This document shows positions 1 to 64,000 of a stretch of DNA of 64,000 nucleotides, one piece after another; positions within the stretch are counted from its first letter, which is position 1, and the number at the start of each line of letters is the position of its first letter. Both the position numbers and the translations under genes were made by a program. The notes beneath the pieces are model-generated. The model was given only the letters and a program-made list of their open reading frames with translations. It was not told where the DNA came from and did no database searches. Origin of the DNA: Gemmatimonadales bacterium (GTDB taxonomy: Bacteria > Gemmatimonadota > Gemmatimonadetes > Longimicrobiales > Gaopeijiaceae). Where the stretch lies: assembly GCA_007692605.1 (NCBI GenBank), contig REBS01000121.1, forward strand, positions 20,050 to 84,049. Reading direction: 5' to 3'.

Positions 1-357
1 GGGAGTGAAGAGGACCGCGGCGACCCCACCGATCGCCGCGCCCAGACTGGGGGGCTCGACGCCATCGACGGTGACCTTCTTGAGGCTCCCGGAGCGCTGA
101 TAGGCCGCCGCGATCACCTGTCTGCTCTCTCCATGATCCAGATGGCCTTCGACCCGGAAGACGTCCTCGCCGAAGCGGATGATCCGGGAGTCCCGGGTGC
201 CTCGAAACGACCGAAAGATCTCGAGATAGTAGATCGCCTCGAGAAGATTGGTCTTGCCCTGCGCGTTGGCGCCCACCAGCGCAACCCCTTCGGCCGGGAG
301 ATCGAGCCGGGCATCGGCAAGATTTCGAAACCCGCTCAGACGCAGGTGCGTCAGCAT
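1..357 (-). CDS. recF: DNA replication/repair protein RecF, N-terminal part (runs off the window edge)
   Basis: Minus-strand reading from ATG at 357: MLTHLRLSGFRNLADARLDLPAEGVALVGANAQGKTNLLEAIYYLEIFRSFRG..., with RecF-type Walker A GANAQGKTNLLEAI. Confidence 0.9.
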   Translation of the reverse strand, partial: MLTHLRLSGFRNLADARLDLPAEGVALVGANAQGKTNLLEAIYYLEIFRSFRGTRDSRIIRFGEDVFRVEGHLDHGESRQVIAAAYQRSGSLKKVTVDGVEPPSLGAAIGGVAAVLFTP

Positions 358-406
358 CGGTGGGCAGCGAGAGCGGAGTCGGGCCGGACTCGAGCGTCGG
401 AGAGAC

Positions 407-1183
407 TCAGGATCCGGTGAATTCCGCCTTCCTCTTCTCGATGAAGGCCTGCATGCCTTCCTTCATGTCGGAGGTCGATGCCAGGAGGCCGAAGAGCGAC
501 GACTCGAAGCGCATCGACTCCGTCGTGGAGCTGTCGAGCGCCTGGTATACCGACTCGAGTGCGAGCGACAGGGCGACCGGGGCGTTGGATGCGATCTTTT
601 CGGCCATCTTCAAGGTGTGCTCCATCAGCTGCTCCCGGGGCACGACGGCATTGGCGAGTCCGATCTCGGCGGCCCGCTCGGCGGTGATCATCTCTCCGGT
701 GAGGGTGAGCTCGAGCGCTCGTCCCAGGCCCACGATCCGTGCGAGCCGCACCGTTCCCCCATAGCCCGGGATGATCCCGAGCCCGACCTCCGGAAGGCCG
801 AAGCGGGCGTTCTCTGAGGCCACCCTGAGATGACACGCCAGCGCCAGCTCGCACCCGCCTCCGAGGGCGTAGCCTCCGACCGCCGCGATCACGGGCCGGG
901 GGAAGGTCTCGATGCTGCGAAAGACCTCCTGCCCCTGCCGGCTCACCTCGACCCCCGACATCGGATCCATCTTCGCCAGGACCCCGATATCGGCTCCGGC
1001 GACGAACGCCTTCTCCCCGGCGCCCGTCAGGATCACGGCACCGACATCCTCGTCGGAGCGCAGGGTCCCGAAGGCCTGGCCGAGCTCTTCGATCACCTCC
1101 GGGTTCAGAGCGTTCAACTTCTTCTGGCGATCAATGGTGACGGTGGCGACGCGACCGTCGCGGGTGATCCCGACGTAACTCAC
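407..1183 (-). CDS. Enoyl-CoA hydratase/isomerase (crotonase) family protein
   Basis: 258 aa ORF with crotonase motifs AGEKAFVAGADI, GGYALGGGCELALACHLRVA, FGLPEVGLGIIPGYGGTVRL. Confidence 0.93.
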   Translation of the reverse strand: MSYVGITRDGRVATVTIDRQKKLNALNPEVIEELGQAFGTLRSDEDVGAVILTGAGEKAFVAGADIGVLAKMDPMSGVEVSRQGQEVFRSIETFPRPVIAAVGGYALGGGCELALACHLRVASENARFGLPEVGLGIIPGYGGTVRLARIVGLGRALELTLTGEMITAERAAEIGLANAVVPREQLMEHTLKMAEKIASNAPVALSLALESVYQALDSSTTESMRFESSLFGLLASTSDMKEGMQAFIEKRKAEFTGS

Positions 1184-1483
1184 AGTGGTGTACTCCGCGT
1201 TGGAAAGAAGCGATGAACGAACTCAAGGGGTGCCAGCGCCCGGATCCGGGCGGCCCACGGCTGACCCTCCCGGAAAATAGGTGTGCTCGACACGCGGTGC
1301 CACCCGTCCCCCCATGGTCTCGCCCAAGGCAGATCACTACCTTCTCGACGGTTCGAGCCGGGCCGGATCGTAGAGTCGGTCCGTCCGGGTACTTTCACTA
1401 TCAGATTCTTCGCAGCCGCGAAACCTGTTTCCGGGGTGTCGACCCTGGACTCGGACTCCCCATACCAAAGGAGCAGATCCACG

Positions 1484-1921
1484 ATGAGTCGATCACTGAA
1501 CAAGGTCATGCTGATCGGAAATCTCGGTTCCGACCCCGAGATTCGAACCACGCCCTCGGGAACCAAGGTGGCCAAGGTATCGCTGGCAACCAACCGGACC
1601 TTCCAGGACCGATCGGGTCAGCAGCAGGAGAAGACGGAGTGGCACCGCCTCACCTTCTTCGGGAAGCTGGCGGACATCGTCGAGCAGTACGTGACGAAGG
1701 GTGACCGCCTCTATACCGAGGGGCGCCTGGAATACTCCCAGACCGAAGACGACAAGGGGAATGTCCGGTACTGGACCGACATCGTGGTCATGGAGATGGT
1801 CATGCTGGGCTCCACGATGGGCGGGGGGCAACCGGGGGGGGGCGGCTCGCAAGAAGGTGGCGGGTTCGCCGGCCCCTCCGAGCCGGACCTCAGCCAGCCC
1901 GACGACGACCTCCCCTTCTGA
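1484..1921 (+). CDS. ssb: Single-stranded DNA-binding protein
   Basis: MSRSLNKVMLIGNLGSDPEIRTTPSGTKVAKVSLATNR...WHRLTFFGKLADIVEQYVTKGDRLYTEGRLEYS, acidic tail ending DDDLPF. ATG at 1484 with AAAGGAG upstream. Confidence 0.96.
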   Translation: MSRSLNKVMLIGNLGSDPEIRTTPSGTKVAKVSLATNRTFQDRSGQQQEKTEWHRLTFFGKLADIVEQYVTKGDRLYTEGRLEYSQTEDDKGNVRYWTDIVVMEMVMLGSTMGGGQPGGGGSQEGGGFAGPSEPDLSQPDDDLPF

Positions 1922-1976
1922 GGCACCGGATTTTCGTGGCGCGCTTTACGAAAGCCGGAGCCCGGTAACGACACCG

Positions 1977-2010
1977 CCCACAGGGGTGTGCTGCCCCACA
2001 CCCCTGTGGG
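1977..2010. repeat. Perfect 14-bp inverted repeat (hairpin, 6-nt loop) just after ssb
   Basis: CCCACAGGGGTGTG-CTGCCC-CACACCCCTGTGGG. Confidence 0.85.
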
Positions 2011-2099
2011 CATCCCCACAAGTTCTCTCCACCGTCGGCAACCCACCGCACCCGACCACCACCCCGGCAACACACCGCACTCGGCCACCACCCCCGACA

Positions 2100-2264
2100 G
2101 CCCCCCTCCCCCCGGGGCGCCCGTTGCGGGGCACCCTGCGGGGCGAGCCCCAACACCCTGCGAAAGGAAGCACCACCAGAGCCCCGCAGTGTAGCGAGCT
2201 CCACGCCAGACCAAACCCCCAACAGCGAGCGGCCCCGCGACGGGCGCCCCGGGGGGAGGGGGGC
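2100..2264. repeat. 165-bp palindromic element: 32-bp inverted arms with one mismatch, plus an inner 9-bp inverted repeat
   Basis: Arms CCCCCCTCCCCCCGGGGCGCCCGTTGCGGGGC (2101-2132) and GCCCCGCGACGGGCGCCCCGGGGGGAGGGGGG (2232-2263); inner CTGCGGGGC (2136-2144)/GCCCCGCAG (2181-2189). Confidence 0.85.
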
Positions 2265-2331
2265 AGAGCAGAACCATGAAGTGGATCCACCTCGAAGCGA
2301 CCAGGAGCAGAGAGAAGCAGTTCGGAGCCGT

Positions 2332-2754
2332 TCAGGCGTCGGTTCCGGCCTCCGACTCCCAGAGCCCGAGCATCTCCCGATCGAACAACAAGGGGTCCTT
2401 TCGGTAGGCCTCAGCCCACTCCTCGAAGCGGGGAAGCTCCAGTTCGCTGGAGATCCGACCGGTGGCGAGCTGGACCATCTGGTCGTAGGAGAGAGGTTCC
2501 GAAGATTCCTCGTTCCGCCCTCGTACCGCGGCTTCGGCGAGCAGGAAGATTTCGTCGGGAGACAGGGTCAGCAACGCCTCGGCCACCCGAGCCGAGCAGT
2601 AATCCAGATACTTGGCACGGAGGACGGCATCGTCTTCCTGAGGTGGCCCCTTTCGTGGCGAGGCTCTTCCAGCGCTGCCCGTCACATTCCCCCCCGCGGA
2701 GAGAGTCCATGACCAGCCGGCCCCCGGAGCGGGGAAAGACTGGAACAGACTCAA
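2332..2754 (-). CDS. Uncharacterised protein, member A of a local paralogous family (module 'ELPRFEEWAEAY'); start uncertain
   Basis: ORF 140 aa; C-terminal half YLDYCSARVAEALLTLSPDEIF...LSYDQMVQLATGRISSELELPRFEEWAEAYRKDP aligns by eye with the proteins at 3423-4052 and 5434-6114. Confidence 0.6.
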   Translation of the reverse strand: MSLFQSFPAPGAGWSWTLSAGGNVTGSAGRASPRKGPPQEDDAVLRAKYLDYCSARVAEALLTLSPDEIFLLAEAAVRGRNEESSEPLSYDQMVQLATGRISSELELPRFEEWAEAYRKDPLLFDREMLGLWESEAGTDA

Positions 2755-2816
2755 CCTGCAGGGTCGAGTAGTGTTCCGTCAAGAAGATCCGATGGGTGGC
2801 GCGAGTGAGACCGTAC

Positions 2817-3023
2817 TCAGAGCGGGAGGGCAACCGGGGAATCGGAGCCCCCGGACGAGGTCTCCTGCTGCTCTCGCAGATGCCGATATACCGACCTCCG
2901 TGTCAGTCCATAGAGTACGATTCGACTGAGAAATTCGGGGTCGGATTCCTGGACCTCCTCCGCTTGCTGGGCGATTTCCCTGGGAAGGCGAACATTCAAC
3001 TGGACGGAGCAGGTCTCCCACAT
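2817..3023 (-). CDS. Ribbon-helix-helix (CopG-like) DNA-binding protein
   Basis: 68 aa; SVQLNVRLPREIAQQAEEVQESDPEFLSRIVLYGLTRRSVYRHLREQ resembles an RHH beta strand followed by two helices; upstream of the 2332-2754 gene on the same strand. Confidence 0.55.
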   Translation of the reverse strand: MWETCSVQLNVRLPREIAQQAEEVQESDPEFLSRIVLYGLTRRSVYRHLREQQETSSGGSDSPVALPL

Positions 3024-3080
3024 AGGCGTTCTCGGATCTCGTCAGGGTAGGAATGGCATGATGTCTGGGGCGTGACGGAA

Positions 3081-3119
3081 CGATCGATCCCGAGGCGATG
3101 GCGCTCCCTCGATCGATCG
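3081..3119. promoter_or_regulatory. Inverted repeat CGATCGATC...GATCGATCG upstream of the RHH gene (candidate operator)
   Basis: 9-bp arms at 3081-3089 and 3111-3119, ~60-95 bp upstream of the RHH ORF start. Confidence 0.35.
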
Positions 3120-3422
3120 GTCCGGGGGCCGTGTCGAGTTCGATCTTATGACGCCTTTGTTTCCGGCGCAAGGCCTTGTCCGAAAGCAGGCGGAACCAAA
3201 GGGTGTTCGGCTAAGTCTAAGCGCTGCAACTGTTTACGGGATTAGACAAAATCCAGAATCAGACGTTCCTGAGCTTTCAGCAACCCGCGTTTTTCGAATT
3301 TTTTTTTCCATCCCCGAGAGGGCGCAGGGAGTTTCGGACTTCCTTTCAGGGAAAGCCACACCCGGCCGGTGACGTATTTTTTACAAAACCCACTTTGTTC
3401 GCCCGGGCGATTTTCCTGGTCC

Positions 3423-4052
3423 TCATCCCGCCACTGATCGGAAAAAAGCCTCGAGGGTAGGGCGAGTGAATTCGTGAAAGCGGTCGAGAATCTCGTCTGG
3501 ACCGTCCCCTCTGAAAATCTCGCCGGTCCGGTGCGAGGAGTTCGTCGCCGGACCATGAAAGCTCATGAACCCGACCCAGCCCCGATCGCTCCGGCGCAGG
3601 TGGAGATGAGCCCAGATCTCGTCCCGCATCTCACGCGTGGACACCGTGACCGGATCGGGACGCGCGGGAGCCGCAGGAATCCCCATCCGCTGGAGGTAGG
3701 GTCGGCGGTCGCTCAGATAACTGCGGACCCAGACCTCGTACGGTGGCAGAGGAAGGAGCTCTTCGGTCACCTCCCGGAGTTCCTCCAGCGACGCGCCCTC
3801 CCGGGGCGGCTCGTGACGGGTCTCAGCGCGGCGATGCCGCCAGATACTTCGCAAGCCCTCTCGCGGGATCAGGGCGAGAAGCTCCTGCGCCTCGCAGCGT
3901 CGATACCTCTCATACAGGGCGCGCAGCGTCTGCGGGAATGGACGAGCCGGGACCCCGACGCGTGGAGACCGGAGGCCGGCACGCCCGAGAGAACGGTCGG
4001 GAGCGGAAGCTTCGGAAGCGTCCGACCCGTACCTCGAGAATGGGGAGATCAA
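3423..4052 (-). CDS. Uncharacterised protein, member B of the local paralogous family (module 1 then module 2)
   Basis: Proposed TTG start at 4052 with GGGGAGG Shine-Dalgarno, overlapping the TGA stop of the upstream gene (TTGA). Contains LRALYERYRR...LEELREVTEELLPLPPYEVWVRSYLSDRRPY, then IWAHLHLRRSDRGWVGFMSFHGPA...HRTGEIFRGDGPDEILDRFHEFTRPTLEAFFRSVAG. Confidence 0.65.
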   Translation of the reverse strand: MISPFSRYGSDASEASAPDRSLGRAGLRSPRVGVPARPFPQTLRALYERYRRCEAQELLALIPREGLRSIWRHRRAETRHEPPREGASLEELREVTEELLPLPPYEVWVRSYLSDRRPYLQRMGIPAAPARPDPVTVSTREMRDEIWAHLHLRRSDRGWVGFMSFHGPATNSSHRTGEIFRGDGPDEILDRFHEFTRPTLEAFFRSVAG

Positions 4053-4984
4053 TGTATCCTCCCCGAGGTGACCGGCTGTGCCGAGCGCAGGGGTTCCGGC
4101 ACAGCACTCATCGTCTCCCCGGCAGAAGGTGCCTTCGAGATACTCGTTGGCGATCCTTTTCGGTCCCCCAGGGTCGCGAGGGAATCGCGCTCCCCGAACC
4201 CACACAGCATCTCGCGTATCGCCTGATATCGCCGGGGCTCGAATCGGGAGAGGAGGTGATGGAAGCCGCGCCGGATTCGCCTCAGTTCCCGGCGCAGTTC
4301 CGCCAGGGAGCGTGCGTGGGGAATCTCCACCCGGTAGCTCTGCGTACCCAGGCCAGCGCCGGACACCGACCGGTCGATCGTCCAGCCGGGGAATCCCTCG
4401 GCCAGCGCCGTCTCGAAGTCGGGATCCCGGTGCGCGTCGCTCGTCCGGACGCAGAGCACCGACGCGGCGGCATCGAGTTCGGCACGCGCGACACCTCCCG
4501 GCAACAGGATTCGTATGGCGAGGGCCTCATTCAGATCCAGGTCCTCGACCATGTCCCGGAATCCCACCCTCAGGAAGAGGGGCCGGGTCTCGGCTGAAAA
4601 CCCGACACGATCGAGAAGCCGAAGGGCATCGTGCCACCAGCCCTCACCCGGAGGTGTATCGAGACCGGACATGGGAGTTGCACGACCCACGAGGCCTCGC
4701 ACCGTCGAAGGGTACAGCCACCCCAGGATCACGATCGGCCCACGCAGGTCGGCTCGCCGGATCTGCCCACTTCCCAGGTCCAGCACCCTCGTCGTGGAGC
4801 CCGCGACCTCGTCGATGACGACACCGAGCCCGAGATCCTCCAACCGACGCCCACCCTCGTGGGCAGGAGACGCCTCCCGGTAGGACACGACCGCCGCACT
4901 CAGCGAGGACTCGCAACGCCCGGTGAAGATCAGGGCCTCTTGAGAACCGAAGGCCACTTCATTGATTCCGACCACGTTCGCCAT
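4049..4984 (-). CDS. Uncharacterised protein (311 aa), coupled to member B
   Basis: Long ORF; stop TGA overlaps the TTG start of the downstream gene; no family recognised. Confidence 0.6.
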   Translation of the reverse strand: MANVVGINEVAFGSQEALIFTGRCESSLSAAVVSYREASPAHEGGRRLEDLGLGVVIDEVAGSTTRVLDLGSGQIRRADLRGPIVILGWLYPSTVRGLVGRATPMSGLDTPPGEGWWHDALRLLDRVGFSAETRPLFLRVGFRDMVEDLDLNEALAIRILLPGGVARAELDAAASVLCVRTSDAHRDPDFETALAEGFPGWTIDRSVSGAGLGTQSYRVEIPHARSLAELRRELRRIRRGFHHLLSRFEPRRYQAIREMLCGFGERDSLATLGDRKGSPTSISKAPSAGETMSAVPEPLRSAQPVTSGRIH

Positions 4985-5015
4985 GGGAGAGATCTCCGTC
5001 GTATTCGCGATTCAT

Positions 5016-5040
5016 AAGGGGCGGGTACAGCCCACCCCTT
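5016..5040. repeat. Inverted repeat AAGGGG(C)GGG-TACAG-CCC(A)CCCCTT in the divergent intergenic region
   Basis: Arms at 5016-5025 and 5031-5040 with one mismatch. Confidence 0.6.
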
Positions 5041-5067
5041 GACAGAGGCCGGTCGAATTACGACTAT
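5039..5067 (+). promoter_or_regulatory. Candidate sigma70-type promoter TTGACA-N17-GACTAT
   Basis: Perfect -35 at 5039-5044, 17-nt spacer, weak -10 GACTAT at 5062-5067. Confidence 0.4.
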
Positions 5068-5073
5068 CTCCCT

Positions 5074-5155
5074 AGATTCTGATGGAGAGCCGTGGGTGCC
5101 AGCCCATGCCTTTCGGAAGAGCCTCCGGGTGCCAGCCCGGGGGCTCTTTTCTGTT
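5074..5155 (+). ncRNA. Candidate short structured RNA: two hairpins with the same UGCCAG hexaloop, the second being an intrinsic terminator
   Basis: Hairpin 1 CGTGGG-TGCCAG-CCCATG (5091-5108); hairpin 2 AAGAGCCTCCGGG-TGCCAG-CCCGGGGGCTCTT (5117-5148) followed by TTTTCTGTTGTTT. Confidence 0.45.
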
Positions 5156-5157
5156 GT
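5117..5157 (+). terminator. Rho-independent terminator reading on the + strand
   Basis: 13-bp stem with one U-G pair that forms only in the + strand RNA, hexaloop, T-rich tail. Confidence 0.65.
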
Positions 5158-5433
5158 TTCCTGTTCCGGCTCCCTCCGCGAGAGAGAAGAACCGCTGGGT
5201 CCGTAACCGAGCTGCCAGGCCCGATCGGAAGCCCACTTCCCTTCCTCGTTGAGGGACCGGCAGGATAACCTGCGATCCCGCCACCGGGCAAGGGACCAGC
5301 CTGACGCTCGAAGCCACCTTCCTTGTCCCTGCCTCATCGATGGGCGATCTTGAAGGCCGACCGGTAGAGCCACGCATCGGCCGGAGTCCACCACCCCCAT
5401 CGACCCCGTGACCTCAGCCTTCCGGGAGGCGCA

Positions 5434-6114
5434 TTGCAGAACGACGAACACCGCCGGCGATCGATGGGCTTCCTCGACCTCGGGGGAGCGACATGGGCGT
5501 GCTTTCTCGTCACCTTCCGGGACCCTTCGGGACGTTGGAAGGGGTTCTTCTCGTTCCGACCCAGGGAAGAGGACCGGGGGCGAGATGAAATCCGCACGGC
5601 CGACATCTTTCTGGAAGATGCAGAGAGCGAAATCGACCGGAAGGCCCGCGGTCTCGGCCGTCCGCTCCTCTCCGGCCTCCTTTCCTCGGCTCTCCACACC
5701 CGGGAGAGGAACCAGCCGGATCCGCCGGCGCTCAGGAACTGGTTCGGCGAAGTGCTCTCCTCGAACTCCCGTGAGGTGGCAGGCGAATGGGAGTCGAACG
5801 ACGAACCCGCCGACGAACGAACCCTCGCCGAACTGCGCTCGATCTACGCGTCGTACCGGATCGACCAGGTCGCGCACTTCATCACCCTCGTCGACCCCGA
5901 GGACTTTCAGCGAACCGTGGACACGATCCTCGACGGCCAGGCCTTCGACTTCAGCACACGCGATCGGCTCCAGTTCGCAATGATGGTCGTCGCCGAGATC
6001 GAGGGGCTTCTCCCCCTCCCTCCCTTCGAGGCCTGGGCCGAGGACTATACCGCTCATCCCGAAGCCTATCGGCAGTACACCCACGAGCTGCACCGAGGTG
6101 ATGATCCGGAGTGA
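5434..6114 (+). CDS. Uncharacterised protein, member C of the local paralogous family (module 2 then module 1)
   Basis: TTG start at 5434 with GGGAGG at 5424-5429. TWACFLVTFRDPSGRWKGFFSFRP...IRTADIFLEDAESEIDRKARGLGRPLLSGLLSSAL, then LRSIYASYRIDQVAHFITLVDPEDF...LLPLPPFEAWAEDYTAHPEAY. Confidence 0.7.
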   Translation: MQNDEHRRRSMGFLDLGGATWACFLVTFRDPSGRWKGFFSFRPREEDRGRDEIRTADIFLEDAESEIDRKARGLGRPLLSGLLSSALHTRERNQPDPPALRNWFGEVLSSNSREVAGEWESNDEPADERTLAELRSIYASYRIDQVAHFITLVDPEDFQRTVDTILDGQAFDFSTRDRLQFAMMVVAEIEGLLPLPPFEAWAEDYTAHPEAYRQYTHELHRGDDPE

Positions 6115-6222
6115 GGGCCTCGCCCCGGCTGCTTTTCCATGGACCCTTGAACCCCATCCGCAATCGCCCTATGTTTAGGGGCTTTTCTAATGTTTTCGCC
6201 CAACCCAAGGACGGTGATACTC

Positions 6223-6426
6223 TTGGAAGTGATCGTTCAGGACGGAGAGAACCTCGAGCGGGCCCTCCGCAAGTTCAAGCGGAAGGTTCAGCGGTCCGGT
6301 CTCTACTCCGAGCTTCGCAAGCGCCGGTTTTACGAGAAGCCGAGTGCACAGCGAAAGCGGAAGAAAGAGGCGGCCATCCGACGGGAACGTCGTCGTCAGC
6401 GTAAAGACGACAAGCCCCGTCACTAG
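6223..6426 (+). CDS. rpsU: 30S ribosomal protein S21
   Basis: TTG start: MEVIVQDGENLERALRKFKRKVQRSGLYSELRKRRFYEKPSAQRKRKKEAAIRRERRRQRKDDK. Confidence 0.95.
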   Translation: MEVIVQDGENLERALRKFKRKVQRSGLYSELRKRRFYEKPSAQRKRKKEAAIRRERRRQRKDDKPRH

Positions 6427-6474
6427 ACGGTTTGATCCCCATGCCGTCTGACGGCATGGCCTCCACTTCCGACG

Positions 6475-6514
6475 AAAAAGGCCCCGACTCCTCCGAGTCG
6501 GGGCCTTTTTTTTC
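6475..6514. terminator. Strong intrinsic terminator between convergent rpsU and the 3-hydroxyacyl-CoA dehydrogenase gene (likely bidirectional)
   Basis: AAAA-AGGCCCCGACTC-CTCC-GAGTCGGGGCCT-TTTTTTT: perfect 12-bp stem, A-run and T-run. Confidence 0.92.
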
Positions 6515-6568
6515 GTTAGAGCCGGCGTAGCGTCGCCTCCCGAGTGAGGAAGCCTGGATGCCTTGCGG

Positions 6569-7453
6569 TCAGACCGCAATCGGTACGGGCTCGTCGCCCG
6601 AGTAGTCGTAGAACCCGATGCCGGCCTTCCTGCCATAGCGTCCCATGGCCACCATCCGTCTCAACAGGGGCGGAGGCGCATATCGCTCCTCGCGGTACTC
6701 ATCGTACATGATCTCGGCGATCCGGTAGGTGGTGTCGTTGCCCACGAAGTCGCACAGGGTGAACGGTCCCATCGGATGCCCGCACCCCAGCTTCATACCC
6801 GCGTCGATGTCCTCGACCGAGGCGACTCCCCGTTCGAGTTGGCGAATCGCGTCCAGCATGTACGGAACCAGGAGCAGATTGACCACGAAGCCCGAATTGT
6901 CCTTCGCCGTGATGGGTTCCTTGCCGAGCGCCCTGGCAAAATCGAAGGTGCGCTCGAAAACCTCGTCGGCCGTCGCGATGGTTCGAACCACCTCGACAAG
7001 CTTCATCACGGGAACGGGATTGAAGAAGTGCAGGCCCACCACCCGATCCGAACGACTCACCGCCGCCGCCATATTGGTCACGGTGAGGGAACTCGTGTTC
7101 GTGGCAAAGATGGCCTCCGGGCCGCACAACTCGTCCAGCTTGCCGAACAACTCGTTCTTGATCTCGAGGTCCTCGACGATCGCCTCGATCACGATGTCTC
7201 GGTCCGCAAGCTCCTCGACCGCCGTGACGAATCGGATCTTGGCCAGGGTTTCGTCGCGCTGCTCCGCCGTGATCTTCTCCCGCTTCACCGCCCGGGCGAG
7301 CGAAGATTCGATGCGCCCTCGTCCGGCGTCGACCGCCGATGCATCGATCTCGCGGACCACCACATCCATGCCGGCCTTGGCAGAGATTTCGGCGATTCCG
7401 CTCCCCATTAGCCCGCAACCCGCCACTCCCACCTTCTGGATTCCACCCTTCAT
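6569..7453 (-). CDS. 3-hydroxyacyl-CoA (3-hydroxybutyryl-CoA) dehydrogenase
   Basis: KVGVAGCGLMGSGIAEISAKAGMDVVVRE...ATNTSSLTVTNMAAAV...GLHFFNPVPVMKLVEVV...SGFVVNLLLVPYMLDA. Confidence 0.94.
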   Translation of the reverse strand: MKGGIQKVGVAGCGLMGSGIAEISAKAGMDVVVREIDASAVDAGRGRIESSLARAVKREKITAEQRDETLAKIRFVTAVEELADRDIVIEAIVEDLEIKNELFGKLDELCGPEAIFATNTSSLTVTNMAAAVSRSDRVVGLHFFNPVPVMKLVEVVRTIATADEVFERTFDFARALGKEPITAKDNSGFVVNLLLVPYMLDAIRQLERGVASVEDIDAGMKLGCGHPMGPFTLCDFVGNDTTYRIAEIMYDEYREERYAPPPLLRRMVAMGRYGRKAGIGFYDYSGDEPVPIAV

Positions 7454-7503
7454 CGACTCCCCTCGTTCAGAATGATCGTGTTCAATCGACTCTCGCTTCG
7501 CGT

Positions 7504-8715
7504 TCAATCATGGAATGCTTCGACCACGACGGCTCCGCCCTGTCCACCCCCGATGCAGGCCGACCCGACCGCGAAACGCCCTCCCCTTCGGCGAAGCTCA
7601 TGCAGAAGGTGCACGGTGATCCGGGTCCCCGACGCTGCGAGGGGATGGGTCAGGGCGATGGCACCGCCATTCACATTGGTCGTTTCGGGATCCAGGCCGA
7701 GTTCCTTCTCGACCGCCTTGTACTGGGGCGCGAAGGCCTCATTCACCTCGACCAGGTCCATCTCGTCCAGACTCAGCCCCGCGCGCTCGAGTGCCGCACG
7801 GATCGCCGGCGCCGGGCCGATCCCCATGACCTTCGGCTCGACGCCCACGTACGCCCATGACACGAGCCTCCCGAGCGGCTTGAGTCCCTCGTCTCGAGCC
7901 CAGGAAGCCGACGCGAGGACCACCGACGCCGAGCCATCCCCGATGCCCGAAGCGTTTCCAGCGGTCACGAGGCCATCTTTGCGAAAGTAGGGCCGGAGCT
8001 TCCCCAGACCTTCCATGGAGACATCCGGGCGCAGGTGCTCATCACGCTCGAACCGGGTTTCGCCACGGCGGGATTTCACGACTACGGGAGAGACCTCCTC
8101 CAGGAATCGGCCTTCCTCCCAGGCGGCCGCGGCACGCTTCTGGCTCCGAAAGGCCACCTCGTCCGCCTCCTCCCGCTTCACCTCGTATCGGTCGGCGAGC
8201 TCCTCGGCGGTCTGCGCCATGGTCAGATCGCACCGCGTATCGAGGAGCGCCTCCCAGAGCAGGTCGTCGAACTGCCCCCCGGCCGGCCCCAGACGCAGGT
8301 CTCCCCAACGGGCGCCCCGGACCACGTGGGGGGCCTGACTCATCGATTCCGTTCCGCCGCAAAGGGTGACACTCGCGTCGCCCAGGAGGATCTCCTGCGC
8401 CCCCTGCGTGATCGCCTGAAATCCCGAGCCGCACAGACGATTCACGGTCACGGCGGGAACCGTTTCGGGCACCTCCGCACCAAGCCCCACATGGCGAGCC
8501 AGGTAGATGGCGTCCGCCGAGGTCTGGAGCGCGTTGCCGTAGATGACATGGTCGACCCGGTCGGGCGATACCCCCGCGGCCGTCAGCGCTGACTGGGCGG
8601 ACTCCACCCCCAGCTCCGTCGCACTGAACCCCTTCAGTGTCCCTCCGAAGGTTCCGAACGGGGTTCTCTTCCCCGAAAGAAAGACGATGTCGGTATCGTG
8701 TCCCTGGGTCGCCAT
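7504..8715 (-). CDS. Acetyl-CoA acetyltransferase (thiolase)
   Basis: NRLCGSGFQAITQGAQEILLG, GGTESMSQAPHV, NVNGGAIALTHPLAASGTRI, GSACIGGGQGGAVV. Confidence 0.95.
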   Translation of the reverse strand: MATQGHDTDIVFLSGKRTPFGTFGGTLKGFSATELGVESAQSALTAAGVSPDRVDHVIYGNALQTSADAIYLARHVGLGAEVPETVPAVTVNRLCGSGFQAITQGAQEILLGDASVTLCGGTESMSQAPHVVRGARWGDLRLGPAGGQFDDLLWEALLDTRCDLTMAQTAEELADRYEVKREEADEVAFRSQKRAAAAWEEGRFLEEVSPVVVKSRRGETRFERDEHLRPDVSMEGLGKLRPYFRKDGLVTAGNASGIGDGSASVVLASASWARDEGLKPLGRLVSWAYVGVEPKVMGIGPAPAIRAALERAGLSLDEMDLVEVNEAFAPQYKAVEKELGLDPETTNVNGGAIALTHPLAASGTRITVHLLHELRRRGGRFAVGSACIGGGQGGAVVVEAFHD

Positions 8716-8863
8716 CAGGTGGAGCTCCGTGGTCTGCGGTGATCATGGTGGGACCGATGAGGATCGGGCCCCGTCAAGGTTTTCACGTACCCTTGATATC
8801 CGAGAGCGTTCACTCTCATCCGTCCCCCTTCGGGAGTCGGCCTCATCTTCTCCGGTGCGCGCC

Positions 8864-9946
8864 TCAACCGAAAGTGGGCTCCGGAGTGTCCTCGGGCAGG
8901 TGGGGCTTGAAGGTGGCCTTGGTGTTGGCCTTCAGATACGCCTCTTCGGCATCGATCACACCGGACATCAACAGCTCCATGATGTGCTGGTCGAGAAGCT
9001 GCATGCCGTCCTTCCGACCGGTCTGGATCATCGAGGGGATCTGGTGCAGCTTCGCCTCGCGAATCAGGTTCGAGATCGCCGAGGTGCCGACCATGATCTC
9101 CATGGCCGCGACCCGGCCCTTCCCTCCCTTCTTGCGCAGCAGAGCCTGGGACACCACCCCCTTCAGCGACTCCGCCAGCATCGACCGGATCTGCTCCTGC
9201 TGATCCGCGGGGAATACATCGATGATCCGGTCCACGGTCTTGGGGGCCGAGTTCGTATGCAGCGTTCCGAACACGAGGTGCCCCGTTTCGGCGGCGGTCA
9301 TCCCCAGCTCGATGGTTTCCCGGTCCCGCATTTCTCCGACGAGGATCACATCCGGGTCTTCTCGCAGCGCGGCCCGAAGTGCGTTGGCAAAGCTCCGGGT
9401 ATTCGTGCCAATCTCGCGCTGGTTGACAAGGCACTTCCGATTCGGGTGCGTGAACTCGACCGGATCCTCGACGGTCAGGATGTGATCGAACCGGGTCTTG
9501 TTGATCAGGTCAACCATGGCCGCCAGCGTCGTGGACTTCCCCGATCCGGTCGGACCGGTCACCAGGACGAGACCCTTCGAGAGCTTGCAGAAATCACGGA
9601 TCACCTGCGGAAGACCCAACTGGTCGGCCGTGAGCACCTCGGATGGGATCGTGCGAAACACCGCCCCCAGCCCCTTCCTCTGCCAGAAGACATTGACCCG
9701 GAATCGGGCCACGCCTTCGATTTCATAGGCGAAGTCGAAGTCCATCGTCTCGAGGAAGGTCGACCGCCACTCCTCCTCCATGATCTCGTAGACCAGCTTC
9801 TCCATGTCCATCCCGGTCAACTCACGGAACTTGTACGGTTGAAGCCGGCCGTTGAGCCGCATGATCGGAGGGGCCCCCGTGGTAAGATGCAGGTCGGACC
9901 CGCCCCGTTCCGCAAGGACCTTCAGAAACTGATCAATCTGTGCCAT
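8864..9946 (-). CDS. pilT: Type IV pilus twitching motility ATPase PilT
   Basis: SDLHLTTGAPPIMRLNG, VTGPTGSGKSTTLAAMVD, PDVILVGEMRDRETIELGMTAAETGHLVFGTLHTNSAPKTVDRIIDVFP. Confidence 0.96.
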   Translation of the reverse strand: MAQIDQFLKVLAERGGSDLHLTTGAPPIMRLNGRLQPYKFRELTGMDMEKLVYEIMEEEWRSTFLETMDFDFAYEIEGVARFRVNVFWQRKGLGAVFRTIPSEVLTADQLGLPQVIRDFCKLSKGLVLVTGPTGSGKSTTLAAMVDLINKTRFDHILTVEDPVEFTHPNRKCLVNQREIGTNTRSFANALRAALREDPDVILVGEMRDRETIELGMTAAETGHLVFGTLHTNSAPKTVDRIIDVFPADQQEQIRSMLAESLKGVVSQALLRKKGGKGRVAAMEIMVGTSAISNLIREAKLHQIPSMIQTGRKDGMQLLDQHIMELLMSGVIDAEEAYLKANTKATFKPHLPEDTPEPTFG

Positions 9947-9961
9947 ATCGGAACCAAGTGT

Positions 9962-11272
9962 TCAATGGGATACACTGATCGGAAAGAGTCTCCAGGTGAA
10001 GTCATCGGCGCTCGCGCCCTCGACCTCGATTTCCCAGCTGATCCCCTGTCCGGCGTACGTCGTGCGAAGCTCGCTCGAAGGCATGTCGACAAGGAGCGAC
10101 CGGGACACCGGGATCAATCGTTCGATCCAGAATGCAGCGTCTTCGCCGGCGTCCACGCTGACCGCATCGAAGTCGAACTTCTTCAATTTCTCCAGAAATT
10201 CCTCGACGGCGCCGGACTCCTTCGGGTCCGGAAGCCGCAGCAGCAGCTCTTCTTCCGGAGCATTCGAGGGGTCGACGCCCCCCTCGGCACGAGTCTCCAG
10301 ATGAGCGGCGCGCGTTTCAGAGCCGAACAACGTCGTGGGAAGAGTTCGCAGAATTCCCTCGGACTTCCCGGCCTCCCCGCACCGCACCGCGAACCGGGCC
10401 GAGCCCGAACGACGGATCAACCGCGCCTCGTGGATGAGTTCGGAAGGGGGAGCCGGCCGACTGACCCGATCACCGACCGGGGACTCGAGGAGGTTGATCA
10501 GGACCTCGCGGCGCACTCCCCCGGTCAGCGACGAGACTTCGACCGGAACCTCGGTCCCTTCCCAGAGGATCGTCGCGCGCCAAGAGGCCGCCCGCGCCGC
10601 GCGCACGTCCCCGTCGTCGGGTCCGAAGACGCCCTCGTGCGGATCCATACGCTCCGCCATGGCCCGCGGCCATCCTGCCGCGAGGGTCACTCGTCGGACC
10701 CCACCGTCGACTCGAATCCAGCCCATCGCGGTGCGCCCTCGAATCGAGATTCCGAGCTTCTCGGCTCCTTCATCCATCGCCAGCTCGAGAAACCGCTCCA
10801 CGGACACCACCTCTCGCAACCCCGAATCCGCCTCCGCCACGCCCTGGTCGAAGACCGATCGAATCAGGGTGCGGATCTTCCCCGGGGATGCGATCGCGAG
10901 CTCCACACCCAGCCCCGTCTTGTGCTTGAGTTCCCGGACCACCGTGTCCTTGAGGGGAGAGTCGACCACGACGACCAGCGTCCCACCCGCCCGCGAGATC
11001 GGCAGCGCGAGGTTGCTCAGGGCCCACTCCGGCGTGACGAGAGAGGCGATATCCCGATCGATTGCCTCTGCGTCGGGAAAGATGTACGGAAGATCGAACT
11101 GTGCCGCCAGTGCGAACTCGAGCTCCTCGGCGGAGATGAACCCGAGGTGGGTCAACGCCTCACCGAAGAATCCTCCGTGCTGCTTCTGGTACTCGAGCGC
11201 CGCCTTCTGCTCGGACTTCGTGATCCGGCCGAGGTCCAGAAGCACCTGGCCGAGGTTTCGTCGCTCAGACAT
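9962..11272 (-). CDS. MshEN/GspE-II N-terminal domain protein with a degenerate PilB/GspE-like C-terminal region (predicted pseudo-ATPase)
   Basis: LGQVLLDLGRITKSEQKAALEYQKQHGGFFGEALTHLGFISAEELEFALAAQFDLPYI is GspE-N-like; canonical Walker A and B are absent (RCGEAGKSE, FDFDAVSVDAGED). Confidence 0.7.
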   Translation of the reverse strand: MSERRNLGQVLLDLGRITKSEQKAALEYQKQHGGFFGEALTHLGFISAEELEFALAAQFDLPYIFPDAEAIDRDIASLVTPEWALSNLALPISRAGGTLVVVVDSPLKDTVVRELKHKTGLGVELAIASPGKIRTLIRSVFDQGVAEADSGLREVVSVERFLELAMDEGAEKLGISIRGRTAMGWIRVDGGVRRVTLAAGWPRAMAERMDPHEGVFGPDDGDVRAARAASWRATILWEGTEVPVEVSSLTGGVRREVLINLLESPVGDRVSRPAPPSELIHEARLIRRSGSARFAVRCGEAGKSEGILRTLPTTLFGSETRAAHLETRAEGGVDPSNAPEEELLLRLPDPKESGAVEEFLEKLKKFDFDAVSVDAGEDAAFWIERLIPVSRSLLVDMPSSELRTTYAGQGISWEIEVEGASADDFTWRLFPISVSH

Positions 11273-11284
11273 GAACGCCCACCA

Positions 11285-12355
11285 TCAGGGATAAGTTGTC
11301 AGGAGTTCGGCAAGTCCGTCAGCCAGCCACTCGCCGACCTCGCCGGTTGATCGGGTTCCGCCCAGATCCGGAGTCGTGACCCCCTGGGCAATGGCCGAGG
11401 TGACGACATCGTCGACCGCCCGCTCGAGGTCTCCTCGACCCAGGTAGCCCATCAGGAGACCCACGCAGCGCACCGCGGCCATCGGATTCGCGATCCCCTG
11501 CCCGGCGATATCCGGAGCCGAGCCATGGACTGGCTCGAAGAGGGCATGAATCCCGGGGTTCAAGTTGGCGGATGGAGCCAATCCCATCCCTCCGGTCAGG
11601 GCGGCTCCCTCGTCGCTCAGAATGTCGCCGAACAGGTTGGAGGTCACCAGCACGTCGTGTCGATCCGGGTTCCGGATCAGATCCATGGCCATGGCATCGA
11701 CGTACTGCATATCGGACTCCAACTCCGGGAACTCCTCTGCGATTTCCCGAAACACCCGTCGCCAGAGCCGTCCGGAGTGGGGCATCGCGTTCGCCTTGTC
11801 CACCAGTGTGACGCGCCCTCGATCTCGCTCCCTCGCGAACTCGAACGCTCGGCGGACGATCCGCCCGACCCCCATTGCCGTCGTCACATCCTCCTGGATC
11901 GCCAGTTCGTGCGGGGTCCCCTCTCGGAGATTTCCCCCGAGGCCGCCGTAGCTCCCCTCGGTGTTCTCGCGGAAGATATGGAGGTCCATCGGTCGCTCAG
12001 CCCCATGCCGAAGCGGCGACAGATCCGGGTGCAGGAGTCTGCAGGGTCGGTAGTTCACGTAGAGGTCGAGACGGAACCGCAGGCCGAGCAGGATATCCCG
12101 GGCGTGGACATTCGACGGGACCCTGGGGTCACCGAGGGCCCCGAGCAGGATGGCGTCGTAGTTTTCCGAGAGCTCAGCGAAATCCTCTTCGGTGAGAGTC
12201 GTGCCGGTCCGGAGGTAGCGGTCAGCCCCGAGATCCCATTCGTCCCAGCCCAGCGCAAGGCCTTCATCTCTGGAAAGAACATCCAGCAGCCGAACCGCCT
12301 GCTCCATGACCTCGACCCCGACACCATCTCCGGGAATGATTGCGATGCGCGCCAT
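11285..12355 (-). CDS. Isocitrate/isopropylmalate dehydrogenase family protein (LeuB/TtuC-like)
   Basis: RIAIIPGDGVGVEVMEQAV, FRENTEGSYGGLGG, DMQYVDAMAMDLIRNPDRHDVLVTSNLFGDILSDEGAALTGGMGLAPSANL, FEPVHGSAPDIAGQGIANPMA. Confidence 0.88.
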   Translation of the reverse strand: MARIAIIPGDGVGVEVMEQAVRLLDVLSRDEGLALGWDEWDLGADRYLRTGTTLTEEDFAELSENYDAILLGALGDPRVPSNVHARDILLGLRFRLDLYVNYRPCRLLHPDLSPLRHGAERPMDLHIFRENTEGSYGGLGGNLREGTPHELAIQEDVTTAMGVGRIVRRAFEFARERDRGRVTLVDKANAMPHSGRLWRRVFREIAEEFPELESDMQYVDAMAMDLIRNPDRHDVLVTSNLFGDILSDEGAALTGGMGLAPSANLNPGIHALFEPVHGSAPDIAGQGIANPMAAVRCVGLLMGYLGRGDLERAVDDVVTSAIAQGVTTPDLGGTRSTGEVGEWLADGLAELLTTYP

Positions 12356-12444
12356 ATACCTCAGGGACAGTCAGGAAACGGTCGATCTCGATCGAGCGAA
12401 GAGTATAGGTTTCAGGCGGGTCCGGCGCCACTCTCGGAACCGGG

Positions 12445-12897
12445 CTACTCCTCCGATCCAACGCGGAGCAGGCCCCGAACCGGATCGCCGTATCCCTCCA
12501 CCACGAAGGGATAGGAGCCGTTGGGTGCGTCCTCGAAGGAAAACAACTGCCGGCTCCCCCGCTGTGTGAGTGGAGGGGACGCCGTCTGCTCGGACCTGCG
12601 AAGAAACTCAGCCGCCGCGGGGTCCATCTCCTCCAGAAGGAACCGCACCACATGCACCCGGTGATCTTCGACAATGAACTGAACCCACGCGCCGGGCTCG
12701 AGTGTCACCGCCCCCGGGAGCACCCGCGTCCGTGCGCCGGTCCCCCCCAGATGAATCCGGTGAAAGACCGTTCCGGACGGAAGGCCCAACTCCTCGGCGA
12801 GTTCGGGGTCCGTGGGTGGCGGGGGGTCCCGCAGGCACCCCGTGAACAACAGGCTCATCAGAACGAGTCCGACGACGAGGCCGACAGGGGAGTTCAA
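12445..12897 (-). CDS. Cupredoxin-like lipoprotein; start approximate
   Basis: LNSPVGLVVGLVLMSLLFTGC lipobox; VTLEPGAWVQFIVEDHRVHVVRF...FSFEDAPNGSYPFVVEGYGDPVRGLLRV is plastocyanin-like. Confidence 0.55.
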   Translation of the reverse strand: MNSPVGLVVGLVLMSLLFTGCLRDPPPPTDPELAEELGLPSGTVFHRIHLGGTGARTRVLPGAVTLEPGAWVQFIVEDHRVHVVRFLLEEMDPAAAEFLRRSEQTASPPLTQRGSRQLFSFEDAPNGSYPFVVEGYGDPVRGLLRVGSEE

Positions 12898-12934
12898 GTG
12901 AAGCAACACCGGCCTCGGCCTCTGCGCAGTCCGC

Positions 12935-13699
12935 TCAGCTGTCGGTGGTGGTTCCGCATGCAATGCAGAAGGCCCAGTCCCGCTCCAGGACCTCTCCACA
13001 CTCGCTGCAGGGCATGATGAAGACGTTCGCGCCGCAGAAGGGACAGAACCGAAGGGTCTCCCGATCCGGGAGCGACGACTCGCAGTCGGGGCAATCGGAC
13101 GGAGGGGCCCCACGAACCAGATCGGGTGCGGCCGCCCGTCGGGGGGCCGTCGCCTTCTTCGCTGACCCCGAGGCGAGCAACACGGGAGTCGCCTCCTGTT
13201 TCGGCGCCGACGAAGTCTCGCGGGCCGATGAGGAACTCCGATCCGACCTCTCATCCGTGGAGGCCTTGTCGGACTCGGCAGCGAACGTCGATTTCTTCCC
13301 CGATACGTCAGACGCCGAGGCCTCGTCGTTCCCCCCGGCCTCCTTGCCATTCGCTGGGGGCAATTCGTCCGGGTTCAGTCGAACCTGAACCGCTGCGAAC
13401 TCCCGATAAAGCCCCGTGTTCGGATTCGATGAATCGAGCTCTCGCCGGATCCGGGCCTGCGCGGCCTCGGATTCCAGCTCCAGTAGGCCATCGCCCCCCC
13501 CGAGGAGTCGCAGGAGAGCAGCTTCATAGTCCCCGTTGAGCTCGACGCCGATCCGGTCCCGGTGCGTTCGGTAGGGCACAAGCGACTGGTAGATCTCGGC
13601 CACCGTGAAGGGGCCGGAAAGGTAGTCGGGTGCCCCGCGGCGGATCTCTTCGACCAGCACCTGGTGAAAGCGTCGAACCACCGTGGCATCGGGTGCCAT
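12935..13699 (-). CDS. Uncharacterised protein with a low-complexity linker and C-terminal double zinc ribbon
   Basis: MAPDATVVRRFHQVLVEEIRR...; CPDCESSLPDRETLRFCPFCGANVFIMPCSECGEVLERDWAFCIACG, four CxxC knuckles. Confidence 0.7.
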   Translation of the reverse strand: MAPDATVVRRFHQVLVEEIRRGAPDYLSGPFTVAEIYQSLVPYRTHRDRIGVELNGDYEAALLRLLGGGDGLLELESEAAQARIRRELDSSNPNTGLYREFAAVQVRLNPDELPPANGKEAGGNDEASASDVSGKKSTFAAESDKASTDERSDRSSSSARETSSAPKQEATPVLLASGSAKKATAPRRAAAPDLVRGAPPSDCPDCESSLPDRETLRFCPFCGANVFIMPCSECGEVLERDWAFCIACGTTTDS

Positions 13700-13766
13700 G
13701 TCTGCTCCTTGAAAATCGATAAATGAGGGGAATGTCACAGCTGGCTCGGCGGAGTGCCGGGCGGAT

Positions 13767-14876
13767 TCACTCGAGAATCTGAAGGTCCAGAAGTCCGGCT
13801 CGTGCGGCGCCCTTAAGGAATGCCTCCGGGTCGGTCGACGGTACATCGACCCCGAACTGCTCGTGCCACCGTTCCGCCATCCGCCGCATGAACTCCCCCG
13901 GACGGTCGTGCTGAAAGCCCGAGTCATCCCGGAGGGCTCTCACGACCTCCTGCCAGCTCCCCCGGAACTGTCCTCTGCCCGGTAGGCGCACCTCGATCTC
14001 AATCGTGCCGGCGGGGGGGCCGGCGACTCCGAAGAGCTCCAACTGCGACTCATCCCTTCGCCAGAGAGAATCGTCGTCGTGGAACCGCGCCTCGACTTCA
14101 GCGAGGACCCTCTCGACCGGATCGTCCTCGAACCGCTGAAGCTCGTCGATCCGGGTGTTCCAGGGAGCCAGGCTCGGATGGTCCTGACTCCACCCACGCA
14201 CCTTGTGCTTCAACTCCATGAGCCGATAGAGCGACAGAATGTCCCAGTTTTCCCCCGGAGGTACCCGCTCGTACTCGCGCAGCGCCGCTGGGCCGTCCCC
14301 GCGATCATAGAGCAGATGGCCCAGATACACCCGAGCCTCGTACAGATCGGGGGCGACCCGAAGTGCCCTGCGAATCTGACGAGCCGCCGCAACCTCGTCG
14401 CCGAGTCGGTGGAGCGTGTAGCCCACGCAGGCGGTGGCCTCAGCGCAGTCGGGACGAGCGGCCGCCAGGCGGGCGAAAACGTTTCGGGCCTGGGGATACA
14501 GCCCTTCTCGATAGAGCGCGCGCCCCATCGTGAGCATGAGCTCGACATCATCGTCGAAACCCTGGGACTCCACATGGCGGAACAGCTTGAGTCCCTCCTC
14601 GATGTGGCCCATTCGGAGAAGGACCTCCCCCATGCCCACCAGCCCATCCTCGTGCGTGGCGTCGAGGACCAGGGCCCGTTCGAAGGCCCGTCGCGCCCAC
14701 GCGAACTCCTCGCGGGCCAGCCGCGCATAGCCCAGACCCACATACAGGTCCACCGAATTGGGATAGAGGGCCACACCCTCCTTCAGGGTCTCGAGCGCTC
14801 CATCGACGTCGCCGCTGTTGTAGAGGTCATGCGCTCTGTCGTCGTATTCTTCTGAGCTCCAGAAGCGATGGGGCAT
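13767..14876 (-). CDS. TPR-repeat protein
   Basis: ATG at 14876; repeated TPR-like units (DLYNSGDVDGALETLKEGVALYPNSVDLYVGLGYARL..., YEARVYLGHLLYDRGDGPAALREYERV). Confidence 0.75.
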   Translation of the reverse strand: MPHRFWSSEEYDDRAHDLYNSGDVDGALETLKEGVALYPNSVDLYVGLGYARLAREEFAWARRAFERALVLDATHEDGLVGMGEVLLRMGHIEEGLKLFRHVESQGFDDDVELMLTMGRALYREGLYPQARNVFARLAAARPDCAEATACVGYTLHRLGDEVAAARQIRRALRVAPDLYEARVYLGHLLYDRGDGPAALREYERVPPGENWDILSLYRLMELKHKVRGWSQDHPSLAPWNTRIDELQRFEDDPVERVLAEVEARFHDDDSLWRRDESQLELFGVAGPPAGTIEIEVRLPGRGQFRGSWQEVVRALRDDSGFQHDRPGEFMRRMAERWHEQFGVDVPSTDPEAFLKGAARAGLLDLQILE

Positions 14877-15060
14877 CGGCGAACCGACCTCCGACTGTGA
14901 CAGGAGTTGCGTCCGGGCTGAGGGGTCCCGAACGATCGCACACAATCTAAGGGGGTGAGACCGCTTCCACAAACGGCCACCGGGTCCCTGACTCAGGACC
15001 CCGGGGAACCCTTTCGATCCCGCGGCCGCCCCCTCTACACACCGCACACCTGGGGTCCAA

Positions 15061-15111
15061 TAAAAAGACGGGGCGGAACCTGGCGCTCGCGCCATGTCCC
15101 CACCCCGTCTC
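15061..15111 (-). terminator. Rho-independent terminator (minus strand) downstream of the 15176-15559 gene
   Basis: Minus-strand AGACGGGG...TGGCGC-GA-GCGCCA...CCCCGTCT followed by TTTTTATT. Confidence 0.8.
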
Positions 15112-15175
15112 CAACAGCTTTGGCCCTGCGACCCGCTTCGGTCCACCGGGCTGACTGTGTCGCCGTGAGCCCGGA

Positions 15176-15559
15176 TCAGGCCGTGGGCGAATCCTCCGCA
15201 CCGGCGCCTACAGGCTGCCGCGGAGACTCGACGGACTCCGGGGTCTCGGTACGGTCGCCGGCAGCTTCGACCTCGGCAGCTTCGACTTCGGCCTCTTCGC
15301 CGGTGGCATCCACCTCGGTCTTGCTCGCGCTTCCGGGCCGTCCGTGCGGAATCGCCGGCCGGCAGAAGCGCATTCCGAGCTGGAAGAGGTCCTTCAGGTC
15401 GGACTCGGCGAGATCGGGATACCGCTCGCCCAGATAATCCATCGTTTCCTCCATCCAGTGCTGCTGATCGTCCTCTTCAGCCTGGAGTACGCCGCATCGG
15501 TTGATGTGGCTGAAGAGCTCATCGCGAGCCCGGTCCTTCAGCTTGTTCCTATCGGTCAT
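15176..15559 (-). CDS. Small uncharacterised protein with an acidic repetitive tail
   Basis: MTDRNKLKDRARDELFSHINRCGVLQAEEDDQQHWMEETMDYLGERYPDLAESDLKDLFQLG...EEAEVEAAEVEAAG; terminator downstream. Confidence 0.6.
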   Translation of the reverse strand: MTDRNKLKDRARDELFSHINRCGVLQAEEDDQQHWMEETMDYLGERYPDLAESDLKDLFQLGMRFCRPAIPHGRPGSASKTEVDATGEEAEVEAAEVEAAGDRTETPESVESPRQPVGAGAEDSPTA

Positions 15560-15733
15560 GAAGCCTCCCTTCTATGCTGTAACGTCCCGAGAGCCGACAT
15601 TTTGCCCATCGGGGAGTGCAGAGTAACGGTTATTCTGCAGCATTCAAACATAACCTTCAACCTTCGTCTAACGCAAACCTCGGCCCTCGTCCGAGCGGTC
15701 CCGATGCGAGGGCACGAACCCCGGAGAACCCCA

Positions 15734-17407
15734 ATGGTGATAAGTCCTTCCGAACCCCGACACGACCCGATCCGCCTTGAGGTCCTTCGTCAACTTTTCA
15801 CGGCGATCGCCGAAGAGATGGGGGCAACGCTGCGGCGGGCCGCCTTTTCACCGAACATCAAGGAGCGCCGGGACTACTCCTGCGCGGTCTTCCACCCGAC
15901 CGGAATCCCGGTCGCCATGGGTGACCACATGCCCGTCCACCTCGGCGCCATGCCGATGAGCGTTCAGGCGGCTCTGGCCGCGCATGGCTCCCTGGATTCC
16001 GGCGACGTGATCATCCTGAACGATCCCTTCGAAGGGGGCACCCACCTTCCCGACCTCACCCTGGTCTCTCCCGTCCACTTCCCCGATTCCGGGGACCTCC
16101 TGGGGTATGTCGCCGCACGCGCGCACCACTCCGACGTGGGGGGAATGAGTCCCGGATCCATGCCCCTCTCCCGCGAGATCTTCCAGGAAGGACTCAGAAT
16201 CCCGCCGATTCACCTGAAGCGCCGGGGAACCCCCGTCCCGGAGGTCTACACCCTCCTCATGGCCAACGTACGCACGCCGCAGGAGCGAGCCGGAGACCTG
16301 GACGCCCAGATCGGGGCCCTGCACACCGGAAGCCGCAGGCTGATCGAAATGGCGACCGCCCGGGGCACGGCCTCCGTCCTTTCCGGGATGGAGGATCTCC
16401 TCGAGTACGCGGATCGGCTGCTCGCGAGAGGAATCGAACGCATTCCCGACGGAAGCTACGGAGCCATCGATCACATCGAGGACGACGGCGCGGGATCGGA
16501 TCCCCTGCCCATCCGTGTCGCCCTGGAGGTCAAAGGCTCCTCGCTGCGGGTCGACTTCACCGGTTCGGCCGGCCAGACTCCGGGGGGCGTGAATGCCGTG
16601 AGCGCGATCACCTCCTCGGCGACACGCTATGTGCTCCGGTGTGTCGTCGAGGCCCTCCTCGAGGTCGCGCTGCCGGCGGGGGGCGGCCGACTGCAGGGGG
16701 TCGACCTGACGCTCCCCCGGGGCTCGATCGTGAATGCGGAGCCGCCGGCGGGGGTCGCCGCCGGTAACGTCGAGACCAGCCAGCGGATCACCGACGTCCT
16801 CCTGCTGGCCTTCCAGCAGGCCCTCCCCGATATCATGCCCGCCCTTTCGCAGGGCACGATGAACAACCTCACCGCAGGGGGAGTCGACCCCCGCTCCGGC
16901 CGTGCCTTCACGTACTACGAGACCGCGGGTGGAGGGATGGGCGCCGGGCCGGACGGCCCCGGGCTCTCGGCGGTTCACGTTCACATGTCCAACACCCTCA
17001 ACACTCCGATCGAGGCTCTCGAGCACGCCTATCCCTTCCGGGTGAGACAGTACGGAATCCGCCGGGAATCCGGTGGCCGCGGGCTGCATCGTGGAGGAGA
17101 GGGTCTGGTTCGAACGCTTGAGTTTCTCGCTCCCGCGAACGTGACCCTCCTCTCGGAACGTCGTCGGTCGGGGCCGGCGGGCGTGCGGGGTGGAGAGGCC
17201 GGAACTCCCGGAGAAAACCTGCTGACGCGTGGCTCCGAGATCAGCCACCTCCCCTCGAAGGTTACCTTTGACGCCCGGAATGGCGATCTTCTCACGATCA
17301 GGAGCCCGGGAGGTGGCGGCTGGGGCGATCCCGAAGCCCAACGTTCCCGAACCTCCCAGGCGTCTCCGGGCCCCCTCGAACCGATTCCCGCTGAACCCCA
17401 GGAGTAA
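15734..17407 (+). CDS. hyuB: Hydantoinase B / oxoprolinase family protein
   Basis: LRQLFTAIAEEMGATLRRAAFSPNIKERRDYSCAVF, HLGAMPMSVQAAL, VILNDPFEGGTHLPDLTLVSPV, YETAGGGMGAGPDGPGLSAVHVHMSNTLNTPIEALEHAYPFRVRQYGIRRESGG. Confidence 0.93.
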   Translation: MVISPSEPRHDPIRLEVLRQLFTAIAEEMGATLRRAAFSPNIKERRDYSCAVFHPTGIPVAMGDHMPVHLGAMPMSVQAALAAHGSLDSGDVIILNDPFEGGTHLPDLTLVSPVHFPDSGDLLGYVAARAHHSDVGGMSPGSMPLSREIFQEGLRIPPIHLKRRGTPVPEVYTLLMANVRTPQERAGDLDAQIGALHTGSRRLIEMATARGTASVLSGMEDLLEYADRLLARGIERIPDGSYGAIDHIEDDGAGSDPLPIRVALEVKGSSLRVDFTGSAGQTPGGVNAVSAITSSATRYVLRCVVEALLEVALPAGGGRLQGVDLTLPRGSIVNAEPPAGVAAGNVETSQRITDVLLLAFQQALPDIMPALSQGTMNNLTAGGVDPRSGRAFTYYETAGGGMGAGPDGPGLSAVHVHMSNTLNTPIEALEHAYPFRVRQYGIRRESGGRGLHRGGEGLVRTLEFLAPANVTLLSERRRSGPAGVRGGEAGTPGENLLTRGSEISHLPSKVTFDARNGDLLTIRSPGGGGWGDPEAQRSRTSQASPGPLEPIPAEPQE

Positions 17408-17413
17408 GAGCCG

Positions 17414-17818
17414 ATGCACGTGCAACTCGCCCTCGTCTGTGACGAAGCGCGCATGAGACCCGATGGCAAGATGGATGTCGAGGGGGTCTTCAACGACCTG
17501 GCCGCCCCGGGGTTCCCGGCGCGCCAGGACCGGATGGTCCTGGTGACCACCATTGAATGGGACCGGGGGGATGAGGGTCGCAACCAGTTCAAGGTCGAAC
17601 TCAAGGGGCCCGACGGCCGCCCCTCGGTGACGGTGGAAGGCGAGACCGAGGTCGATGCGCGTCCCAGCCACCGTCCTCCCCCGAGAACCCGACTGATCCT
17701 CCCTCTCGAGGATGTCGTGTTCCCGGAAGCCGGACGGTACTCCTTCGAGATCCGGATCAAGGGAAAGAAGCTGCGTGGGCCGTCGATCTTTCTCATGGAG
17801 GCCGAGCCGGCAGGCTGA
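17414..17818 (+). CDS. Conserved hypothetical protein (resembles the DUF6941 family)
   Basis: MHVQLALVCDEARMRPDGKMDVEGVFNDLAAPGFPARQDRMVLVTTIEW...GRYSFEIRIKGKKL; follows hyuB by 6 bp. Confidence 0.6.
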   Translation: MHVQLALVCDEARMRPDGKMDVEGVFNDLAAPGFPARQDRMVLVTTIEWDRGDEGRNQFKVELKGPDGRPSVTVEGETEVDARPSHRPPPRTRLILPLEDVVFPEAGRYSFEIRIKGKKLRGPSIFLMEAEPAG

Positions 17819-17833
17819 CGGCTCGGCGCCGGA

Positions 17834-18691
17834 TCAGCCGCCCCGGTACTCCTCGACCGCCTCGGAAAACGCGAGCGGGCGAAGCGAACGACCCGGCGTG
17901 ATGTTGCGCAGATGCAGGCTGAGAGACCCCATCACCGGAACCCTCGATCGAAGTTGGACGAGGAGGCGACGCGAATCGTCGCTGAAATGGATCTCGGCCT
18001 CCCCCCCCTCCCCGAAGAGGCCCCGGGTCTGGATGATCGGCTGCACTACGATCGTGTTGAAGGTGCCTGCGGGAACCTCGACCTGGTCCCGGCGCACCAC
18101 CTTCACCACAACGGGGTTCCCATCCTCCTGGAAGTACCGGTCCAGCTCGTAGGTCTCGCCGACCTCGAGGGGGAGGGTGCGCACGTAGTAGACGAAGGCG
18201 ATCTCGTCGAGCGGCTGATCGGTGGGGAGCTCTCCGGACTCGTCGATGTCGGCCCGCTCGTACCGGCGCTCTTCGGGGAAGAACTCGAACTGGCGGAACC
18301 GCTGGGTCCGGACTTCGTCCTGGTCCTGCACGAAGCGTCGCGAGGACAGCGTCTCGACATCGATCCACGACTCGAGCAGGTTGTCGACCCGAGCCAGGGG
18401 AATGCCCCCCTGGATTCCCATCGAGACGTGATAGGTTCGATGGCCCCGAACACGCTCCACCCCGTGCACCCTCATCCAGCTCTCCCCGACCGTGAACGCA
18501 CCGAGCTTCACCTGATACTCCAGGCGCTCACCGGGCCCGAACGGAACAGGGGCGAGCTCCTCGTTGATCCGCTCGGCCCAGGGCGCCTCGAGCTGCTGAG
18601 CCTGCGCCGGCGTCACGGCGAGCAGACCGATGAGGACCGCCGCAGGAACGAGCAGAGGCCATCGGCTCCACCCCCGCATGCTCGTGCTCAT
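17834..18691 (-). CDS. DUF3108-type secreted/periplasmic protein
   Basis: Signal peptide; FGPGERLEYQVKLGAFTVGESWMRV...VDNLLESWIDVETLSSRRFVQDQDE...YYVRTLPLEVGETYELDRYF. Confidence 0.7.
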   Translation of the reverse strand: MSTSMRGWSRWPLLVPAAVLIGLLAVTPAQAQQLEAPWAERINEELAPVPFGPGERLEYQVKLGAFTVGESWMRVHGVERVRGHRTYHVSMGIQGGIPLARVDNLLESWIDVETLSSRRFVQDQDEVRTQRFRQFEFFPEERRYERADIDESGELPTDQPLDEIAFVYYVRTLPLEVGETYELDRYFQEDGNPVVVKVVRRDQVEVPAGTFNTIVVQPIIQTRGLFGEGGEAEIHFSDDSRRLLVQLRSRVPVMGSLSLHLRNITPGRSLRPLAFSEAVEEYRGG

Positions 18692-19440
18692 GCCCGCTCT
18701 TCGGCCGGTGACCAGCGGAGCCGACGGAATGGCAGGAGTGCCTTGAGCTCCGGAACGGGCTCGAAACGAGACGCCCGCTGCCGGTGCGCATAGCGCAGAC
18801 GGTAGGGGGCGTCCTCGATCCGTCGTGCGAAGGGGGCGGTGATCGAAAGCAGGGCGAGGCTCGCCGCGCCCCCCTCGGTGGCCTGGAGAAGCTCCGGCCC
18901 GGCCTCGGTCCGGAACGCCTTCTTCAGCACAATCACCCGGTATGCCCGGAGTCCCGAAAGGGGATCCTTGACCGGAGCGCCGCGCACGGTGCCCGCGAGG
19001 AGCACCCGCCGAGCGACCCAGTCGCAGATGCGCCGCTTCCTGGGAAGCGTCACGTCCCTCTCCTCCACGTGTCCACTCACGAGATCGGCGCCCCCTTCGA
19101 TCGCCTTGATCATCGGGACCAGATCGGCCGGATCCTCGGTGAAATCCGCCTGGAGGGTCACGACCACATCCCGCTTCGGGTAGGGGGAGCGCTCGACCGC
19201 GTCTCTCATGAGGCGCTCGATCGCCGGACCGTACCCGACCCGCTGATCGGAGCGCAGTACGCGCAGCGGCAGCTGTTTCTCGTACCGGGCGAGGACCTCG
19301 GGAGTCGAATCCGACGAGGCGTCATCGAAGACGACGATCTCGTAGTCCCGCTCGAACTCCGCCATCACACGACGGACCTTCCAGAGGACGGCGCCGAGGG
19401 TGGCCGCTTCGTTGTGTGCGGGAATGGAGATATAGATCAT
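18688..19440 (-). CDS. Family 2 glycosyltransferase (polyprenyl-phosphate mannosyltransferase-like)
   Basis: MIYISIPAHNEAATLGAVLWKVRRVMAEFERDYEIVVFDDASSDSTPEVL...DVVVTLQADFTEDPADLVPMIKAIEGGADLVSG; 4-bp overlap with the downstream gene. Confidence 0.88.
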   Translation of the reverse strand: MIYISIPAHNEAATLGAVLWKVRRVMAEFERDYEIVVFDDASSDSTPEVLARYEKQLPLRVLRSDQRVGYGPAIERLMRDAVERSPYPKRDVVVTLQADFTEDPADLVPMIKAIEGGADLVSGHVEERDVTLPRKRRICDWVARRVLLAGTVRGAPVKDPLSGLRAYRVIVLKKAFRTEAGPELLQATEGGAASLALLSITAPFARRIEDAPYRLRYAHRQRASRFEPVPELKALLPFRRLRWSPAEERA

Positions 19441-19465
19441 GGTGGTTGTTCCTACAGATGCGAGG

Positions 19466-20479
19466 CTATCGGGTTCCCGGCAGTCGATCGCGCGCATCGT
19501 TCCTCGACGGCTCGAACTCCTCCGGGGGACGGGTCTTCCAACGACGGTGAAACCAGAAGTACTGCTCCGGGGCCCGTCGCACGGCATCTTCGAGCAGGCG
19601 GTGGAATTCCGCCACGACCCGAAGTACGTCGGCCTCGGTGTCGCCGCTCGCCGCCACCGCGATGGGCGAGATCTCCATGCGGTAGCGAGCGCGCCACCCC
19701 GGAAGCCGAGTCACGGCCATGAACATCACCGGCGCACCCGTCCGAAGCGGGATCACTCCCGGGCCCTTCGCGGCCGACGCCGGGATCCCGAAGAAGTCCA
19801 CGAACACCCCGCCCGACCGGACGTTCTGGTCCGCCACGAGGGCCACCACCCGCCCCTCCCGAACCCCTTTCAGCACGGGACGAAGGGCCGCATGTCGATA
19901 GATGGGACGCATTCCGAACCCCTCCCTCATCTCCCGGACCCGCTCATCGAACAGGGGATTCGACTGCTTGCGTCCCACCACGTCCAGTGGAACATCCCGG
20001 GCCGCCAGCGCCGCTCCGGCGAACTCCCAGTTCCCCAGGTGCCCGGCCAGCAGAACCACCCCTTTCCCCTCGTCGAGCGCGTCGCGCAGAAGAGACTCCC
20101 CCCTGATCTCGCTCCGCTCCCGCACCTCACCTGGGCTCATCGCCCCGAGTCGGAGCAGGACGATCGCCTCGCGACCCAGGTGTCGGTAGGCCGCCCGGGC
20201 CGCCCGAACCCTCCGATCCCGCGACCAGTCGGGGAACGCCCGCTCGAGATTTTCCTCGACGGTCCCCCGTCGGATCCGCAGGACGCTTCCCGCGAGCCAG
20301 CCCAGCCTGGACCCGACCCACTGCGCGAGCCTCTCGGGCAGCAAACGCGCCAGGGCCCCGATACCCACGAGCAGAAGTTCCTGGGCGCGATCCCCGAGTC
20401 CCGGGGCGAGAGGATCCGGATTCCGGGAGTCCCGGGGCACCGCCCCCCGCGCCCCCTCCCCGACGTCAGAGTCCGGCAT
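19466..20479 (-). CDS. Lysophospholipid/lipid A acyltransferase (LpxL/HtrB family)
   Basis: NLERAFPDWSRDRRVRAARAAYRHLG, VVLLAGHLGNWEFAGAAL, VALVADQNVRSGGVFVDFFGIPASAAKGP, PEQYFWFHRRWKTRPPEE. Confidence 0.9.
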   Translation of the reverse strand: MPDSDVGEGARGAVPRDSRNPDPLAPGLGDRAQELLLVGIGALARLLPERLAQWVGSRLGWLAGSVLRIRRGTVEENLERAFPDWSRDRRVRAARAAYRHLGREAIVLLRLGAMSPGEVRERSEIRGESLLRDALDEGKGVVLLAGHLGNWEFAGAALAARDVPLDVVGRKQSNPLFDERVREMREGFGMRPIYRHAALRPVLKGVREGRVVALVADQNVRSGGVFVDFFGIPASAAKGPGVIPLRTGAPVMFMAVTRLPGWRARYRMEISPIAVAASGDTEADVLRVVAEFHRLLEDAVRRAPEQYFWFHRRWKTRPPEEFEPSRNDARDRLPGTR

Positions 20480-22412
20480 CGCCCGGGGCCCCCACGGGAT
20501 TCTCGAACTGCAGCGCGTGCAGCTTTCCGTAGAGCCCTCCCTCGTCGAGAAGCTCACCATGACGGCCGGACTGCACGACCCGGCCGTCCTTCATCACCAG
20601 GATCCGGTCGGCCCGCTGGATCGTCGAGAGCCGATGGGCGATCACGAAGACGGTTCGTCCCTCCAGCAGGCGCTCGATCGCCTGCTGGACCAGCCGCTCC
20701 GACTGGGTGTCGAGCGCCGACGTCGCCTCGTCCAGTACCAGGATCGGAGGGTCCCGCAGGATCGCCCGGGCGATCGCCACCCGCTGCCGCTGTCCTCCGG
20801 AGAGCTGCGTCCCCCTCTCTCCGACCACCGTGTCGTACCCGGAGGGGAGCCGGTCGATGAACTCCGAGGCGTGCGCGGCGTCGGCGGCGCGCTCGATCTC
20901 CTCCTGCGTCACCCGGTCTTCGATCCCGTAGGCGATATTCGCCCGGATGGTGTCGTGAAAGAGCACGGTCTCCTGCGAGACGATGCCCAGGTTCCTGCGC
21001 AGGGAGTCGATCGACAGGTCCCGCAGGTCGACCCCATCGACCAGTATTCTCCCGGAGGTGGGCTCGTAGAACCGCCCCAGCAGGTCGACCAGCGTCGTCT
21101 TCCCCGCCCCGCTCGGGCCCACCAGCGCCGTGACGCTCCCCGCCTCGGCCTCGAAGGAGATGTCGTGAAGGACCGGCTCACCGTGACGGTACGAAAAGGA
21201 GACATCCTCGAAGTCGATCCGATCTCGCACCCCTTCGAACTCCCGCGCGCCCGGCCGCTCCCGAATCTCGATCGGCGCGTCGAGGAACTCGAAGACCCGC
21301 CCGGCTGCCACGATCCCCGGCTGGATGATCGCCGGCATCTTCCCCAGGTATTTCACCGGAGAGTAGAGCTTCATCGAGAGGGCCAGGAAGCCGATGAACT
21401 CCTCGGCCCCGATCTCCCCCCCGGTCAGGACGAGGCGGGTACCGTACCAGAGGATCACGACCGTTCCCAGCGCACCGACCATCTCGGTGATCGGGTGCGA
21501 AAGGGCACGGAATCGCTCGGTCCGGATGAAGGCCTTGAAGTAGGCCCAGGTGACCTTCGAGAAGCGCTTCCGCTCGTGGTCCTCGGCTCCCGAGGCCTTG
21601 ACCAGGCGAATGCCCGACAGGGTCTCCTGAATGTGGCTGTGTACCTCGCCCGCCAAGTTCAGGATCGTGCGGTCTCCGCGGCGCACCCGCCGCAGCAGGG
21701 GGCCCCAGATCGCGAAGATCCCCGGGAGCACCACGATCGACACCAGGGTCAGCTTCCACGAGATCGCGATCATGATCGCCAGGACCGAGAGGAACTCGAA
21801 GACCGAGGAGATGATCTTCGACTGCTCCTTCGTCACCAGGGTCCGCAGCTGCTCCACGTCGTGCGTCAGTCGGGACACGATCTGGCCGACCCGGGTTCGG
21901 CCGAAGAAGCCGAGGTCCAGGTCGACGAGATGGTCGTAGACCTCGTTGCGCAGATCGCGGGTCACCGCCTGTTCGACCCAGGCCACCAGGTAGTTCCTGA
22001 GAAAGTCGAAGACGTTCTTGACCAGGAAGATCACCAGCAGGAAGATGATGATCCCCTGGATCGCCTCGGAGGGAGGCGCGGTCATGTCGACGAAGCGCCC
22101 GAGCGTCCCGTCGAGGAGCCACTCGAGCAGGTCGTCTCCTTCGGCCGCCTGCGTCGCCCCCTCGACCTCGGCCCCCTCCACCGCGGTGTCCGTCTGCGCG
22201 AAGAGCGTCCGCATGAACGGAATGAGGAGCGCCATCGAGAAGGCGTCGAGCGCGGCGAAGATCAGCGAGGCCAGCACCGCGATCCCGAAGACCCCCCAGT
22301 AGGGCCTCAGGTACCGGAGCACCCGCAGGTACAGGCCCAGCATCGTGGTCGGAGAGGGCTTTCCGCCCGGACTCAGCGTGGGTCCCGCCTCCGAGCGGGG
22401 GTCGAGCTTCAC
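20466..22412 (-). CDS. MsbA-like ABC transporter (fused permease/ATPase)
   Basis: TM half then ALVGPSGAGKTTLVDLLGRFYEPTSGRILVDGVDL, QLSGGQRQRVAIARAILRDPPILVLDEATSALDTQSE. Confidence 0.93.
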   Translation of the reverse strand: MKLDPRSEAGPTLSPGGKPSPTTMLGLYLRVLRYLRPYWGVFGIAVLASLIFAALDAFSMALLIPFMRTLFAQTDTAVEGAEVEGATQAAEGDDLLEWLLDGTLGRFVDMTAPPSEAIQGIIIFLLVIFLVKNVFDFLRNYLVAWVEQAVTRDLRNEVYDHLVDLDLGFFGRTRVGQIVSRLTHDVEQLRTLVTKEQSKIISSVFEFLSVLAIMIAISWKLTLVSIVVLPGIFAIWGPLLRRVRRGDRTILNLAGEVHSHIQETLSGIRLVKASGAEDHERKRFSKVTWAYFKAFIRTERFRALSHPITEMVGALGTVVILWYGTRLVLTGGEIGAEEFIGFLALSMKLYSPVKYLGKMPAIIQPGIVAAGRVFEFLDAPIEIRERPGAREFEGVRDRIDFEDVSFSYRHGEPVLHDISFEAEAGSVTALVGPSGAGKTTLVDLLGRFYEPTSGRILVDGVDLRDLSIDSLRRNLGIVSQETVLFHDTIRANIAYGIEDRVTQEEIERAADAAHASEFIDRLPSGYDTVVGERGTQLSGGQRQRVAIARAILRDPPILVLDEATSALDTQSERLVQQAIERLLEGRTVFVIAHRLSTIQRADRILVMKDGRVVQSGRHGELLDEGGLYGKLHALQFENPVGAPGDAGL

Positions 22413-23977
22413 CGGGGGCGGGGGTTGAGCAGGGCCACCGGCACGATCATCTCCTCGGGGGTCGCCCCTCCGTGCAGGAAGGCGTCGCGGTACCGGCTCT
22501 GGTACTCACGCAGCTTCGTGGGATAGACCATGTAGTAGTCCTCGAGCGAGAGCACGTAGCTCATCCCCATCCGTCCCGGGGGCAGCCGCAGCTCGGCCGG
22601 CTCCTTGGTGGCAAACACGGTTTCGGGCTTCTCGGCTCTCAGGTCCTGGCCGAACTTGTAGCGAAGGTTCGAGGTCGCGTCCTTGCGGGCGAAGACCGTC
22701 GTGGGCCGCTTGCACAGGATCGAACCGTGATCGGTGGTCAGAACCACGCGAAGTCCCTGTGCAGCCGCCATCTTCAGGATCTGCAGGAGCGCGGAGCGCT
22801 CGAACCAGGTGCGCGACAGCTCGCGCAGCGATCGCTCGTCGCGGGCCATCTCCATGAAGACGGCCGACTCCGACCGGGAATGGATCAACTGATCCATGAA
22901 GTTGAAGACGAGCGCGATCACCTCGACCCCGGAGCCCAGCGCCGACTGCACACGCCCGCGCAGCTGCTCCCCCTCGCGGTCCGAGAACACCTTCTCGTAG
23001 TGCAGCGACACCTCCCGACCGACTTCGCGGCGGAGCTGGTCCCGCAGAAGCTGGTCCTCGAAGGCGTTCATGCTGCCCTCCTCCTCGATGCCCTCGAACC
23101 AACCGGGGTGGTCGCGTGCGATCTCGTCGGGGTACTGCCCGGAAAAGATGGCGTTGCGGGAGTAGGGCGTCGCCGTCGGCAGGATGGAGTAGTGGAGGAG
23201 TTCCTCGACCTCGAACATCGGGGTCAGGCTCGGGAGCACGACCCGCCACTGGTCCAGCCGCATGCAGTCCACGACGACGAAGAGCACGGGGCCCCCTTCG
23301 AGGCGCGGGACCAACACGTTCGAGACCAGGTCGGTCGAGAGGAGGGGGGACCCCTCGCGATCCTCCATCCAGACCGGATAGACCTCCTGGACCCATTGTC
23401 CGAAGTCGCGCCGCAGTTCGGCGAAGAGCGAGTCGACCGTGTCGAGCAGACCATCCTCTCCGGCCGCCTCGAGTCGAAGGTGCCAGTCGACCAGTTCGCT
23501 GTAGAGCGACGAGAAGTCCTCGTGCCCCTGCACCTCCTCGCGCAGCTGCCCCAGGCGGGGCCAGCGCGACGCGAAGTCCTGCGCCACCTGCTGCTGGCGG
23601 ATCGAGGAGCCCTCCAGTACGCGGGTCACGGCCGAGAGCACCTGCATGGGGCTCGTCGGCTTCACCAGGTAGTCGTCGACCCGTCGACCGATCGCCTCGG
23701 TCATCGTCCGATCCTCCTCGGACTTCGTGATCATGATCACGTGCGCGTGGGGGTCCTCGCGGCGCAGGATCTCGAGGACCTCGAGGCCCTTCAGCCCGGG
23801 CATCTGCTGATCCAGGAGGACCAGGTCGTAGGGAGAGCCACGGAGGAGCGCGAGCGCATCATCTCCATTGGCGACCGCATCCACCCGATAGCCCTTCTGC
23901 TCCAGAAAGAGCAGATGGGGCCGGAGGATTTCGATCTCGTCGTCGACCCAGAGGATCCTTCGCGCCGCTCGTGCCAT
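22409..23977 (-). CDS. porX: PorX-like response regulator (REC domain fused to a PglZ/alkaline-phosphatase-superfamily domain)
   Basis: ILWVDDEIEILRPHLLFLEQKGYRVDAVANGDDALALL...DLVLLDQQMPGLKGLEVLE; VLFVVVDCMRLDQWRVVLPSLTPMF, TATPYSRNAIFSGQYPDEIAR, VVLTTDHGSILCKRPTTVF. Confidence 0.88.
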   Translation of the reverse strand: MARAARRILWVDDEIEILRPHLLFLEQKGYRVDAVANGDDALALLRGSPYDLVLLDQQMPGLKGLEVLEILRREDPHAHVIMITKSEEDRTMTEAIGRRVDDYLVKPTSPMQVLSAVTRVLEGSSIRQQQVAQDFASRWPRLGQLREEVQGHEDFSSLYSELVDWHLRLEAAGEDGLLDTVDSLFAELRRDFGQWVQEVYPVWMEDREGSPLLSTDLVSNVLVPRLEGGPVLFVVVDCMRLDQWRVVLPSLTPMFEVEELLHYSILPTATPYSRNAIFSGQYPDEIARDHPGWFEGIEEEGSMNAFEDQLLRDQLRREVGREVSLHYEKVFSDREGEQLRGRVQSALGSGVEVIALVFNFMDQLIHSRSESAVFMEMARDERSLRELSRTWFERSALLQILKMAAAQGLRVVLTTDHGSILCKRPTTVFARKDATSNLRYKFGQDLRAEKPETVFATKEPAELRLPPGRMGMSYVLSLEDYYMVYPTKLREYQSRYRDAFLHGGATPEEMIVPVALLNPRPR

Positions 23978-24078
23978 GAGGCTAAGCTACGGGAAGCGCC
24001 TTCGGCGGCCAAGGATCACCGCCCGGCCAGCGGTCGCTGCAGGCCCGGGGGGTCAGGACACGCCGCCGGATGCCCGCG

Positions 24079-26040
24079 TCAGTCGAGGGCGAAAAGCTGC
24101 CGCTCGATCCGCTCCCACCGGGTCATCAGCTCCTCGAGCTCCTCCTGGAGACGGGCTCGCTCCTCTTCCAGCGTGCGCACCTCGTCGGCGGGGGTCCGGT
24201 CGTAGTATCCCGGCTCCAGGAAGGTCCGATCGATCGCCTCGATCCGGGACTCGCGGGCCTCGATCTTTTCGGTGATCTCGCCGCTTCGCTTCTCGAGCTT
24301 CCTGCGCTCCCGGTCCGGGTTCGAGGATCGATCGGCGCCGCCTTTCCGATTCCCCGAACCCCGCCCGTCATTCGACGGCGCCCCCTGATCCCTGGAGCGG
24401 CGCTTCTCGGCCTTGGCCTTCAGGATCACCTGGTCGGCATCGAGATGGTCGTCGCCGTGCCGGTCCACGAACTCCTCGTAGGTGCCCCGGTAGTCGCGCA
24501 CCCCGCCGGCGGTGATCTCGACGATCCGGCTCGCGAGTTCGTTTACGAACCATCGGTCGTGAGAGACCATGATGAGCGTCCCCTCGAACGCCTTGAGCCC
24601 CTCGACCAGGGCCTCGATCGACTCCATATCCAGATGGTTCGTCGGCTCGTCGAGCACCAGGACGTTGGGCCGGTCCATCGAGATCCGGCTGAACACTAGC
24701 CGCGCCGCCTCTCCTCCCGAGAGCGAGTCGAGCGGCTTCTTCGGCTCGTCTCCCGAAAAGAGCATCAGGCCCAGGCGGCCGCGCACGTAGCCCAGGTCCT
24801 TGTCCGGACAGGCGTCCCAGATCCAGTCTTCGGCGCTTCCCGTGTGCCCGCGGAACTGGTCCTTGTAGTCCTGCGCGAAGTACCCCGGGTGCGTCTCGTA
24901 GCCCCATTCCACCTCACCGTCGTCGGGCTCCAGCTCCCCCATCACGATCTTCAGCAGGGTCGACTTTCCGATCCCGTTCGGCCCGAGGATCGCCAGCCGG
25001 TCGCCGCGTTCCACCGTCAGGTCGACCCCGTGGAGGACCTGGTTGTCGTCGAAGGCCTTCGTCACCCCGGCCACCTTCAGGACCTCGCGGCCCGAGTTCC
25101 GGCGCTGGTCGAAGCGGAAGGTCGGATACCGACGGGAGCTCGGGGCGAGTTCGTCCATGTCCTCGGCCATCCGCTCGATCATCCGGGCCTTGCTGCCCGC
25201 CTGCCGCGCCTTGCTGGCCTTCGCCTTGAAGCGGTCCACGAACTTCTGGTGGTGGGCGATCTCCTTCTCGCGCGAGGCGATGTCCTTTTCGCGCCGCTCC
25301 CGCTCCTCGACCTTCGCCCGCCGGAAGTGGGAGTAGTTGCCGTGGTACAGCTGCACGGTCTGGTAGTCGACATCGAGGATGTGCGTCGAGAGCGTGTCCA
25401 GGAACCGATGGTCGTGCGAGATCACCACGACCGGCCCCGAGAAGCCCTTCAGGAACTCCTCGAGCCACTTGATCGAGAGGATGTCGAGGTGGTTGGTCGG
25501 CTCGTCCAGAAGGAGCACGTCGGGGTCGCTCGCCAGGACCTGCGCCAGGAGCACCCGAAGCTTGAAGCCGCCCGAGAGCGACGAGATCGGTTCGCGATGG
25601 ACCTCTGAGGGAATCCCGAGCCCCTCGAGGATCGCCGCGGCTCGAGCCTCGGCCGTGTAGCCATCGTGCTGCTGGACGGTCTCTTCCAGCTCCGAGAACC
25701 GGTCCGCGTCGAAGTGCTCGTCGGCATTCGCCAGGAGCTCCTCCTTCTCGACCATCGCGGCCCAGAGCTCGGGGTTGCCCATGAGCGCGACCCCGAGGAT
25801 CGACTCCTCTTCGTAGCGGAACTGGTCCTGGCGGAGCACGCCGAGCCGGAGCCGCTTGGGGATCGAGAGGGTCCCTTCGGTGGCCTCGATGTCACCCGCC
25901 AGAATCTTGAGAAGGGTGGACTTTCCCGACCCGTTTGCACCGATCAGCCCGTAGCGTTCCCCCGGATTCAGCTGGAAGGACGCATTCTCGAAAAGGACTC
26001 GATCGCCGTAGGACTTGGCCAGATTGGAGACAGAAATCAT
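24079..26040 (-). CDS. ABC-F family ATPase (Uup-like, C-terminal coiled coil)
   Basis: Two ABC domains (GANGSGKSTLLKIL, GPNGIGKSTLLKIV; LSGGFKLRVLLAQVL, LSGGEAARLVFSRI), no TM region, charged coiled-coil tail. Confidence 0.94.
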   Translation of the reverse strand: MISVSNLAKSYGDRVLFENASFQLNPGERYGLIGANGSGKSTLLKILAGDIEATEGTLSIPKRLRLGVLRQDQFRYEEESILGVALMGNPELWAAMVEKEELLANADEHFDADRFSELEETVQQHDGYTAEARAAAILEGLGIPSEVHREPISSLSGGFKLRVLLAQVLASDPDVLLLDEPTNHLDILSIKWLEEFLKGFSGPVVVISHDHRFLDTLSTHILDVDYQTVQLYHGNYSHFRRAKVEERERREKDIASREKEIAHHQKFVDRFKAKASKARQAGSKARMIERMAEDMDELAPSSRRYPTFRFDQRRNSGREVLKVAGVTKAFDDNQVLHGVDLTVERGDRLAILGPNGIGKSTLLKIVMGELEPDDGEVEWGYETHPGYFAQDYKDQFRGHTGSAEDWIWDACPDKDLGYVRGRLGLMLFSGDEPKKPLDSLSGGEAARLVFSRISMDRPNVLVLDEPTNHLDMESIEALVEGLKAFEGTLIMVSHDRWFVNELASRIVEITAGGVRDYRGTYEEFVDRHGDDHLDADQVILKAKAEKRRSRDQGAPSNDGRGSGNRKGGADRSSNPDRERRKLEKRSGEITEKIEARESRIEAIDRTFLEPGYYDRTPADEVRTLEEERARLQEELEELMTRWERIERQLFALD

Positions 26041-26114
26041 GCCCTGAACTTAAGGGAAATCCCGCTCCGAATCACCCCGCTCGGCGCAGTCTCGGCTCCG
26101 GACGCCGGCCCGGG

Positions 26115-27272
26115 TCAGCCCGCCCCACCGGCGGCCGCCCACTCGGCCAGGACCTCGGCCTCGCGCTCGCGGCTGAACCCGGCGCTCGGCCGCTCCGACG
26201 TGGCATGCTCCTTCCACCACACCAGGGTATCGGCGGCGGTCACCGCGAGCGGGCGGAAGCGGATCCCCGCCTCGAGCGCCCTCGTGTTGTCGATCCGTCC
26301 GTAGTTGAGCCAGTCGCCGGTGGGGCTGCGCCAGCCGGGGATCTCGCTCCCGCCCCGAAGTCCCCGCTCCTCGAGGAACTCCCAGGGGATCCAGGTGAAG
26401 CGCACCGGGCTCGACGTGCTGGCCCGCACCCCGTACAGGAACTCGGCCGAGCTGAGGGGCGCCGCGGGCGCTTCGGGGTTGAAGATGCCGGTCGTCCCCT
26501 GTTCGGCCAGGTGGACGAAAAACTCGACCAGGTCGCGCACGTCAAGGTACTGAACCGGATCCGAGGGATCCCCGGGGGCGATCACCTCACCCCCCGCATC
26601 GACCCGGTGATACCAGTAGGTGAAGCGGTCCGTGCGGTCCCCGGGCCCGGTGATGATCGGAGGGCGCACGATGGTGGTGCCGCCGGGAAAGGCCTCCTCG
26701 ACCTCGCGCTCGGCGAGCGCCTTCAGCGGCCCATAGCCCGACCACTCCTCTTCCGGCACCCCGGGCACGCCGATCGGGGCGTCCTCGTCCATGACCGGGT
26801 CGGTGTAGCCGGCGTAGACGGCGCGCGTCGAGGTGAAGATGTACTGGCCGGCGGCGTCCTTCAGGAGCTGCGCGGTCAGCCGAACCTGGTCGGGGGTGTA
26901 TCCGGAGTTGTCGATCACGACGTCCCACTCGCGTCCTTCGAGCGCCGCCACGTCATCGTTGCGATCCCCGATCAGTCCTTCGAGGCCGTCGTAGTACTCC
27001 TCGAAGAGCCCCGGTTCACTCCGCCCGCGGTTGAACAGGGTCAGGGTGTGTCCCCGCTCGACCGCCGTGCGAACCAGGTGGGGCCCGATGAAGCCGGTGC
27101 CCCCGAGGATCAGGATCCGAAGCGAGCGTGGGGGCCCCGACCGAAGGGCCCCGCCGACGCCCTCGCGACCCGGGCGGAGCGTGTCGCCGAACAGGACACC
27201 CGGCACCACGCCGGTGGAGAGGGCGCCCCCAATGAGGGCCGAATTCCGAAGGAAGTCTCTGCGGGAGGTCAT
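26115..27272 (-). CDS. NAD-dependent epimerase/dehydratase with a Tat signal peptide
   Basis: MTSRRDFLRNSALIGGALSTGVVPGVLF (SRRDFL); RILILGGTGFIGPHLVRTAVERGHTLTLFNRG. Confidence 0.85.
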   Translation of the reverse strand: MTSRRDFLRNSALIGGALSTGVVPGVLFGDTLRPGREGVGGALRSGPPRSLRILILGGTGFIGPHLVRTAVERGHTLTLFNRGRSEPGLFEEYYDGLEGLIGDRNDDVAALEGREWDVVIDNSGYTPDQVRLTAQLLKDAAGQYIFTSTRAVYAGYTDPVMDEDAPIGVPGVPEEEWSGYGPLKALAEREVEEAFPGGTTIVRPPIITGPGDRTDRFTYWYHRVDAGGEVIAPGDPSDPVQYLDVRDLVEFFVHLAEQGTTGIFNPEAPAAPLSSAEFLYGVRASTSSPVRFTWIPWEFLEERGLRGGSEIPGWRSPTGDWLNYGRIDNTRALEAGIRFRPLAVTAADTLVWWKEHATSERPSAGFSREREAEVLAEWAAAGGAG

Positions 27273-27403
27273 GGTCGGGCCGCCGGTTGCCGGGGTACGG
27301 GACGACCCCCGGATGCGCACGGACCGGGGGACATGAATCCGCTCAGTCTATCGTGCGCCGGCGCGGTCGGAAAGAGCACCCCGGCCCCGTCCGGCTCGAT
27401 GCG

Positions 27404-28141
27404 TCAGTATGAGATCGACCAGTTGAACCAGGTGGCGACGAGCTCTTCGCCCCTGCGGGCCGGGCGAAAACTCCAGCTCGCGATCACTTCACGCAGTTCC
27501 TCGTTGTACCGGCGGTCGGACGAGACCGGATCGACGCGGATCGAGTCGGCGACGACCCGGCCCTCGGCGTCGACGAAAATCCAGACATCGACCTGGGCGC
27601 CGCGAAGATCCGAGGCGGGATCCGGGGGAAGGATCACGCCCCTCGGAACGGGGGGCACGACTCGGAAGAGGCCCTCGTCGGCCGAACCTCCGTCGCCGGC
27701 GCCCGTCGCCTCGGGGAGTCCGGCGTCGCCCTCGTCCGCCGCATCATCCCCATCGGTGCTCCCGACCCCCGGAAGGGGAACCTCGGGCTCCTCGACCTCG
27801 ACCTCGGGAACCGCCTCGGGTTCGACCTCGATCTCTTCCGGGGGGGGAATCTCGACGTCGGGGACCGGGGTCGGCGGGGGAATGGCCGCGTCCGGCGGGG
27901 CCGAGCTGAGCGCGAGCGTCTGCATCGCACCCTGGGCGGCCTGGTCGTCGAGCGCACGGGGACCGGCGGCCGAGAAGGGCGAGTCCGGCATCGACGCGCT
28001 CGGGCCGATCAGGAAGATGAGGATGTGCGCGACCACCGAGAGCAGGAACCCGATCCGCCAGATCTTCCGCTCCCTCTTCCGGCGCTCGCGCGCAGACAGG
28101 TGCACCGCCCGGGCCACATTCTGGGGCTTTTTTTCTGCCAT
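27404..28141 (-). CDS. TonB-family energy-transducer-like protein
   Basis: N-terminal TM (IGFLLSVVAHILIFLIG), Pro/Glu-rich linker, C-terminal VDVWIFVDAEGRVVADSIRVD...YNEELREVIASWSFRPAR. Confidence 0.78.
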   Translation of the reverse strand: MAEKKPQNVARAVHLSARERRKRERKIWRIGFLLSVVAHILIFLIGPSASMPDSPFSAAGPRALDDQAAQGAMQTLALSSAPPDAAIPPPTPVPDVEIPPPEEIEVEPEAVPEVEVEEPEVPLPGVGSTDGDDAADEGDAGLPEATGAGDGGSADEGLFRVVPPVPRGVILPPDPASDLRGAQVDVWIFVDAEGRVVADSIRVDPVSSDRRYNEELREVIASWSFRPARRGEELVATWFNWSISY

Positions 28142-28208
28142 GCCGATCCCCCCGGGGTGCACAGTCCTTCCACCACGCCACACTCGCCTCTGCACCGCAG
28201 ATACGGGC

Positions 28209-28243
28209 AGAGGGGCCCGGAGGTTTCCCCCGGACCCCTCTGT
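28209..28243 (-). repeat. Strong hairpin between the oxidase subunit I gene and the TonB-like gene
   Basis: Minus-strand CAGAGGGGUCCGG-...-CCGGGCCCCUCUG, 13 bp with one U-G pair; no T-run. Confidence 0.6.
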
Positions 28244-28339
28244 GTACACCAACCATCGGTCAATGGGTCACGCCGCACACACCGGTCGCCCCGGAGCCCT
28301 CCCCCACGCCCCACGGGCGCCCACTCGCGGGGCTCCCGG

Positions 28340-30007
28340 TCAGAAGAAGCGGTACCCGGTCGAGGTGAAGTTTCCGGGCAGATACTGGGCCAGGAAGGGC
28401 CCATAGGCGATCAGGATCAGGACGATCGCGGCGATCAGCCAGTACCGGAAGCTGTCGAGCTTGACCTCCCAGCCGGTCGTGGCGGGAGGCTGATGCGTGT
28501 CGGTGAAGGGAATGTCCTCGGGGGTGTCGGTCTTCTTTCCGAAGAGCACGGTGGCGATAAGGACCGCGAAGAAGAGCATTCCTCCGACGAACATCAGCGT
28601 CCCCCCCAGCCCCGTGAGCATCCCGGCGAGCTCCCACGATGGCTTCGAGTACGGCGCCTCGAGCATCTCGGTCCGGCGGGGCATTCCGTCGAGTCCCCCC
28701 GAGATCAGACCTCGGGCCATCACCAGAACCCCGAAGAAGTAGACCCATTGGGAGACCAGCGCCAGCCCGCGTCCCACGAGCTCCTGCCGGTTGAGGTAGG
28801 GGATCAGCCAGAAGGCGATCCCCATGAAGGACATGGTCACCGCCGAACCCACCGTCATGTGGAAGTGACCGGGCACCCATGCGGTATTGTGGATCGCCTG
28901 GTTCAGGTTGTACGAAGCGTTGATCAGTCCGGTGATCCCTCCCAGGGTGAAGGTCAGCATCGCCAGGATCTGGGCGACCAGGGCGGGATTCTTCCAGTCG
29001 AGCTTCAGGAACCAGTTGGCGAGCCCCGTGCCCCCGCGCCTGCGTCCCCCGATCTCGAGGGCATACATGACCGAAAAGGCCGTGACCATGCTCGGGAAGA
29101 ACACCCCGAAAGTGAGCACCCCGTGCAGCGCCTTCATTCCCCCGCTGATCCCCGGATCCGTGTACTGGTGGTGAAACCCGGTCGGGATCGAGAGCAGGAG
29201 GAACATGATGAACACGACCCGCGTGAGTGGGTCGCTGAACAGCGTTCCCCCCGCCTGCCGGGGAACCATCACGTACCACGAGACATACGCGGGCAGTAGC
29301 CAGAAGTAGACGATCGGATGCCCCGAGTACCAGAAGAGGGTCCGGCTCAGCAGGGGGTCGGAATGCGCGATCAGCCCCAGCGACCAGGGGATCAGGAGTC
29401 CCACGACCGAGATCGCGATCCCGAGCGAGGCGAGGGTCCACATCGCGTACGTCGCCACCGAGATGAAGGCCATCAGGGGAATCCGCTTCCCCTCGTTCTC
29501 CTTTCGCCACCCCCGGAGCGCGCCGAACAGGAGGATCGCCGTGAGCCACGTGCTCACGACGAGCAGAGCCAGGCCGACGTAGAAGCTCCAGTGCGCGAGA
29601 AGCGGCGGATAGAAGGTGTACAGGACCGAGGCCTGGCCGGTGGCCATCGCGTAACCCGCCAGCAGCGTCCCGGCCACCATCGTCCCGAGAACGGCCCAGA
29701 GCAGCGGGGTGTTCAGGGGCCGCGCGAGCGCGCGACTCGTCGTGAGCGCCAGGAACCCGTTCGCGAAGGCGAAGGTGAAGACGATCGCATTGACCACCCC
29801 GTGGACGGTCAGACCCTGGTAGTAGTTCCGCATGCCGGGGAAGTACTGCAGGATGTCGACCCGGGCGTAGTTCAGCGCCTGACCCAGCCCGTTGATGATG
29901 CCGATGAAGAGGGCACCGAAGGCCAGGTAGATCATCCAGCGGATCACCCGCCTCTGTGAATCCGGAAGCTGGAAGCCCTCGGGACTCGCTACGGTTGGAT
30001 TTTTCAT
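28340..30007 (-). CDS. ba3-type cytochrome c oxidase subunit I
   Basis: Haem-copper oxidase motifs HGVVNAIVFTFAF, FWYSGHPIVYFWLLPAYVSWYVMVPRQAGG, HHQYTDPGI, HNTAWVPGHFHMTVGSAVTMSFMG. Confidence 0.92.
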   Translation of the reverse strand: MKNPTVASPEGFQLPDSQRRVIRWMIYLAFGALFIGIINGLGQALNYARVDILQYFPGMRNYYQGLTVHGVVNAIVFTFAFANGFLALTTSRALARPLNTPLLWAVLGTMVAGTLLAGYAMATGQASVLYTFYPPLLAHWSFYVGLALLVVSTWLTAILLFGALRGWRKENEGKRIPLMAFISVATYAMWTLASLGIAISVVGLLIPWSLGLIAHSDPLLSRTLFWYSGHPIVYFWLLPAYVSWYVMVPRQAGGTLFSDPLTRVVFIMFLLLSIPTGFHHQYTDPGISGGMKALHGVLTFGVFFPSMVTAFSVMYALEIGGRRRGGTGLANWFLKLDWKNPALVAQILAMLTFTLGGITGLINASYNLNQAIHNTAWVPGHFHMTVGSAVTMSFMGIAFWLIPYLNRQELVGRGLALVSQWVYFFGVLVMARGLISGGLDGMPRRTEMLEAPYSKPSWELAGMLTGLGGTLMFVGGMLFFAVLIATVLFGKKTDTPEDIPFTDTHQPPATTGWEVKLDSFRYWLIAAIVLILIAYGPFLAQYLPGNFTSTGYRFF

Positions 30008-30477
30008 TCGACGATCACCCTTCCGTACATGAGGTGGTGGCCCGCCCCGCAGTATTCGTGGCAGATCATGAGGTGCTCGCCGGGCTCGCGGAAGGTCGAC
30101 GTGACCTTCGAGATCTGACCCGGAATGAGCATGAAGTTGAGCCTTGTTCCCTCGATGTGGACGCCGTGAATCACGTCGGTCGTGGTGGCGATGAAGGTCA
30201 CTTCGGCTCCGGCCGGCACCCGGATCTCGCGCGGGGTGAAGGACCACGCCGCGCCGATCAGGACGACCTCGTACTGGTTGTCACCCACTTCGCGCACCCC
30301 CGGGTCGTCGAAGGGAGGGGTGTTTCGCACCTCCGACGGAAGGATCTCGCCCTCGCGGTCGGGCAGGTGCATCCCCATCCCGAAGGCCGAATAGAAGAGC
30401 GCCCCCAGAAAGACCAGGAGCATGGCGGCCGTGAGCCCCAGAAAGATCTTTTCGATGCGTTCGACCGTCATCGTCAT
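30004..30477 (-). CDS. ba3-type cytochrome c oxidase subunit II (CuA)
   Basis: Single TM, VLIGAAWSFTPREIRVPAGAEVTFIATTTDVIHGVHIEGT, CuA motif CHEYCGAGHHLM; 4-bp overlap with subunit I. Confidence 0.92.
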   Translation of the reverse strand: MTMTVERIEKIFLGLTAAMLLVFLGALFYSAFGMGMHLPDREGEILPSEVRNTPPFDDPGVREVGDNQYEVVLIGAAWSFTPREIRVPAGAEVTFIATTTDVIHGVHIEGTRLNFMLIPGQISKVTSTFREPGEHLMICHEYCGAGHHLMYGRVIVE

Positions 30478-30680
30478 CTCCCCAGGAATTCGAAGTAGAT
30501 CGCACCCCACATCCCGGCCATCACCATCAGGTAGATCATCATGAAGAAGAGGGTGCCGGTCGGGAGGGGAAGCTCCTCGTCGTCATCGGTGACCGGCCCG
30601 GCCGGATCGACGGACGAGGAGGGCCGGGAGGCCGAATCCTCGAAGGCGTTCGCTTCGCTATGCTCTGAATCCGGGGTCAC
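30474..30680 (-). CDS. Small single-TM protein of the oxidase operon (subunit IIa-like)
   Basis: GTG start at 30680 overlapping the upstream stop (GTGA); EELPLPTGTLFFMMIYLMVMAGMWGAIYFEFLGR. Confidence 0.65.
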   Translation of the reverse strand: MTPDSEHSEANAFEDSASRPSSSVDPAGPVTDDDEELPLPTGTLFFMMIYLMVMAGMWGAIYFEFLGR

Positions 30681-30946
30681 CGGTTCACCTCGTCGTTGTC
30701 GGGGTCGTCGGTACGGGAAGGGTACGGAGGAATCACGAGTTGGATGTATCGGGCCATGAGCCACGCGAACCCCACGAAGACTCCAATCAGCGCCATGGCC
30801 AGGAGGTACTGTCCGCCCTCGACCGGCTGACCGGCCAGGAACTCGCTCAGGGTGTGCCAGATCACGAGGGCCATCGCGGCCCCCGATACGAAGAAGAAGC
30901 CGAGCACCAGCGTCAGCTGCCCGGTACCGGGTGACGTTCGGGACAT
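30677..30946 (-). CDS. Small two-TM membrane protein, first gene of the oxidase operon
   Basis: GQLTLVLGFFFVSGAAMALVIWHTLSEFLAG...YLLAMALIGVFVGFAWLMARYIQLVIPPYPSR; overlaps the next gene by 4 bp. Confidence 0.65.
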   Translation of the reverse strand: MSRTSPGTGQLTLVLGFFFVSGAAMALVIWHTLSEFLAGQPVEGGQYLLAMALIGVFVGFAWLMARYIQLVIPPYPSRTDDPDNDEVNR

Positions 30947-31263
30947 ACGCGCACTCCTCGAAGGATCGGTAACTCGGTTCGACCGCAGCGGGGCATGACG
31001 GCAAAGTCGATGCCGCTCGGGCCTCCACGCAGGGAATCACCATAACTTTTACGATCGCAGGGGCTCAACCGGCGCCCCGACCAGCCGAAACCGCCCCATC
31101 GCACGAACCGGCCTGAGACGGAATGACCAGCGCTTCGGCCCCACCTCGGGACTTTTCGTCACAGCGTGACATGGAGGTGACTTCGGAGCCCGTCAGCCAA
31201 TGAACACCCGCCGCTTGCGTCCCATTTTCACCTTGGTGAAGTTCGGGGTGCCCTGTTCCGAGA

Positions 31264-32187
31264 GTGCGCCTCCCTCGCCCCGGCCCCATCGTGTCCGAAA
31301 CCACCGTACAGGCCCGCCCCTCGACCAACCGGGTGCGGGCATACTACGAGCTCACGAAGCCCGGGATCGCCGTCTTCGTGATGATGACTGCGGGGGTGAG
31401 CTTCTATGTCGGGGCCGCCGGGATGATCGTGCTCCTTCCCCTCGTCCACACCCTCATCGGCACGGTGGTCGCCACGGCCGGAGCCCTCGCGCTCAACCAG
31501 TACATCGAGCGCGAGGTGGACGCGCGCATGAAGCGGACGCGCAACCGCCCCCTTCCCTCCCAGCGCCTGGCCCCCCTCGAGGCGCTCGTCTTCGGGCTCC
31601 TCCTCATCGTAGCCGGCTGCGTCCACCTGTGGATCACCGTGGGAGGCCTCCCCGCGCTCCTCACCCTCGCTTCGGCCGTCGTCTACAACTTCGTGTACAC
31701 GCCACTCAAGTCGCGCTCCTATCTCGCCACCTTCGCCGGGGCCTTTCCGGGAGCCATGCCGGCGCTGATCGGGTGGAGCGCGGCCACCGGAGGGGTGAGC
31801 CTGGGCGCACTGGTCCTCTTCGCGATCGCCTTCCTCTGGCAGCTCCCCCACGTGCTCGCGCTCGCCTGGCTCCTGCGCGCGGACTACGGCCGGGCCGGCT
31901 TCTACCTCTCGCCACCCGACCCTGAGGGCAGGCTGATCGGGGGCAAGATGGTCCTGTATTCCGCAATCCTGATTCCGGTGAGCCTGGCCCCCACCCTGAT
32001 CGGCATCACCGGCTGGATCTACTTCGGGGGTGCCATCGTGCTGGGACTCGCCGTCCTCTGGTGGAGCATCCAGGCCCTGGGCGACATGCAAAAGTCGGGA
32101 GCGGTCCGTAAGGTCTTTCTCTCGTCGCTCGCCTACCAGCCCCTCCTGCTCGCCCTCATGGCGCTCGATACCGTCCGGCCCGGATGA
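31264..32187 (+). CDS. ctaB: Protohaem IX farnesyltransferase (haem O synthase)
   Basis: YYELTKPGIAVFVMMTAGVSFYVG, ALNQYIEREVDARMKRTRNRPLPSQRL, YNFVYTPLKSRSYLATFAGAFPGAMPALIGW. Confidence 0.93.
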   Translation: MRLPRPGPIVSETTVQARPSTNRVRAYYELTKPGIAVFVMMTAGVSFYVGAAGMIVLLPLVHTLIGTVVATAGALALNQYIEREVDARMKRTRNRPLPSQRLAPLEALVFGLLLIVAGCVHLWITVGGLPALLTLASAVVYNFVYTPLKSRSYLATFAGAFPGAMPALIGWSAATGGVSLGALVLFAIAFLWQLPHVLALAWLLRADYGRAGFYLSPPDPEGRLIGGKMVLYSAILIPVSLAPTLIGITGWIYFGGAIVLGLAVLWWSIQALGDMQKSGAVRKVFLSSLAYQPLLLALMALDTVRPG

Positions 32188-32233
32188 GCGAACCGGGTCC
32201 CATCTCCGTCGAATCCTCTCAGGGAGGCCTATC

Positions 32234-33541
32234 GTGCCCGTCTCGTTCGCCGCGCAGTCCGTCCTCGTGCCCCTCGCCCTCACCCTGCTCCCCGGCACAC
32301 TTGCGCCGGAGCCGGCGACCCCGGCGCTCAGCCCGGCCACACCCGTCGCCGAGGTGACCCCGATGCGCCCCGACACCCTCGACGCGGCATCCCGGCCCCG
32401 TGCCCGCGAGCTGGGGATCGAGATCGGGATCTTCCGGCCGGGGCCGCTGAACGCGATCACCGACGTGCCGGGCGTGCAGGTCGGACAGACGACCCTTCAG
32501 GATGGAGACCGGATCAACACCGGAGTCACCGCCGTCCTCCCACACGGGGGCGATCTGTTCCGCGACCGTGTGCCGGCCGCGATCCACGTGGGCAACGGCT
32601 TCGGCAAGCTGATCGGGATCACGCAGGTCCGAGAGCTGGGCGAGCTCGAGACGCCGATCCTGCTCACCTGCACCCTGTGCGTCTGGCAGGCGGCCAATGC
32701 GATGGTCGACTGGATGCTGGCGGGCGAGGGGATGGACAACGTGGGCTCGATCAACCCGGTCGTGGGCGAGACGAACGACGCGGGCCTCAATGACATCCGC
32801 AGCCGCCCCATCACCCCCGACGCCGTGGTCTCCGCTCTCGAGGGCGCCAGTACCGGTCCGGTCATGGAGGGCTCCGTGGGCGCCGGCACCGGCACCCGCG
32901 CCTTCGGCTGGAAGGGCGGGATCGGAACGGCCTCGCGCATCCTTCCCGTCGACCTCGGGGGGTATCACGTGGGGGTGCTCGTCCAGTCGAACTTCGGCGG
33001 GATCCTGAGCGTGGATGGAGCCCCGGTGGGTCGCGAGCTGGGGCAGTATTCCTTCCGGGGGTCGGTGGAGCGCGACGAGGCTCACGCCCCGGAAGCGCCG
33101 GCCGCCCGGGGACCGGACACCGCGGCCGAAGACGAACGCTGGCTCGACCAGGAGGACGGGGCGGGCTCGATCATGATCGTGATCGCCACCGATGCGCCCC
33201 TCTCGGATCGGAACCTCGAACGCCTCGCCTCCCGCGCCATGATGGGACTCGCCCGGACCGGCTCCTTCGCCGGCAACGGCTCCGGCGACTACGTGATCGC
33301 CTTCTCGACCGCCGCAGAGGTCCGCCGGGACGGGAGCCGGGAGCTGCCGATGATGGCGGATCTCCCCAACGCCCGCACCTCGGCTCTCTTCCAGGCCGTC
33401 GTGGAGTCCACCGAAGAGGCGATCCTAAACTCGCTGTTCAAGGCAACCACGGTCGAGGGCATGGGGAGGCGAGCCGAGGCCCTCCCCCTCGACGAAACCA
33501 TCGAGGTACTGGAACGGTACGGGGTGATTCCGCGGCCCTGA
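32234..33541 (+). CDS. P1 family peptidase (DmpA/BapA-like N-terminal nucleophile aminopeptidase)
   Basis: NAITDVPGVQVGQTTL, NTGVTAVLPHGG, NGFGKLIGITQVRELGELETPILLT, VVGETNDAGLNDIR, GSVGAGTGTRAFGWKGGIGTASR; in-frame GTG at 32234. Confidence 0.88.
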   Translation: MPVSFAAQSVLVPLALTLLPGTLAPEPATPALSPATPVAEVTPMRPDTLDAASRPRARELGIEIGIFRPGPLNAITDVPGVQVGQTTLQDGDRINTGVTAVLPHGGDLFRDRVPAAIHVGNGFGKLIGITQVRELGELETPILLTCTLCVWQAANAMVDWMLAGEGMDNVGSINPVVGETNDAGLNDIRSRPITPDAVVSALEGASTGPVMEGSVGAGTGTRAFGWKGGIGTASRILPVDLGGYHVGVLVQSNFGGILSVDGAPVGRELGQYSFRGSVERDEAHAPEAPAARGPDTAAEDERWLDQEDGAGSIMIVIATDAPLSDRNLERLASRAMMGLARTGSFAGNGSGDYVIAFSTAAEVRRDGSRELPMMADLPNARTSALFQAVVESTEEAILNSLFKATTVEGMGRRAEALPLDETIEVLERYGVIPRP

Positions 33542-33584
33542 GCTGCGGGACCGCCCCGTACCCCGAACCCAGGGACACCCCGAA

Positions 33585-34901
33585 ATGTCCGACGCCCCAT
33601 CCAGCACCCCTTCGGACTCCGCGTCCGACACCCCGCCAGACGCCTCTTCGGGCGCCTCTTCGGAGGCGAGCCCACTCGCCCGCGCAGCAAGGGTGAACTT
33701 CGAGCGCACCGCGGAGCGGCTGGAGCTGCCCGAGGGCATCCGGATGCTCCTCTCCCGCTCCCGCGAGGAGCACGAAGTGTCCCTGCCCGTCCTTCGGGCG
33801 AACGGCGAGCTCGAGGTTTATCGGGGCTTTCGTGTAGTGCACTCCAACGCCAGGGGCCCCGGGAAGGGGGGTCTCCGCTATGCCCCCTCGGTCTCGCTCG
33901 AAGAGGTGCGGGCGCTCGCGGCGCTCATGAGCTGGAAGTGCGCCGTCATGGATCTTCCCTTCGGCGGCGCCAAGGGTGGCATCGAGGTGAACCGTAGGGA
34001 GCTGGACGATCCGGAGACCCGCATCCTCACCCGGGCCTATGTGCACGCCCTGGCGCCCCTTCTGGGTCCGGACCGCGACGTGCCCGCCCCGGACATGTAC
34101 ACCGACGAGCAGGTCATGGCCTGGTTCGTCGATGCCTATGCGGCGACCACTGGGACCCTCCAGCCGGCCGTGGTCACGGGCAAACCGCTGGCCCTCGGCG
34201 GGTCGAGGGGTCGGGACCGGGCGACCGGCCTGGGGGCCGCGATCGTCCTTCGGGCCGCGATGGAGAGCCGCGGGGTCGACCCCGACGGCGCCCGGGTCGC
34301 GATCCAGGGCTTCGGGAACGCCGGACGCGTCCTGGCCCTCGAGCTGGCCGAGCAGGGGATCCGCGTGGTGGCGGTGAGTGACTCCTCGGGGGGGCGCCAC
34401 GACCCGTCGGGCCTCGACGTCGCGGCACTCGCCCGCGACAAGGCGCAGGGGGCCTCGCTCGCCGATCTCGACGGGGGAGACACGCTCACCAACGAGGAGC
34501 TGCTGGCTCTCGAGATCGACGCCCTGGTCCCCGCCGCCCTCGAAGGCGTGCTGACCCCCGAGGTGGCCGAGGGCGTCCGGGCCGGGATCGTGCTCGAAGT
34601 CGCGAACGGCCCCACCCTTCCCGACGCCGATCCCATCCTGCAAGAGGCCGACGTCCTCGTGATCCCCGATCTCCTCGGGTCCGCCGGGGGCGTGACGGTC
34701 TCGTGGTTCGAGTGGGTTCAGAACCGGTCGGGGGACCGGTGGTCGCTCGAGAAGGTCGAACGAAGGCTGGAGTCACGGATGAAGGCCGCCTGGGAGGAGG
34801 TATCGACTCGCGCCGACGACGACTCCATCTCGCTCAAGGAGGCCGCCTGGAGCCTGGGGGTCGAGCGGGTGGCCGAAGCCGAGTCCTTTCGAGGCGGCTG
34901 A
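33585..34901 (+). CDS. Glu/Leu/Phe/Val dehydrogenase (glutamate dehydrogenase)
   Basis: FRVVHSNARGPGKGGLRYAPSVSLEEVRALAALMSWKCAVMDLPFGGAKGGI, DVPAPDMYTDEQVMAWFVDAY, VAIQGFGNAGRVLALEL, EVANGPTLPDADPIL. Confidence 0.94.
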   Translation: MSDAPSSTPSDSASDTPPDASSGASSEASPLARAARVNFERTAERLELPEGIRMLLSRSREEHEVSLPVLRANGELEVYRGFRVVHSNARGPGKGGLRYAPSVSLEEVRALAALMSWKCAVMDLPFGGAKGGIEVNRRELDDPETRILTRAYVHALAPLLGPDRDVPAPDMYTDEQVMAWFVDAYAATTGTLQPAVVTGKPLALGGSRGRDRATGLGAAIVLRAAMESRGVDPDGARVAIQGFGNAGRVLALELAEQGIRVVAVSDSSGGRHDPSGLDVAALARDKAQGASLADLDGGDTLTNEELLALEIDALVPAALEGVLTPEVAEGVRAGIVLEVANGPTLPDADPILQEADVLVIPDLLGSAGGVTVSWFEWVQNRSGDRWSLEKVERRLESRMKAAWEEVSTRADDDSISLKEAAWSLGVERVAEAESFRGG

Positions 34902-34926
34902 TCCGGCTCCCGCACTCCCCCCGGGA

Positions 34927-35014
34927 TCATCCGCGCCGGTCGTCCGGGGTCACCCGCGCCTCTCGTCCAGAGTCATCCGCGCCGGTCGTCCGGAGTCACC
35001 CCCGCCACTCGTCC
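34927..35014. repeat. 23-bp tandem repeat, about 3.8 units; the last unit is the 3' end of the dCMP deaminase gene
   Basis: Units at 34927, 34950, 34973 and 34996 (TCATCCGCGCCGGTCGTCCGGGG / TCACCCGCGCCTCTCGTCCAGAG / TCATCCGCGCCGGTCGTCCGGAG / TCACCCCCGCCACTCGTCC). Confidence 0.9.
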
Positions 35015-35517
35015 TTCCAGCGATCGTAGTGCACCGCCGTGATTCCGGCCTGCCGCAGGATGTCGACGCCGGTCGCATCCCGATACGCCTCGCGGTAGAA
35101 GACGTGCGAGATCCGCGCCTGGGCGATCAGCTTCGCGCACATCACGCAGGGAGACGCGGTCACGAAGGCCACCTTGTCGCGCTCCCTCCCGGGAGCCTTC
35201 ACCAACGCGTTCATCTCGGAGTGGATGCAGCCACACGCCCCGGGGGTGGGGGCGTCACAGTCGTTCGGGAAGCCCCTCACGTTTCCGTTGTATCCGATCG
35301 CCAGGACGTTCTCGAGATGGGCGTCGGTGATCACGGTCCCCACCGACAGGCGCCGGCAGGTGCTGCGCTTGGCCAGCTCTTCGGCCATCCGCATGTAGAG
35401 TTCGAAGAGGGGAGGCCGCGCCGGGCGCCAGCTCTCCACCTCGGCCTCGCTCACCCCGTCTCGAAGGTTCAGCGGGTGCGTGTTCTCGGCAACCAGATCC
35501 TTGAAGAGGGTGGGCAT
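34996..35517 (-). CDS. dCMP deaminase family protein (ComEB-like)
   Basis: MRMAEELAKRSTCRRLSVGTVITDAHLENVLAIGYNGNVRGFPNDCD...CGCIHSEMNALVKA...VTASPCVMCAKLIAQARISHVFYREAYRD. Confidence 0.93.
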   Translation of the reverse strand: MPTLFKDLVAENTHPLNLRDGVSEAEVESWRPARPPLFELYMRMAEELAKRSTCRRLSVGTVITDAHLENVLAIGYNGNVRGFPNDCDAPTPGACGCIHSEMNALVKAPGRERDKVAFVTASPCVMCAKLIAQARISHVFYREAYRDATGVDILRQAGITAVHYDRWKDEWRG

Positions 35518-35522
35518 CGAGC

Positions 35523-36071
35523 TCAGAGCACCCCTGCGCAGGCGGCCGGCCTCTCCGTCGAGATCAACTCCAGGACCTCGCACAGAATCGTCTCTCCCCG
35601 ATCGCGAGCATACCACTTGCGCACCTCGAGGTACCGCTCGTCGCCGGGAAGCTTCAGCCCATCCTCCCGAACCCACGCCTGGAGGGGAGCCGGCCGCGGC
35701 CCCCACCAGCCGATCTCCCCGAAGGCGTCGTCGTAGGCGATCACCACGGGGATCGACCGTGAGCTTCCATTCGTGAGATGCGCGTCCATCAGGTCCGCGT
35801 TCTCGTCACGACTCAGCACCCGAAGGTCGATCCCCGGCGATGCCTCGGCGAGGCGAGCGACCCACGGCAGCGAATTCACGGCATCGCCGCACCAGTCCTC
35901 GGACAGCGCCAGAAGGTGGACCGGTCGGTCGATCCCGCTCACGGCCGACTCCACCCACCCGGGAAGCCGCGCGCGCTGCCACACGCCGTGCCAGAGGTCC
36001 CGGTTCCTCTGCACCGCCTCGAGCATCTCGTCGAAGGTCGGTGCGGCGCGATATCGGATCTCGTTCATCAT
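35523..36071 (-). CDS. Thioredoxin-family protein
   Basis: HLLALSEDWCGDAVNSLPWVARLAEASPGIDLRVLSRDEN...IPVVIAYDDAFGEIGWWGPRP. Confidence 0.8.
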   Translation of the reverse strand: MMNEIRYRAAPTFDEMLEAVQRNRDLWHGVWQRARLPGWVESAVSGIDRPVHLLALSEDWCGDAVNSLPWVARLAEASPGIDLRVLSRDENADLMDAHLTNGSSRSIPVVIAYDDAFGEIGWWGPRPAPLQAWVREDGLKLPGDERYLEVRKWYARDRGETILCEVLELISTERPAACAGVL

Positions 36072-36097
36072 CGGTCAGGCTCCGTAAGCTCGGGGAT

Positions 36098-37942
36098 TCA
36101 GGCGTCCCGGGCCGCGAGCGCCTTGTGAGCCTTCTTCCTGCGGTTGGCATCCAGCTCCTTCTTGCGGAGTCGGATCGCGTCGGGTGTCACCTCGATGAGT
36201 TCGTCATCGGCGATGAACTCGAGCGCCAGCTCGAGCGTCAGCTCACGAGGCGGTTCCAGCTTCACATTCTCGTCGGAACCCGCGGCCCTCATGTTCGTAA
36301 GCTTCTTCCCCTTGCAAACGTTCACGTCGAGGTCACCGGGCCGGACGTGCTCACCCACGATCATCCCCGTATAGACCGATTCGCCCGGCGCCACGAAGAG
36401 CGTCGCCCGCTCCTGAAGGTTGAACAGGGCGTAGGCGATCGCGTCTCCCTCGCGGTCGGCCACCAGGACCCCCTTCTTGCGCCCCTGGATCGCTCCACCG
36501 TGCTCCCCGTACTCGAGGAAGTGGTGGTTGAGGATTCCCTCGCCACGGGTGTCCGTCAGGAACTCGGAGCGATACCCGAAGAGCCCACGGGCCGGCATCC
36601 TGAACTTCAGGCGGGTGTTGCCCGCCGCATCCGGACGCATGTCCAGCATCTCGCCCCGCCGGGGTCCCAGCTTCTCCATGACCGTCCCGACGAACTCACT
36701 CGGCACATCGATCAGGATCTCTTCGTACGGCTCGAGCCGGGTGCCGTCCTCGCCTTTCTTCTCGATCACGCGGGGCCGCGACACCTGGAACTCGTAGCCT
36801 TCGCGACGCATTGTCTCCATCAGGATGGTCAGGTGCAGCTCGCCCCGACCCGACACCTTGAAGGTATCGGTCTGTTCGGTGTCCTCGACCCGCAGGGCCA
36901 CGTTCCGCTCGAGCTCCTTGAAGAGGCGGTCGCGAAGCTGCCGCGTGGTCACGTACTTGCCCACCAGCCCGGCGAAGGGGGAATTGTTCACGGTGAAGTC
37001 GACCGAGAGCGTGGGCTCCTCGACCTTGATCCCGCGAATCCGCTCCCGATGCTCGGGGTGCGTGAGCGTCTGGCCGATCTCGACGCCCTCGAGCCCCGAG
37101 AGAGCCACGATGTCACCCGCCTCGGCCGAATCGACCTCGACCCGATCCAGGCCCTGGAAGGAGAAGAGCTTCGTCACCTTCGAGCGCTTGGCCTCGGACT
37201 CGGGGACCTCACCCGGCGCTCCGAAGGGGAGCAGCGAGACCGTATCGCCCACCGACACCGAACCCCGCTCGACCCGACCGATCCCGATCCGGCCGACATA
37301 CGAAGAGTGGTCCAGCGTCGAGACCAGCATCTGGAAGGGACCGTCGGGGTCCGCCGTGGGCGCCGGAACGAACTCCAGTACGGATTCGAAGAGTGGCGAG
37401 AGGTCCTCTCCCTGCACCCCGATTTCCGACGACGCCCACCCGTTGAGCGCGGAAGCGAAGATGAAGGGCGCGTCCAGCTGATCGTCCGACGCCTCGAGTT
37501 CGAAGAAGAGCTCGAGCACCTCATCCTGGACCTCGGCCGTGCGGCTCGCGTCGCGATCCACCTTGTTGACCACGACGATCGGCATGAGTCCCAGCTCGAG
37601 CGCCTTGCGGGTCACGAACCGGGTCTGCGGCATCGGGCCCTCGACGGCGTCGACCAGGAGGAGCACACCGTCGACCATCCGAAGAATCCGCTCGACTTCG
37701 CCGCCGAAGTCGGCGTGGCCGGGCGTGTCGACGATATTGATCTTCGTATCGCGCCACTGGACGGCGGTGTTCTTCGAGAGGATCGTGATCCCGCGCTCGC
37801 GTTCGAGGGGGTTGGAGTCCATGACCCGATCCTCGACGTGCTGGTTGTCGCGAAAGACCCCGGCCTGGCGGAGCATCTTGTCCACGAGGGTGGTCTTTCC
37901 GTGATCGACGTGCGCGATAATGGCAATGTTGCGAATATTCAT
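36098..37942 (-). CDS. typA: Translational GTPase TypA/BipA
   Basis: MNIRNIAIIAHVDHGKTTLVDKMLRQAGVFRDNQHVEDRVMDSNPLERERGITILSKN, VDTPGHADFGGEVERILRMVDGVLLLVDA. Confidence 0.97.
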   Translation of the reverse strand: MNIRNIAIIAHVDHGKTTLVDKMLRQAGVFRDNQHVEDRVMDSNPLERERGITILSKNTAVQWRDTKINIVDTPGHADFGGEVERILRMVDGVLLLVDAVEGPMPQTRFVTRKALELGLMPIVVVNKVDRDASRTAEVQDEVLELFFELEASDDQLDAPFIFASALNGWASSEIGVQGEDLSPLFESVLEFVPAPTADPDGPFQMLVSTLDHSSYVGRIGIGRVERGSVSVGDTVSLLPFGAPGEVPESEAKRSKVTKLFSFQGLDRVEVDSAEAGDIVALSGLEGVEIGQTLTHPEHRERIRGIKVEEPTLSVDFTVNNSPFAGLVGKYVTTRQLRDRLFKELERNVALRVEDTEQTDTFKVSGRGELHLTILMETMRREGYEFQVSRPRVIEKKGEDGTRLEPYEEILIDVPSEFVGTVMEKLGPRRGEMLDMRPDAAGNTRLKFRMPARGLFGYRSEFLTDTRGEGILNHHFLEYGEHGGAIQGRKKGVLVADREGDAIAYALFNLQERATLFVAPGESVYTGMIVGEHVRPGDLDVNVCKGKKLTNMRAAGSDENVKLEPPRELTLELALEFIADDELIEVTPDAIRLRKKELDANRRKKAHKALAARDA

Positions 37943-38140
37943 GGCTGAACCGGGCCGGAGCCCTTCGATGGGATCGGAGTGACTTCGCGTGACTTCAGGG
38001 TGGGCAAATGATTGTACCCGAGCCCTGAAATGTAGCCGATCAGGCTCGCCTTTTGCAGTCCCGCGCGTTATTTAAGAACCGTGGCCCGAGATTGCGACCG
38101 ACTCGTCACCACGATGTCCCTCCAGCCGGGAGCCGACCCC

Positions 38141-39559
38141 ATGATTCTCAAGCGATTCTACGACGAGGCCCTCGCGCAGGCCTCGTACCTCATCGGGTGC
38201 CAGGCCACCGGCGAGGCGATCGTCGTCGATCCCCTCCGCGCGGTGGAGCCCTACATCGAGGCCGCCCGATCCGAGGGGCTGGCGATCACCCACGTCACCG
38301 AAACCCATATCCACGCGGACTTCGTCTCGGGCTCCCGGGAGCTGGCGCGCCGCGTCGATGCGCAGATGCTCCTCTCCGACGAGGGAGGTTCGGACTGGCG
38401 ATACGCCTTCGCGCATCGGGACGGCGCCCGTCTCCTCTTCGACGGAGACACGTTCCGGATCGGAAACATCCTCTTCGAGGTCCTTCATACGCCCGGCCAC
38501 ACCCCGGAGCACCTCACCTTCCTGGTCACCGACACCGCCGGTGCCGACGAGCCCATGGGGGCCCTCACCGGAGACTTCCTCTTCGTCGGCGATGTCGGAC
38601 GACCCGACCTGCTCGAGAAGGCCGCCAAGGTCGAGGGCACGATGGAGGCCGGGGCCCGCCAGCTCTTCGAGAGCCTCGAACGCTTCTCGCATCACGAGGA
38701 CTGGCTTCAGATCTGGCCCGGTCATGGAGCCGGGTCCGCCTGTGGCAAGGGACTGGGCGCGGTCCCCGGCTCGACCCTCGGCTACGAGCGGCGCTTCAAC
38801 CCCGCATTCGCCCACGACCGCGAAGAAGACTTCGTGGCCTGGGTGCTGAGTGGCCAGCCGGATCCCCCGGCCTACTTCGCCCAGATGAAGCGGATCAATC
38901 GCGACGGCCCCCCGATTCTCGGCGGTCCGCCCGAGCTCAGGGCACTCGCCCCCGACACCCTCGCGGAAGCGCTCGACGACGGAATCGTGGTCGATGTGCG
39001 CCCGGCCGACGCCTTCGCCGGCGCCCACATTCCCGGTGTGCTGAACATCCCGCTGAATGAATCGTTCACCACGATGTGCGGCTGGCTTCTGCCCTACGAC
39101 CGAGCGCTCCACCTGATCGCCGAGGGACCGACCGATGTCCACGAGGCCGCCCGGCACCTCTCGTCGATCGGGCTGGACCGACTGATGGGATACTGGCCCA
39201 CCACGGTGATCTCGGAGTGGGCTCGCGCCGGAAATGCCCTGCAGACCGTGGGTCGCACGACCCCCGAGGAACTCGAAGACCAGCTCCGCAACGGCGACGT
39301 GCACCTCGTCGATGTCCGCTGGCAGCGCGAGTGGGACGACGGACGAATCCCGGGGGCCCGACACATCTCGCTGGGCGAGCTCGAGCAGCGCGTCGGGGAG
39401 ATCCCCGACGACCGACCGGTGGTGCTGAGTTGCGCAACGGGGCGCCGCAGCGCGGTCGCGGCATCGCTGCTTCAGCGTCGGGGATTCGACGAGGTGATCA
39501 ACCTCGAAGGTGGCTTCCATCGGTGGCGGGACGAGGGGCGCCCGACCGAGCACGCCTGA
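38141..39559 (+). CDS. MBL-fold hydrolase fused to two rhodanese-like domains (first lacks the catalytic Cys); start approximate
   Basis: THIHADFVSGS, HTPGHTPEHLTFLV, GDFLFVGDVGRPDLL; two rhodanese-like domains, only the second with VVLSCATGRRS. Confidence 0.9.
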   Translation: MILKRFYDEALAQASYLIGCQATGEAIVVDPLRAVEPYIEAARSEGLAITHVTETHIHADFVSGSRELARRVDAQMLLSDEGGSDWRYAFAHRDGARLLFDGDTFRIGNILFEVLHTPGHTPEHLTFLVTDTAGADEPMGALTGDFLFVGDVGRPDLLEKAAKVEGTMEAGARQLFESLERFSHHEDWLQIWPGHGAGSACGKGLGAVPGSTLGYERRFNPAFAHDREEDFVAWVLSGQPDPPAYFAQMKRINRDGPPILGGPPELRALAPDTLAEALDDGIVVDVRPADAFAGAHIPGVLNIPLNESFTTMCGWLLPYDRALHLIAEGPTDVHEAARHLSSIGLDRLMGYWPTTVISEWARAGNALQTVGRTTPEELEDQLRNGDVHLVDVRWQREWDDGRIPGARHISLGELEQRVGEIPDDRPVVLSCATGRRSAVAASLLQRRGFDEVINLEGGFHRWRDEGRPTEHA

Positions 39560-39731
39560 GTGAGTCTCGCCGGAGGCCCTCGACCCACCCTCGGCTTTCT
39601 TGCCGACCGCCGGGCACCCCCCTACGTTCGGGAATGGAGTGGTCGGCCTCACGAACCGTTCTTCGAGCCGTTCGGTCCGGCTCCGCTCCCGAGCCTTCCA
39701 CCTGCGACCCATCCGACCCGGAGATCACCGC

Positions 39732-41378
39732 ATGAGCCACTCTCCCGCCCTGTCGATCCGGTACCGGGGAGTGCCGCTCCTGATCGTCCTTCTGCTGGCG
39801 CTGGTCGCGGGGTCCTGTACGGAGCTGCTGGTCGAGCCCGCACCGTCGACGGCCACCCTCGCGATCACCGTCGAGGTGCCCGACGCCGATCCGGCCGGTG
39901 CCGCAGTCCTCGACGGCGGATACGCCTCGGTCTCAGCCGATCCCGGGGCCGCCTTCGATCGCGCGGATCAGGTCCGCCTCCGGCTTCTGAGCGGAGAGCG
40001 GACGCTGCTGAGCGAAACCCGAAGCTTCTCACCCGTCGACGGTGAGGCCCGTCTCCAGTTCGAGGTCGAGCTCGAGAACGACTCGGAGTCGGTCGCGATC
40101 GAACTCACCCTCCTCTGGCAGAATCGGGCTCTCTTCGAGGCCGGTCGGTCGGTCACCCTCGAACGAGGGGAGACGGCACAGGTCGAGCTGGCCCTCGCGC
40201 CGGTCCCCGACCAGATCGAGGTCGCCGACGCCGCGGTGACCCTCGACGCACTCGGCGCCCAGACCCAGCTCGCCGCGACGGTGGTCTTCGCGACCGGCGA
40301 CCCGTTTCCCGCCGCGGCGCCGAGCTGGTCGAGCACCGATCCTTCGGTGATCCAGGTCGCCTCGAATGGCCAGGTGACCGCGGTCTCGGTCGGTCAGGCG
40401 GCCGCGGTCGCCTCGTGGCAGGGTCTCACGGCGCAGACGACCGTCGAGGTCCGGCAGGTGGTCGCCTCGGTCGAAGTGAACCCCTCGACCGTGACGCTCG
40501 CGCAGGGGGAAACGCTTCAGCTCCAGGCGATCCTGTCGGACGCGAACGGGAACCGGATTGTCGATATCCCCCCGACGGTCAGCTGGAGTTCGGCGGACCC
40601 GGGGATCGTCAGCGTCGACGACAGTGGACGGGCCGAGGGGGTCTCCGACGGGACGACCTCGATCACCGCCACCGCCGAAGGGGTGAGTGGTTCGACCAGC
40701 GTCACCGTCGAAACCGCGGTGGGCACGGTCACCGGACAGGTCCTGAACGGGGCGACCGGAGCCGTGATCGCAGGAGCCACGGTCGACTTCAGCGGTGGGC
40801 GAGCCACGACCACGAACGCCAATGGCGAATTCAGCCTGAGACTTCCCCAGGGCACCTACACGGCCACGATCCGGGCCGACGGCTTCTCGCCGATCGAAGT
40901 GGACGACATCGTGGTGCTCGAGGACCAGACCACCGCGCTGGGAAGGGTGCAGATCTTCTCCGACGACTACGACGGGCTCTTCGGGGTCTGGAGCTACCTC
41001 GAGGTCGTGGAGTTCCCGGGGGCGGACACCCCCGACCTGTTCGTCTTCCAGCCCCCGGACCTCTTCTGGGATGTCGACGACCTGGGCTCGTGCTTCGAGG
41101 TGTACGTGGCGAATGTGGTCGTGGTCGAGATCGACGGGGACCGGTGGACCTTCCTCGACCTGGATGACGACGAGACTTTCACCTACCGGATGATCCTCGA
41201 CGGAGCCGACACTCTCAGGGCCGAGCTGCAGGACGAGGACTTCGACCTGACCTTCATCTTCGGTCGAACCTCGCTCACGGTGAACGACCTGGTGCCGGTG
41301 TGCAGCGGGGTCGAGATCGACGGGCCCGCCGCGGAGCGCGACCGCTCGTCGTTCCACTCCCCCTTCGGCTCCCGCTGA
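39732..41378 (+). CDS. Lipoprotein with BIG2-like domains and a carboxypeptidase-regulatory-like domain
   Basis: Lipobox LLALVAGSC; two Ig-like repeats (WSSTDPSVIQVASNGQVTAVSVG, WSSADPGIVSVDDSGRAEGVSDG); VTGQVLNGATGAVIAGATVDFSGGRATTTNANGEFSLRLPQGTYTATIRADGF. Confidence 0.85.
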   Translation: MSHSPALSIRYRGVPLLIVLLLALVAGSCTELLVEPAPSTATLAITVEVPDADPAGAAVLDGGYASVSADPGAAFDRADQVRLRLLSGERTLLSETRSFSPVDGEARLQFEVELENDSESVAIELTLLWQNRALFEAGRSVTLERGETAQVELALAPVPDQIEVADAAVTLDALGAQTQLAATVVFATGDPFPAAAPSWSSTDPSVIQVASNGQVTAVSVGQAAAVASWQGLTAQTTVEVRQVVASVEVNPSTVTLAQGETLQLQAILSDANGNRIVDIPPTVSWSSADPGIVSVDDSGRAEGVSDGTTSITATAEGVSGSTSVTVETAVGTVTGQVLNGATGAVIAGATVDFSGGRATTTNANGEFSLRLPQGTYTATIRADGFSPIEVDDIVVLEDQTTALGRVQIFSDDYDGLFGVWSYLEVVEFPGADTPDLFVFQPPDLFWDVDDLGSCFEVYVANVVVVEIDGDRWTFLDLDDDETFTYRMILDGADTLRAELQDEDFDLTFIFGRTSLTVNDLVPVCSGVEIDGPAAERDRSSFHSPFGSR

Positions 41379-41388
41379 CCCCGATTCC

Positions 41389-41433
41389 GGACCGGACCCG
41401 GCCAGCACTGCTCGCTGCGCCGGGCCCCGGTCC
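41389..41433. terminator. Long imperfect hairpin between convergent genes (possible bidirectional terminator, no T-run)
   Basis: GGACCGGACCCGGC...CAGC...GCTG...GCCGGGCCCCGGTCC. Confidence 0.4.
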
Positions 41434-41447
41434 GATCCCGCCCGGTC

Positions 41448-44171
41448 TCACCACGGCGCGCCCGGCACCGAGCTGTACGACCCGTGGAAGAGGGCGTTCA
41501 GGAAGAGGCGGTTCGTCCCGTACCAGTAGCCGCGGAAATTCGGGTTGTCGAGAAAGAGCAGGACGCTTCCGCCCCCCACCTGGTCGATCAGCACCGACGC
41601 CGTCCCCCGGAGCCGCTCCAGGTTCCGCTCCGAGATGTATCCGCTCAGGTGCGGGTCCTCGGTGAGCTGCACCACCGTGCTGTAGGGGTTCGAGGCCGGC
41701 GGGTACAGGAAGCTGTGATCGCGCCAGACGGGAAGGGTCCTTCGGTGGAGCCCGAAGCCGAGCGGATGGGTGATGTCGACATCGGCCTCGTAGATCGAGC
41801 CCCCGATCTGCTGGGCGCCCGAGATCACCCCGGCATCGGCCCAGTCGCGTCGGCCCAGAGGCACGTCCTCCCAATCGTCGGGGAGGAGGTCTCCGGCGCC
41901 CTCTCGATCGGCGGCGATCCGCGGGGCGAAGCCCTGCCCCACCGCCCAGTTCGCCGCGGAACGGATCGCGACCAGCGTCCCCCCGCGCTGCAGCCAGCGG
42001 CGCAGATCCTCTCGCTGCCCCTCGCTCAGGAAGTTGTAGTTGCCCGAGGCCAGCACCACGTGCGTGTACTCGTCGAAGTTGATCCGGCCCACCTGATCGC
42101 GGTCGACCTTGGTGATCGGCAGGTCCACCCGCGTGTCGAGCAGGTGCCAGATCTGCCCGGCCTCGTTCGCCGACACCCCGCTCCCCACGATCATGAGCGG
42201 TCGTGGAGGCGTCATCGGACGCACGTTGCCACTCCCCAGGTCGATCCCCGCGAGCGAATAGCCGGTCTCGGTCGCCTGGAAGGGGACCCCGGAGCGCATC
42301 TCCGCCTCGAGGATCAGTGCGTGGAGCTCGTCGGGCTCCACCGACTGGAGCTGCAGGGGAATCGAGATCGAGCCGGCGGGATACTCGTACGCGCCCAGGT
42401 TCGTGCTCGCAGTGAAGGGCTGGAGCGAGGCTTCGGCCCTCACCCCGCGGGCAAGCAGGTACTGCAGGGCGCGCGGCGCGTAGTAGTCGCTCCAGTCCAG
42501 AAGGTAGGCGTACGACGCCCGGGGGACCGCCCCGAGCCCCTCGGGCGCCGGAACGTCCTCCACGAGGCTCCCGAGCGGAAGGGTGCCGGTGAGCTCATCG
42601 TGCCGGATCCCGTAGGCCAGGCTCATCGTCCAGGTCGAGGCGTCGTAGAAGACGCTGTCGGCATAGCTGTCGGTCCGCTCGAAGATCGACCGGACCATCC
42701 GGTAGCCGGGCTGCTCGACGGGTACGACCCAGGCCCCTCCGGCCCGGTAGCTCTCGCCCCCCACCTCGGTGTCGGCGCCGACCTCGTAGACCTCGATCCG
42801 GTGGCGCAGGAGGAGGTCGAGGAACTCGCGGTTCAGCGAGGCGTTTCGGTCCTCTCCGAAGACCCATCCGCGGACGGGAAAGTCTCCGGCCTCGGCGAGT
42901 CCGCCCAGGTAGAAGTCGCGCTGGTACTCGAGGAGCCGCTCCTTCTCTTCGACCGAGGCGCGGACGGTCGCCAGCGAGGTGCGCAGCTGGTTGCGGATCG
43001 CGAAGCCGAAGCTGAGCTCCCCGTGATGCGAGCTGCTCTGCAGGTGACCGCGCGCGCTGGCCTGCTCGAAGACGAGGCCCAGTCCGCCCAGGAAGTTGGG
43101 GTAGGTGGAGCCGTATCCGGGATAGGTGTTGTCGAAGACCTCCTTGGTGAAATAGAGCGATCCCAGCTCGTCGAGCGACTCCGCCCAGTAGTCGGCGAAG
43201 CGCAGGGTGATGTCGGTGTAGAGCTCCTCGGGAAGGAGGGGATTCCAGGAGCCCTCGGGCTTCGTCGGCTCGAAGAAGTAGGTGCTGTTCGTGCCCATCT
43301 CGTGGTAGTCGGTGACCACGTTGGGGCGCCACTGGTGGTGGAAGTCGATGCGCGCCCGGCTCTCGGGCGCCTGCAGGGGGAGCCAGTCGCGGTTCAGGTC
43401 GAACCAGTAGTGGTGCGTGCGGCCCCCGGGCCAGACCTCGTTGTGCTCCCGATCGAGGGGATCCGCCACGAAGGGATCCGACTTGTGCATGTTGGCCCAG
43501 TGGGTGTGCCGGTCGCGGCCGTCCGGGTTCAGGACCGGCTCGATGTGGAACACCCCTTCGGCCAGGTAGCCGGCCACCTCGTCGAGCTCCGAGGCGGCGA
43601 GCCAGTAGGCCTGGAGCATCGCGACCTCCGACGACGACGTCTCGTTGCCGTGCACCCCGTAGCCCAGGTGGACGATGACCGGGCGGTCGGCGGCGGGGAC
43701 CGGGCCGGAGTCGGCATCGAGCGCCCGCAGGTGCGTCTGGCGGATCTCGTCGAGGCGCTGGTGGTTGGCGGGCGAGGTGACGGTGATCACCGGCATGACG
43801 CGGTGCTCGACCGTGCGACCGATCTCCTGGTAGCTGACCCGGTCCGAGAGCCGTGCCAGCTCGCGGAAGTACGCCACGATCTGATCATGGCGGGTGTGGT
43901 GGGTCCCGATCTCGTAGCCCAGGAACTCCTGCGGCGAGGGAATGTCGGCGCTGAACCGCTGGCCCTCGGGAAAGAGCTCCTCGAGGGTGAAGTGCGGCTG
44001 CTCGTGGGGGTCCGGGGTCATCTGAGCGGCGGGCTGGGCCTGCTGGGCGCCCACCCCCGAGGCGGATACGAGTAGCACTGCCAGGGCAAGGGCGAGAACC
44101 GGGTGAAGCGCGCGCTGGGACACCGGACGCAGGAGCGGGCGGATCGTGGCGAAGCGATGAAGCACGGTCAT
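41448..44171 (-). CDS. M14 family zinc carboxypeptidase-like protein (secreted)
   Basis: Signal peptide; HLGYGVHGNETSSSEVAMLQAYWL, FHIEPVLNPDGRDRHTHWANMHKSDPF, VVTDYHEMGTNSTYFFEP. Confidence 0.9.
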   Translation of the reverse strand: MTVLHRFATIRPLLRPVSQRALHPVLALALAVLLVSASGVGAQQAQPAAQMTPDPHEQPHFTLEELFPEGQRFSADIPSPQEFLGYEIGTHHTRHDQIVAYFRELARLSDRVSYQEIGRTVEHRVMPVITVTSPANHQRLDEIRQTHLRALDADSGPVPAADRPVIVHLGYGVHGNETSSSEVAMLQAYWLAASELDEVAGYLAEGVFHIEPVLNPDGRDRHTHWANMHKSDPFVADPLDREHNEVWPGGRTHHYWFDLNRDWLPLQAPESRARIDFHHQWRPNVVTDYHEMGTNSTYFFEPTKPEGSWNPLLPEELYTDITLRFADYWAESLDELGSLYFTKEVFDNTYPGYGSTYPNFLGGLGLVFEQASARGHLQSSSHHGELSFGFAIRNQLRTSLATVRASVEEKERLLEYQRDFYLGGLAEAGDFPVRGWVFGEDRNASLNREFLDLLLRHRIEVYEVGADTEVGGESYRAGGAWVVPVEQPGYRMVRSIFERTDSYADSVFYDASTWTMSLAYGIRHDELTGTLPLGSLVEDVPAPEGLGAVPRASYAYLLDWSDYYAPRALQYLLARGVRAEASLQPFTASTNLGAYEYPAGSISIPLQLQSVEPDELHALILEAEMRSGVPFQATETGYSLAGIDLGSGNVRPMTPPRPLMIVGSGVSANEAGQIWHLLDTRVDLPITKVDRDQVGRINFDEYTHVVLASGNYNFLSEGQREDLRRWLQRGGTLVAIRSAANWAVGQGFAPRIAADREGAGDLLPDDWEDVPLGRRDWADAGVISGAQQIGGSIYEADVDITHPLGFGLHRRTLPVWRDHSFLYPPASNPYSTVVQLTEDPHLSGYISERNLERLRGTASVLIDQVGGGSVLLFLDNPNFRGYWYGTNRLFLNALFHGSYSSVPGAPW

Positions 44172-44300
44172 GGCGAAGCGGGGTTCGGGGTGTGCGTGAC
44201 GGGATCGTCGGCGATGTCGTTTGAGTGTCGACCACTCTAACCTCGCCCGGGACGGGGTGAAAGGAGAGAGCGGGTGGGGCGTGTGCTGGGGCCCTCCCGG

Positions 44301-46430
44301 TCAGGCCGGGAAGCTGCCGTCCGGATTCAGTCCCCAGTGACGGCGCACCCGCTCCAGCACGGCCCGGAAGCGTGCATCCTCACAGAAGTCCCCGAGCATG
44401 TCCCGGTAGTGGAAGTGCATGGCGAGGGTGGGCCAGTAGGCCCATCGCTCCACCCGCTCCAGCGCCGCGAATGCACGCTCCCGCTCTCCGAGTGTGGCGT
44501 GCACCATTCCCACCCCGAAGGTGTCGCCGGCCTCGGCGAGGCGGCCGAAAAGGGAGCGGGCCTCGGGTTTCGAATCCGACGTGGCGTGAATCATCGCGAG
44601 CGCGAGGAGTGGCCCGGAGCCGGCCCAGGGCACGAGCAGCCCCTCGAGGAGCTTCCTGGCCTCGTCAGGCTCTCCGAGGGCCAGCTGGGCGTGCGCCTCG
44701 TAGAAGGCTGCCGACGTTTCGTCGGGCTGAAGCCTGTGGGCCCGGCGCGCCTCCCGCAGCGCGGTCTCGGGGTCGCCGGTGACCAGACGGGTCGCCGCCA
44801 GGTTCCCCACGACTTCGGGCGCGAGGGGATTCAGCTGGACCGCTCGCAGAGAGCACTCCAGGGCGGCCTCTCCCCGGCCGAGAAGCTGATACGTCCAGCT
44901 CATCCAGTTGTGCGCGTCGGCATGGCTGGGCTCAAGCTCCACCGCGCGAGCATATCCGTGGATCGCCGGTGGCCCCTCGTGACGGGCCTCGTGCATCAGG
45001 GCACGCGAGGCGTGCGCCGCCGCGAGTTCGGGGTCCAGCGCCAGCGCTCGCTCGACCGCGGACGTGGCCTCCGGAAAGGTCTCGTCAGCCCCCGCGTATC
45101 CGTATTCGTAGCGAAGGGTGAGCGCATCTGCGAGTCCAACCCACGCCAGGGCGTAGTCCGGATCCTCCGCGATCGCGCGACGGAAGTGACGCACGGCTCG
45201 CCGCATCCCATCGTCCGTCCGCTTATCGAGGCGCAGCCGTCCCTCCTGCTGATGCCGGTAGGCCTCGAGGCTGCCGGTCGGAGCCCCTCGCGTCATCCGC
45301 GCCCTCTCATGAGGGGTGAGTTCGGCTCGAAGCCGCTGCGCGATCGTCTCTGCCAGCTCGCTCTGGATCTCGAAGAGGTTTTCCGTGGTCAACTCCCGAT
45401 CGAAGGTGTCCGCCCACCGATGCCCGTCGCTTCGTGCGTCGATCACCTGGATGTTCAACCGAACGCGATCCCCCACCTGCTGCACGGCTCCCTCGACGAT
45501 GGTCCCCACCCCAAGGGCCCCGGCGATCTCGGGGAGGGGCACGCTGGTTCCGCGGTACCGGAGCACCGAGGTCCGTGACGTCACGCTCAGAGCCGTCACA
45601 CTCGAGAGCCGGGTCAGAAGATCGTGATGAAGCCCTTCGGCGAGGGTGGAGGGCTGGTCGACCCCGAGACTCTCGAAAGGAAGGACGGCGATCGAGAGTC
45701 GATCACCTCCCGGGCCCGACGCCTCCCCCTGAAACTCCCGGGTGAGCGCTCGCACCCGGGCGCTGGGCTCCGCCTCGAACTCCGCCTCGAAGGCCTCGAG
45801 GTGCTCCTGGCCGACCCGGAGGGCCTCCGCGCGGTTTCCTGCGGCCGCCAGCGCATTCATGAGCCGGATCGTGACCCGGGCGTCATGAGGGTCCTCGCGG
45901 GCCCTCTCTCGCCACCACCGAACGGCGAGCATCGCCTCCTTGCGCTCTTCGGCCCCCATGGCGAGGGCCTCGAGGGCCTCCCGGTAGCCGCGGCGCAGTC
46001 GATCCCGCTCCCGCTCCGCCCATTGCTCGAATTCCGGCGAATCCCGCAGCCAGAACCCGTCCAGAAACGGCCCCGCGTAGAGTGCGACCGCAGCCTCCGA
46101 CTCCCCCGCCTCGAGAGCCACGCGGAACTGCCCCACGTCGCTGCGGATCCGCCGAGCGTTCAACCGAAGGCCCCCGCCGACGGAGAGGAGAACGTCGCCG
46201 CCCAACGCCTTGCGCAGACGATGGACCCCGGTGTTCAGACGGTTTCGAGCCACTCTCTCCGCGGACCCCGGCCAGAGGAAGCCGGTGAGTTTTCCCCGGC
46301 TGAGCGTCAGGTCGGGAGCACAGCTCAGGAGCGACAGGAGCGCAAGGGAGTGTCGATGGCTCGCCGGCCCCGAAAGCGTACCGGCTTTGTCGTGCACCGT
46401 CGCGCCGCCCAGGAGCTTCAGTTCGAACAT
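44301..46430 (-). CDS. SARP/BTAD-type transcriptional regulator with TolB/FlgO-like domain and TPRs
   Basis: MFELKLLGGATVHDKAG...RHSLALLSLLSCAPDLTLSRGKLTGFLWPGSAERVARNRLNTGVHRLRKALGGD; SIAVLPFESLGVDQPSTLAEGLHHDLLTRLSSV...LGVGTIVEGAVQQVGDRVRLNIQVIDA; C-terminal TPRs. Confidence 0.85.
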   Translation of the reverse strand: MFELKLLGGATVHDKAGTLSGPASHRHSLALLSLLSCAPDLTLSRGKLTGFLWPGSAERVARNRLNTGVHRLRKALGGDVLLSVGGGLRLNARRIRSDVGQFRVALEAGESEAAVALYAGPFLDGFWLRDSPEFEQWAERERDRLRRGYREALEALAMGAEERKEAMLAVRWWRERAREDPHDARVTIRLMNALAAAGNRAEALRVGQEHLEAFEAEFEAEPSARVRALTREFQGEASGPGGDRLSIAVLPFESLGVDQPSTLAEGLHHDLLTRLSSVTALSVTSRTSVLRYRGTSVPLPEIAGALGVGTIVEGAVQQVGDRVRLNIQVIDARSDGHRWADTFDRELTTENLFEIQSELAETIAQRLRAELTPHERARMTRGAPTGSLEAYRHQQEGRLRLDKRTDDGMRRAVRHFRRAIAEDPDYALAWVGLADALTLRYEYGYAGADETFPEATSAVERALALDPELAAAHASRALMHEARHEGPPAIHGYARAVELEPSHADAHNWMSWTYQLLGRGEAALECSLRAVQLNPLAPEVVGNLAATRLVTGDPETALREARRAHRLQPDETSAAFYEAHAQLALGEPDEARKLLEGLLVPWAGSGPLLALAMIHATSDSKPEARSLFGRLAEAGDTFGVGMVHATLGERERAFAALERVERWAYWPTLAMHFHYRDMLGDFCEDARFRAVLERVRRHWGLNPDGSFPA

Positions 46431-46820
46431 CGCACCTCGCTCGACCGCAGGGTGACCGAGGGCGATCGGAACATGCCCCCGTCTCGTGCTCTTCATCCAA
46501 GGTAAGTCGATTCCTGCACGCAGCGCACGGTGGGGGGGACTCAACGCACCAGGGTTCGGGGGTGGGACATCCAGCTTCGCGACGTCATGGCCGAGCATGC
46601 CTCCGCGGAGTGTACGCGACCTTCCGAGCCACGACGATGCCTGGAACCGGAAGTCCACACGGATGGGGTCTTCGCGGGACGGTGTCATCGGAACGGGTTG
46701 TATATGAGCCGGAATCCACAAGCGTTCCTCGCCAAAATCGACGGTTGTGGAGTTCGCGGTCTATACGACGCCCTGGAACGCCAGCGTCCACGAACGAGCC
46801 GTCCAGTGGGGAGAAACGGC

Positions 46821-46900
46821 TCCCTCCCGCCCGCGACGGTTCCTTCCCGCCCGCGACGGTTCCCTCCCGCCCGCGACGGTTCCTTCCCGCCCGCGAAGTG
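46821..46900. repeat. 20-bp tandem repeat, 4 copies, alternating in a 40-bp higher-order unit; G-rich on the minus strand
   Basis: TCC[C/T]TCCCGCCCGCGACGGT at 46821, 46841, 46861, 46881 with C,T,C,T at position 4; the last copy diverges at its end. Confidence 0.95.
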
Positions 46901-47037
46901 AGGGCCGCTCGCAGCCGCTCGCCCCCAACCCGCGAACGACCGCACGCACCCCCGCCCGCCAATCGCTCTCGTCCCACACCGAGCGGCCCGGCCTCGAGGT
47001 GGAGTGCGTCCAGGCTTGGGTCACCCATGCCGGACAC

Positions 47038-47072
47038 AAAAAAAGCCGGCACCCTCGAAAGGATGCCGACTT
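47038..47072 (-). terminator. Rho-independent terminator on the minus strand
   Basis: Minus strand GTCGGCATCC-TTTCGA-GGGTGCCGGC-TTTTTTT; 10-bp stem with two G-U pairs that exist only in the minus-strand RNA. Confidence 0.8.
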
Positions 47073-47234
47073 CCGGAACCACGTGGCAGGGGTGTTATTG
47101 AAGCCCGGGATAAACGAGTGGTGACCTCCCCCCAGCGTTCGAAGTCCTTCGAAAAGGCGTGACGGCGGCTGCGAGAGTCAGTCCCGGCTTCTTTTGTGTT
47201 GGCTCAATAATGATGCCCTGCCAACGCGTCCGGA
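47038..47234 (-). ncRNA. Candidate structured non-coding RNA, ~197 nt, rod-like (6S-RNA-like)
   Basis: Promoter TTGCGT-N17-TATATT, nested helices TCCGGA/TCCGGA, GGCAGGG/CCCTGCC, AAGCCGGGA/TCCCGGGCTT, TGACTCTC/GGGAGGTCA, CAGC/GCTG, then the terminator; no supported ORF. Confidence 0.6.
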
Positions 47235-47239
47235 CATCC

Positions 47240-47268
47240 AATATAAGTACCCTCCCCTCGGCACGCAA
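47240..47268 (-). promoter_or_regulatory. Sigma70-like promoter for the 47038-47234 RNA
   Basis: Minus strand TTGCGT (47268-47263), 17-nt spacer, TATATT (47245-47240). Confidence 0.6.
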
Positions 47269-47318
47269 AGAGCCGGGGGGGCCACAGCCTCTCGCACCCG
47301 GAGGGTCCGCTCCCCACC

Positions 47319-48884
47319 TTACCCGCCGGCGTACATCGGGAAGGTCACCGCGATCGCCCAGGCAAAGGCCATGGAGTTTCCCAGCCCCGCGACCAGTGGA
47401 GAACCGGTACTCCGGAACGCCCAGCGGCTGAACAGGCCGTGTACCACGAAGAAGATCAGGACCACCGGGAAGATGATGATCAGGAAGAAGAGGGCCTGGA
47501 AGTCCAGTGCCACCGCGAGGGCCAGCGAGAGAAGGAAGAGAACCTTGGTGAAGGCGTAGGCACCTCGCCGCGGATCCGTGCCGCGGGTCAGCCACTCGTC
47601 CGCCAGGAAGTAGGGGAGGACCCCCACCAGCACGGCGACCATCAGCGGAATGCGTTCGGCCACGGGGAAAAACGAGGTGAAGAAGCGGTCCAGGGGCCAG
47701 GCCATCAGCACGAGGAAGAACGCCACCATCCCCCCCGCCCCCAGCGCCAGCCGGAACGCCCCCGGCCCCCGGACCCCGGCCAGCTCCAGCACCCGCCCCA
47801 TGCGGGGCCGTCCCCCGGTCCACCAGAGCAGCGCGGCGGTGAAGAGCCCCATGGCGAGAAAGTGCACCCCCAGGTAGTCGCCCACCACGACCGGAAGGAA
47901 TCCGGTGGGAAGCGGACGCAGGAGGAAGGGCGTGACCAGCGCCGGGAGCCCGGCGACCAGGAGCAGGCGCTTCCACGTCGCATCGGCACCTCCGGGAGTG
48001 GGGGCCACCCGGGGGAGCAGGGTGGCCAGTGGACGCGCCAGCAGGAAGACGCAGACCATGAGCAGCGCGATCCACAGCCCGCGACCATGCGCTCGATTCG
48101 CGATCGGATCCACGCCCTCCCACTCGAAGACGCCGTCCAGCCAGAGCCGCGTCTCGTCGAGCGTGGTGGCGCTGTAGAGTACCCCGACATGCTCCACCCG
48201 GGGGGAGACCACCAGTCGCCGGGCACTGCCGTCGGAGAGGTCGCCATACGTGGTGAAGGACGCCACCGACTCCGAGTCCCCGCCGGTCCTCATGGCCACG
48301 ACCCTGCGGCCCTCGGCCTCGAGTCGACCCTCCAGCGCCCCCACGATGACCAGGAGATTCCGGGGGGTGGACGCGTCGATGGTGGGAGCGAAGAGGGACA
48401 CGCCCACCGTGGCCCTCACCCGGGGGTCCTCCTGGGCGTATCGCACCAGGATGTTCGTAGCCATCGAATGTCCCACCAGCGCCAGCCCTCCCTCCACCCC
48501 CGGAAGCGAGAGCGCCATCTCGGCCACCTCGGCCGTCTGCTCGATCAGGAGGGCCGACGTCCCGTCCTGCTCGCCCAGATCCCCCCGCATGGGCAGGGGG
48601 TGCCGCCCGTGCCCCAGGAAATCGTAGGTCACCACCACGTATCCGCTTCCCGCGAGCGCCAGGGCGAAGGGCTCCATGAGGCGTCGGGACCCCGCGAAGC
48701 CATGGGCCACCAGGATCACCGGGGCGGGTTCGTCAAGCCCTCCGCGATACACCGTGACCGGGGTCTCGCCCACGTGCAGGGATTCCCGCACGATCCCCCG
48801 CTCATCCGCCCGGAGTTGCCAGAGGGACAGGGCGAGGACGCCGATCAAGGCGATCAGCAGCGGGATGCGACGGGTGGAGGGCAT
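47319..48884 (-). CDS. Alpha/beta hydrolase with a C-terminal multi-TM region
   Basis: PVILVAHGFAGSRRLMEPFALALAGSGYVVVTYDFLGHGRHP, LVGHSMATNILV; several hydrophobic segments in the C-terminal half. Confidence 0.8.
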   Translation of the reverse strand: MPSTRRIPLLIALIGVLALSLWQLRADERGIVRESLHVGETPVTVYRGGLDEPAPVILVAHGFAGSRRLMEPFALALAGSGYVVVTYDFLGHGRHPLPMRGDLGEQDGTSALLIEQTAEVAEMALSLPGVEGGLALVGHSMATNILVRYAQEDPRVRATVGVSLFAPTIDASTPRNLLVIVGALEGRLEAEGRRVVAMRTGGDSESVASFTTYGDLSDGSARRLVVSPRVEHVGVLYSATTLDETRLWLDGVFEWEGVDPIANRAHGRGLWIALLMVCVFLLARPLATLLPRVAPTPGGADATWKRLLLVAGLPALVTPFLLRPLPTGFLPVVVGDYLGVHFLAMGLFTAALLWWTGGRPRMGRVLELAGVRGPGAFRLALGAGGMVAFFLVLMAWPLDRFFTSFFPVAERIPLMVAVLVGVLPYFLADEWLTRGTDPRRGAYAFTKVLFLLSLALAVALDFQALFFLIIIFPVVLIFFVVHGLFSRWAFRSTGSPLVAGLGNSMAFAWAIAVTFPMYAGG

Positions 48885-48923
48885 GGCGGCCGGGGTGGCG
48901 AGAGAAAGATCGGAAGGCTTCGG

Positions 48924-49850
48924 TCAGGCGCCCCCCCGATACCCCCGCAGCCGCGCCAGATTCTTCCGGTCGAGGGTCACCATGTCGTCGCCCTTGGGCG
49001 TCTCGAGCACCTTCGGAATCTCCATGAACCGCTCGTCGGTCATGATCCGCCGGAAGGGCGCCTCGCCGAGCGACCCCTCGCCGATGTGCTCGTGCCGATC
49101 CTTGTTCGAGCCGAAGGGGTGCTTCGAGTCGTTCAGGTGGAAGAGTCCGAGCCGCTCGAGCCCGAGGAGGTCGTCGAAGGCCGCCCACACCCCGTCGTAG
49201 TCCCCGACCAGGTCGTAGCCCGCCGAGTAGGCATGGCAGGTGTCGAAGCAGATCCCCACCCGACTCCGCTGGGGTTCGGGAATCCCCTCGAGAATCCGGG
49301 CCAGAGACTCGAAGCTCCCCCCGACCGACGTGCCCGAGCCAGCGGTGATTTCGAGGAGGACTCTCGTCGGCCCCGATACCTCTTCGAGGGCTCGGGCGAC
49401 CCCCTCGGCGTTCCGTGCGATCCCCGAATCGGCGTCTCCGTCGGTGGCATTCCCCGGATGCGTGACTAGAAAATCGAGCTCCAGGGCCACGCAGCGCTCC
49501 AGCTCCTTTCGAAACGAGTCGAAGGAGCGCTCCCACAGCTCGGGCTTCGGCGACGAGAGGTTGATCAGGTACGAGTCGTGCGAGCCCGCCACCCGGATCC
49601 CATGCTCCTTCCACGCCGCCCGATACGCCGAGCGCTTCACCTCATCGATCTCGGGCTCGGCCCATCGGTTCGGCTGCTTGGTGAACAGCTGCAGGTTCAG
49701 CGACTCGATCGCACGGGCTCGCTCCGGCGCCATCTGCACCCCGCCGGCGACCGAGACGTGTGCACCCAGTTCGTCGGCCACACCCGCGAACTCTCCTCCC
49801 TCGGACGATGCACCGGCGCCGCCGCCCTGGAACTCGATCCCCTCGCTCAT
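48924..49850 (-). CDS. nfo: Endonuclease IV (AP endonuclease)
   Basis: LGAHVSVAGGVQMAPERA, VAGSHDSYLINLSSP, VGICFDTCHAYSAGYDL, LFHLNDSKHPFGSNKDRHEHIGEG. Confidence 0.95.
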   Translation of the reverse strand: MSEGIEFQGGGAGASSEGGEFAGVADELGAHVSVAGGVQMAPERARAIESLNLQLFTKQPNRWAEPEIDEVKRSAYRAAWKEHGIRVAGSHDSYLINLSSPKPELWERSFDSFRKELERCVALELDFLVTHPGNATDGDADSGIARNAEGVARALEEVSGPTRVLLEITAGSGTSVGGSFESLARILEGIPEPQRSRVGICFDTCHAYSAGYDLVGDYDGVWAAFDDLLGLERLGLFHLNDSKHPFGSNKDRHEHIGEGSLGEAPFRRIMTDERFMEIPKVLETPKGDDMVTLDRKNLARLRGYRGGA

Positions 49851-49854
49851 CGCC

Positions 49855-51273
49855 TCACTCCCCCGATTCGGGAAGCCCGGGCTCGGTCATCTCCCGCACA
49901 TTGAGCGCGTCGTCGATGCGGTCCTCGGGGAGCAGTCTCAGCTCGCTCACCACGTCGCGCACCGACCGGCCCTCGCGCGCCGCCTGCTTCGCCACCTCCG
50001 AAGCCTTGTCGTATCCGATGTGCAGGTTGAGCGCGGTCGCGATCGACGGGTTGCGCTCCAGGAGCTCGCGCGCCCGCTCCTCGTTCGCCCGGATCCCCTC
50101 TACGCAGCGCTCGGTGAAGGCCGTCACCGCGCCCGCCAGAATCTCGGTCGACTCCAGGAAGGTGTGCGCCATGACCGGGATCATCACGTTCAGTTCGAAG
50201 TTGCCCCGCCCCCCTCCCACCGTCAGCGTGGTCTGGTTCCCCGCCACTCGGGCCGACACCATCATCAGCGCCTCGCTCAGCACCGGATTCACCTTGCCCG
50301 GCATGATCGAGCTGCCGGGCTGGATCGCGGGCAGCGAGATCTCGGAGAGCCCCGAGGTCGGTCCCGAGGCGAGCCAGCGGACATCGTCGGCGATCTTCAT
50401 CAGCGACACCGCCAGCGTGTTGAGCGCCCCGTGCGCGTTGACCAGGGCGTCGCGGGCCGCCTGCGCCTCGAAGTGGTTCGAGGCCTCGACGAAGGTCAGT
50501 CCCGTGAGCCCGTTGATGCCCTGGATCGCCCTCTTCGGGAACTCGATGTGGGTGTTGATGCCGGTGCCGGTGGCAGTTCCCCCCAGCGCGAGCTCGGCCA
50601 GCTCCTCGGATCCCCGGCGCACCCTACCGATCCCCTTTTCGACCTGGGCCGCGTACCCGCCGAACTCCTGCCCCAGGCGTACCGGGGTGGCATCCATCAG
50701 GTGCGTGCGGCCCGACTTCATCACCTCGTCGAAGGCCTCGGCCTTCTCGGCCAGGGCGGCGTGGAGACGCTCCAGCGCCGGGATCAGATCCTCTTCGAGG
50801 GCGAGCCGGGCGGCCACGTGGACCGCGGTCGGGATCACGTCGTTCGAGGACTGTCCGAAGTTGACGTGATCGTTCGGGTGAACCGGACCGTCCTCGGGTG
50901 CCGCGCCCTCGTTCAGAAGGGTCCGGGTCGCCAGCCGGGCCACGACCTCGTTGGTGTTCATGTTCGTCGAAGTCCCCGACCCGGTCTGGTAGATGTCGAC
51001 CGGGAACTGCCCGTCCCAGCGCCCGTCGGCCACCTCGGACGCGGCCTTCGCGATCGCCTCGGCCACCACCGGGTCGAGGGTGCCCAGTTCGGCATTCGCC
51101 CGAGCCGCGGCCTCCTTCACGATCCCGAGCGCCTGGATCATCCGGCGCCCGAAGCGCTGTCCACTGATCGGGAAGTTCTCGACGGCCCGCTGGGTCTGTG
51201 CCCCGTAGAGGGCGTCGGCCGGTACTCGAACCTCTCCGAGGGAATCACGTTCGACGCGGAAGTCCTCCGCCAT
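49855..51273 (-). CDS. fumC: Class II fumarate hydratase
   Basis: FRVERDSLGEVRVPADALYGAQTQRAVENFPISG, GSGTSTNMNTNEVVA, HPNDHVNFGQSSNDVIPTA, GSSIMPGKVNPVLSEA. Confidence 0.96.
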   Translation of the reverse strand: MAEDFRVERDSLGEVRVPADALYGAQTQRAVENFPISGQRFGRRMIQALGIVKEAAARANAELGTLDPVVAEAIAKAASEVADGRWDGQFPVDIYQTGSGTSTNMNTNEVVARLATRTLLNEGAAPEDGPVHPNDHVNFGQSSNDVIPTAVHVAARLALEEDLIPALERLHAALAEKAEAFDEVMKSGRTHLMDATPVRLGQEFGGYAAQVEKGIGRVRRGSEELAELALGGTATGTGINTHIEFPKRAIQGINGLTGLTFVEASNHFEAQAARDALVNAHGALNTLAVSLMKIADDVRWLASGPTSGLSEISLPAIQPGSSIMPGKVNPVLSEALMMVSARVAGNQTTLTVGGGRGNFELNVMIPVMAHTFLESTEILAGAVTAFTERCVEGIRANEERARELLERNPSIATALNLHIGYDKASEVAKQAAREGRSVRDVVSELRLLPEDRIDDALNVREMTEPGLPESGE

Positions 51274-51298
51274 GGATCTGCCTCCGTTCTGCTTCGGT

Positions 51299-51331
51299 TG
51301 GGTTCGCATTGGGTTCGAATGGGTTCGGATT
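51299..51331. repeat. Short 10-11-bp tandem repeat (GGGTTCGNAT) x3 upstream of fumC
   Basis: TGGGTTCGCATTGGGTTCGAATGGGTTCGGATTG. Confidence 0.7.
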
Positions 51332-51439
51332 GCCTTCAGGCGAGCGCCGCCGGACGGTGCTCGCCCGCAGGCCGCTCACCCTTGGGCCAAAGGATTCTCG
51401 GCAAATGGCGCCGGGTCCGCCAGCCCCGGGGCTCCGCCC

Positions 51440-52165
51440 CTACTTCCGAGGGGGCTGGCTCGGGCGAATCTCGATCTTCGAAGGCAGCGCGCGGGGCGGA
51501 AAGGCGAGCAGGTCCATGACCAGACGGGCCAGGTCCTCGCCCTGGAGCTTCCACTCGTGCTCGGGGTGCGGTCCCCCCTCGAAGAAGTGAGTGTTCACAC
51601 TGCCCGGCATGATGCAGGTCACGCGGATCCCCTCGTGGCGCAGGTCAAGCATCATCGCCTCGGTCATCCCGAGAAGCCCGAACTTGGTCGCGTTGTAGGC
51701 CACGCCGCCCGAAAAGGCGTTGCGGCCGGCGAGCGAGCCGATGTTTATGATCCACCCCTCGCCCTTGCGGATCAGGTGGGGCACCGCGGCCCGTGAGCAG
51801 TAGAAGACCCCGTCCAGGTTGGTCCGGATCTGGGTGTCCCAGCTCTCGATTTCCATCTCCTGGATCTTCGCGAAGCGCCCGAGGCCCGCGTTGTTCACGA
51901 GAATGTCGATGCCCCCGAAGGCCTCGACGGCGCCCTCGATCAGCGCCTCGCAGTCCTCCCGGTCCCGCACGTCACAGGGAATTCCGTGTGCTCGGCCGGG
52001 CCCCTGTTCATTCAGCGCGGCCGTCGCCGCCGCCACGTCCCCGGCCGTCCGGCTCGCGATCACGACCGACCCACCTGCCGCCACCATGGCTTCGGCGACC
52101 GAGCGGCCGATCCCCTTCGTACTCCCCGTGATCACCGCCGTCTTTCCACTCAGATCCATCGCCAT
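51440..52165 (-). CDS. Short-chain dehydrogenase/reductase
   Basis: LSGKTAVITGSTKGIGRSVAEAMVAAGGSVVIASRT, ILVNNAGLGRF, YNATKFGLLGMTEAMMLDLRHEGIRVTCIMPGSV. Confidence 0.93.
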   Translation of the reverse strand: MAMDLSGKTAVITGSTKGIGRSVAEAMVAAGGSVVIASRTAGDVAAATAALNEQGPGRAHGIPCDVRDREDCEALIEGAVEAFGGIDILVNNAGLGRFAKIQEMEIESWDTQIRTNLDGVFYCSRAAVPHLIRKGEGWIINIGSLAGRNAFSGGVAYNATKFGLLGMTEAMMLDLRHEGIRVTCIMPGSVNTHFFEGGPHPEHEWKLQGEDLARLVMDLLAFPPRALPSKIEIRPSQPPRK

Positions 52166-52304
52166 CTGGGTGCTCCCCCTTTTGTCCCGCCCCGCTCGGC
52201 CCGAAGTTGAAGCGAGGGGGTCCGGTTCCCGTGATACCCGGATTCGGTACCACGGAGTCGACCAGTCGTTTCAGTTCGAGTCCGTTTCGGAGAGGAGAGT
52301 CAAG

Positions 52305-53027
52305 GTGGCAAAGGTGGCGCTGGTGACCGGAGGCGCCCGTCGGGTCGGACGGGCGATCTCGCTCGGACTCGCAGAGGCGGGCTTCGACCTGCTGATCAAT
52401 TACAACTCCTCGGGAGACGAGGCCGAAGACCTCGTCCGCGAGATCACGCGGATGGGCCGGCGGGCGCACGCGGTCCAGGGCGACGTGTCGGACGCCGTCG
52501 ACGTGGCCCGGATCGTCGACGAACTCGAGGGCAGCTTCGGTCGGCTCGACCTGCTGGTGAACAACGCCTCGATCTTTCCGCAGACCCCACTCCTCGAGAT
52601 CGACGAGCGGGAGTGGGACCGGGTCATGGCAGTGAACCTGAAGGCCCCCTTCCTGATGGTGAAGGCCGGCCAGCCCTACCTCACCCGTGCCCGGGGCACG
52701 GTGATCAACCTGGTCGACCTGTCGGCCTTCCAGCCCTGGGTGGAGTACCCGCATCACGCCGTATCGAAGGCCGGCCTCCTGCATCTGACCCGGGTCATGG
52801 CCAGGGCGCTCGCGCCGGATGTACGGGTGAACGCGATCGCCCCCGGCGCGGTACTCCTGCCCGAGGACTACGACGAGGCGCAGCGCGAGCGCTCGCGCAA
52901 GAGTTCGGTCCTGGGTACCCTCGGGTCCCCGGAAGACGTGGTCCGCACCGTGCTCTTCCTGGTGCAGTCCCCCTTCATCACCGGCGAGGTGGTGGTGGTC
53001 GACGGGGGGCGTCAGCTGGGGCGCTGA
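52305..53027 (+). CDS. Short-chain dehydrogenase/reductase (pteridine-reductase-like)
   Basis: GTG start; VAKVALVTGGARRVGRAISLGLAEAGFDLLINYNSS, LLVNNASIFPQTPL, HHAVSKAGLLHLTRVMARALAPDVRVNAIAPGAVLLPE. Confidence 0.9.
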   Translation: MAKVALVTGGARRVGRAISLGLAEAGFDLLINYNSSGDEAEDLVREITRMGRRAHAVQGDVSDAVDVARIVDELEGSFGRLDLLVNNASIFPQTPLLEIDEREWDRVMAVNLKAPFLMVKAGQPYLTRARGTVINLVDLSAFQPWVEYPHHAVSKAGLLHLTRVMARALAPDVRVNAIAPGAVLLPEDYDEAQRERSRKSSVLGTLGSPEDVVRTVLFLVQSPFITGEVVVVDGGRQLGR

Positions 53028-53057
53028 CTCGTCGCCCCCGGCCCGGCCTCCCCGCCG

Positions 53058-53127
53058 ATCCCGTCGTTCTCGACTCGGCCGGTCGTAGCCGGGTCGCCGG
53101 TTATCCCGTCGTCACCGGCTCGGCCGG
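53058..53127. repeat. Imperfect 45-bp-spaced duplication overlapping the trxB 3' end
   Basis: ATCCCGTCGTTCTCGACTCGGCCGG (53058-53082) and ATCCCGTCGTCACCGGCTCGGCCGG (53103-53127). Confidence 0.6.
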
Positions 53128-54114
53128 AGTCTCGGGCACCGGATCGGCCTCGGCATGGTGCGCCAGCCATCGCTCCGCCTCGAGCGCGGCCATGCACCCC
53201 GTGCCCGCCGCCGTCACGGCCTGCCGGTAGTAGTCGTCCATGACGTCGCCCGCCCCGAAGATGCCCTCGACGTTGGTGACCACCCGCCCGGGCTTAGCCG
53301 GAATGATGTACCCGTTCTCGTCGAGATCCACGATCCCCTCGAGAAACGAGGTGTTCGGCGTGTGGCCGATCGCCAGGAAGAGGCCGCCGGCCTGGATCTC
53401 ACGCTCCTCGCCGGTCTTGTTGTTGCGCAGCCGAAGTCCGGTGATGAAGTCGTCGCCCAGGACATCGATCACCTCGCTGTCCCACTCGACCCGGATCTTC
53501 GGGTTCTGGAGCGCGCGCTCCGCCATGATCGGCGACGCGCGAAAGGAGTCGCGACGGTGGATGATCACGACCTCGCTCGCAAACTTGGTCAGGTAGGTCG
53601 CCTCCTCCATGGCGCTGTCGCCCCCTCCGACCACGGCGAGCACCTCGTTGCGGAAGGCGGGCAGCGCCCCGTCACAGACCGCGCACGCCGACACGCCTCC
53701 CCCGCTCTGCGCGAGGCGCTCCTCGTTGTGCAGCCCGAGCCAGTTCGCGCGGGCCCCGGTGGCCACGATCACCGCCCGGGCATGGATCTCGTCGCCCTCG
53801 GCGGAGCGGAGCCGGAAGGGCCGGCTCGAGGTGTCGATCTCGACGATGTCATCGGTGACGATGCGGGTGTCGAAGCGCTGGGCCTGGGCCTTCATCTCCA
53901 TCATGAGCTTCTGGCCGTCGATCCCCTCGGCGAATCCGGGATAGTTCTCGACCTCGGTCGTGAACATGAGCTGTCCCCCGGGAATCATCTCGCGCGAGGG
54001 CGCACCCTCGTAGACCAGGGGGTCCAGTCGGGCGCGCGCCGCGTAGATGGCTGCGGTCCAGCCGGCAGGGCCGGATCCGATGATCACCACATCCTCGATT
54101 CTCTTTTCACTCAC
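53101..54114 (-). CDS. trxB: Thioredoxin reductase
   Basis: [100 protein letters not shown]. Confidence 0.96.
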
Positions 54115-55115
54115 TTGAACACCTTCATGTTGGTCGAATGCCCCGGGTTCACCCGGGCGTCAGGATTCACATGGTGTACCGCGTTGTTCACCGCGATCGC
54201 CGCTTCCGAAAATCCACTCACGATCAGGTCCAGCTTTCCCTCGTAATCGACGATGTCCCCGGCGGCGTAGATCCCCGCCCGATTCGTCTCCATCAGATTG
54301 TTCACCAGGAGGCGGTTCTTCCTGACCTCGAGGCCCCAGCGCTGAATCGGCCCCAGATCGGGCTTGAATCCCAGGAACGTGAGTACCGTATCCATCTCCA
54401 TCGTGGTTCGATCGTCGGTACGATTGTCGAATACGGTCACCTCGTTCACGGTTCCGTCGCCGCGAATCTCGGCGACCTCGTGAAAGAGCCTGAGCTCGAC
54501 CTCCCCCGCTGCCTCGGCCTTCATCAGGTCGTCGACGGACTTCTCGTGAGCCCGAAACGCGTCCCGGCGGTGCGCCACGACGAGGCGCTCGGCGTGATCC
54601 TTGAGGATGAGCGCCCAGTCCAGGGCCGAGTCCCCGCCCCCCACGATCATGATCCGCTTGCCCTCGAAGTCTGCCGGGTTCTTCACGGCATAGTGAACGC
54701 CCTTCCCCAGGAATTCGTCGTACCCCGGAACCTCGAGCCGCCGGGGTTCGAAGGCTCCTTTCCCCCCCGCGATCACCAGCGCCCGGGTCAGGAAGTCCCC
54801 GGACCGGCAGCGAAGCCGGAGGGTCCCGTCGGGCTCCTCCTCGACTTCCCGAACCTCCTGGTCGAGTTCGACCTGCGGCTCGAACTGCATTGCCTGAGAG
54901 ACCAGGTCCATCGCCAGTTCCTTGGCGCGGACCTTCGGAAACCCGCCGACATCGAAGATATATTTTTCGGGGTAGAGCGCCGTGAGCTGTCCTCCCAATT
55001 CGGGCAGGGAGTCGACGATGCGCACGGACGTGCCGCGCATCCCCGCGTAGAACGCGGCGAAGAGCCCGGTAGGGCCGCCGCCGATGATGGTGATATCTCG
55101 AATTTCGTCGGTCAT
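54111..55115 (-). CDS. Ferredoxin--NADP+ reductase, thioredoxin-reductase-like type
   Basis: [56 protein letters not shown]..., no CxxC; 4-bp overlap with trxB. Confidence 0.92.
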
Positions 55116-55146
55116 GAACGAAGGTCACATGATGAAATGAAATGGA

Positions 55147-56430
55147 TCATCCGGCCTCCGCAGCGAACAGACCGGATCCTCGGTATCGCTCCACCCCCCG
55201 CACGACCAGGAGTTTCACTCCGACCGCGACGGGCACGGCAATCAGGAGCCCGACGAAGCCGAAGAAGAAGCCTCCGACCATGATGGCGAGAAGGATCCAC
55301 ACCGGGTGCAGTCCGGTCGAATCCCCCACGATCTTGGGGCTCACGACCCCGCTTTCGAGGCTCTGGGCGATCGTGTAGACGACCGCCACCTTGAGCAGCG
55401 AGGTGCCCGGCGATCCGGTCGCAAGCGCGATCCCCAGTGCGGGGATCAGGCTCAGCACGAGGCCCAGGTAGGGGACCACATTGAAGACCGCGACCACCGC
55501 ACCCAGAAATAGGGCGAAGGGAAACTGCACGATCAGCAGCCCGACCGCGGTCATCGTGCCGACGATGAGCGAGACGAGAACCTGGCCTCTCAGGTAGGCC
55601 GAGAGACCCTCGTCGTACTCGCGGGCGAAGGTGCGCAGGTCGTCGCGGCCCTCGGGGATGAGGCCGCTCGCCCGCATCAGGACACGGTCCCAGTCCCGGA
55701 GCAGGTAGAAGGTGACGACGGGCGTGAGCACCAGGTAGCCCAGCACCGAAAGCACCGAACCCACCCCTCGGCCGAGTCCGAGTACCCCGGTCAGGATCGT
55801 CTCGCTGATCCGCTCTCGCCGCTCCTCGAGGAAGTCCACGACGGCATCCCCGTCCAGCTCCGAGATCCGGGCTGCCCACTCCGACCCGTCGACCCCCGGA
55901 AGCTGCAGGCGCGCCAACGACTCCTCGAATCCCTGGAGGATCCCGGTGAGCCGATCGAGGATCTCGGGAGCCTTGCGGGTCAACGCAGCGATCTCCTGTG
56001 CGACCCAGGGCACGCCCCAGATGATCAGCGACACCGAGACCCCCAGCAGGGGCAGGGCGAGAAGGCCGACCGCGGCCGTCCGCCCCCCCCGACCCTCTCC
56101 ATTCGCGCCCGAGAGACGGCGAAGGGGGCGGCGCTCCGCCAGCCAACGCACCACCGGATTCAGGATGTAGCCGGCGACGAGGGCCAGAACGAACGGCGCC
56201 AGCAGGAACCCCAGTTCCGCGAGGATCCAGAATCCCGTAAGGGCGCCCGCCGTCCCGATCACAGGCCAGAAAAACGACTCCCCGCGAAGGGGAACCAGCA
56301 CTCCCACCAGCGCCAGAAAGAGGAGGAACGGGTTCAGGATCTCACCCAGGCCCAGAATCAGGAAGATGAGAAAGACGAGTGCCGCGGCCAGGAGCGCGCC
56401 GTCGATCAGGGATCGGTTCCCCCCCATCAA
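55147..56430 (-). CDS. AI-2E family transporter
   Basis: Multi-TM protein; LRTFAREYDEGLSAYLRGQVLVSLIVGTMTAVGLLIVQFPFALFLGAVVAVFNVVPYLGLVLSLIPALGIAL. Confidence 0.9.
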   Translation of the reverse strand: MMGGNRSLIDGALLAAALVFLIFLILGLGEILNPFLLFLALVGVLVPLRGESFFWPVIGTAGALTGFWILAELGFLLAPFVLALVAGYILNPVVRWLAERRPLRRLSGANGEGRGGRTAAVGLLALPLLGVSVSLIIWGVPWVAQEIAALTRKAPEILDRLTGILQGFEESLARLQLPGVDGSEWAARISELDGDAVVDFLEERRERISETILTGVLGLGRGVGSVLSVLGYLVLTPVVTFYLLRDWDRVLMRASGLIPEGRDDLRTFAREYDEGLSAYLRGQVLVSLIVGTMTAVGLLIVQFPFALFLGAVVAVFNVVPYLGLVLSLIPALGIALATGSPGTSLLKVAVVYTIAQSLESGVVSPKIVGDSTGLHPVWILLAIMVGGFFFGFVGLLIAVPVAVGVKLLVVRGVERYRGSGLFAAEAG

Positions 56431-56948
56431 CCCTCTCTCCAGGGTGTGGAGCCCGGGATCGGGGATCCGCGGAGTTGATCAAGCGCCCGCCGCAGGATCT
56501 CGCGGGCGTTGTCGTAGGCGATCCGGTCGAGCGCCTCGCCGGGCTCCATCCAGACGCAATCGGTGATCCCTTCCGCCACCTGAGGCCGGAGTTCGCCTCG
56601 ATAGGACGCCATCAGGAAGAAGCGACAGAACTTGTGGACCCGACGGCCATCGTGCCGGAAGGTCCAGTCGATCTCACCCAGATCCGGTCCCAGGACGAGC
56701 GAACCGAGTCCCGCCTCCTCTCTCACCTCGCGCAGCGCCGCCTGCTGGGGGGTCTCCCCCTCCTCGAGATGGCCCTTGGGCAGTCCCCACTTCTGGTAGG
56801 GATCCCGGATCACGAGCACCTGGAACCCGTCGCTGAGCGGACGCACCACGACTCCACCCGCGCTCCGCTCCACCCTGACCGGTTCCCGGGCCGGAGTGTC
56901 CGCATCCCGGGCGGGCTGTGGCACATCGCCTTCGTAGGGCTCGGACAC
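56427..56948 (-). CDS. NUDIX hydrolase
   Basis: WGLPKGHLEEGETPQQAALREVREEAGL (Nudix box). Confidence 0.93.
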   Translation of the reverse strand: MSEPYEGDVPQPARDADTPAREPVRVERSAGGVVVRPLSDGFQVLVIRDPYQKWGLPKGHLEEGETPQQAALREVREEAGLGSLVLGPDLGEIDWTFRHDGRRVHKFCRFFLMASYRGELRPQVAEGITDCVWMEPGEALDRIAYDNAREILRRALDQLRGSPIPGSTPWREG

Positions 56949-56962
56949 GGCTCGGATCCCGG

Positions 56963-57952
56963 TCAGAAGATGGAGAGGCGGAGATACCTGCGTGGATTCT
57001 CGCGGATATCTGCGAGCAGGAGGTTCAACTCGATCACGGTCCCCTCGAGTTCGGAGGCCATCGTGGGGTCGTTCAGGAGACGGGCCAGCGTCCCCTCGCC
57101 CTCTTCGATCTCGGCCGTGATCCGCGCGAGCCTCGAGAAGGTGCTGTCCATCTGAATCGCCATCTGGCGCACATCGATGTTCGTCTCCTGCAGGTCGCCC
57201 GAAAGCTCACGGAAGTTACCGGTCACGACCGCGAGGTCCTCGAGCGCGGTCTCGAACTCGGTCCGGGCGAGAAGGTCGTCGACTCGCCCGAAGCTGGTCT
57301 GAGCCCGCTCCGCGGCGTCGGCGATCGAAGCGGTTGCACGACTCACTTCGGCGGTCACGTCGGTGAACGAGGTGGCTTGCTGCGACACCAGCTCCGAGAG
57401 CCGCTCGGTGACCTCCTCGATGTTGTCGATCATCGAGGCGATATTGCGAGCCGTCTCGTCCGAAAACGCGATCCCCACCCGTTCGGTCAGAACCGACATG
57501 TTCTCGGCGATGTCATCGGCCGCTGCGGTGAGCTCGGAGATGTCGGGGAGAGCATACCCCGGCAGGGTACCCGGCTCCCGGGGTTCGGCGAATCGACGAG
57601 AGGGATAGACGCCGGCCGGATGGATTTCGGCCTGCCAGTCGCCGAACATCGATTCCGGAGAGAGCACGACGACCGCATCCTCCGGCAGCTGGATTCCGGC
57701 ATCGACGCGAAGTACGAGCCGCACGAGCGCCCCGTCCGGTTCCACCTCGACACTGCGCACCCGTCCGATATTCACGCCCCGAAGCTTGACGTCGCTCCCG
57801 GGCTGGATCTGGCCGACCCGCTCGAAGACCGCGTCGATATCCTGACGCTCACCGGTGAAGGTCACCCCCTGCATCCAGAGGGTCCCGAACCCGATCAGGA
57901 GGAGCGCGGCCACGATGACCACGCCCACCAGCGCGTCTCGACTTTCGTTCAC
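56963..57952 (-). CDS. MCE/MlaD family protein
   Basis: N-terminal TM; VFERVGQIQPGSDVKLRGVNIGRVRSVEVEPDGALVRLVLRVDAGIQLPEDAVVVLSPESMFGDWQAEI; long helical tail. Confidence 0.92.
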   Translation of the reverse strand: MNESRDALVGVVIVAALLLIGFGTLWMQGVTFTGERQDIDAVFERVGQIQPGSDVKLRGVNIGRVRSVEVEPDGALVRLVLRVDAGIQLPEDAVVVLSPESMFGDWQAEIHPAGVYPSRRFAEPREPGTLPGYALPDISELTAAADDIAENMSVLTERVGIAFSDETARNIASMIDNIEEVTERLSELVSQQATSFTDVTAEVSRATASIADAAERAQTSFGRVDDLLARTEFETALEDLAVVTGNFRELSGDLQETNIDVRQMAIQMDSTFSRLARITAEIEEGEGTLARLLNDPTMASELEGTVIELNLLLADIRENPRRYLRLSIF

Positions 57953-58698
57953 TCCGCCTCCTCGATCAATTCCGGCCGTCCTTCGATGAATGCACGGACC
58001 ATCGGATCCGCCGAGGAGCGGATCTCGTCCGGCGATCCCTGAAACTGCTGCTTCCCATCATGAATCATCGCGAAGCGGTCCGCCACCCGAAAGGCGCTCT
58101 CCATATCATGGGTGATCACGATCCCCGTGACCCCCAGCTCGGCCTTCATCCGGTTGATGAGTTGATCGATCACCGCCCGGGTCATGGGGTCCAGCCCCGT
58201 GGTCGGCTCGTCGTAGAGGATATACCGCGGCTCGGTGGCGATCGCCCGTGCGATCCCGACCCGCTTCTTCTGACCCCCCGAGAGCTCCGCCGGGAGCCGC
58301 TCGCCGTATCCGACCATGTCCACCCGCTCGAGACACTCCTCGACCCGGCGCATCCGGTCCTCTTTCGATACCCCGGTCAGCCGCTTGAGACCCATCCCCA
58401 CGTTCTCGGCGACCGTCATCGAGTCGAAGAGCGCCGCGAACTGGAAGACGTACCCCACGTTCCTCCTCAATTCGAAGAGGCCTTCCCGATCCAGTTCATC
58501 GACACGGAGTCCATCCACCCATACCTCGCCCCGGTCCGGCGCCAGCAGCCCCACGATGTGCTTCAGGGTCACCGACTTGCCCGACCCCGAGCCCCCGAGG
58601 ATCACGAGCGTCTCCCCGTCGTGCGCCTCGGCCGAGAACCCACGGAGGACCTCCTTCGATCCGAACGCCTTGTGGACGTCTCTGATTTCGATGCCCAT
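57949..58698 (-). CDS. MlaF-type ABC transporter ATP-binding protein
   Basis: ILGGSGSGKSVTLKHIVGLLAPDRGEVWVDG, LSGGQKKRVGIARAIATEPRYILYDEPTTGLDPMTRAVID. Confidence 0.94.
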   Translation of the reverse strand: MGIEIRDVHKAFGSKEVLRGFSAEAHDGETLVILGGSGSGKSVTLKHIVGLLAPDRGEVWVDGLRVDELDREGLFELRRNVGYVFQFAALFDSMTVAENVGMGLKRLTGVSKEDRMRRVEECLERVDMVGYGERLPAELSGGQKKRVGIARAIATEPRYILYDEPTTGLDPMTRAVIDQLINRMKAELGVTGIVITHDMESAFRVADRFAMIHDGKQQFQGSPDEIRSSADPMVRAFIEGRPELIEEAE

Positions 58699-58727
58699 GC
58701 CGGTTCAGCTCCCCCGCGTCGAGCGGT

Positions 58728-59510
58728 TCACAGAAGTGTGATGGCCCAGAAGGCGTCGAGCACCAGGATCACCATCGAGCTGACCACCACGGCCTGAGTG
58801 GTGGACCGGCCTACACCCTCGGCTCCTCCCCTAGTCCGGAATCCGTAGAAGCAGCCGATCGAGGTCACCACGAAGCCGAAGCTGATCGTCTTGACCATCG
58901 CGAAGGTGACATCGAAGGGCTGGAAGAAGAGGGTCAGCCCATAGACGAACTCGTAGGTGCTCATGTCGAGGAGCTGGAGCGAGGTGAGCCAGCCCGCCGC
59001 GATCCCCACCCCGATCGCAAGCGCCGTCACGAGCGGAAACATGATGATTCCCGCAAGCACCCGCGGAACCACCAGGTACGCGACCGGGGGGTAGGCCATC
59101 GTCTCGAGCGCGTCGATCTGCTCGGTCACCCGCATCGTTCCGAGCTCGGCCGAGATGTTGGCGCCCACGCGGCCCGAGAGGGCAAGTCCGGTAAGCACGG
59201 GCCCGAGCTCCAGCATCATGGTCTTTCCGACCAGCACACCCACGAAGTACAGGGGGATCGCTCCCGTGAAGGTATACGATGCCTGCAGCGCCAGGACGAT
59301 CCCCGTGAACATCGCGATGAACAGGGCGATCGGAACCGAGTCGACGCCCACCCGGGTCAGCTGGCGCAGCGTCAGCCCCAGCCACACGTCGACGTCGCGC
59401 AGCGATACGATGGCCTCCCACACCATCCGCCCCCATTGCCCGAGCCCCACCATGAGGGTCCGGCCGCCTCGGCCGATGGCCGCGAAAGGGGCACGCAGAA
59501 GTGAGGTCAT
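58728..59510 (-). CDS. MlaE-type ABC transporter permease
   Basis: TLRQLTRVGVDSVPIALFIAMFTGIVLALQASYTFTG...ELGPVLTGLALSGRVGANISAELGTMRVTEQIDALETMAYPPVAYLVVPRVLAG. Confidence 0.94.
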   Translation of the reverse strand: MTSLLRAPFAAIGRGGRTLMVGLGQWGRMVWEAIVSLRDVDVWLGLTLRQLTRVGVDSVPIALFIAMFTGIVLALQASYTFTGAIPLYFVGVLVGKTMMLELGPVLTGLALSGRVGANISAELGTMRVTEQIDALETMAYPPVAYLVVPRVLAGIIMFPLVTALAIGVGIAAGWLTSLQLLDMSTYEFVYGLTLFFQPFDVTFAMVKTISFGFVVTSIGCFYGFRTRGGAEGVGRSTTQAVVVSSMVILVLDAFWAITLL

Positions 59511-59580
59511 GAGAACCGGGCTGAAGAGGGCAGGCGAGTTCGTCGTGGGTCGCTGTTCGCCACGACGAAAACTGGAGTGG

Positions 59581-59961
59581 TCACCGCCCCGGGGGAAGGC
59601 CGTTCTCGAGAATGAAGGAAATCTCCTCGGTCCGGCTCGCCCCGCGGGCCGTCGCCGGCGCCTCTTCGGGAGAGGGCACTCGACAGGTCACGGTCACGCG
59701 CTGGACGGTCCGACGGGAGCACCGCACGACCACCTCGACGTCCACCCCCTGCTCGGGACAGGTGATCCGGGTCCGTACCCGCGAGCCGGGGACCCGGGCC
59801 CGGGTCTCGCGTGGATTCCGGAAGAGCGTCATGGTCGACTGGCGCCCCGTGGGAAGCTCTCGCGAGATCTTCACGTGCCGGAGCCAGTCGGGCTGGTAGC
59901 TGACCCGATAGCAGAAGCCTCGCTGGTCTTCTCCCTCTCCTTCTCGGTTATGTCGTGCCAC
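59581..59961 (-). CDS. Hypothetical protein
   Basis: 126 aa ORF upstream of the mla genes; no family recognised. Confidence 0.4.
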   Translation of the reverse strand: MARHNREGEGEDQRGFCYRVSYQPDWLRHVKISRELPTGRQSTMTLFRNPRETRARVPGSRVRTRITCPEQGVDVEVVVRCSRRTVQRVTVTCRVPSPEEAPATARGASRTEEISFILENGLPPGR

Positions 59962-60314
59962 GGCCGGAAACCATCCTCTGAAGGGGAGTCACATGCGGAA
60001 CGGGGTGGGAACCTGTGGCGAATGTCCCAACCCGGGGAGCGTGTGTCAAGCGAACCCCCCCGCCCGTGCCGGCCCCGAGCCCCCACTATGGGCATTCCGC
60101 CAACTTGACCCCGGAAGGCACGGAGGTTATTCTGCCGGAAACTCCTCAGGTATGAAGGCCGTAACCGGTCGTTTCCGCTCATTCGGGCGGTTCCGTTCTC
60201 TTCTCTCCGTCGCATCGGGTCTCCGGACTCGCGCATCCCCGGAACCCGTTGCCCCCGGGCACTCCCACACCCCGTCAACGAACCCGTCGGAAACCCTCCC
60301 TCCGGAGATCCCTT

Positions 60315-61565
60315 GTGGACATCGCCGAACTCAAGAAGAAGAGCGTTCCCGAACTGCATTCGCTCGCCGAAGATCTGAAGATCCAGAACTACTCCGGAAT
60401 GCGAAAGCAGGATCTCATTTTCCGCATCGAGCAGAACCTCCTCGACACCGACGTGGTCCTGCGGGGCGAAGGGGTGCTCGAGATCCTTCCCGAGGGATAC
60501 GGGTTCATGCGGTCGCCCGACTGGAACTACCTCTACGGCCCCGACGACATCTACGTCTCGCCCTCGCAGATCAAGCGGTTCGACCTGCGGACCGGCGACA
60601 CGATCCTGGGCCAGGTGAGGCCTCCGAAGGATGGCGAACGGTACCTGGCCCTCCTCAAGGTCGAGAAGGTCAATCTGGACGACCCGGAAAAATCGAAGCT
60701 CCGCGTCGCCTTCGACAACCTGCGTCCCCGATATCCCGATAACCGCATCCAGCTCGAGAACGAGGAAGGGGACATCTCGATGCGGATCATGGACCTGATC
60801 GCCCCGATCGGGATGGGCCAGCGCGGCCTCATCGTCTCGCCCCCGAAGGCCGGCAAGACGATGCTCCTGCAGAAGGTGGCGAACGCGATCCGCGAGAACC
60901 ACCCCGAGATCTACCTGATCGTGCTTCTGATCGACGAGCGCCCCGAAGAGGTGACCGACATGCAGGAACACGTCGACGCCGAGGTGATCGCCTCGACCTT
61001 CGACGAACCCGCCGAGCGGCACACGCAGGTCGCCGAAATGGTCCTCGACAAGGCCAAGCGGCTGGTGGAGCAGGGGAAGGACGTAGTGATCCTGCTGGAC
61101 TCGATCACCCGACTGGCCCGAGCCTACAATGTGACGGTACCCCATTCGGGCAAGATCCTCTCCGGTGGTGTCGACGCCAACGCCCTGCACAAGCCGAAGC
61201 GTTTCTTCGGGGCGGCGCGCAACATCGACGAGGGCGGCTCCCTCACGATCATCGCCACCGCCCTGGTCGAGACCGGAAGCCGGATGGACGAGGTCATCTT
61301 CGAGGAGTTCAAGGGGACCGGAAACATGGAGCTGATTCTCGACCGGCACATCGCCGACAAGCGCATCTTCCCGGCGATCGACCTGAATCGCTCCGGCACC
61401 CGAAAAGAGGAGCTGCTCCTCTCCGAGATCGAATTGAATCGGGTCTACCTGCTGCGGAAGTTCCTCTCGGACATGCCCTCGGCCGAGGCGATCGAGTTCC
61501 TGATGGAACGGATGAAGCGGACCAAGACCAATCTCGAGTTCATGGACTCGATGCAGGGAAGCTGA
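60315..61565 (+). CDS. rho: Transcription termination factor Rho
   Basis: GTG start; [113 protein letters not shown]. Confidence 0.98.
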
Positions 61566-61651
61566 CGCTTCGACGCCGCTCGACCGCCGAAGCCCCGGTT
61601 CGACCCCGCCGTGCGCCCGCTCGGGTCCCGCCCCCCTCCGACCGCCGAACC

Positions 61652-62206
61652 CTACTCGTCGTCGAGAACCCCTTCGTAGCGGGGGTTGATCACCCACCCC
61701 TCGCCATCGAAGACCTTGCGGTCCCAGGGAAAGACCACGGTGGCCCCGGTCTCGAGCGCGGTCACGTCGGGCTGGTAGCCTTTGGGTCTCGAGAAGGTCG
61801 CGGCCGTGCGGATCTCGGAGGCACCCACGTCGCGCAGGGCGGCGACCGCCAGACGAAAGGTGTCCCCCGAGGTGGTGACCTCGTCGACGAGGACGACCCG
61901 GCGACCCCGCGCCTGCAGGGGAGCCGCCGAGAGCACCGTGGGGCGGTCGCGAACGAGTGCCCCACCCTCGCGGCGCGAGATCTTCATGGAGTAGAAGTCC
62001 ACGTTCAGGAGCGAGGCGATGATCGCTCCCGGGATGACTCCGGCCCGCGCGATCCCGACCACCATCTCGGGCTCGTACTCGCGGGAGACGCGCATGGCCA
62101 GGGCCCGGCAGAGCTCGCCGAACATCTCCCACGAGACTTCGAGATACTCACCCGGCTGTATGCTGGGATCCATCGGCGGCTTGAACGCGTCGAACTCGGA
62201 GGGCAT
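61652..62206 (-). CDS. Phosphoribosyltransferase
   Basis: EMVVGIARAGVIPGAIIASLLNVDFYSMKISRREGG, RRVVLVDEVTTSGDTFRLAVAAL (PRPP loop). Confidence 0.88.
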   Translation of the reverse strand: MPSEFDAFKPPMDPSIQPGEYLEVSWEMFGELCRALAMRVSREYEPEMVVGIARAGVIPGAIIASLLNVDFYSMKISRREGGALVRDRPTVLSAAPLQARGRRVVLVDEVTTSGDTFRLAVAALRDVGASEIRTAATFSRPKGYQPDVTALETGATVVFPWDRKVFDGEGWVINPRYEGVLDDE

Positions 62207-62335
62207 GCTGGGCTCCGGGGGTACCGGGGTGATAGGTTGTGCACCGGACCCGAAAGCTAGAACCTTTGGGACCGGGAGACCATTGGCCGGGTCGAGGCCC
62301 GCAGATCAGGATCGAACGTCGAAGGGGCAGAGAGC

Positions 62336-62788
62336 ATGAGCGAAACCGAAACGAGTCCGGCCGAATCCCGCTTCGCCCGGCGGCTCGAGGAAACCGGAGC
62401 CCGGGATCCACGCGAATTCTACCGGGGCCTCCTGCGCGATCTGAAGGAGGCCGACCTTGAGGGCTACGAGGAGATGGTGGCCTCGTACCGCACCGACGTC
62501 GTCACACCCATCGAGGACGACGAGGGGGACCCCCTGGTCCTCTGGCTCGCCTTCGGGGCCCGCGTCGCCGGGCGCCTGCATCCCGGTCGGGCCGTGGTGG
62601 TCGGAGAGGACGGGCAGGCGACTCCCTTCGCTCCACCCCCCGACCACCGGCAGCTCCTCCTGCACCTCCCCGACGACGTGAAGACCCGGGCGATCCCCGT
62701 CGGAATCCCGGCCGATCCCACGCCCGCCCAGGCGGCGACGCTGGACCTTCTGGTGCGGGGACGGACCCGCCTGCCGGAATCGGCGTAA
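62336..62788 (+). CDS. Conserved hypothetical protein
   Basis: ORF 150 aa; MSETETSPAESRFARRLEETGARDPREFYRGLLRDLKEADLEGYEEMVASYRTDVVTPI. Confidence 0.6.
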   Translation: MSETETSPAESRFARRLEETGARDPREFYRGLLRDLKEADLEGYEEMVASYRTDVVTPIEDDEGDPLVLWLAFGARVAGRLHPGRAVVVGEDGQATPFAPPPDHRQLLLHLPDDVKTRAIPVGIPADPTPAQAATLDLLVRGRTRLPESA

Positions 62789-62791
62789 GAC

Positions 62792-62845
62792 CTTGATTCG
62801 AGCCTGCTTCTTGATTCGAGCCTGCTTTTTGTTTCGAGCCTGCTT
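62792..62845. repeat. 18-bp tandem repeat, 3 copies (two identical)
   Basis: CTTGATTCGAGCCTGCTT x2 then TTTGTTTCGAGCCTGCTT, starting a few bp after the 62788 stop. Confidence 0.95.
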
Positions 62846-63083
62846 CCCCCGCGCCTCAGGATGGCACCCGTGAGTGAGACTCGCGTACGGACCTCGAAGA
62901 ACATGACCTGGACCCCACGCCCCGGCTGGATGACGGTCCGGCTGGTGGGGACCTGCGCCGACCCCTCCCTGCGAAGGGGTCAGGTCGTGGCGCACTCTCC
63001 GCTCGACGAGTATCCGGTCCCCGGCGGCGGTGACCACCTGAACGGGGGGACCATCGTGATCGTCCTCTCCGAAGCGGCGCACC

Positions 63084-64000
63084 TCATCGAAGATGATCTC
63101 CACCTGGTTCCGGAGCACGCGGTGGTTGCGGTGGGCGATCAGCTCCCCTGAGGATCTCGAAGACCTCGTCCACATCGGCCGGAGGCCGGGTGAAGCGGCT
63201 GACCACCACGGTGACGAGCCCCGCCAGGATGAAGGCCGGGATCAGCTCGTACATCCGGTCCTTGAGCGCCGGGGTCAGGTACCAGATGATGGTGACCGTC
63301 GCCCCGGTCAGCACCCCCCAGATCACACCCGCCCGCGTCGTGCCCCGCCAGTAGAGCGCCAGGATCAGGGGGGGCCCGAAGGCGGCCCCGAGCCCCGCCC
63401 AGGCGAAGAGCACCAGCCAGAAGACGAGCTCCTCGGCGGCCCACCCCAGGATCACCGCGGCGACCACGAGGGCCACCACGACCGCCCGCGACAGGATCAC
63501 CAGGTGGCGCTGCGGCACCTCTTCTCCCTTGCGGATCCCCTTCTCGTACAGGTCCCGCACGACCGCCGAGGCCCCCACGAGCAGCTGGGAATCGGCCGTC
63601 GACATGATCGCGGCGAAGATCGAGGCGACCACCATCCCGAAGACCGCCGGGTGCAGGGTTTCGCGCGCCAGGAGCGGATAGAGGTTCTCGGTGTCCTGCG
63701 CCGGCAGGAGCCCGATCTCGGGAAAATAGGCGCGCCCCACGAGCCCGATGAAGATCGCACCCATCCCCATCAGGACGTTCGCCAGCGTACCCGTCACCGC
63801 CGCAAAGCGGAGCTGCCGCTCGTCGTCGATCGACATGTAGCGCACGAGGATGTGGGGATTGCCCGGTGAGCCCAGTCCGATCCCCACGAGCCCCAGGAGC
63901 GCCCCGCCCCCGAGTGCCAGCGGATCCAGGAAGCTCGGGTCCCACGCGGCCAGCTCCCCCGACACCACACTCCATCCACCCACCGGCCCGACCGCCAGCA
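63084..64000 (-). CDS. Sodium:solute (proline-type) symporter, C-terminal part (runs off the window edge)
   Basis: GIGLGSPGNPHILVRYMSIDDERQLRFAAVTGTLANVLMGMGAIFIGLVGRAYFPEI...ETLHPAVFGMVVASIFAAIMSTADSQLLVGASAVVRDLYEK. Confidence 0.92.
   Translation of the reverse strand, partial: LAVGPVGGWSVVSGELAAWDPSFLDPLALGGGALLGLVGIGLGSPGNPHILVRYMSIDDERQLRFAAVTGTLANVLMGMGAIFIGLVGRAYFPEIGLLPAQDTENLYPLLARETLHPAVFGMVVASIFAAIMSTADSQLLVGASAVVRDLYEKGIRKGEEVPQRHLVILSRAVVVALVVAAVILGWAAEELVFWLVLFAWAGLGAAFGPPLILALYWRGTTRAGVIWGVLTGATVTIIWYLTPALKDRMYELIPAFILAGLVTVVVSRFTRPPADVDEVFEILRGADRPPQPPRAPEPGGDHLR

Follow-up and report, generated by a model that had tools for sequence, protein, structure and literature searches.

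Small operons headed by a gene for a ribbon-helix-helix (RHH)-like protein are an already known kind of arrangement. Closest to the locus described here are the Arc/MetJ RHH repressors and the type II toxin-antitoxin operons with RHH antitoxins; a mobile or patchy distribution is typical of the latter, although not strictly defining. Two further groups invite comparison at the level of protein domains: YbjN/AmyR with the class I type III secretion chaperones, and the PUR/Whirly-type nucleic-acid-binding domains (DUF3276, PF11680). Here, we compare with these systems a cluster of five genes, P1 to P5, from a Gemmatimonadales bacterium. The window, that is, the whole stretch of DNA analysed, is 64,000 nucleotides long (positions 20,050 to 84,049 of contig REBS01000121.1), and all coordinates refer to it. 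The genomes used for comparison are mostly metagenome assemblies, the GTDB loci are nearly all labelled Gemmatimonadota, and families carry the labels f1 to f10.

The first-pass annotation had described three paralogous genes in an otherwise unrecognised cluster. The cluster has five genes: P5 (2817-3023(-)) had been missed, and P4 (4049-4984(-)) is the fifth. 'Unrecognised' holds for the proteins, since Pfam, NCBIfam, PADLOC and PHROGs offer no convincing match for any of the five (weak P5 matches aside), but not for the flanks, which are housekeeping genes. These are ssb (1484-1921(+), assigned by synteny), the conserved flank on the P1 side, and rpsU, encoding bS21 (6214-6426(+); PF01165, E 1.8e-21), the conserved gene after P3 in family f1. 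The frames of P1 (2332-2754(-)), P2 (3423-4052(-)) and P3 (5434-6114(+)) are open over the coordinates originally given. The start of P1, however, is probably GTG 2685 rather than TTG 2754, because homologues show M, V or L at this position and similarity is gone upstream of it; the gene would then span 2332-2685(-) and encode about 117 amino acids, with the conserved core LRAKYLDYCSARVA...LSPDEI...LP.FEEW...Y. P2 starts with a TTG codon that overlaps the stop codon of P4, an overlap that suggests translational coupling. The P4-P2 fusions seen in several genomes are apparent only: the two open frames overlap but are not in the same reading frame. All cluster genes are under purifying selection, with dN/dS of 0.05-0.17 against the nearest relative (0.095 for P1, 0.052 for P5).

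P1, P2 and P3 share two modules, as had been proposed from the letters of the sequence, and profile comparison confirms both. Module 1 is common to all three proteins (Z 21-39) and module 2 to P2 and P3. Their order is indeed swapped: P2 carries module 1 (about 3678-3932) followed by module 2 (about 3429-3641), P3 carries module 2 (about 5449-5697) followed by module 1 (about 5824-6093), and P1 consists of module 1 alone. Two-sequence BLASTP relates the three module-1 pairs at E = 7e-6 to 9e-5. For hhalign, profiles were built from 51-71 homologues, drawn from relatives and from 76 GTDB loci, and each pair was set against 150 column-shuffled controls. Module 1 of P3 and P2 aligned with a probability of 99.0 and a score of 102, versus a shuffled maximum of 20 (Z 39); the corresponding probabilities were 97.8 for P3 and P1 (Z 21) and 98.0 for P2 and P1 (Z 26). 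Module 2 of P3 and P2 reached a probability of 98.8 and a score of 86, versus a shuffled maximum of 17.5 (Z 31). The first-pass annotation had named an alignment no better than shuffled sequence as grounds for giving up the family; every pair outscores all of its shuffles. The AlphaFold2 model of P3, of moderate confidence (mean pLDDT 74, pTM 0.51), has a strand-rich domain at about residues 7-93 and a five-helix domain at about 131-220, matching the two aligned segments.

Neither module had been recognised at the outset, and neither has a match in Pfam, NCBIfam, PHROGs, PADLOC or the PDB, and significant fold or profile matches are likewise absent. Judged by the libraries searched, both are undescribed domain families. 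Foldseek with the P3 model returned no match below E 0.1. Module 2 is like the PUR/Whirly domains in its bbbb-alpha layout and similar size, and Borrelia Pur-alpha appeared at rank 48 of the P3 Foldseek search (E 1.7); unlike them, it lacks a profile match. Since neither profiles nor families support it and no fold match is significant, the identification of module 2 as a PUR domain was rejected; PF11680 itself is absent from 101 Gemmatimonadota genomes. Comparison of the cluster with anti-phage defence families gave no match in PADLOC and none of significance in PHROGs. Searches of the open-licence literature yielded no title or abstract dealing with these genes.

Conservation within the cluster is highest for P5, which encodes 67-68 amino acids whose sequence is Arc-like (VQLNVRLPREIAQQAEEVQ..DPEFLSRIVLYGLTRRSVYRHL); we infer for it an Arc-type RHH fold. 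By eye, its segment VQLNVRLPREIA... aligns with QFNLRWPREV of Arc. Read against QLNVRLPREI of P5, this alignment presumably places P5 Q8, N10 and R12 at the base-contacting Q9, N11 and R13 of Arc, so that the Q-x-N-x-R residues would stand in what we take to be the DNA-reading strand. P5 resembles the Arc/MetJ repressors in length and in the strand-helix-helix pattern that its sequence suggests. It differs from them in being always paired with P1, and Pfam Arc (PF03869) is matched by just 2 of 68 P5 members, at E 0.008, the window protein itself having no match; searched against PDB profiles, P5 gave nothing below E 1. P5-like proteins are also encoded on four IMG/VR contigs (L253-L256), which may be of host origin despite their place among viral sequences.

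The promoter region of P5 is conserved. Read from the sequence, a predicted sigma-70-type promoter at 3143-3171(-) combines TTGCGC (3166-3171), a 17-nt spacer and TAAGAT (3143-3148), and a TTGCG-N17-TATnAT arrangement likewise precedes P5 in other loci. Upstream of it, about 210 bp from P5, lies a 25-bp palindrome (3212-3236) with the consensus TAAGTcgTTGtnnnACAAcgACTTA, of which the window copy (TAAACAGTTGCAGCGCTTAGACTTA, minus strand) is weaker than most. Motif finding by EM placed the palindrome as the best-scoring site in 65/65 P5 upstream regions, with a log-likelihood of 747 versus 60-76 in five shuffled sets, a collective signal in which individual copies can be weak. Its distance from the P5 start is 202-228 bp in 64 of these regions and 180 bp in the remaining one (L070). 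The palindrome is enriched class-wide, including in f5 genomes with no detected P5; autoregulation by P5 through this site is therefore not supported, and another regulator probably reads it. An RNA hairpin is disfavoured as well, since the half-sites vary independently. Further copies precede type IV pilin (L194, L217), flagellar (L187, L190), HU (L222) and exported-protein genes, as called with a crude ORF picker.

P4, of 311 amino acids, combines an N-terminal strand-rich domain with a C-terminal a-bbb-a-bb-a domain in an AlphaFold2 model that is confident for most of the chain (pLDDT 81, pTM 0.77). In the model, the C-terminal elements follow the order of the YbjN/class I secretion-chaperone fold. 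This fold class recurs among the Foldseek matches, which include SchA, YbjN, ExsC, SycN-YscB, SigE and AmyR, although none is significant (E 0.04-0.35, all above 0.04). Unlike these proteins, P4 has an additional N-terminal domain; it shows no sequence match to them, and no secretion genes were seen close to it. The protein ends in a near-invariant Val-His, the codons of which overlap the P2 start (4049-4052). A predicted P4 promoter lies at 5264-5292(-) (CTTGC ... GGTTATC). Its motif, TTGCn6cgtAAAcanATgGTTATcgT, is conserved before P4 in most of 70 loci, with a weak copy in the window (13.8 bits). Between P4 and P3 there is also a short unit at 5039-5157(+), with a TTGACA-N17-GACTAT promoter, two GCCA-loop hairpins and a terminator T-run. 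It is present in eight loci, with compensatory change in 3 of 22 predicted pairs and a covariation term near zero. No Rfam family reached its gathering threshold over the window, and the best sub-threshold match (5115-5157) is a terminator-like hairpin.

The members of the family do cluster in other genomes. The order ssb> <P1 <P5 <P2 <P4 | P3> rpsU> is found in most of the 76 GTDB loci and is nearly invariant in f1, though P2 or P3 went undetected in some genomes. Family f2 retains P5, P1 and P3 with ssb adjoining, while P2 and P4 were not detected. Across 200 genomes of the phylum, P5 occurs in 72, one copy each, and P1 matches were found in every one of the 72. The two genes are adjacent in every distant genome examined, lying away from ssb and rpsU in f4, f7 and f9. 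In f7 they form triplets with module 2, which is there a gene of its own of about 93 amino acids (L154, L155, L156, L160). In one case (L155, 6201-9695), genes for a response regulator and a probable histidine kinase come directly after the triplet, with no gap between. One locus labelled Gammaproteobacteria (L069, Ww582) shows the Gemmatimonadota synteny, and its label or bin is probably wrong.

The reading that we tentatively prefer, at something short of an even chance, is that the locus encodes a vertically inherited, lineage-specific regulatory operon or complex of Gemmatimonadota, in which P5 works with module-1 and module-2 partners; vertical inheritance of the five-gene cluster is part of this explanation and is held with the same reserve. 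A different reading of the gene order is that the proteins form an accessory complex of DNA metabolism and, instead of regulating transcription, act together with SSB and break repair. The cluster indeed adjoins ssb in f1 and f2, and Ku and/or LigD genes adjoin P5-P1 in f9 (L147, L149, L150). The neighbours vary from family to family, however, being a two-component system or glycosyltransferases in f7, and the adjacency to ssb may merely reflect gene order conserved in one lineage. Moreover, the proteins have no domain in common with known repair proteins. We consider such a complex rather unlikely, and a repair role was not adopted from ssb adjacency alone because the neighbours change between families.

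Both modules also occur outside the cluster. Module 2, fused or alone, is present in 117 of 200 genomes. The source genome has a stand-alone copy elsewhere (L040, 5771-6094(-)), as do many other genomes. Such copies (L040, L165-L176, L239-L241) lie beside MscS or ABC transporter (ABC-2 permease) genes in f1 and beside glnA in some f4 and f6 genomes. In the module-2 tree, P2, P3 and the f7 copies stand apart from the stand-alone copies elsewhere, and the f7 in-operon copies join P3 (97/94), tentatively so given 85 columns. Module 1, as P1, is joined to an EAL domain in a single genome (L071, 6858-8105(-), with the same gene in L046; PF00563, E 2.6e-62, 210.7 bits). In f4, f5 and f6 it stands at the N-terminus of proteins of 260-300 amino acids (L257-L266), the rest of which is methyltransferase-like; here module 1 aligns with P1 at an hhalign probability of 97.0 (Z 19.6), and Methyltransf_25 passes its cut-off of 27 in L264 (28.5 bits, E 2.5e-6) and falls below it in the others. 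These fusions fit a putative adaptor or interaction domain. The first-pass annotation had taken the permutation to suggest two independently folding units that probably work together, and both halves of that claim gain support: module 1 occurs alone, as P1, or on EAL and methyltransferase-like proteins, and module 2 occurs alone; a single locus has the two joined in either order, and in f7 they stand as adjacent separate genes behind P5. The coexistence of both fusion orders with a split operon form is the strongest genomic sign that modules 1 and 2 would act together.

The same fusions could be taken to place the locus in signalling linked to second messengers or modification, with module 1 sensing or localising and the EAL domain, the methyltransferase-like domain or module 2 acting. 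The EAL fusion, though, comes from a single genome, most of the methyltransferase-like members match that family weakly, and the window proteins P1 to P5 are without an enzyme domain, so that we regard this signalling role as distinctly improbable.

Slightly less probable still is a type II toxin-antitoxin-like pair, with P5 as RHH antitoxin, P1 as toxin and P2 to P4 as accessory proteins. As in toxin-antitoxin operons with RHH antitoxins, a short RHH-like gene directly precedes a small partner, and P5 and P1 co-occur strictly. Unlike in such operons, the cluster is single-copy, with one P5 per genome, and holds a fixed synteny; searches for plasmid and phage homologues of P3 and for plasmid homologues of P1 found none; P1 and its module lack a toxin-family match in Pfam, NCBIfam and PADLOC; and the partner domain is reused on EAL and methyltransferase-like proteins. 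That the likeness of P1, P2 and P3 is chance or low-complexity similarity, for which their pairwise BLASTP identity of just 26-30% might speak, is refuted to the point of near certainty by the shuffled controls; the retention of the P3 family in about 40 genera and the agreement of the predicted domain boundaries with the aligned segments also speak against it.

Under the regulatory-operon reading, P5, the predicted Arc-type RHH protein, would be the core and would bind DNA as a dimer, with P1 co-encoded as a helical adaptor made of module 1. P1 and the module pairs may dock on P5 or on each other through module 1. Module 2 would be a small strand-plus-helix domain paired with module 1, separate in some lineages and fused as P2 and P3, and P4 might join in f1 as a binding or chaperone-like subunit, as its modelled fold hints. 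The complex could tune genes of DNA handling or the cell surface. These targets are a guess, made because the neighbours include ssb and Ku-LigD and because a cis element is shared with type IV pilin genes; no single target is anchored, since the neighbours differ between families. Two stronger versions are also conceivable and appear doubtful to us: that the phylum has an undescribed modular signalling platform, in which a very small RHH protein brings in exchangeable module-1/module-2 subunits and, in relatives, the module-1 adaptor is used on EAL and methyltransferase-like domains as well; and, an outside chance of much the same order, that the locus is a categorically new kind of system.

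In this abundant, little-studied phylum of soil and water bacteria, conserved genes from families not described before represent biology that annotation has missed. The two new domain families, the five-gene neighbourhood and the fusion architectures provide concrete handles on the role of the proposed complex, and the class-wide palindrome may mark out a regulon, with type IV pilin and flagellar genes among its members.

Follow-up and report, generated by a model that had tools for sequence, protein, structure and literature searches.

6S RNA is widespread among bacteria, typically abundant in stationary phase, and binds the active site of RNA polymerase with the housekeeping sigma factor. 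It mimics an open promoter, blocks the housekeeping holoenzyme and is released via the synthesis of a pRNA (PMC8876501). Verified pRNAs are recognizable by a GG at positions 4/5 and by an A immediately upstream of their start site (PMC8414754). The 6S-1 RNA of Bacillus subtilis is proposed to form a "central bubble collapse helix" when it is released; this helix has tandem G-U pairs, and stabilizing mutants were needed to show its role (PMC8876501). The 6S family is already known, and what is new here is its presence and form across the Gemmatimonadota and a strong alternative helix. A literature search found no paper that pairs 6S RNA with Gemmatimonadetes, Gemmatimonadota or Gemmatimonas, and an earlier listing in the survey of Wehner et al. 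(2014) is possible. The window analyzed here, a stretch of 64 kb, belongs to a Gemmatimonadota bacterium, and its minus strand at 47235..47038 contains with high probability a single 6S RNA (ssrS) gene, whose rod would occupy the polymerase until pRNA synthesis drives its release. The gene and its predicted fold comprise the following features:

47263..47268, minus strand: -35 element TTGCGT, read from the letters; relatives carry CTTTACG/TTGGACG-type sequence at an equal distance
47240..47245, minus strand: -10 element TATATT, 17-nt spacer from the -35 element; 22 of 28 aligned relatives retain exactly TATATT
47038..47235, minus strand: predicted 6S RNA gene with a transcript of ~198 nt; 5' end placed from the position of the -10 element
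47038..47071, minus strand: intrinsic terminator, hairpin 47071-47044 followed by T7 at 47044-47038
47216..47234, minus strand: closing stem P1, 5' strand (TCCGGA...GGCAGGG), from the minimum-energy fold and covariation
47072..47091, minus strand: closing stem P1, 3' strand (CCCTGCC...TCCGGA), from fold and covariation
47201..47210, minus strand: helix P2, 5' strand UUAUUGAGCC, doubling as putative pRNA template; part of the minimum-energy fold, with a mean pair probability of 0.78
47095..47106, minus strand: helix P2, 3' strand GGGCUUCAAUAA, from fold and covariation
47111..47181, minus strand: apical arm with short internal loops and a terminal hairpin, from fold and covariation

The promoter put forward in the original prediction (TTGCGT-N17-TATATT) was confirmed on the minus strand (47268-47240) and is, judged by its letters, of the sigma-70 type. 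The proposed terminator was also recovered, with its two G-U pairs and T7 and with a stem of 12 bp in the fold; a terminator hairpin and a T-rich tail are present in most relatives. The predicted fold (-86.3 kcal/mol) is more stable than that of shuffled sequences (-69.8 ± 4.7 kcal/mol, z = -3.55, 0 of 200 shuffles as stable) and has the organization of a 6S RNA, a rod of ~160–200 nt with closing stem, P2, central bubble and apical arm. All previously proposed helices that were checked occur in the sequence, including those of P1 on the minus strand (TCCGGA at 47234-47229 and 47077-47072, GGCAGGG at 47222-47216 and CCCTGCC at 47091-47085). The pairing of AAGCCGGGA (47190-47182) with TCCCGGGCTT (47110-47101) is likewise present in the sequence but lies outside the minimum-energy fold. 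Its competitor, TTATTGAGCC/GGGCTTCAATAA, is favored in the free RNA and was absent from the earlier helix list.

By BLASTN, 113 of 196 related genomes contain a match to the RNA. The alignment of 28 relatives shows conservation of the -10 box, the bubble and the rod but not of the flanks. A covariance model of 159 positions (R1), built only from the 47235..47038 locus and its near relatives (28), found the locus in 231 of 249 sampled Gemmatimonadota genomes, as a rule at one place per genome. One genome of the same order (G125) contains two matches (C163:60458-60618 with 55.6 bits and C8:4479-4642 with 52.2 bits), which may be a pair of 6S paralogues like those of B. subtilis or the product of a mixed assembly. 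Two relatives (L016 and L020) carry an additional extension of ~14 nt in the apical arm. Across 73 distinct sequences, pairing in the rod reaches 94%, and 32 of its 42 pairs show double-sided changes. The covariation score is 0.490 compared with 0.221 for shuffled alignments (0 of 500 shuffles), in an alignment that was fitted to the model and therefore leans towards the model's helices. Sliding the helix partners abolishes the signal. All twelve consensus pairs of P1 show double-sided changes (97.2% of cells paired). P2, which is absent from the model, scores 0.161 versus 0.057 (0 of 500 shuffles); 93.8% of its cells are paired, and double changes occupy 36 cells versus 11 in shuffled alignments. 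The call of an RNA gene is upheld by a fold better than shuffles, by conservation and by covariation; relatives that do not preserve the helices were looked for and none was found, the helices being kept with compensatory changes. That the locus is a chance palindrome, a degenerate repeat or a short coding sequence is the least probable explanation, close to negligible: mechanical open reading frames do cross the region, but the RNA is conserved with compensatory changes throughout the phylum, its insertions and deletions do not come in threes and it occurs as a rule once per genome, and the single R1 places together with the covariation already refute this explanation. Matches to the core pattern that carry names are Gemmatimonadota records, with the exception of two chance matches outside the phylum in which the remainder of the RNA is absent (L069, "Deltaproteobacteria", and L097, Comamonas).

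The assignment to 6S RNA was tested against Rfam. At the gathering threshold no family matched within the 64-kb window. The 6S family (RF00013) had no match in the whole genome and was not among the matches in a search of the locus up to E = 10, so that the comparison with RF00013 suggested in the original prediction gave no match at 47235..47038. The Rfam score threshold is an operational test, distinct from the biological definition of 6S RNA. The matches obtained at the locus at E = 10 (BTH_s1, 22.9 bits with a cut-off of 74, C4, RybB and KDPG-aldolase) all lie far below their cut-offs, and three of the four fall on the terminator hairpin or the GC-rich flank. Across the phylum, RF00013 gave 28 matches with E values of at most 1, of which one exceeds the cut-off (L031, 56.6 bits versus 46.4). 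R1, which was built without any of these loci, recovers 27 of them at the identical position and strand; the remaining match (L057, E = 0.7) is noise, since the R1 locus of that genome sits elsewhere. One locus (L033) links both models (51.4 bits with R1 and 36.3 bits, below the cut-off, with RF00013), and UGAGCCGACAC is put at the equivalent position by the two. This agreement indicates common descent with known 6S RNAs. R1 gave 4.3 bits against E. coli ssrS, no direct link, and had no match in Comamonas, and hence falls short of the canonical proteobacterial 6S RNAs; with RF00013 silent at the window's locus, the homology link is transitive. A rod-shaped small RNA unrelated to 6S, acting in trans or binding a protein, would agree with the lack of any Rfam family at threshold and with weak best matches that are other small RNAs; the agreement between two models of independent origin at 27 of 28 loci and the synteny with zapA in relatives make it highly improbable, and the agreement of the models in practice refutes it. 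As judged from sequence comparison, the 6S RNA of the Gemmatimonadota is a phylum-wide branch whose divergence hides it from the Rfam 6S model in nearly all of the genomes sampled.

The gene neighborhood agrees with this assignment. In E. coli, zapA precedes ssrS, and the order in two basal relatives (L032 and L034) is pheT - zapB-like - zapA - 6S - rny; zapA also stands beside the RNA in L031. In the window's clade, zapA gives way to nfo and fumC, both upstream and on the strand of the RNA, with nfo 44–219 nt from the 6S RNA in 23 loci and farther in one. Within the window, a gene for a 521-aa alpha/beta hydrolase (47319-48884) separates nfo (48924-49850) from the 6S RNA; the window's locus is alone in this among the relatives examined, the others having nfo directly upstream. 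Downstream lies a gene for a BTAD and TPR regulator-like protein (44301-46721), whose position next to the 6S RNA is not conserved in the relatives examined, and the stretch between the terminator and this gene contains about four tandem copies of a G+C-rich unit of ~21 nt (cgcgggcgggaRggaaccgt, 46815-46896).

The site of pRNA synthesis was predicted by alignment:

47198..47211, minus strand: predicted pRNA template, with the start opposite C47198 (RNA nt 38) aligned with E. coli U44

The equivalent start in B. subtilis is nt 40. The predicted pRNA, 5'-GUUGGCUCAAUAAU, begins GUUGGCUC, and the E. coli pRNA is 5'-AUCGGCUCAGGGG; GUUGGCUCA of the former and AUCGGCUCA of the latter have GGCUCA in common. 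In more distant relatives with GAGCCGAU, the predicted pRNA AUCGGCUCA would be identical to nucleotides 1–9 of the E. coli pRNA. The template lies beside P2, the predicted product has its GG at 4/5, where 6S RNAs are expected to have it at 4/5 or 5/6, and A47197 adjoins C47198 upstream of the start. The template GAGCC(A/G)A(C/U) is among the most strongly conserved segments of this RNA and agrees with E. coli, as would be expected if it is still transcribed. Together with the R1/RF00013 overlap and the zapA synteny, this template supports the earlier guess of a 6S RNA. These observations also bear on a conserved 6S descendant that, like Ms1 of the Actinobacteria, associates with sigma-free core RNA polymerase and does not template a pRNA. 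Ms1 shows that 6S-like rods can switch partner (PMC9130861), and the sequence here has drifted beyond the reach of RF00013; on the other hand, Ms1 is ~300 nt long with extra 5' and 3' hairpins, binds the core enzyme and has a different synteny (PMC9130861), whereas the RNA between promoter and terminator here measures ~198 nt, and the template is among its best-kept parts. An Ms1-like function is accordingly very unlikely. From the sequence we infer a 6S RNA that is transcribed, binds RNA polymerase and directs pRNA synthesis.

A second pairing of the central region involves the following strands:

47183..47191, minus strand: distal 5' central bubble GAAGCCGGG, 5' strand of the alternative "collapse" helix, from pairing predictions and conservation
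47100..47109, minus strand: CCCGGGCUUC, 3' strand of the alternative helix, common to P2, from pairing predictions and conservation

The strand GGGCUUC can have either UUAUUGAGCC (in P2) or GAAGCCGGG as its partner. The previously listed helix AAGCCGGGA/UCCCGGGCUU is therefore mutually exclusive with the 6S P2 and is not the predicted ground state; it corresponds to the collapse helix proposed for B. subtilis 6S-1. The free window RNA is predicted to form P2 with a probability of 0.78 and the collapse helix with 0.16, values that change to 0.00 and 0.88 when 12 template nucleotides are blocked; pRNA-like blocking of 6–14 template nucleotides gives 0.85–0.89 for the collapse helix. The P2 state (-86.3 kcal/mol) and the collapse state (-84.5 kcal/mol) differ by 1.8 kcal/mol, and as isolated duplexes the collapse helix (9 pairs, mostly G-C) reaches -13.2 kcal/mol compared with -9.2 kcal/mol for P2. 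The switch prediction is not specific, since the energies are nearly equal and blocking several other stretches likewise tips the balance. Over 57 relatives, the free RNA has mean values of 0.35 for P2 (slightly lowered by one G-opposite-G pair in the P2 string) and 0.33 for the collapse helix, and with the template blocked the collapse helix is favored in 55 of the 57. A further 21 relatives, mostly more distant, are without the GAAGCC motif, which confines the strong collapse helix mainly to the window's clade; there the helix is long and nearly invariant, so that covariation says little for it. The same blocking procedure applied to E. coli 6S RNA reproduces its rearrangement into the 9-bp 3' hairpin described in PMC8876501.

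The following mechanism may be proposed. The rod of ~198 nt (P1, P2, central bubble and apical arm) would imitate an open promoter and occupy RNA polymerase bound to the housekeeping sigma factor. Once nucleotides are available again, the polymerase would use the RNA as template from the start opposite C47198, and synthesis of the pRNA would unwind P2. The freed GGGCUUC would be captured by GAAGCCGGG in the 5' bubble, and once this long collapse helix has formed the RNA would let go of the polymerase. The release step has about an even chance of being right. The shared GGGCUUC strand and the near-equal energies could allow very short pRNAs or binding alone to flip the RNA, and we tentatively suggest, at somewhat below even probability, that 6S RNA in the window's clade is a two-state switch that frees the polymerase in this way. 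If so, evolution would have produced a natural counterpart of the B. subtilis mutants with a stabilized collapse helix. The conserved alternative helix offers natural sequences for testing how 6S RNA releases RNA polymerase.

Gemmatimonadota are abundant in soil and sediment. RF00013 reaches its cut-off in 1 of 249 genomes of the phylum and R1 finds the locus in 231, so that standard annotation makes the phylum seem to be without a global transcription regulator that it has actually retained; R1 fills this gap in 6S annotation. The RNA resembles the 6S/SsrS RNAs of RF00013 (E. coli ssrS and B. subtilis 6S-1) in its length of ~200 nt, its rod with a central bubble, its single copy per genome, a P2 helix (uGAgCC/GGuUCa) beside the pRNA start and a predicted pRNA with GG at 4/5, and basal relatives share the zapA neighbor of E. 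coli ssrS. It differs from them in a sequence too distant for RF00013 to match anywhere in the genome, in an A-U-rich P2 (UUAUUGA), in the very long and nearly invariant alternative helix GAAGCCGGG/CCCGGGCUUC and, in the window's clade, in having nfo and fumC instead of zapA as neighbors. It is like Ms1 in being a 6S-like rod, weakly conserved and elusive in standard searches, with by analogy a probable function related to RNA polymerase. The collapse helices of B. subtilis 6S-1 and Aquifex aeolicus 6S RNA likewise join the 3' strand of P2 to the distal 5' bubble once the pRNA opens P2 (PMC8876501); unlike that of B. subtilis, the helix described here has nine pairs, mostly G-C, and is almost fully conserved in the near clade.
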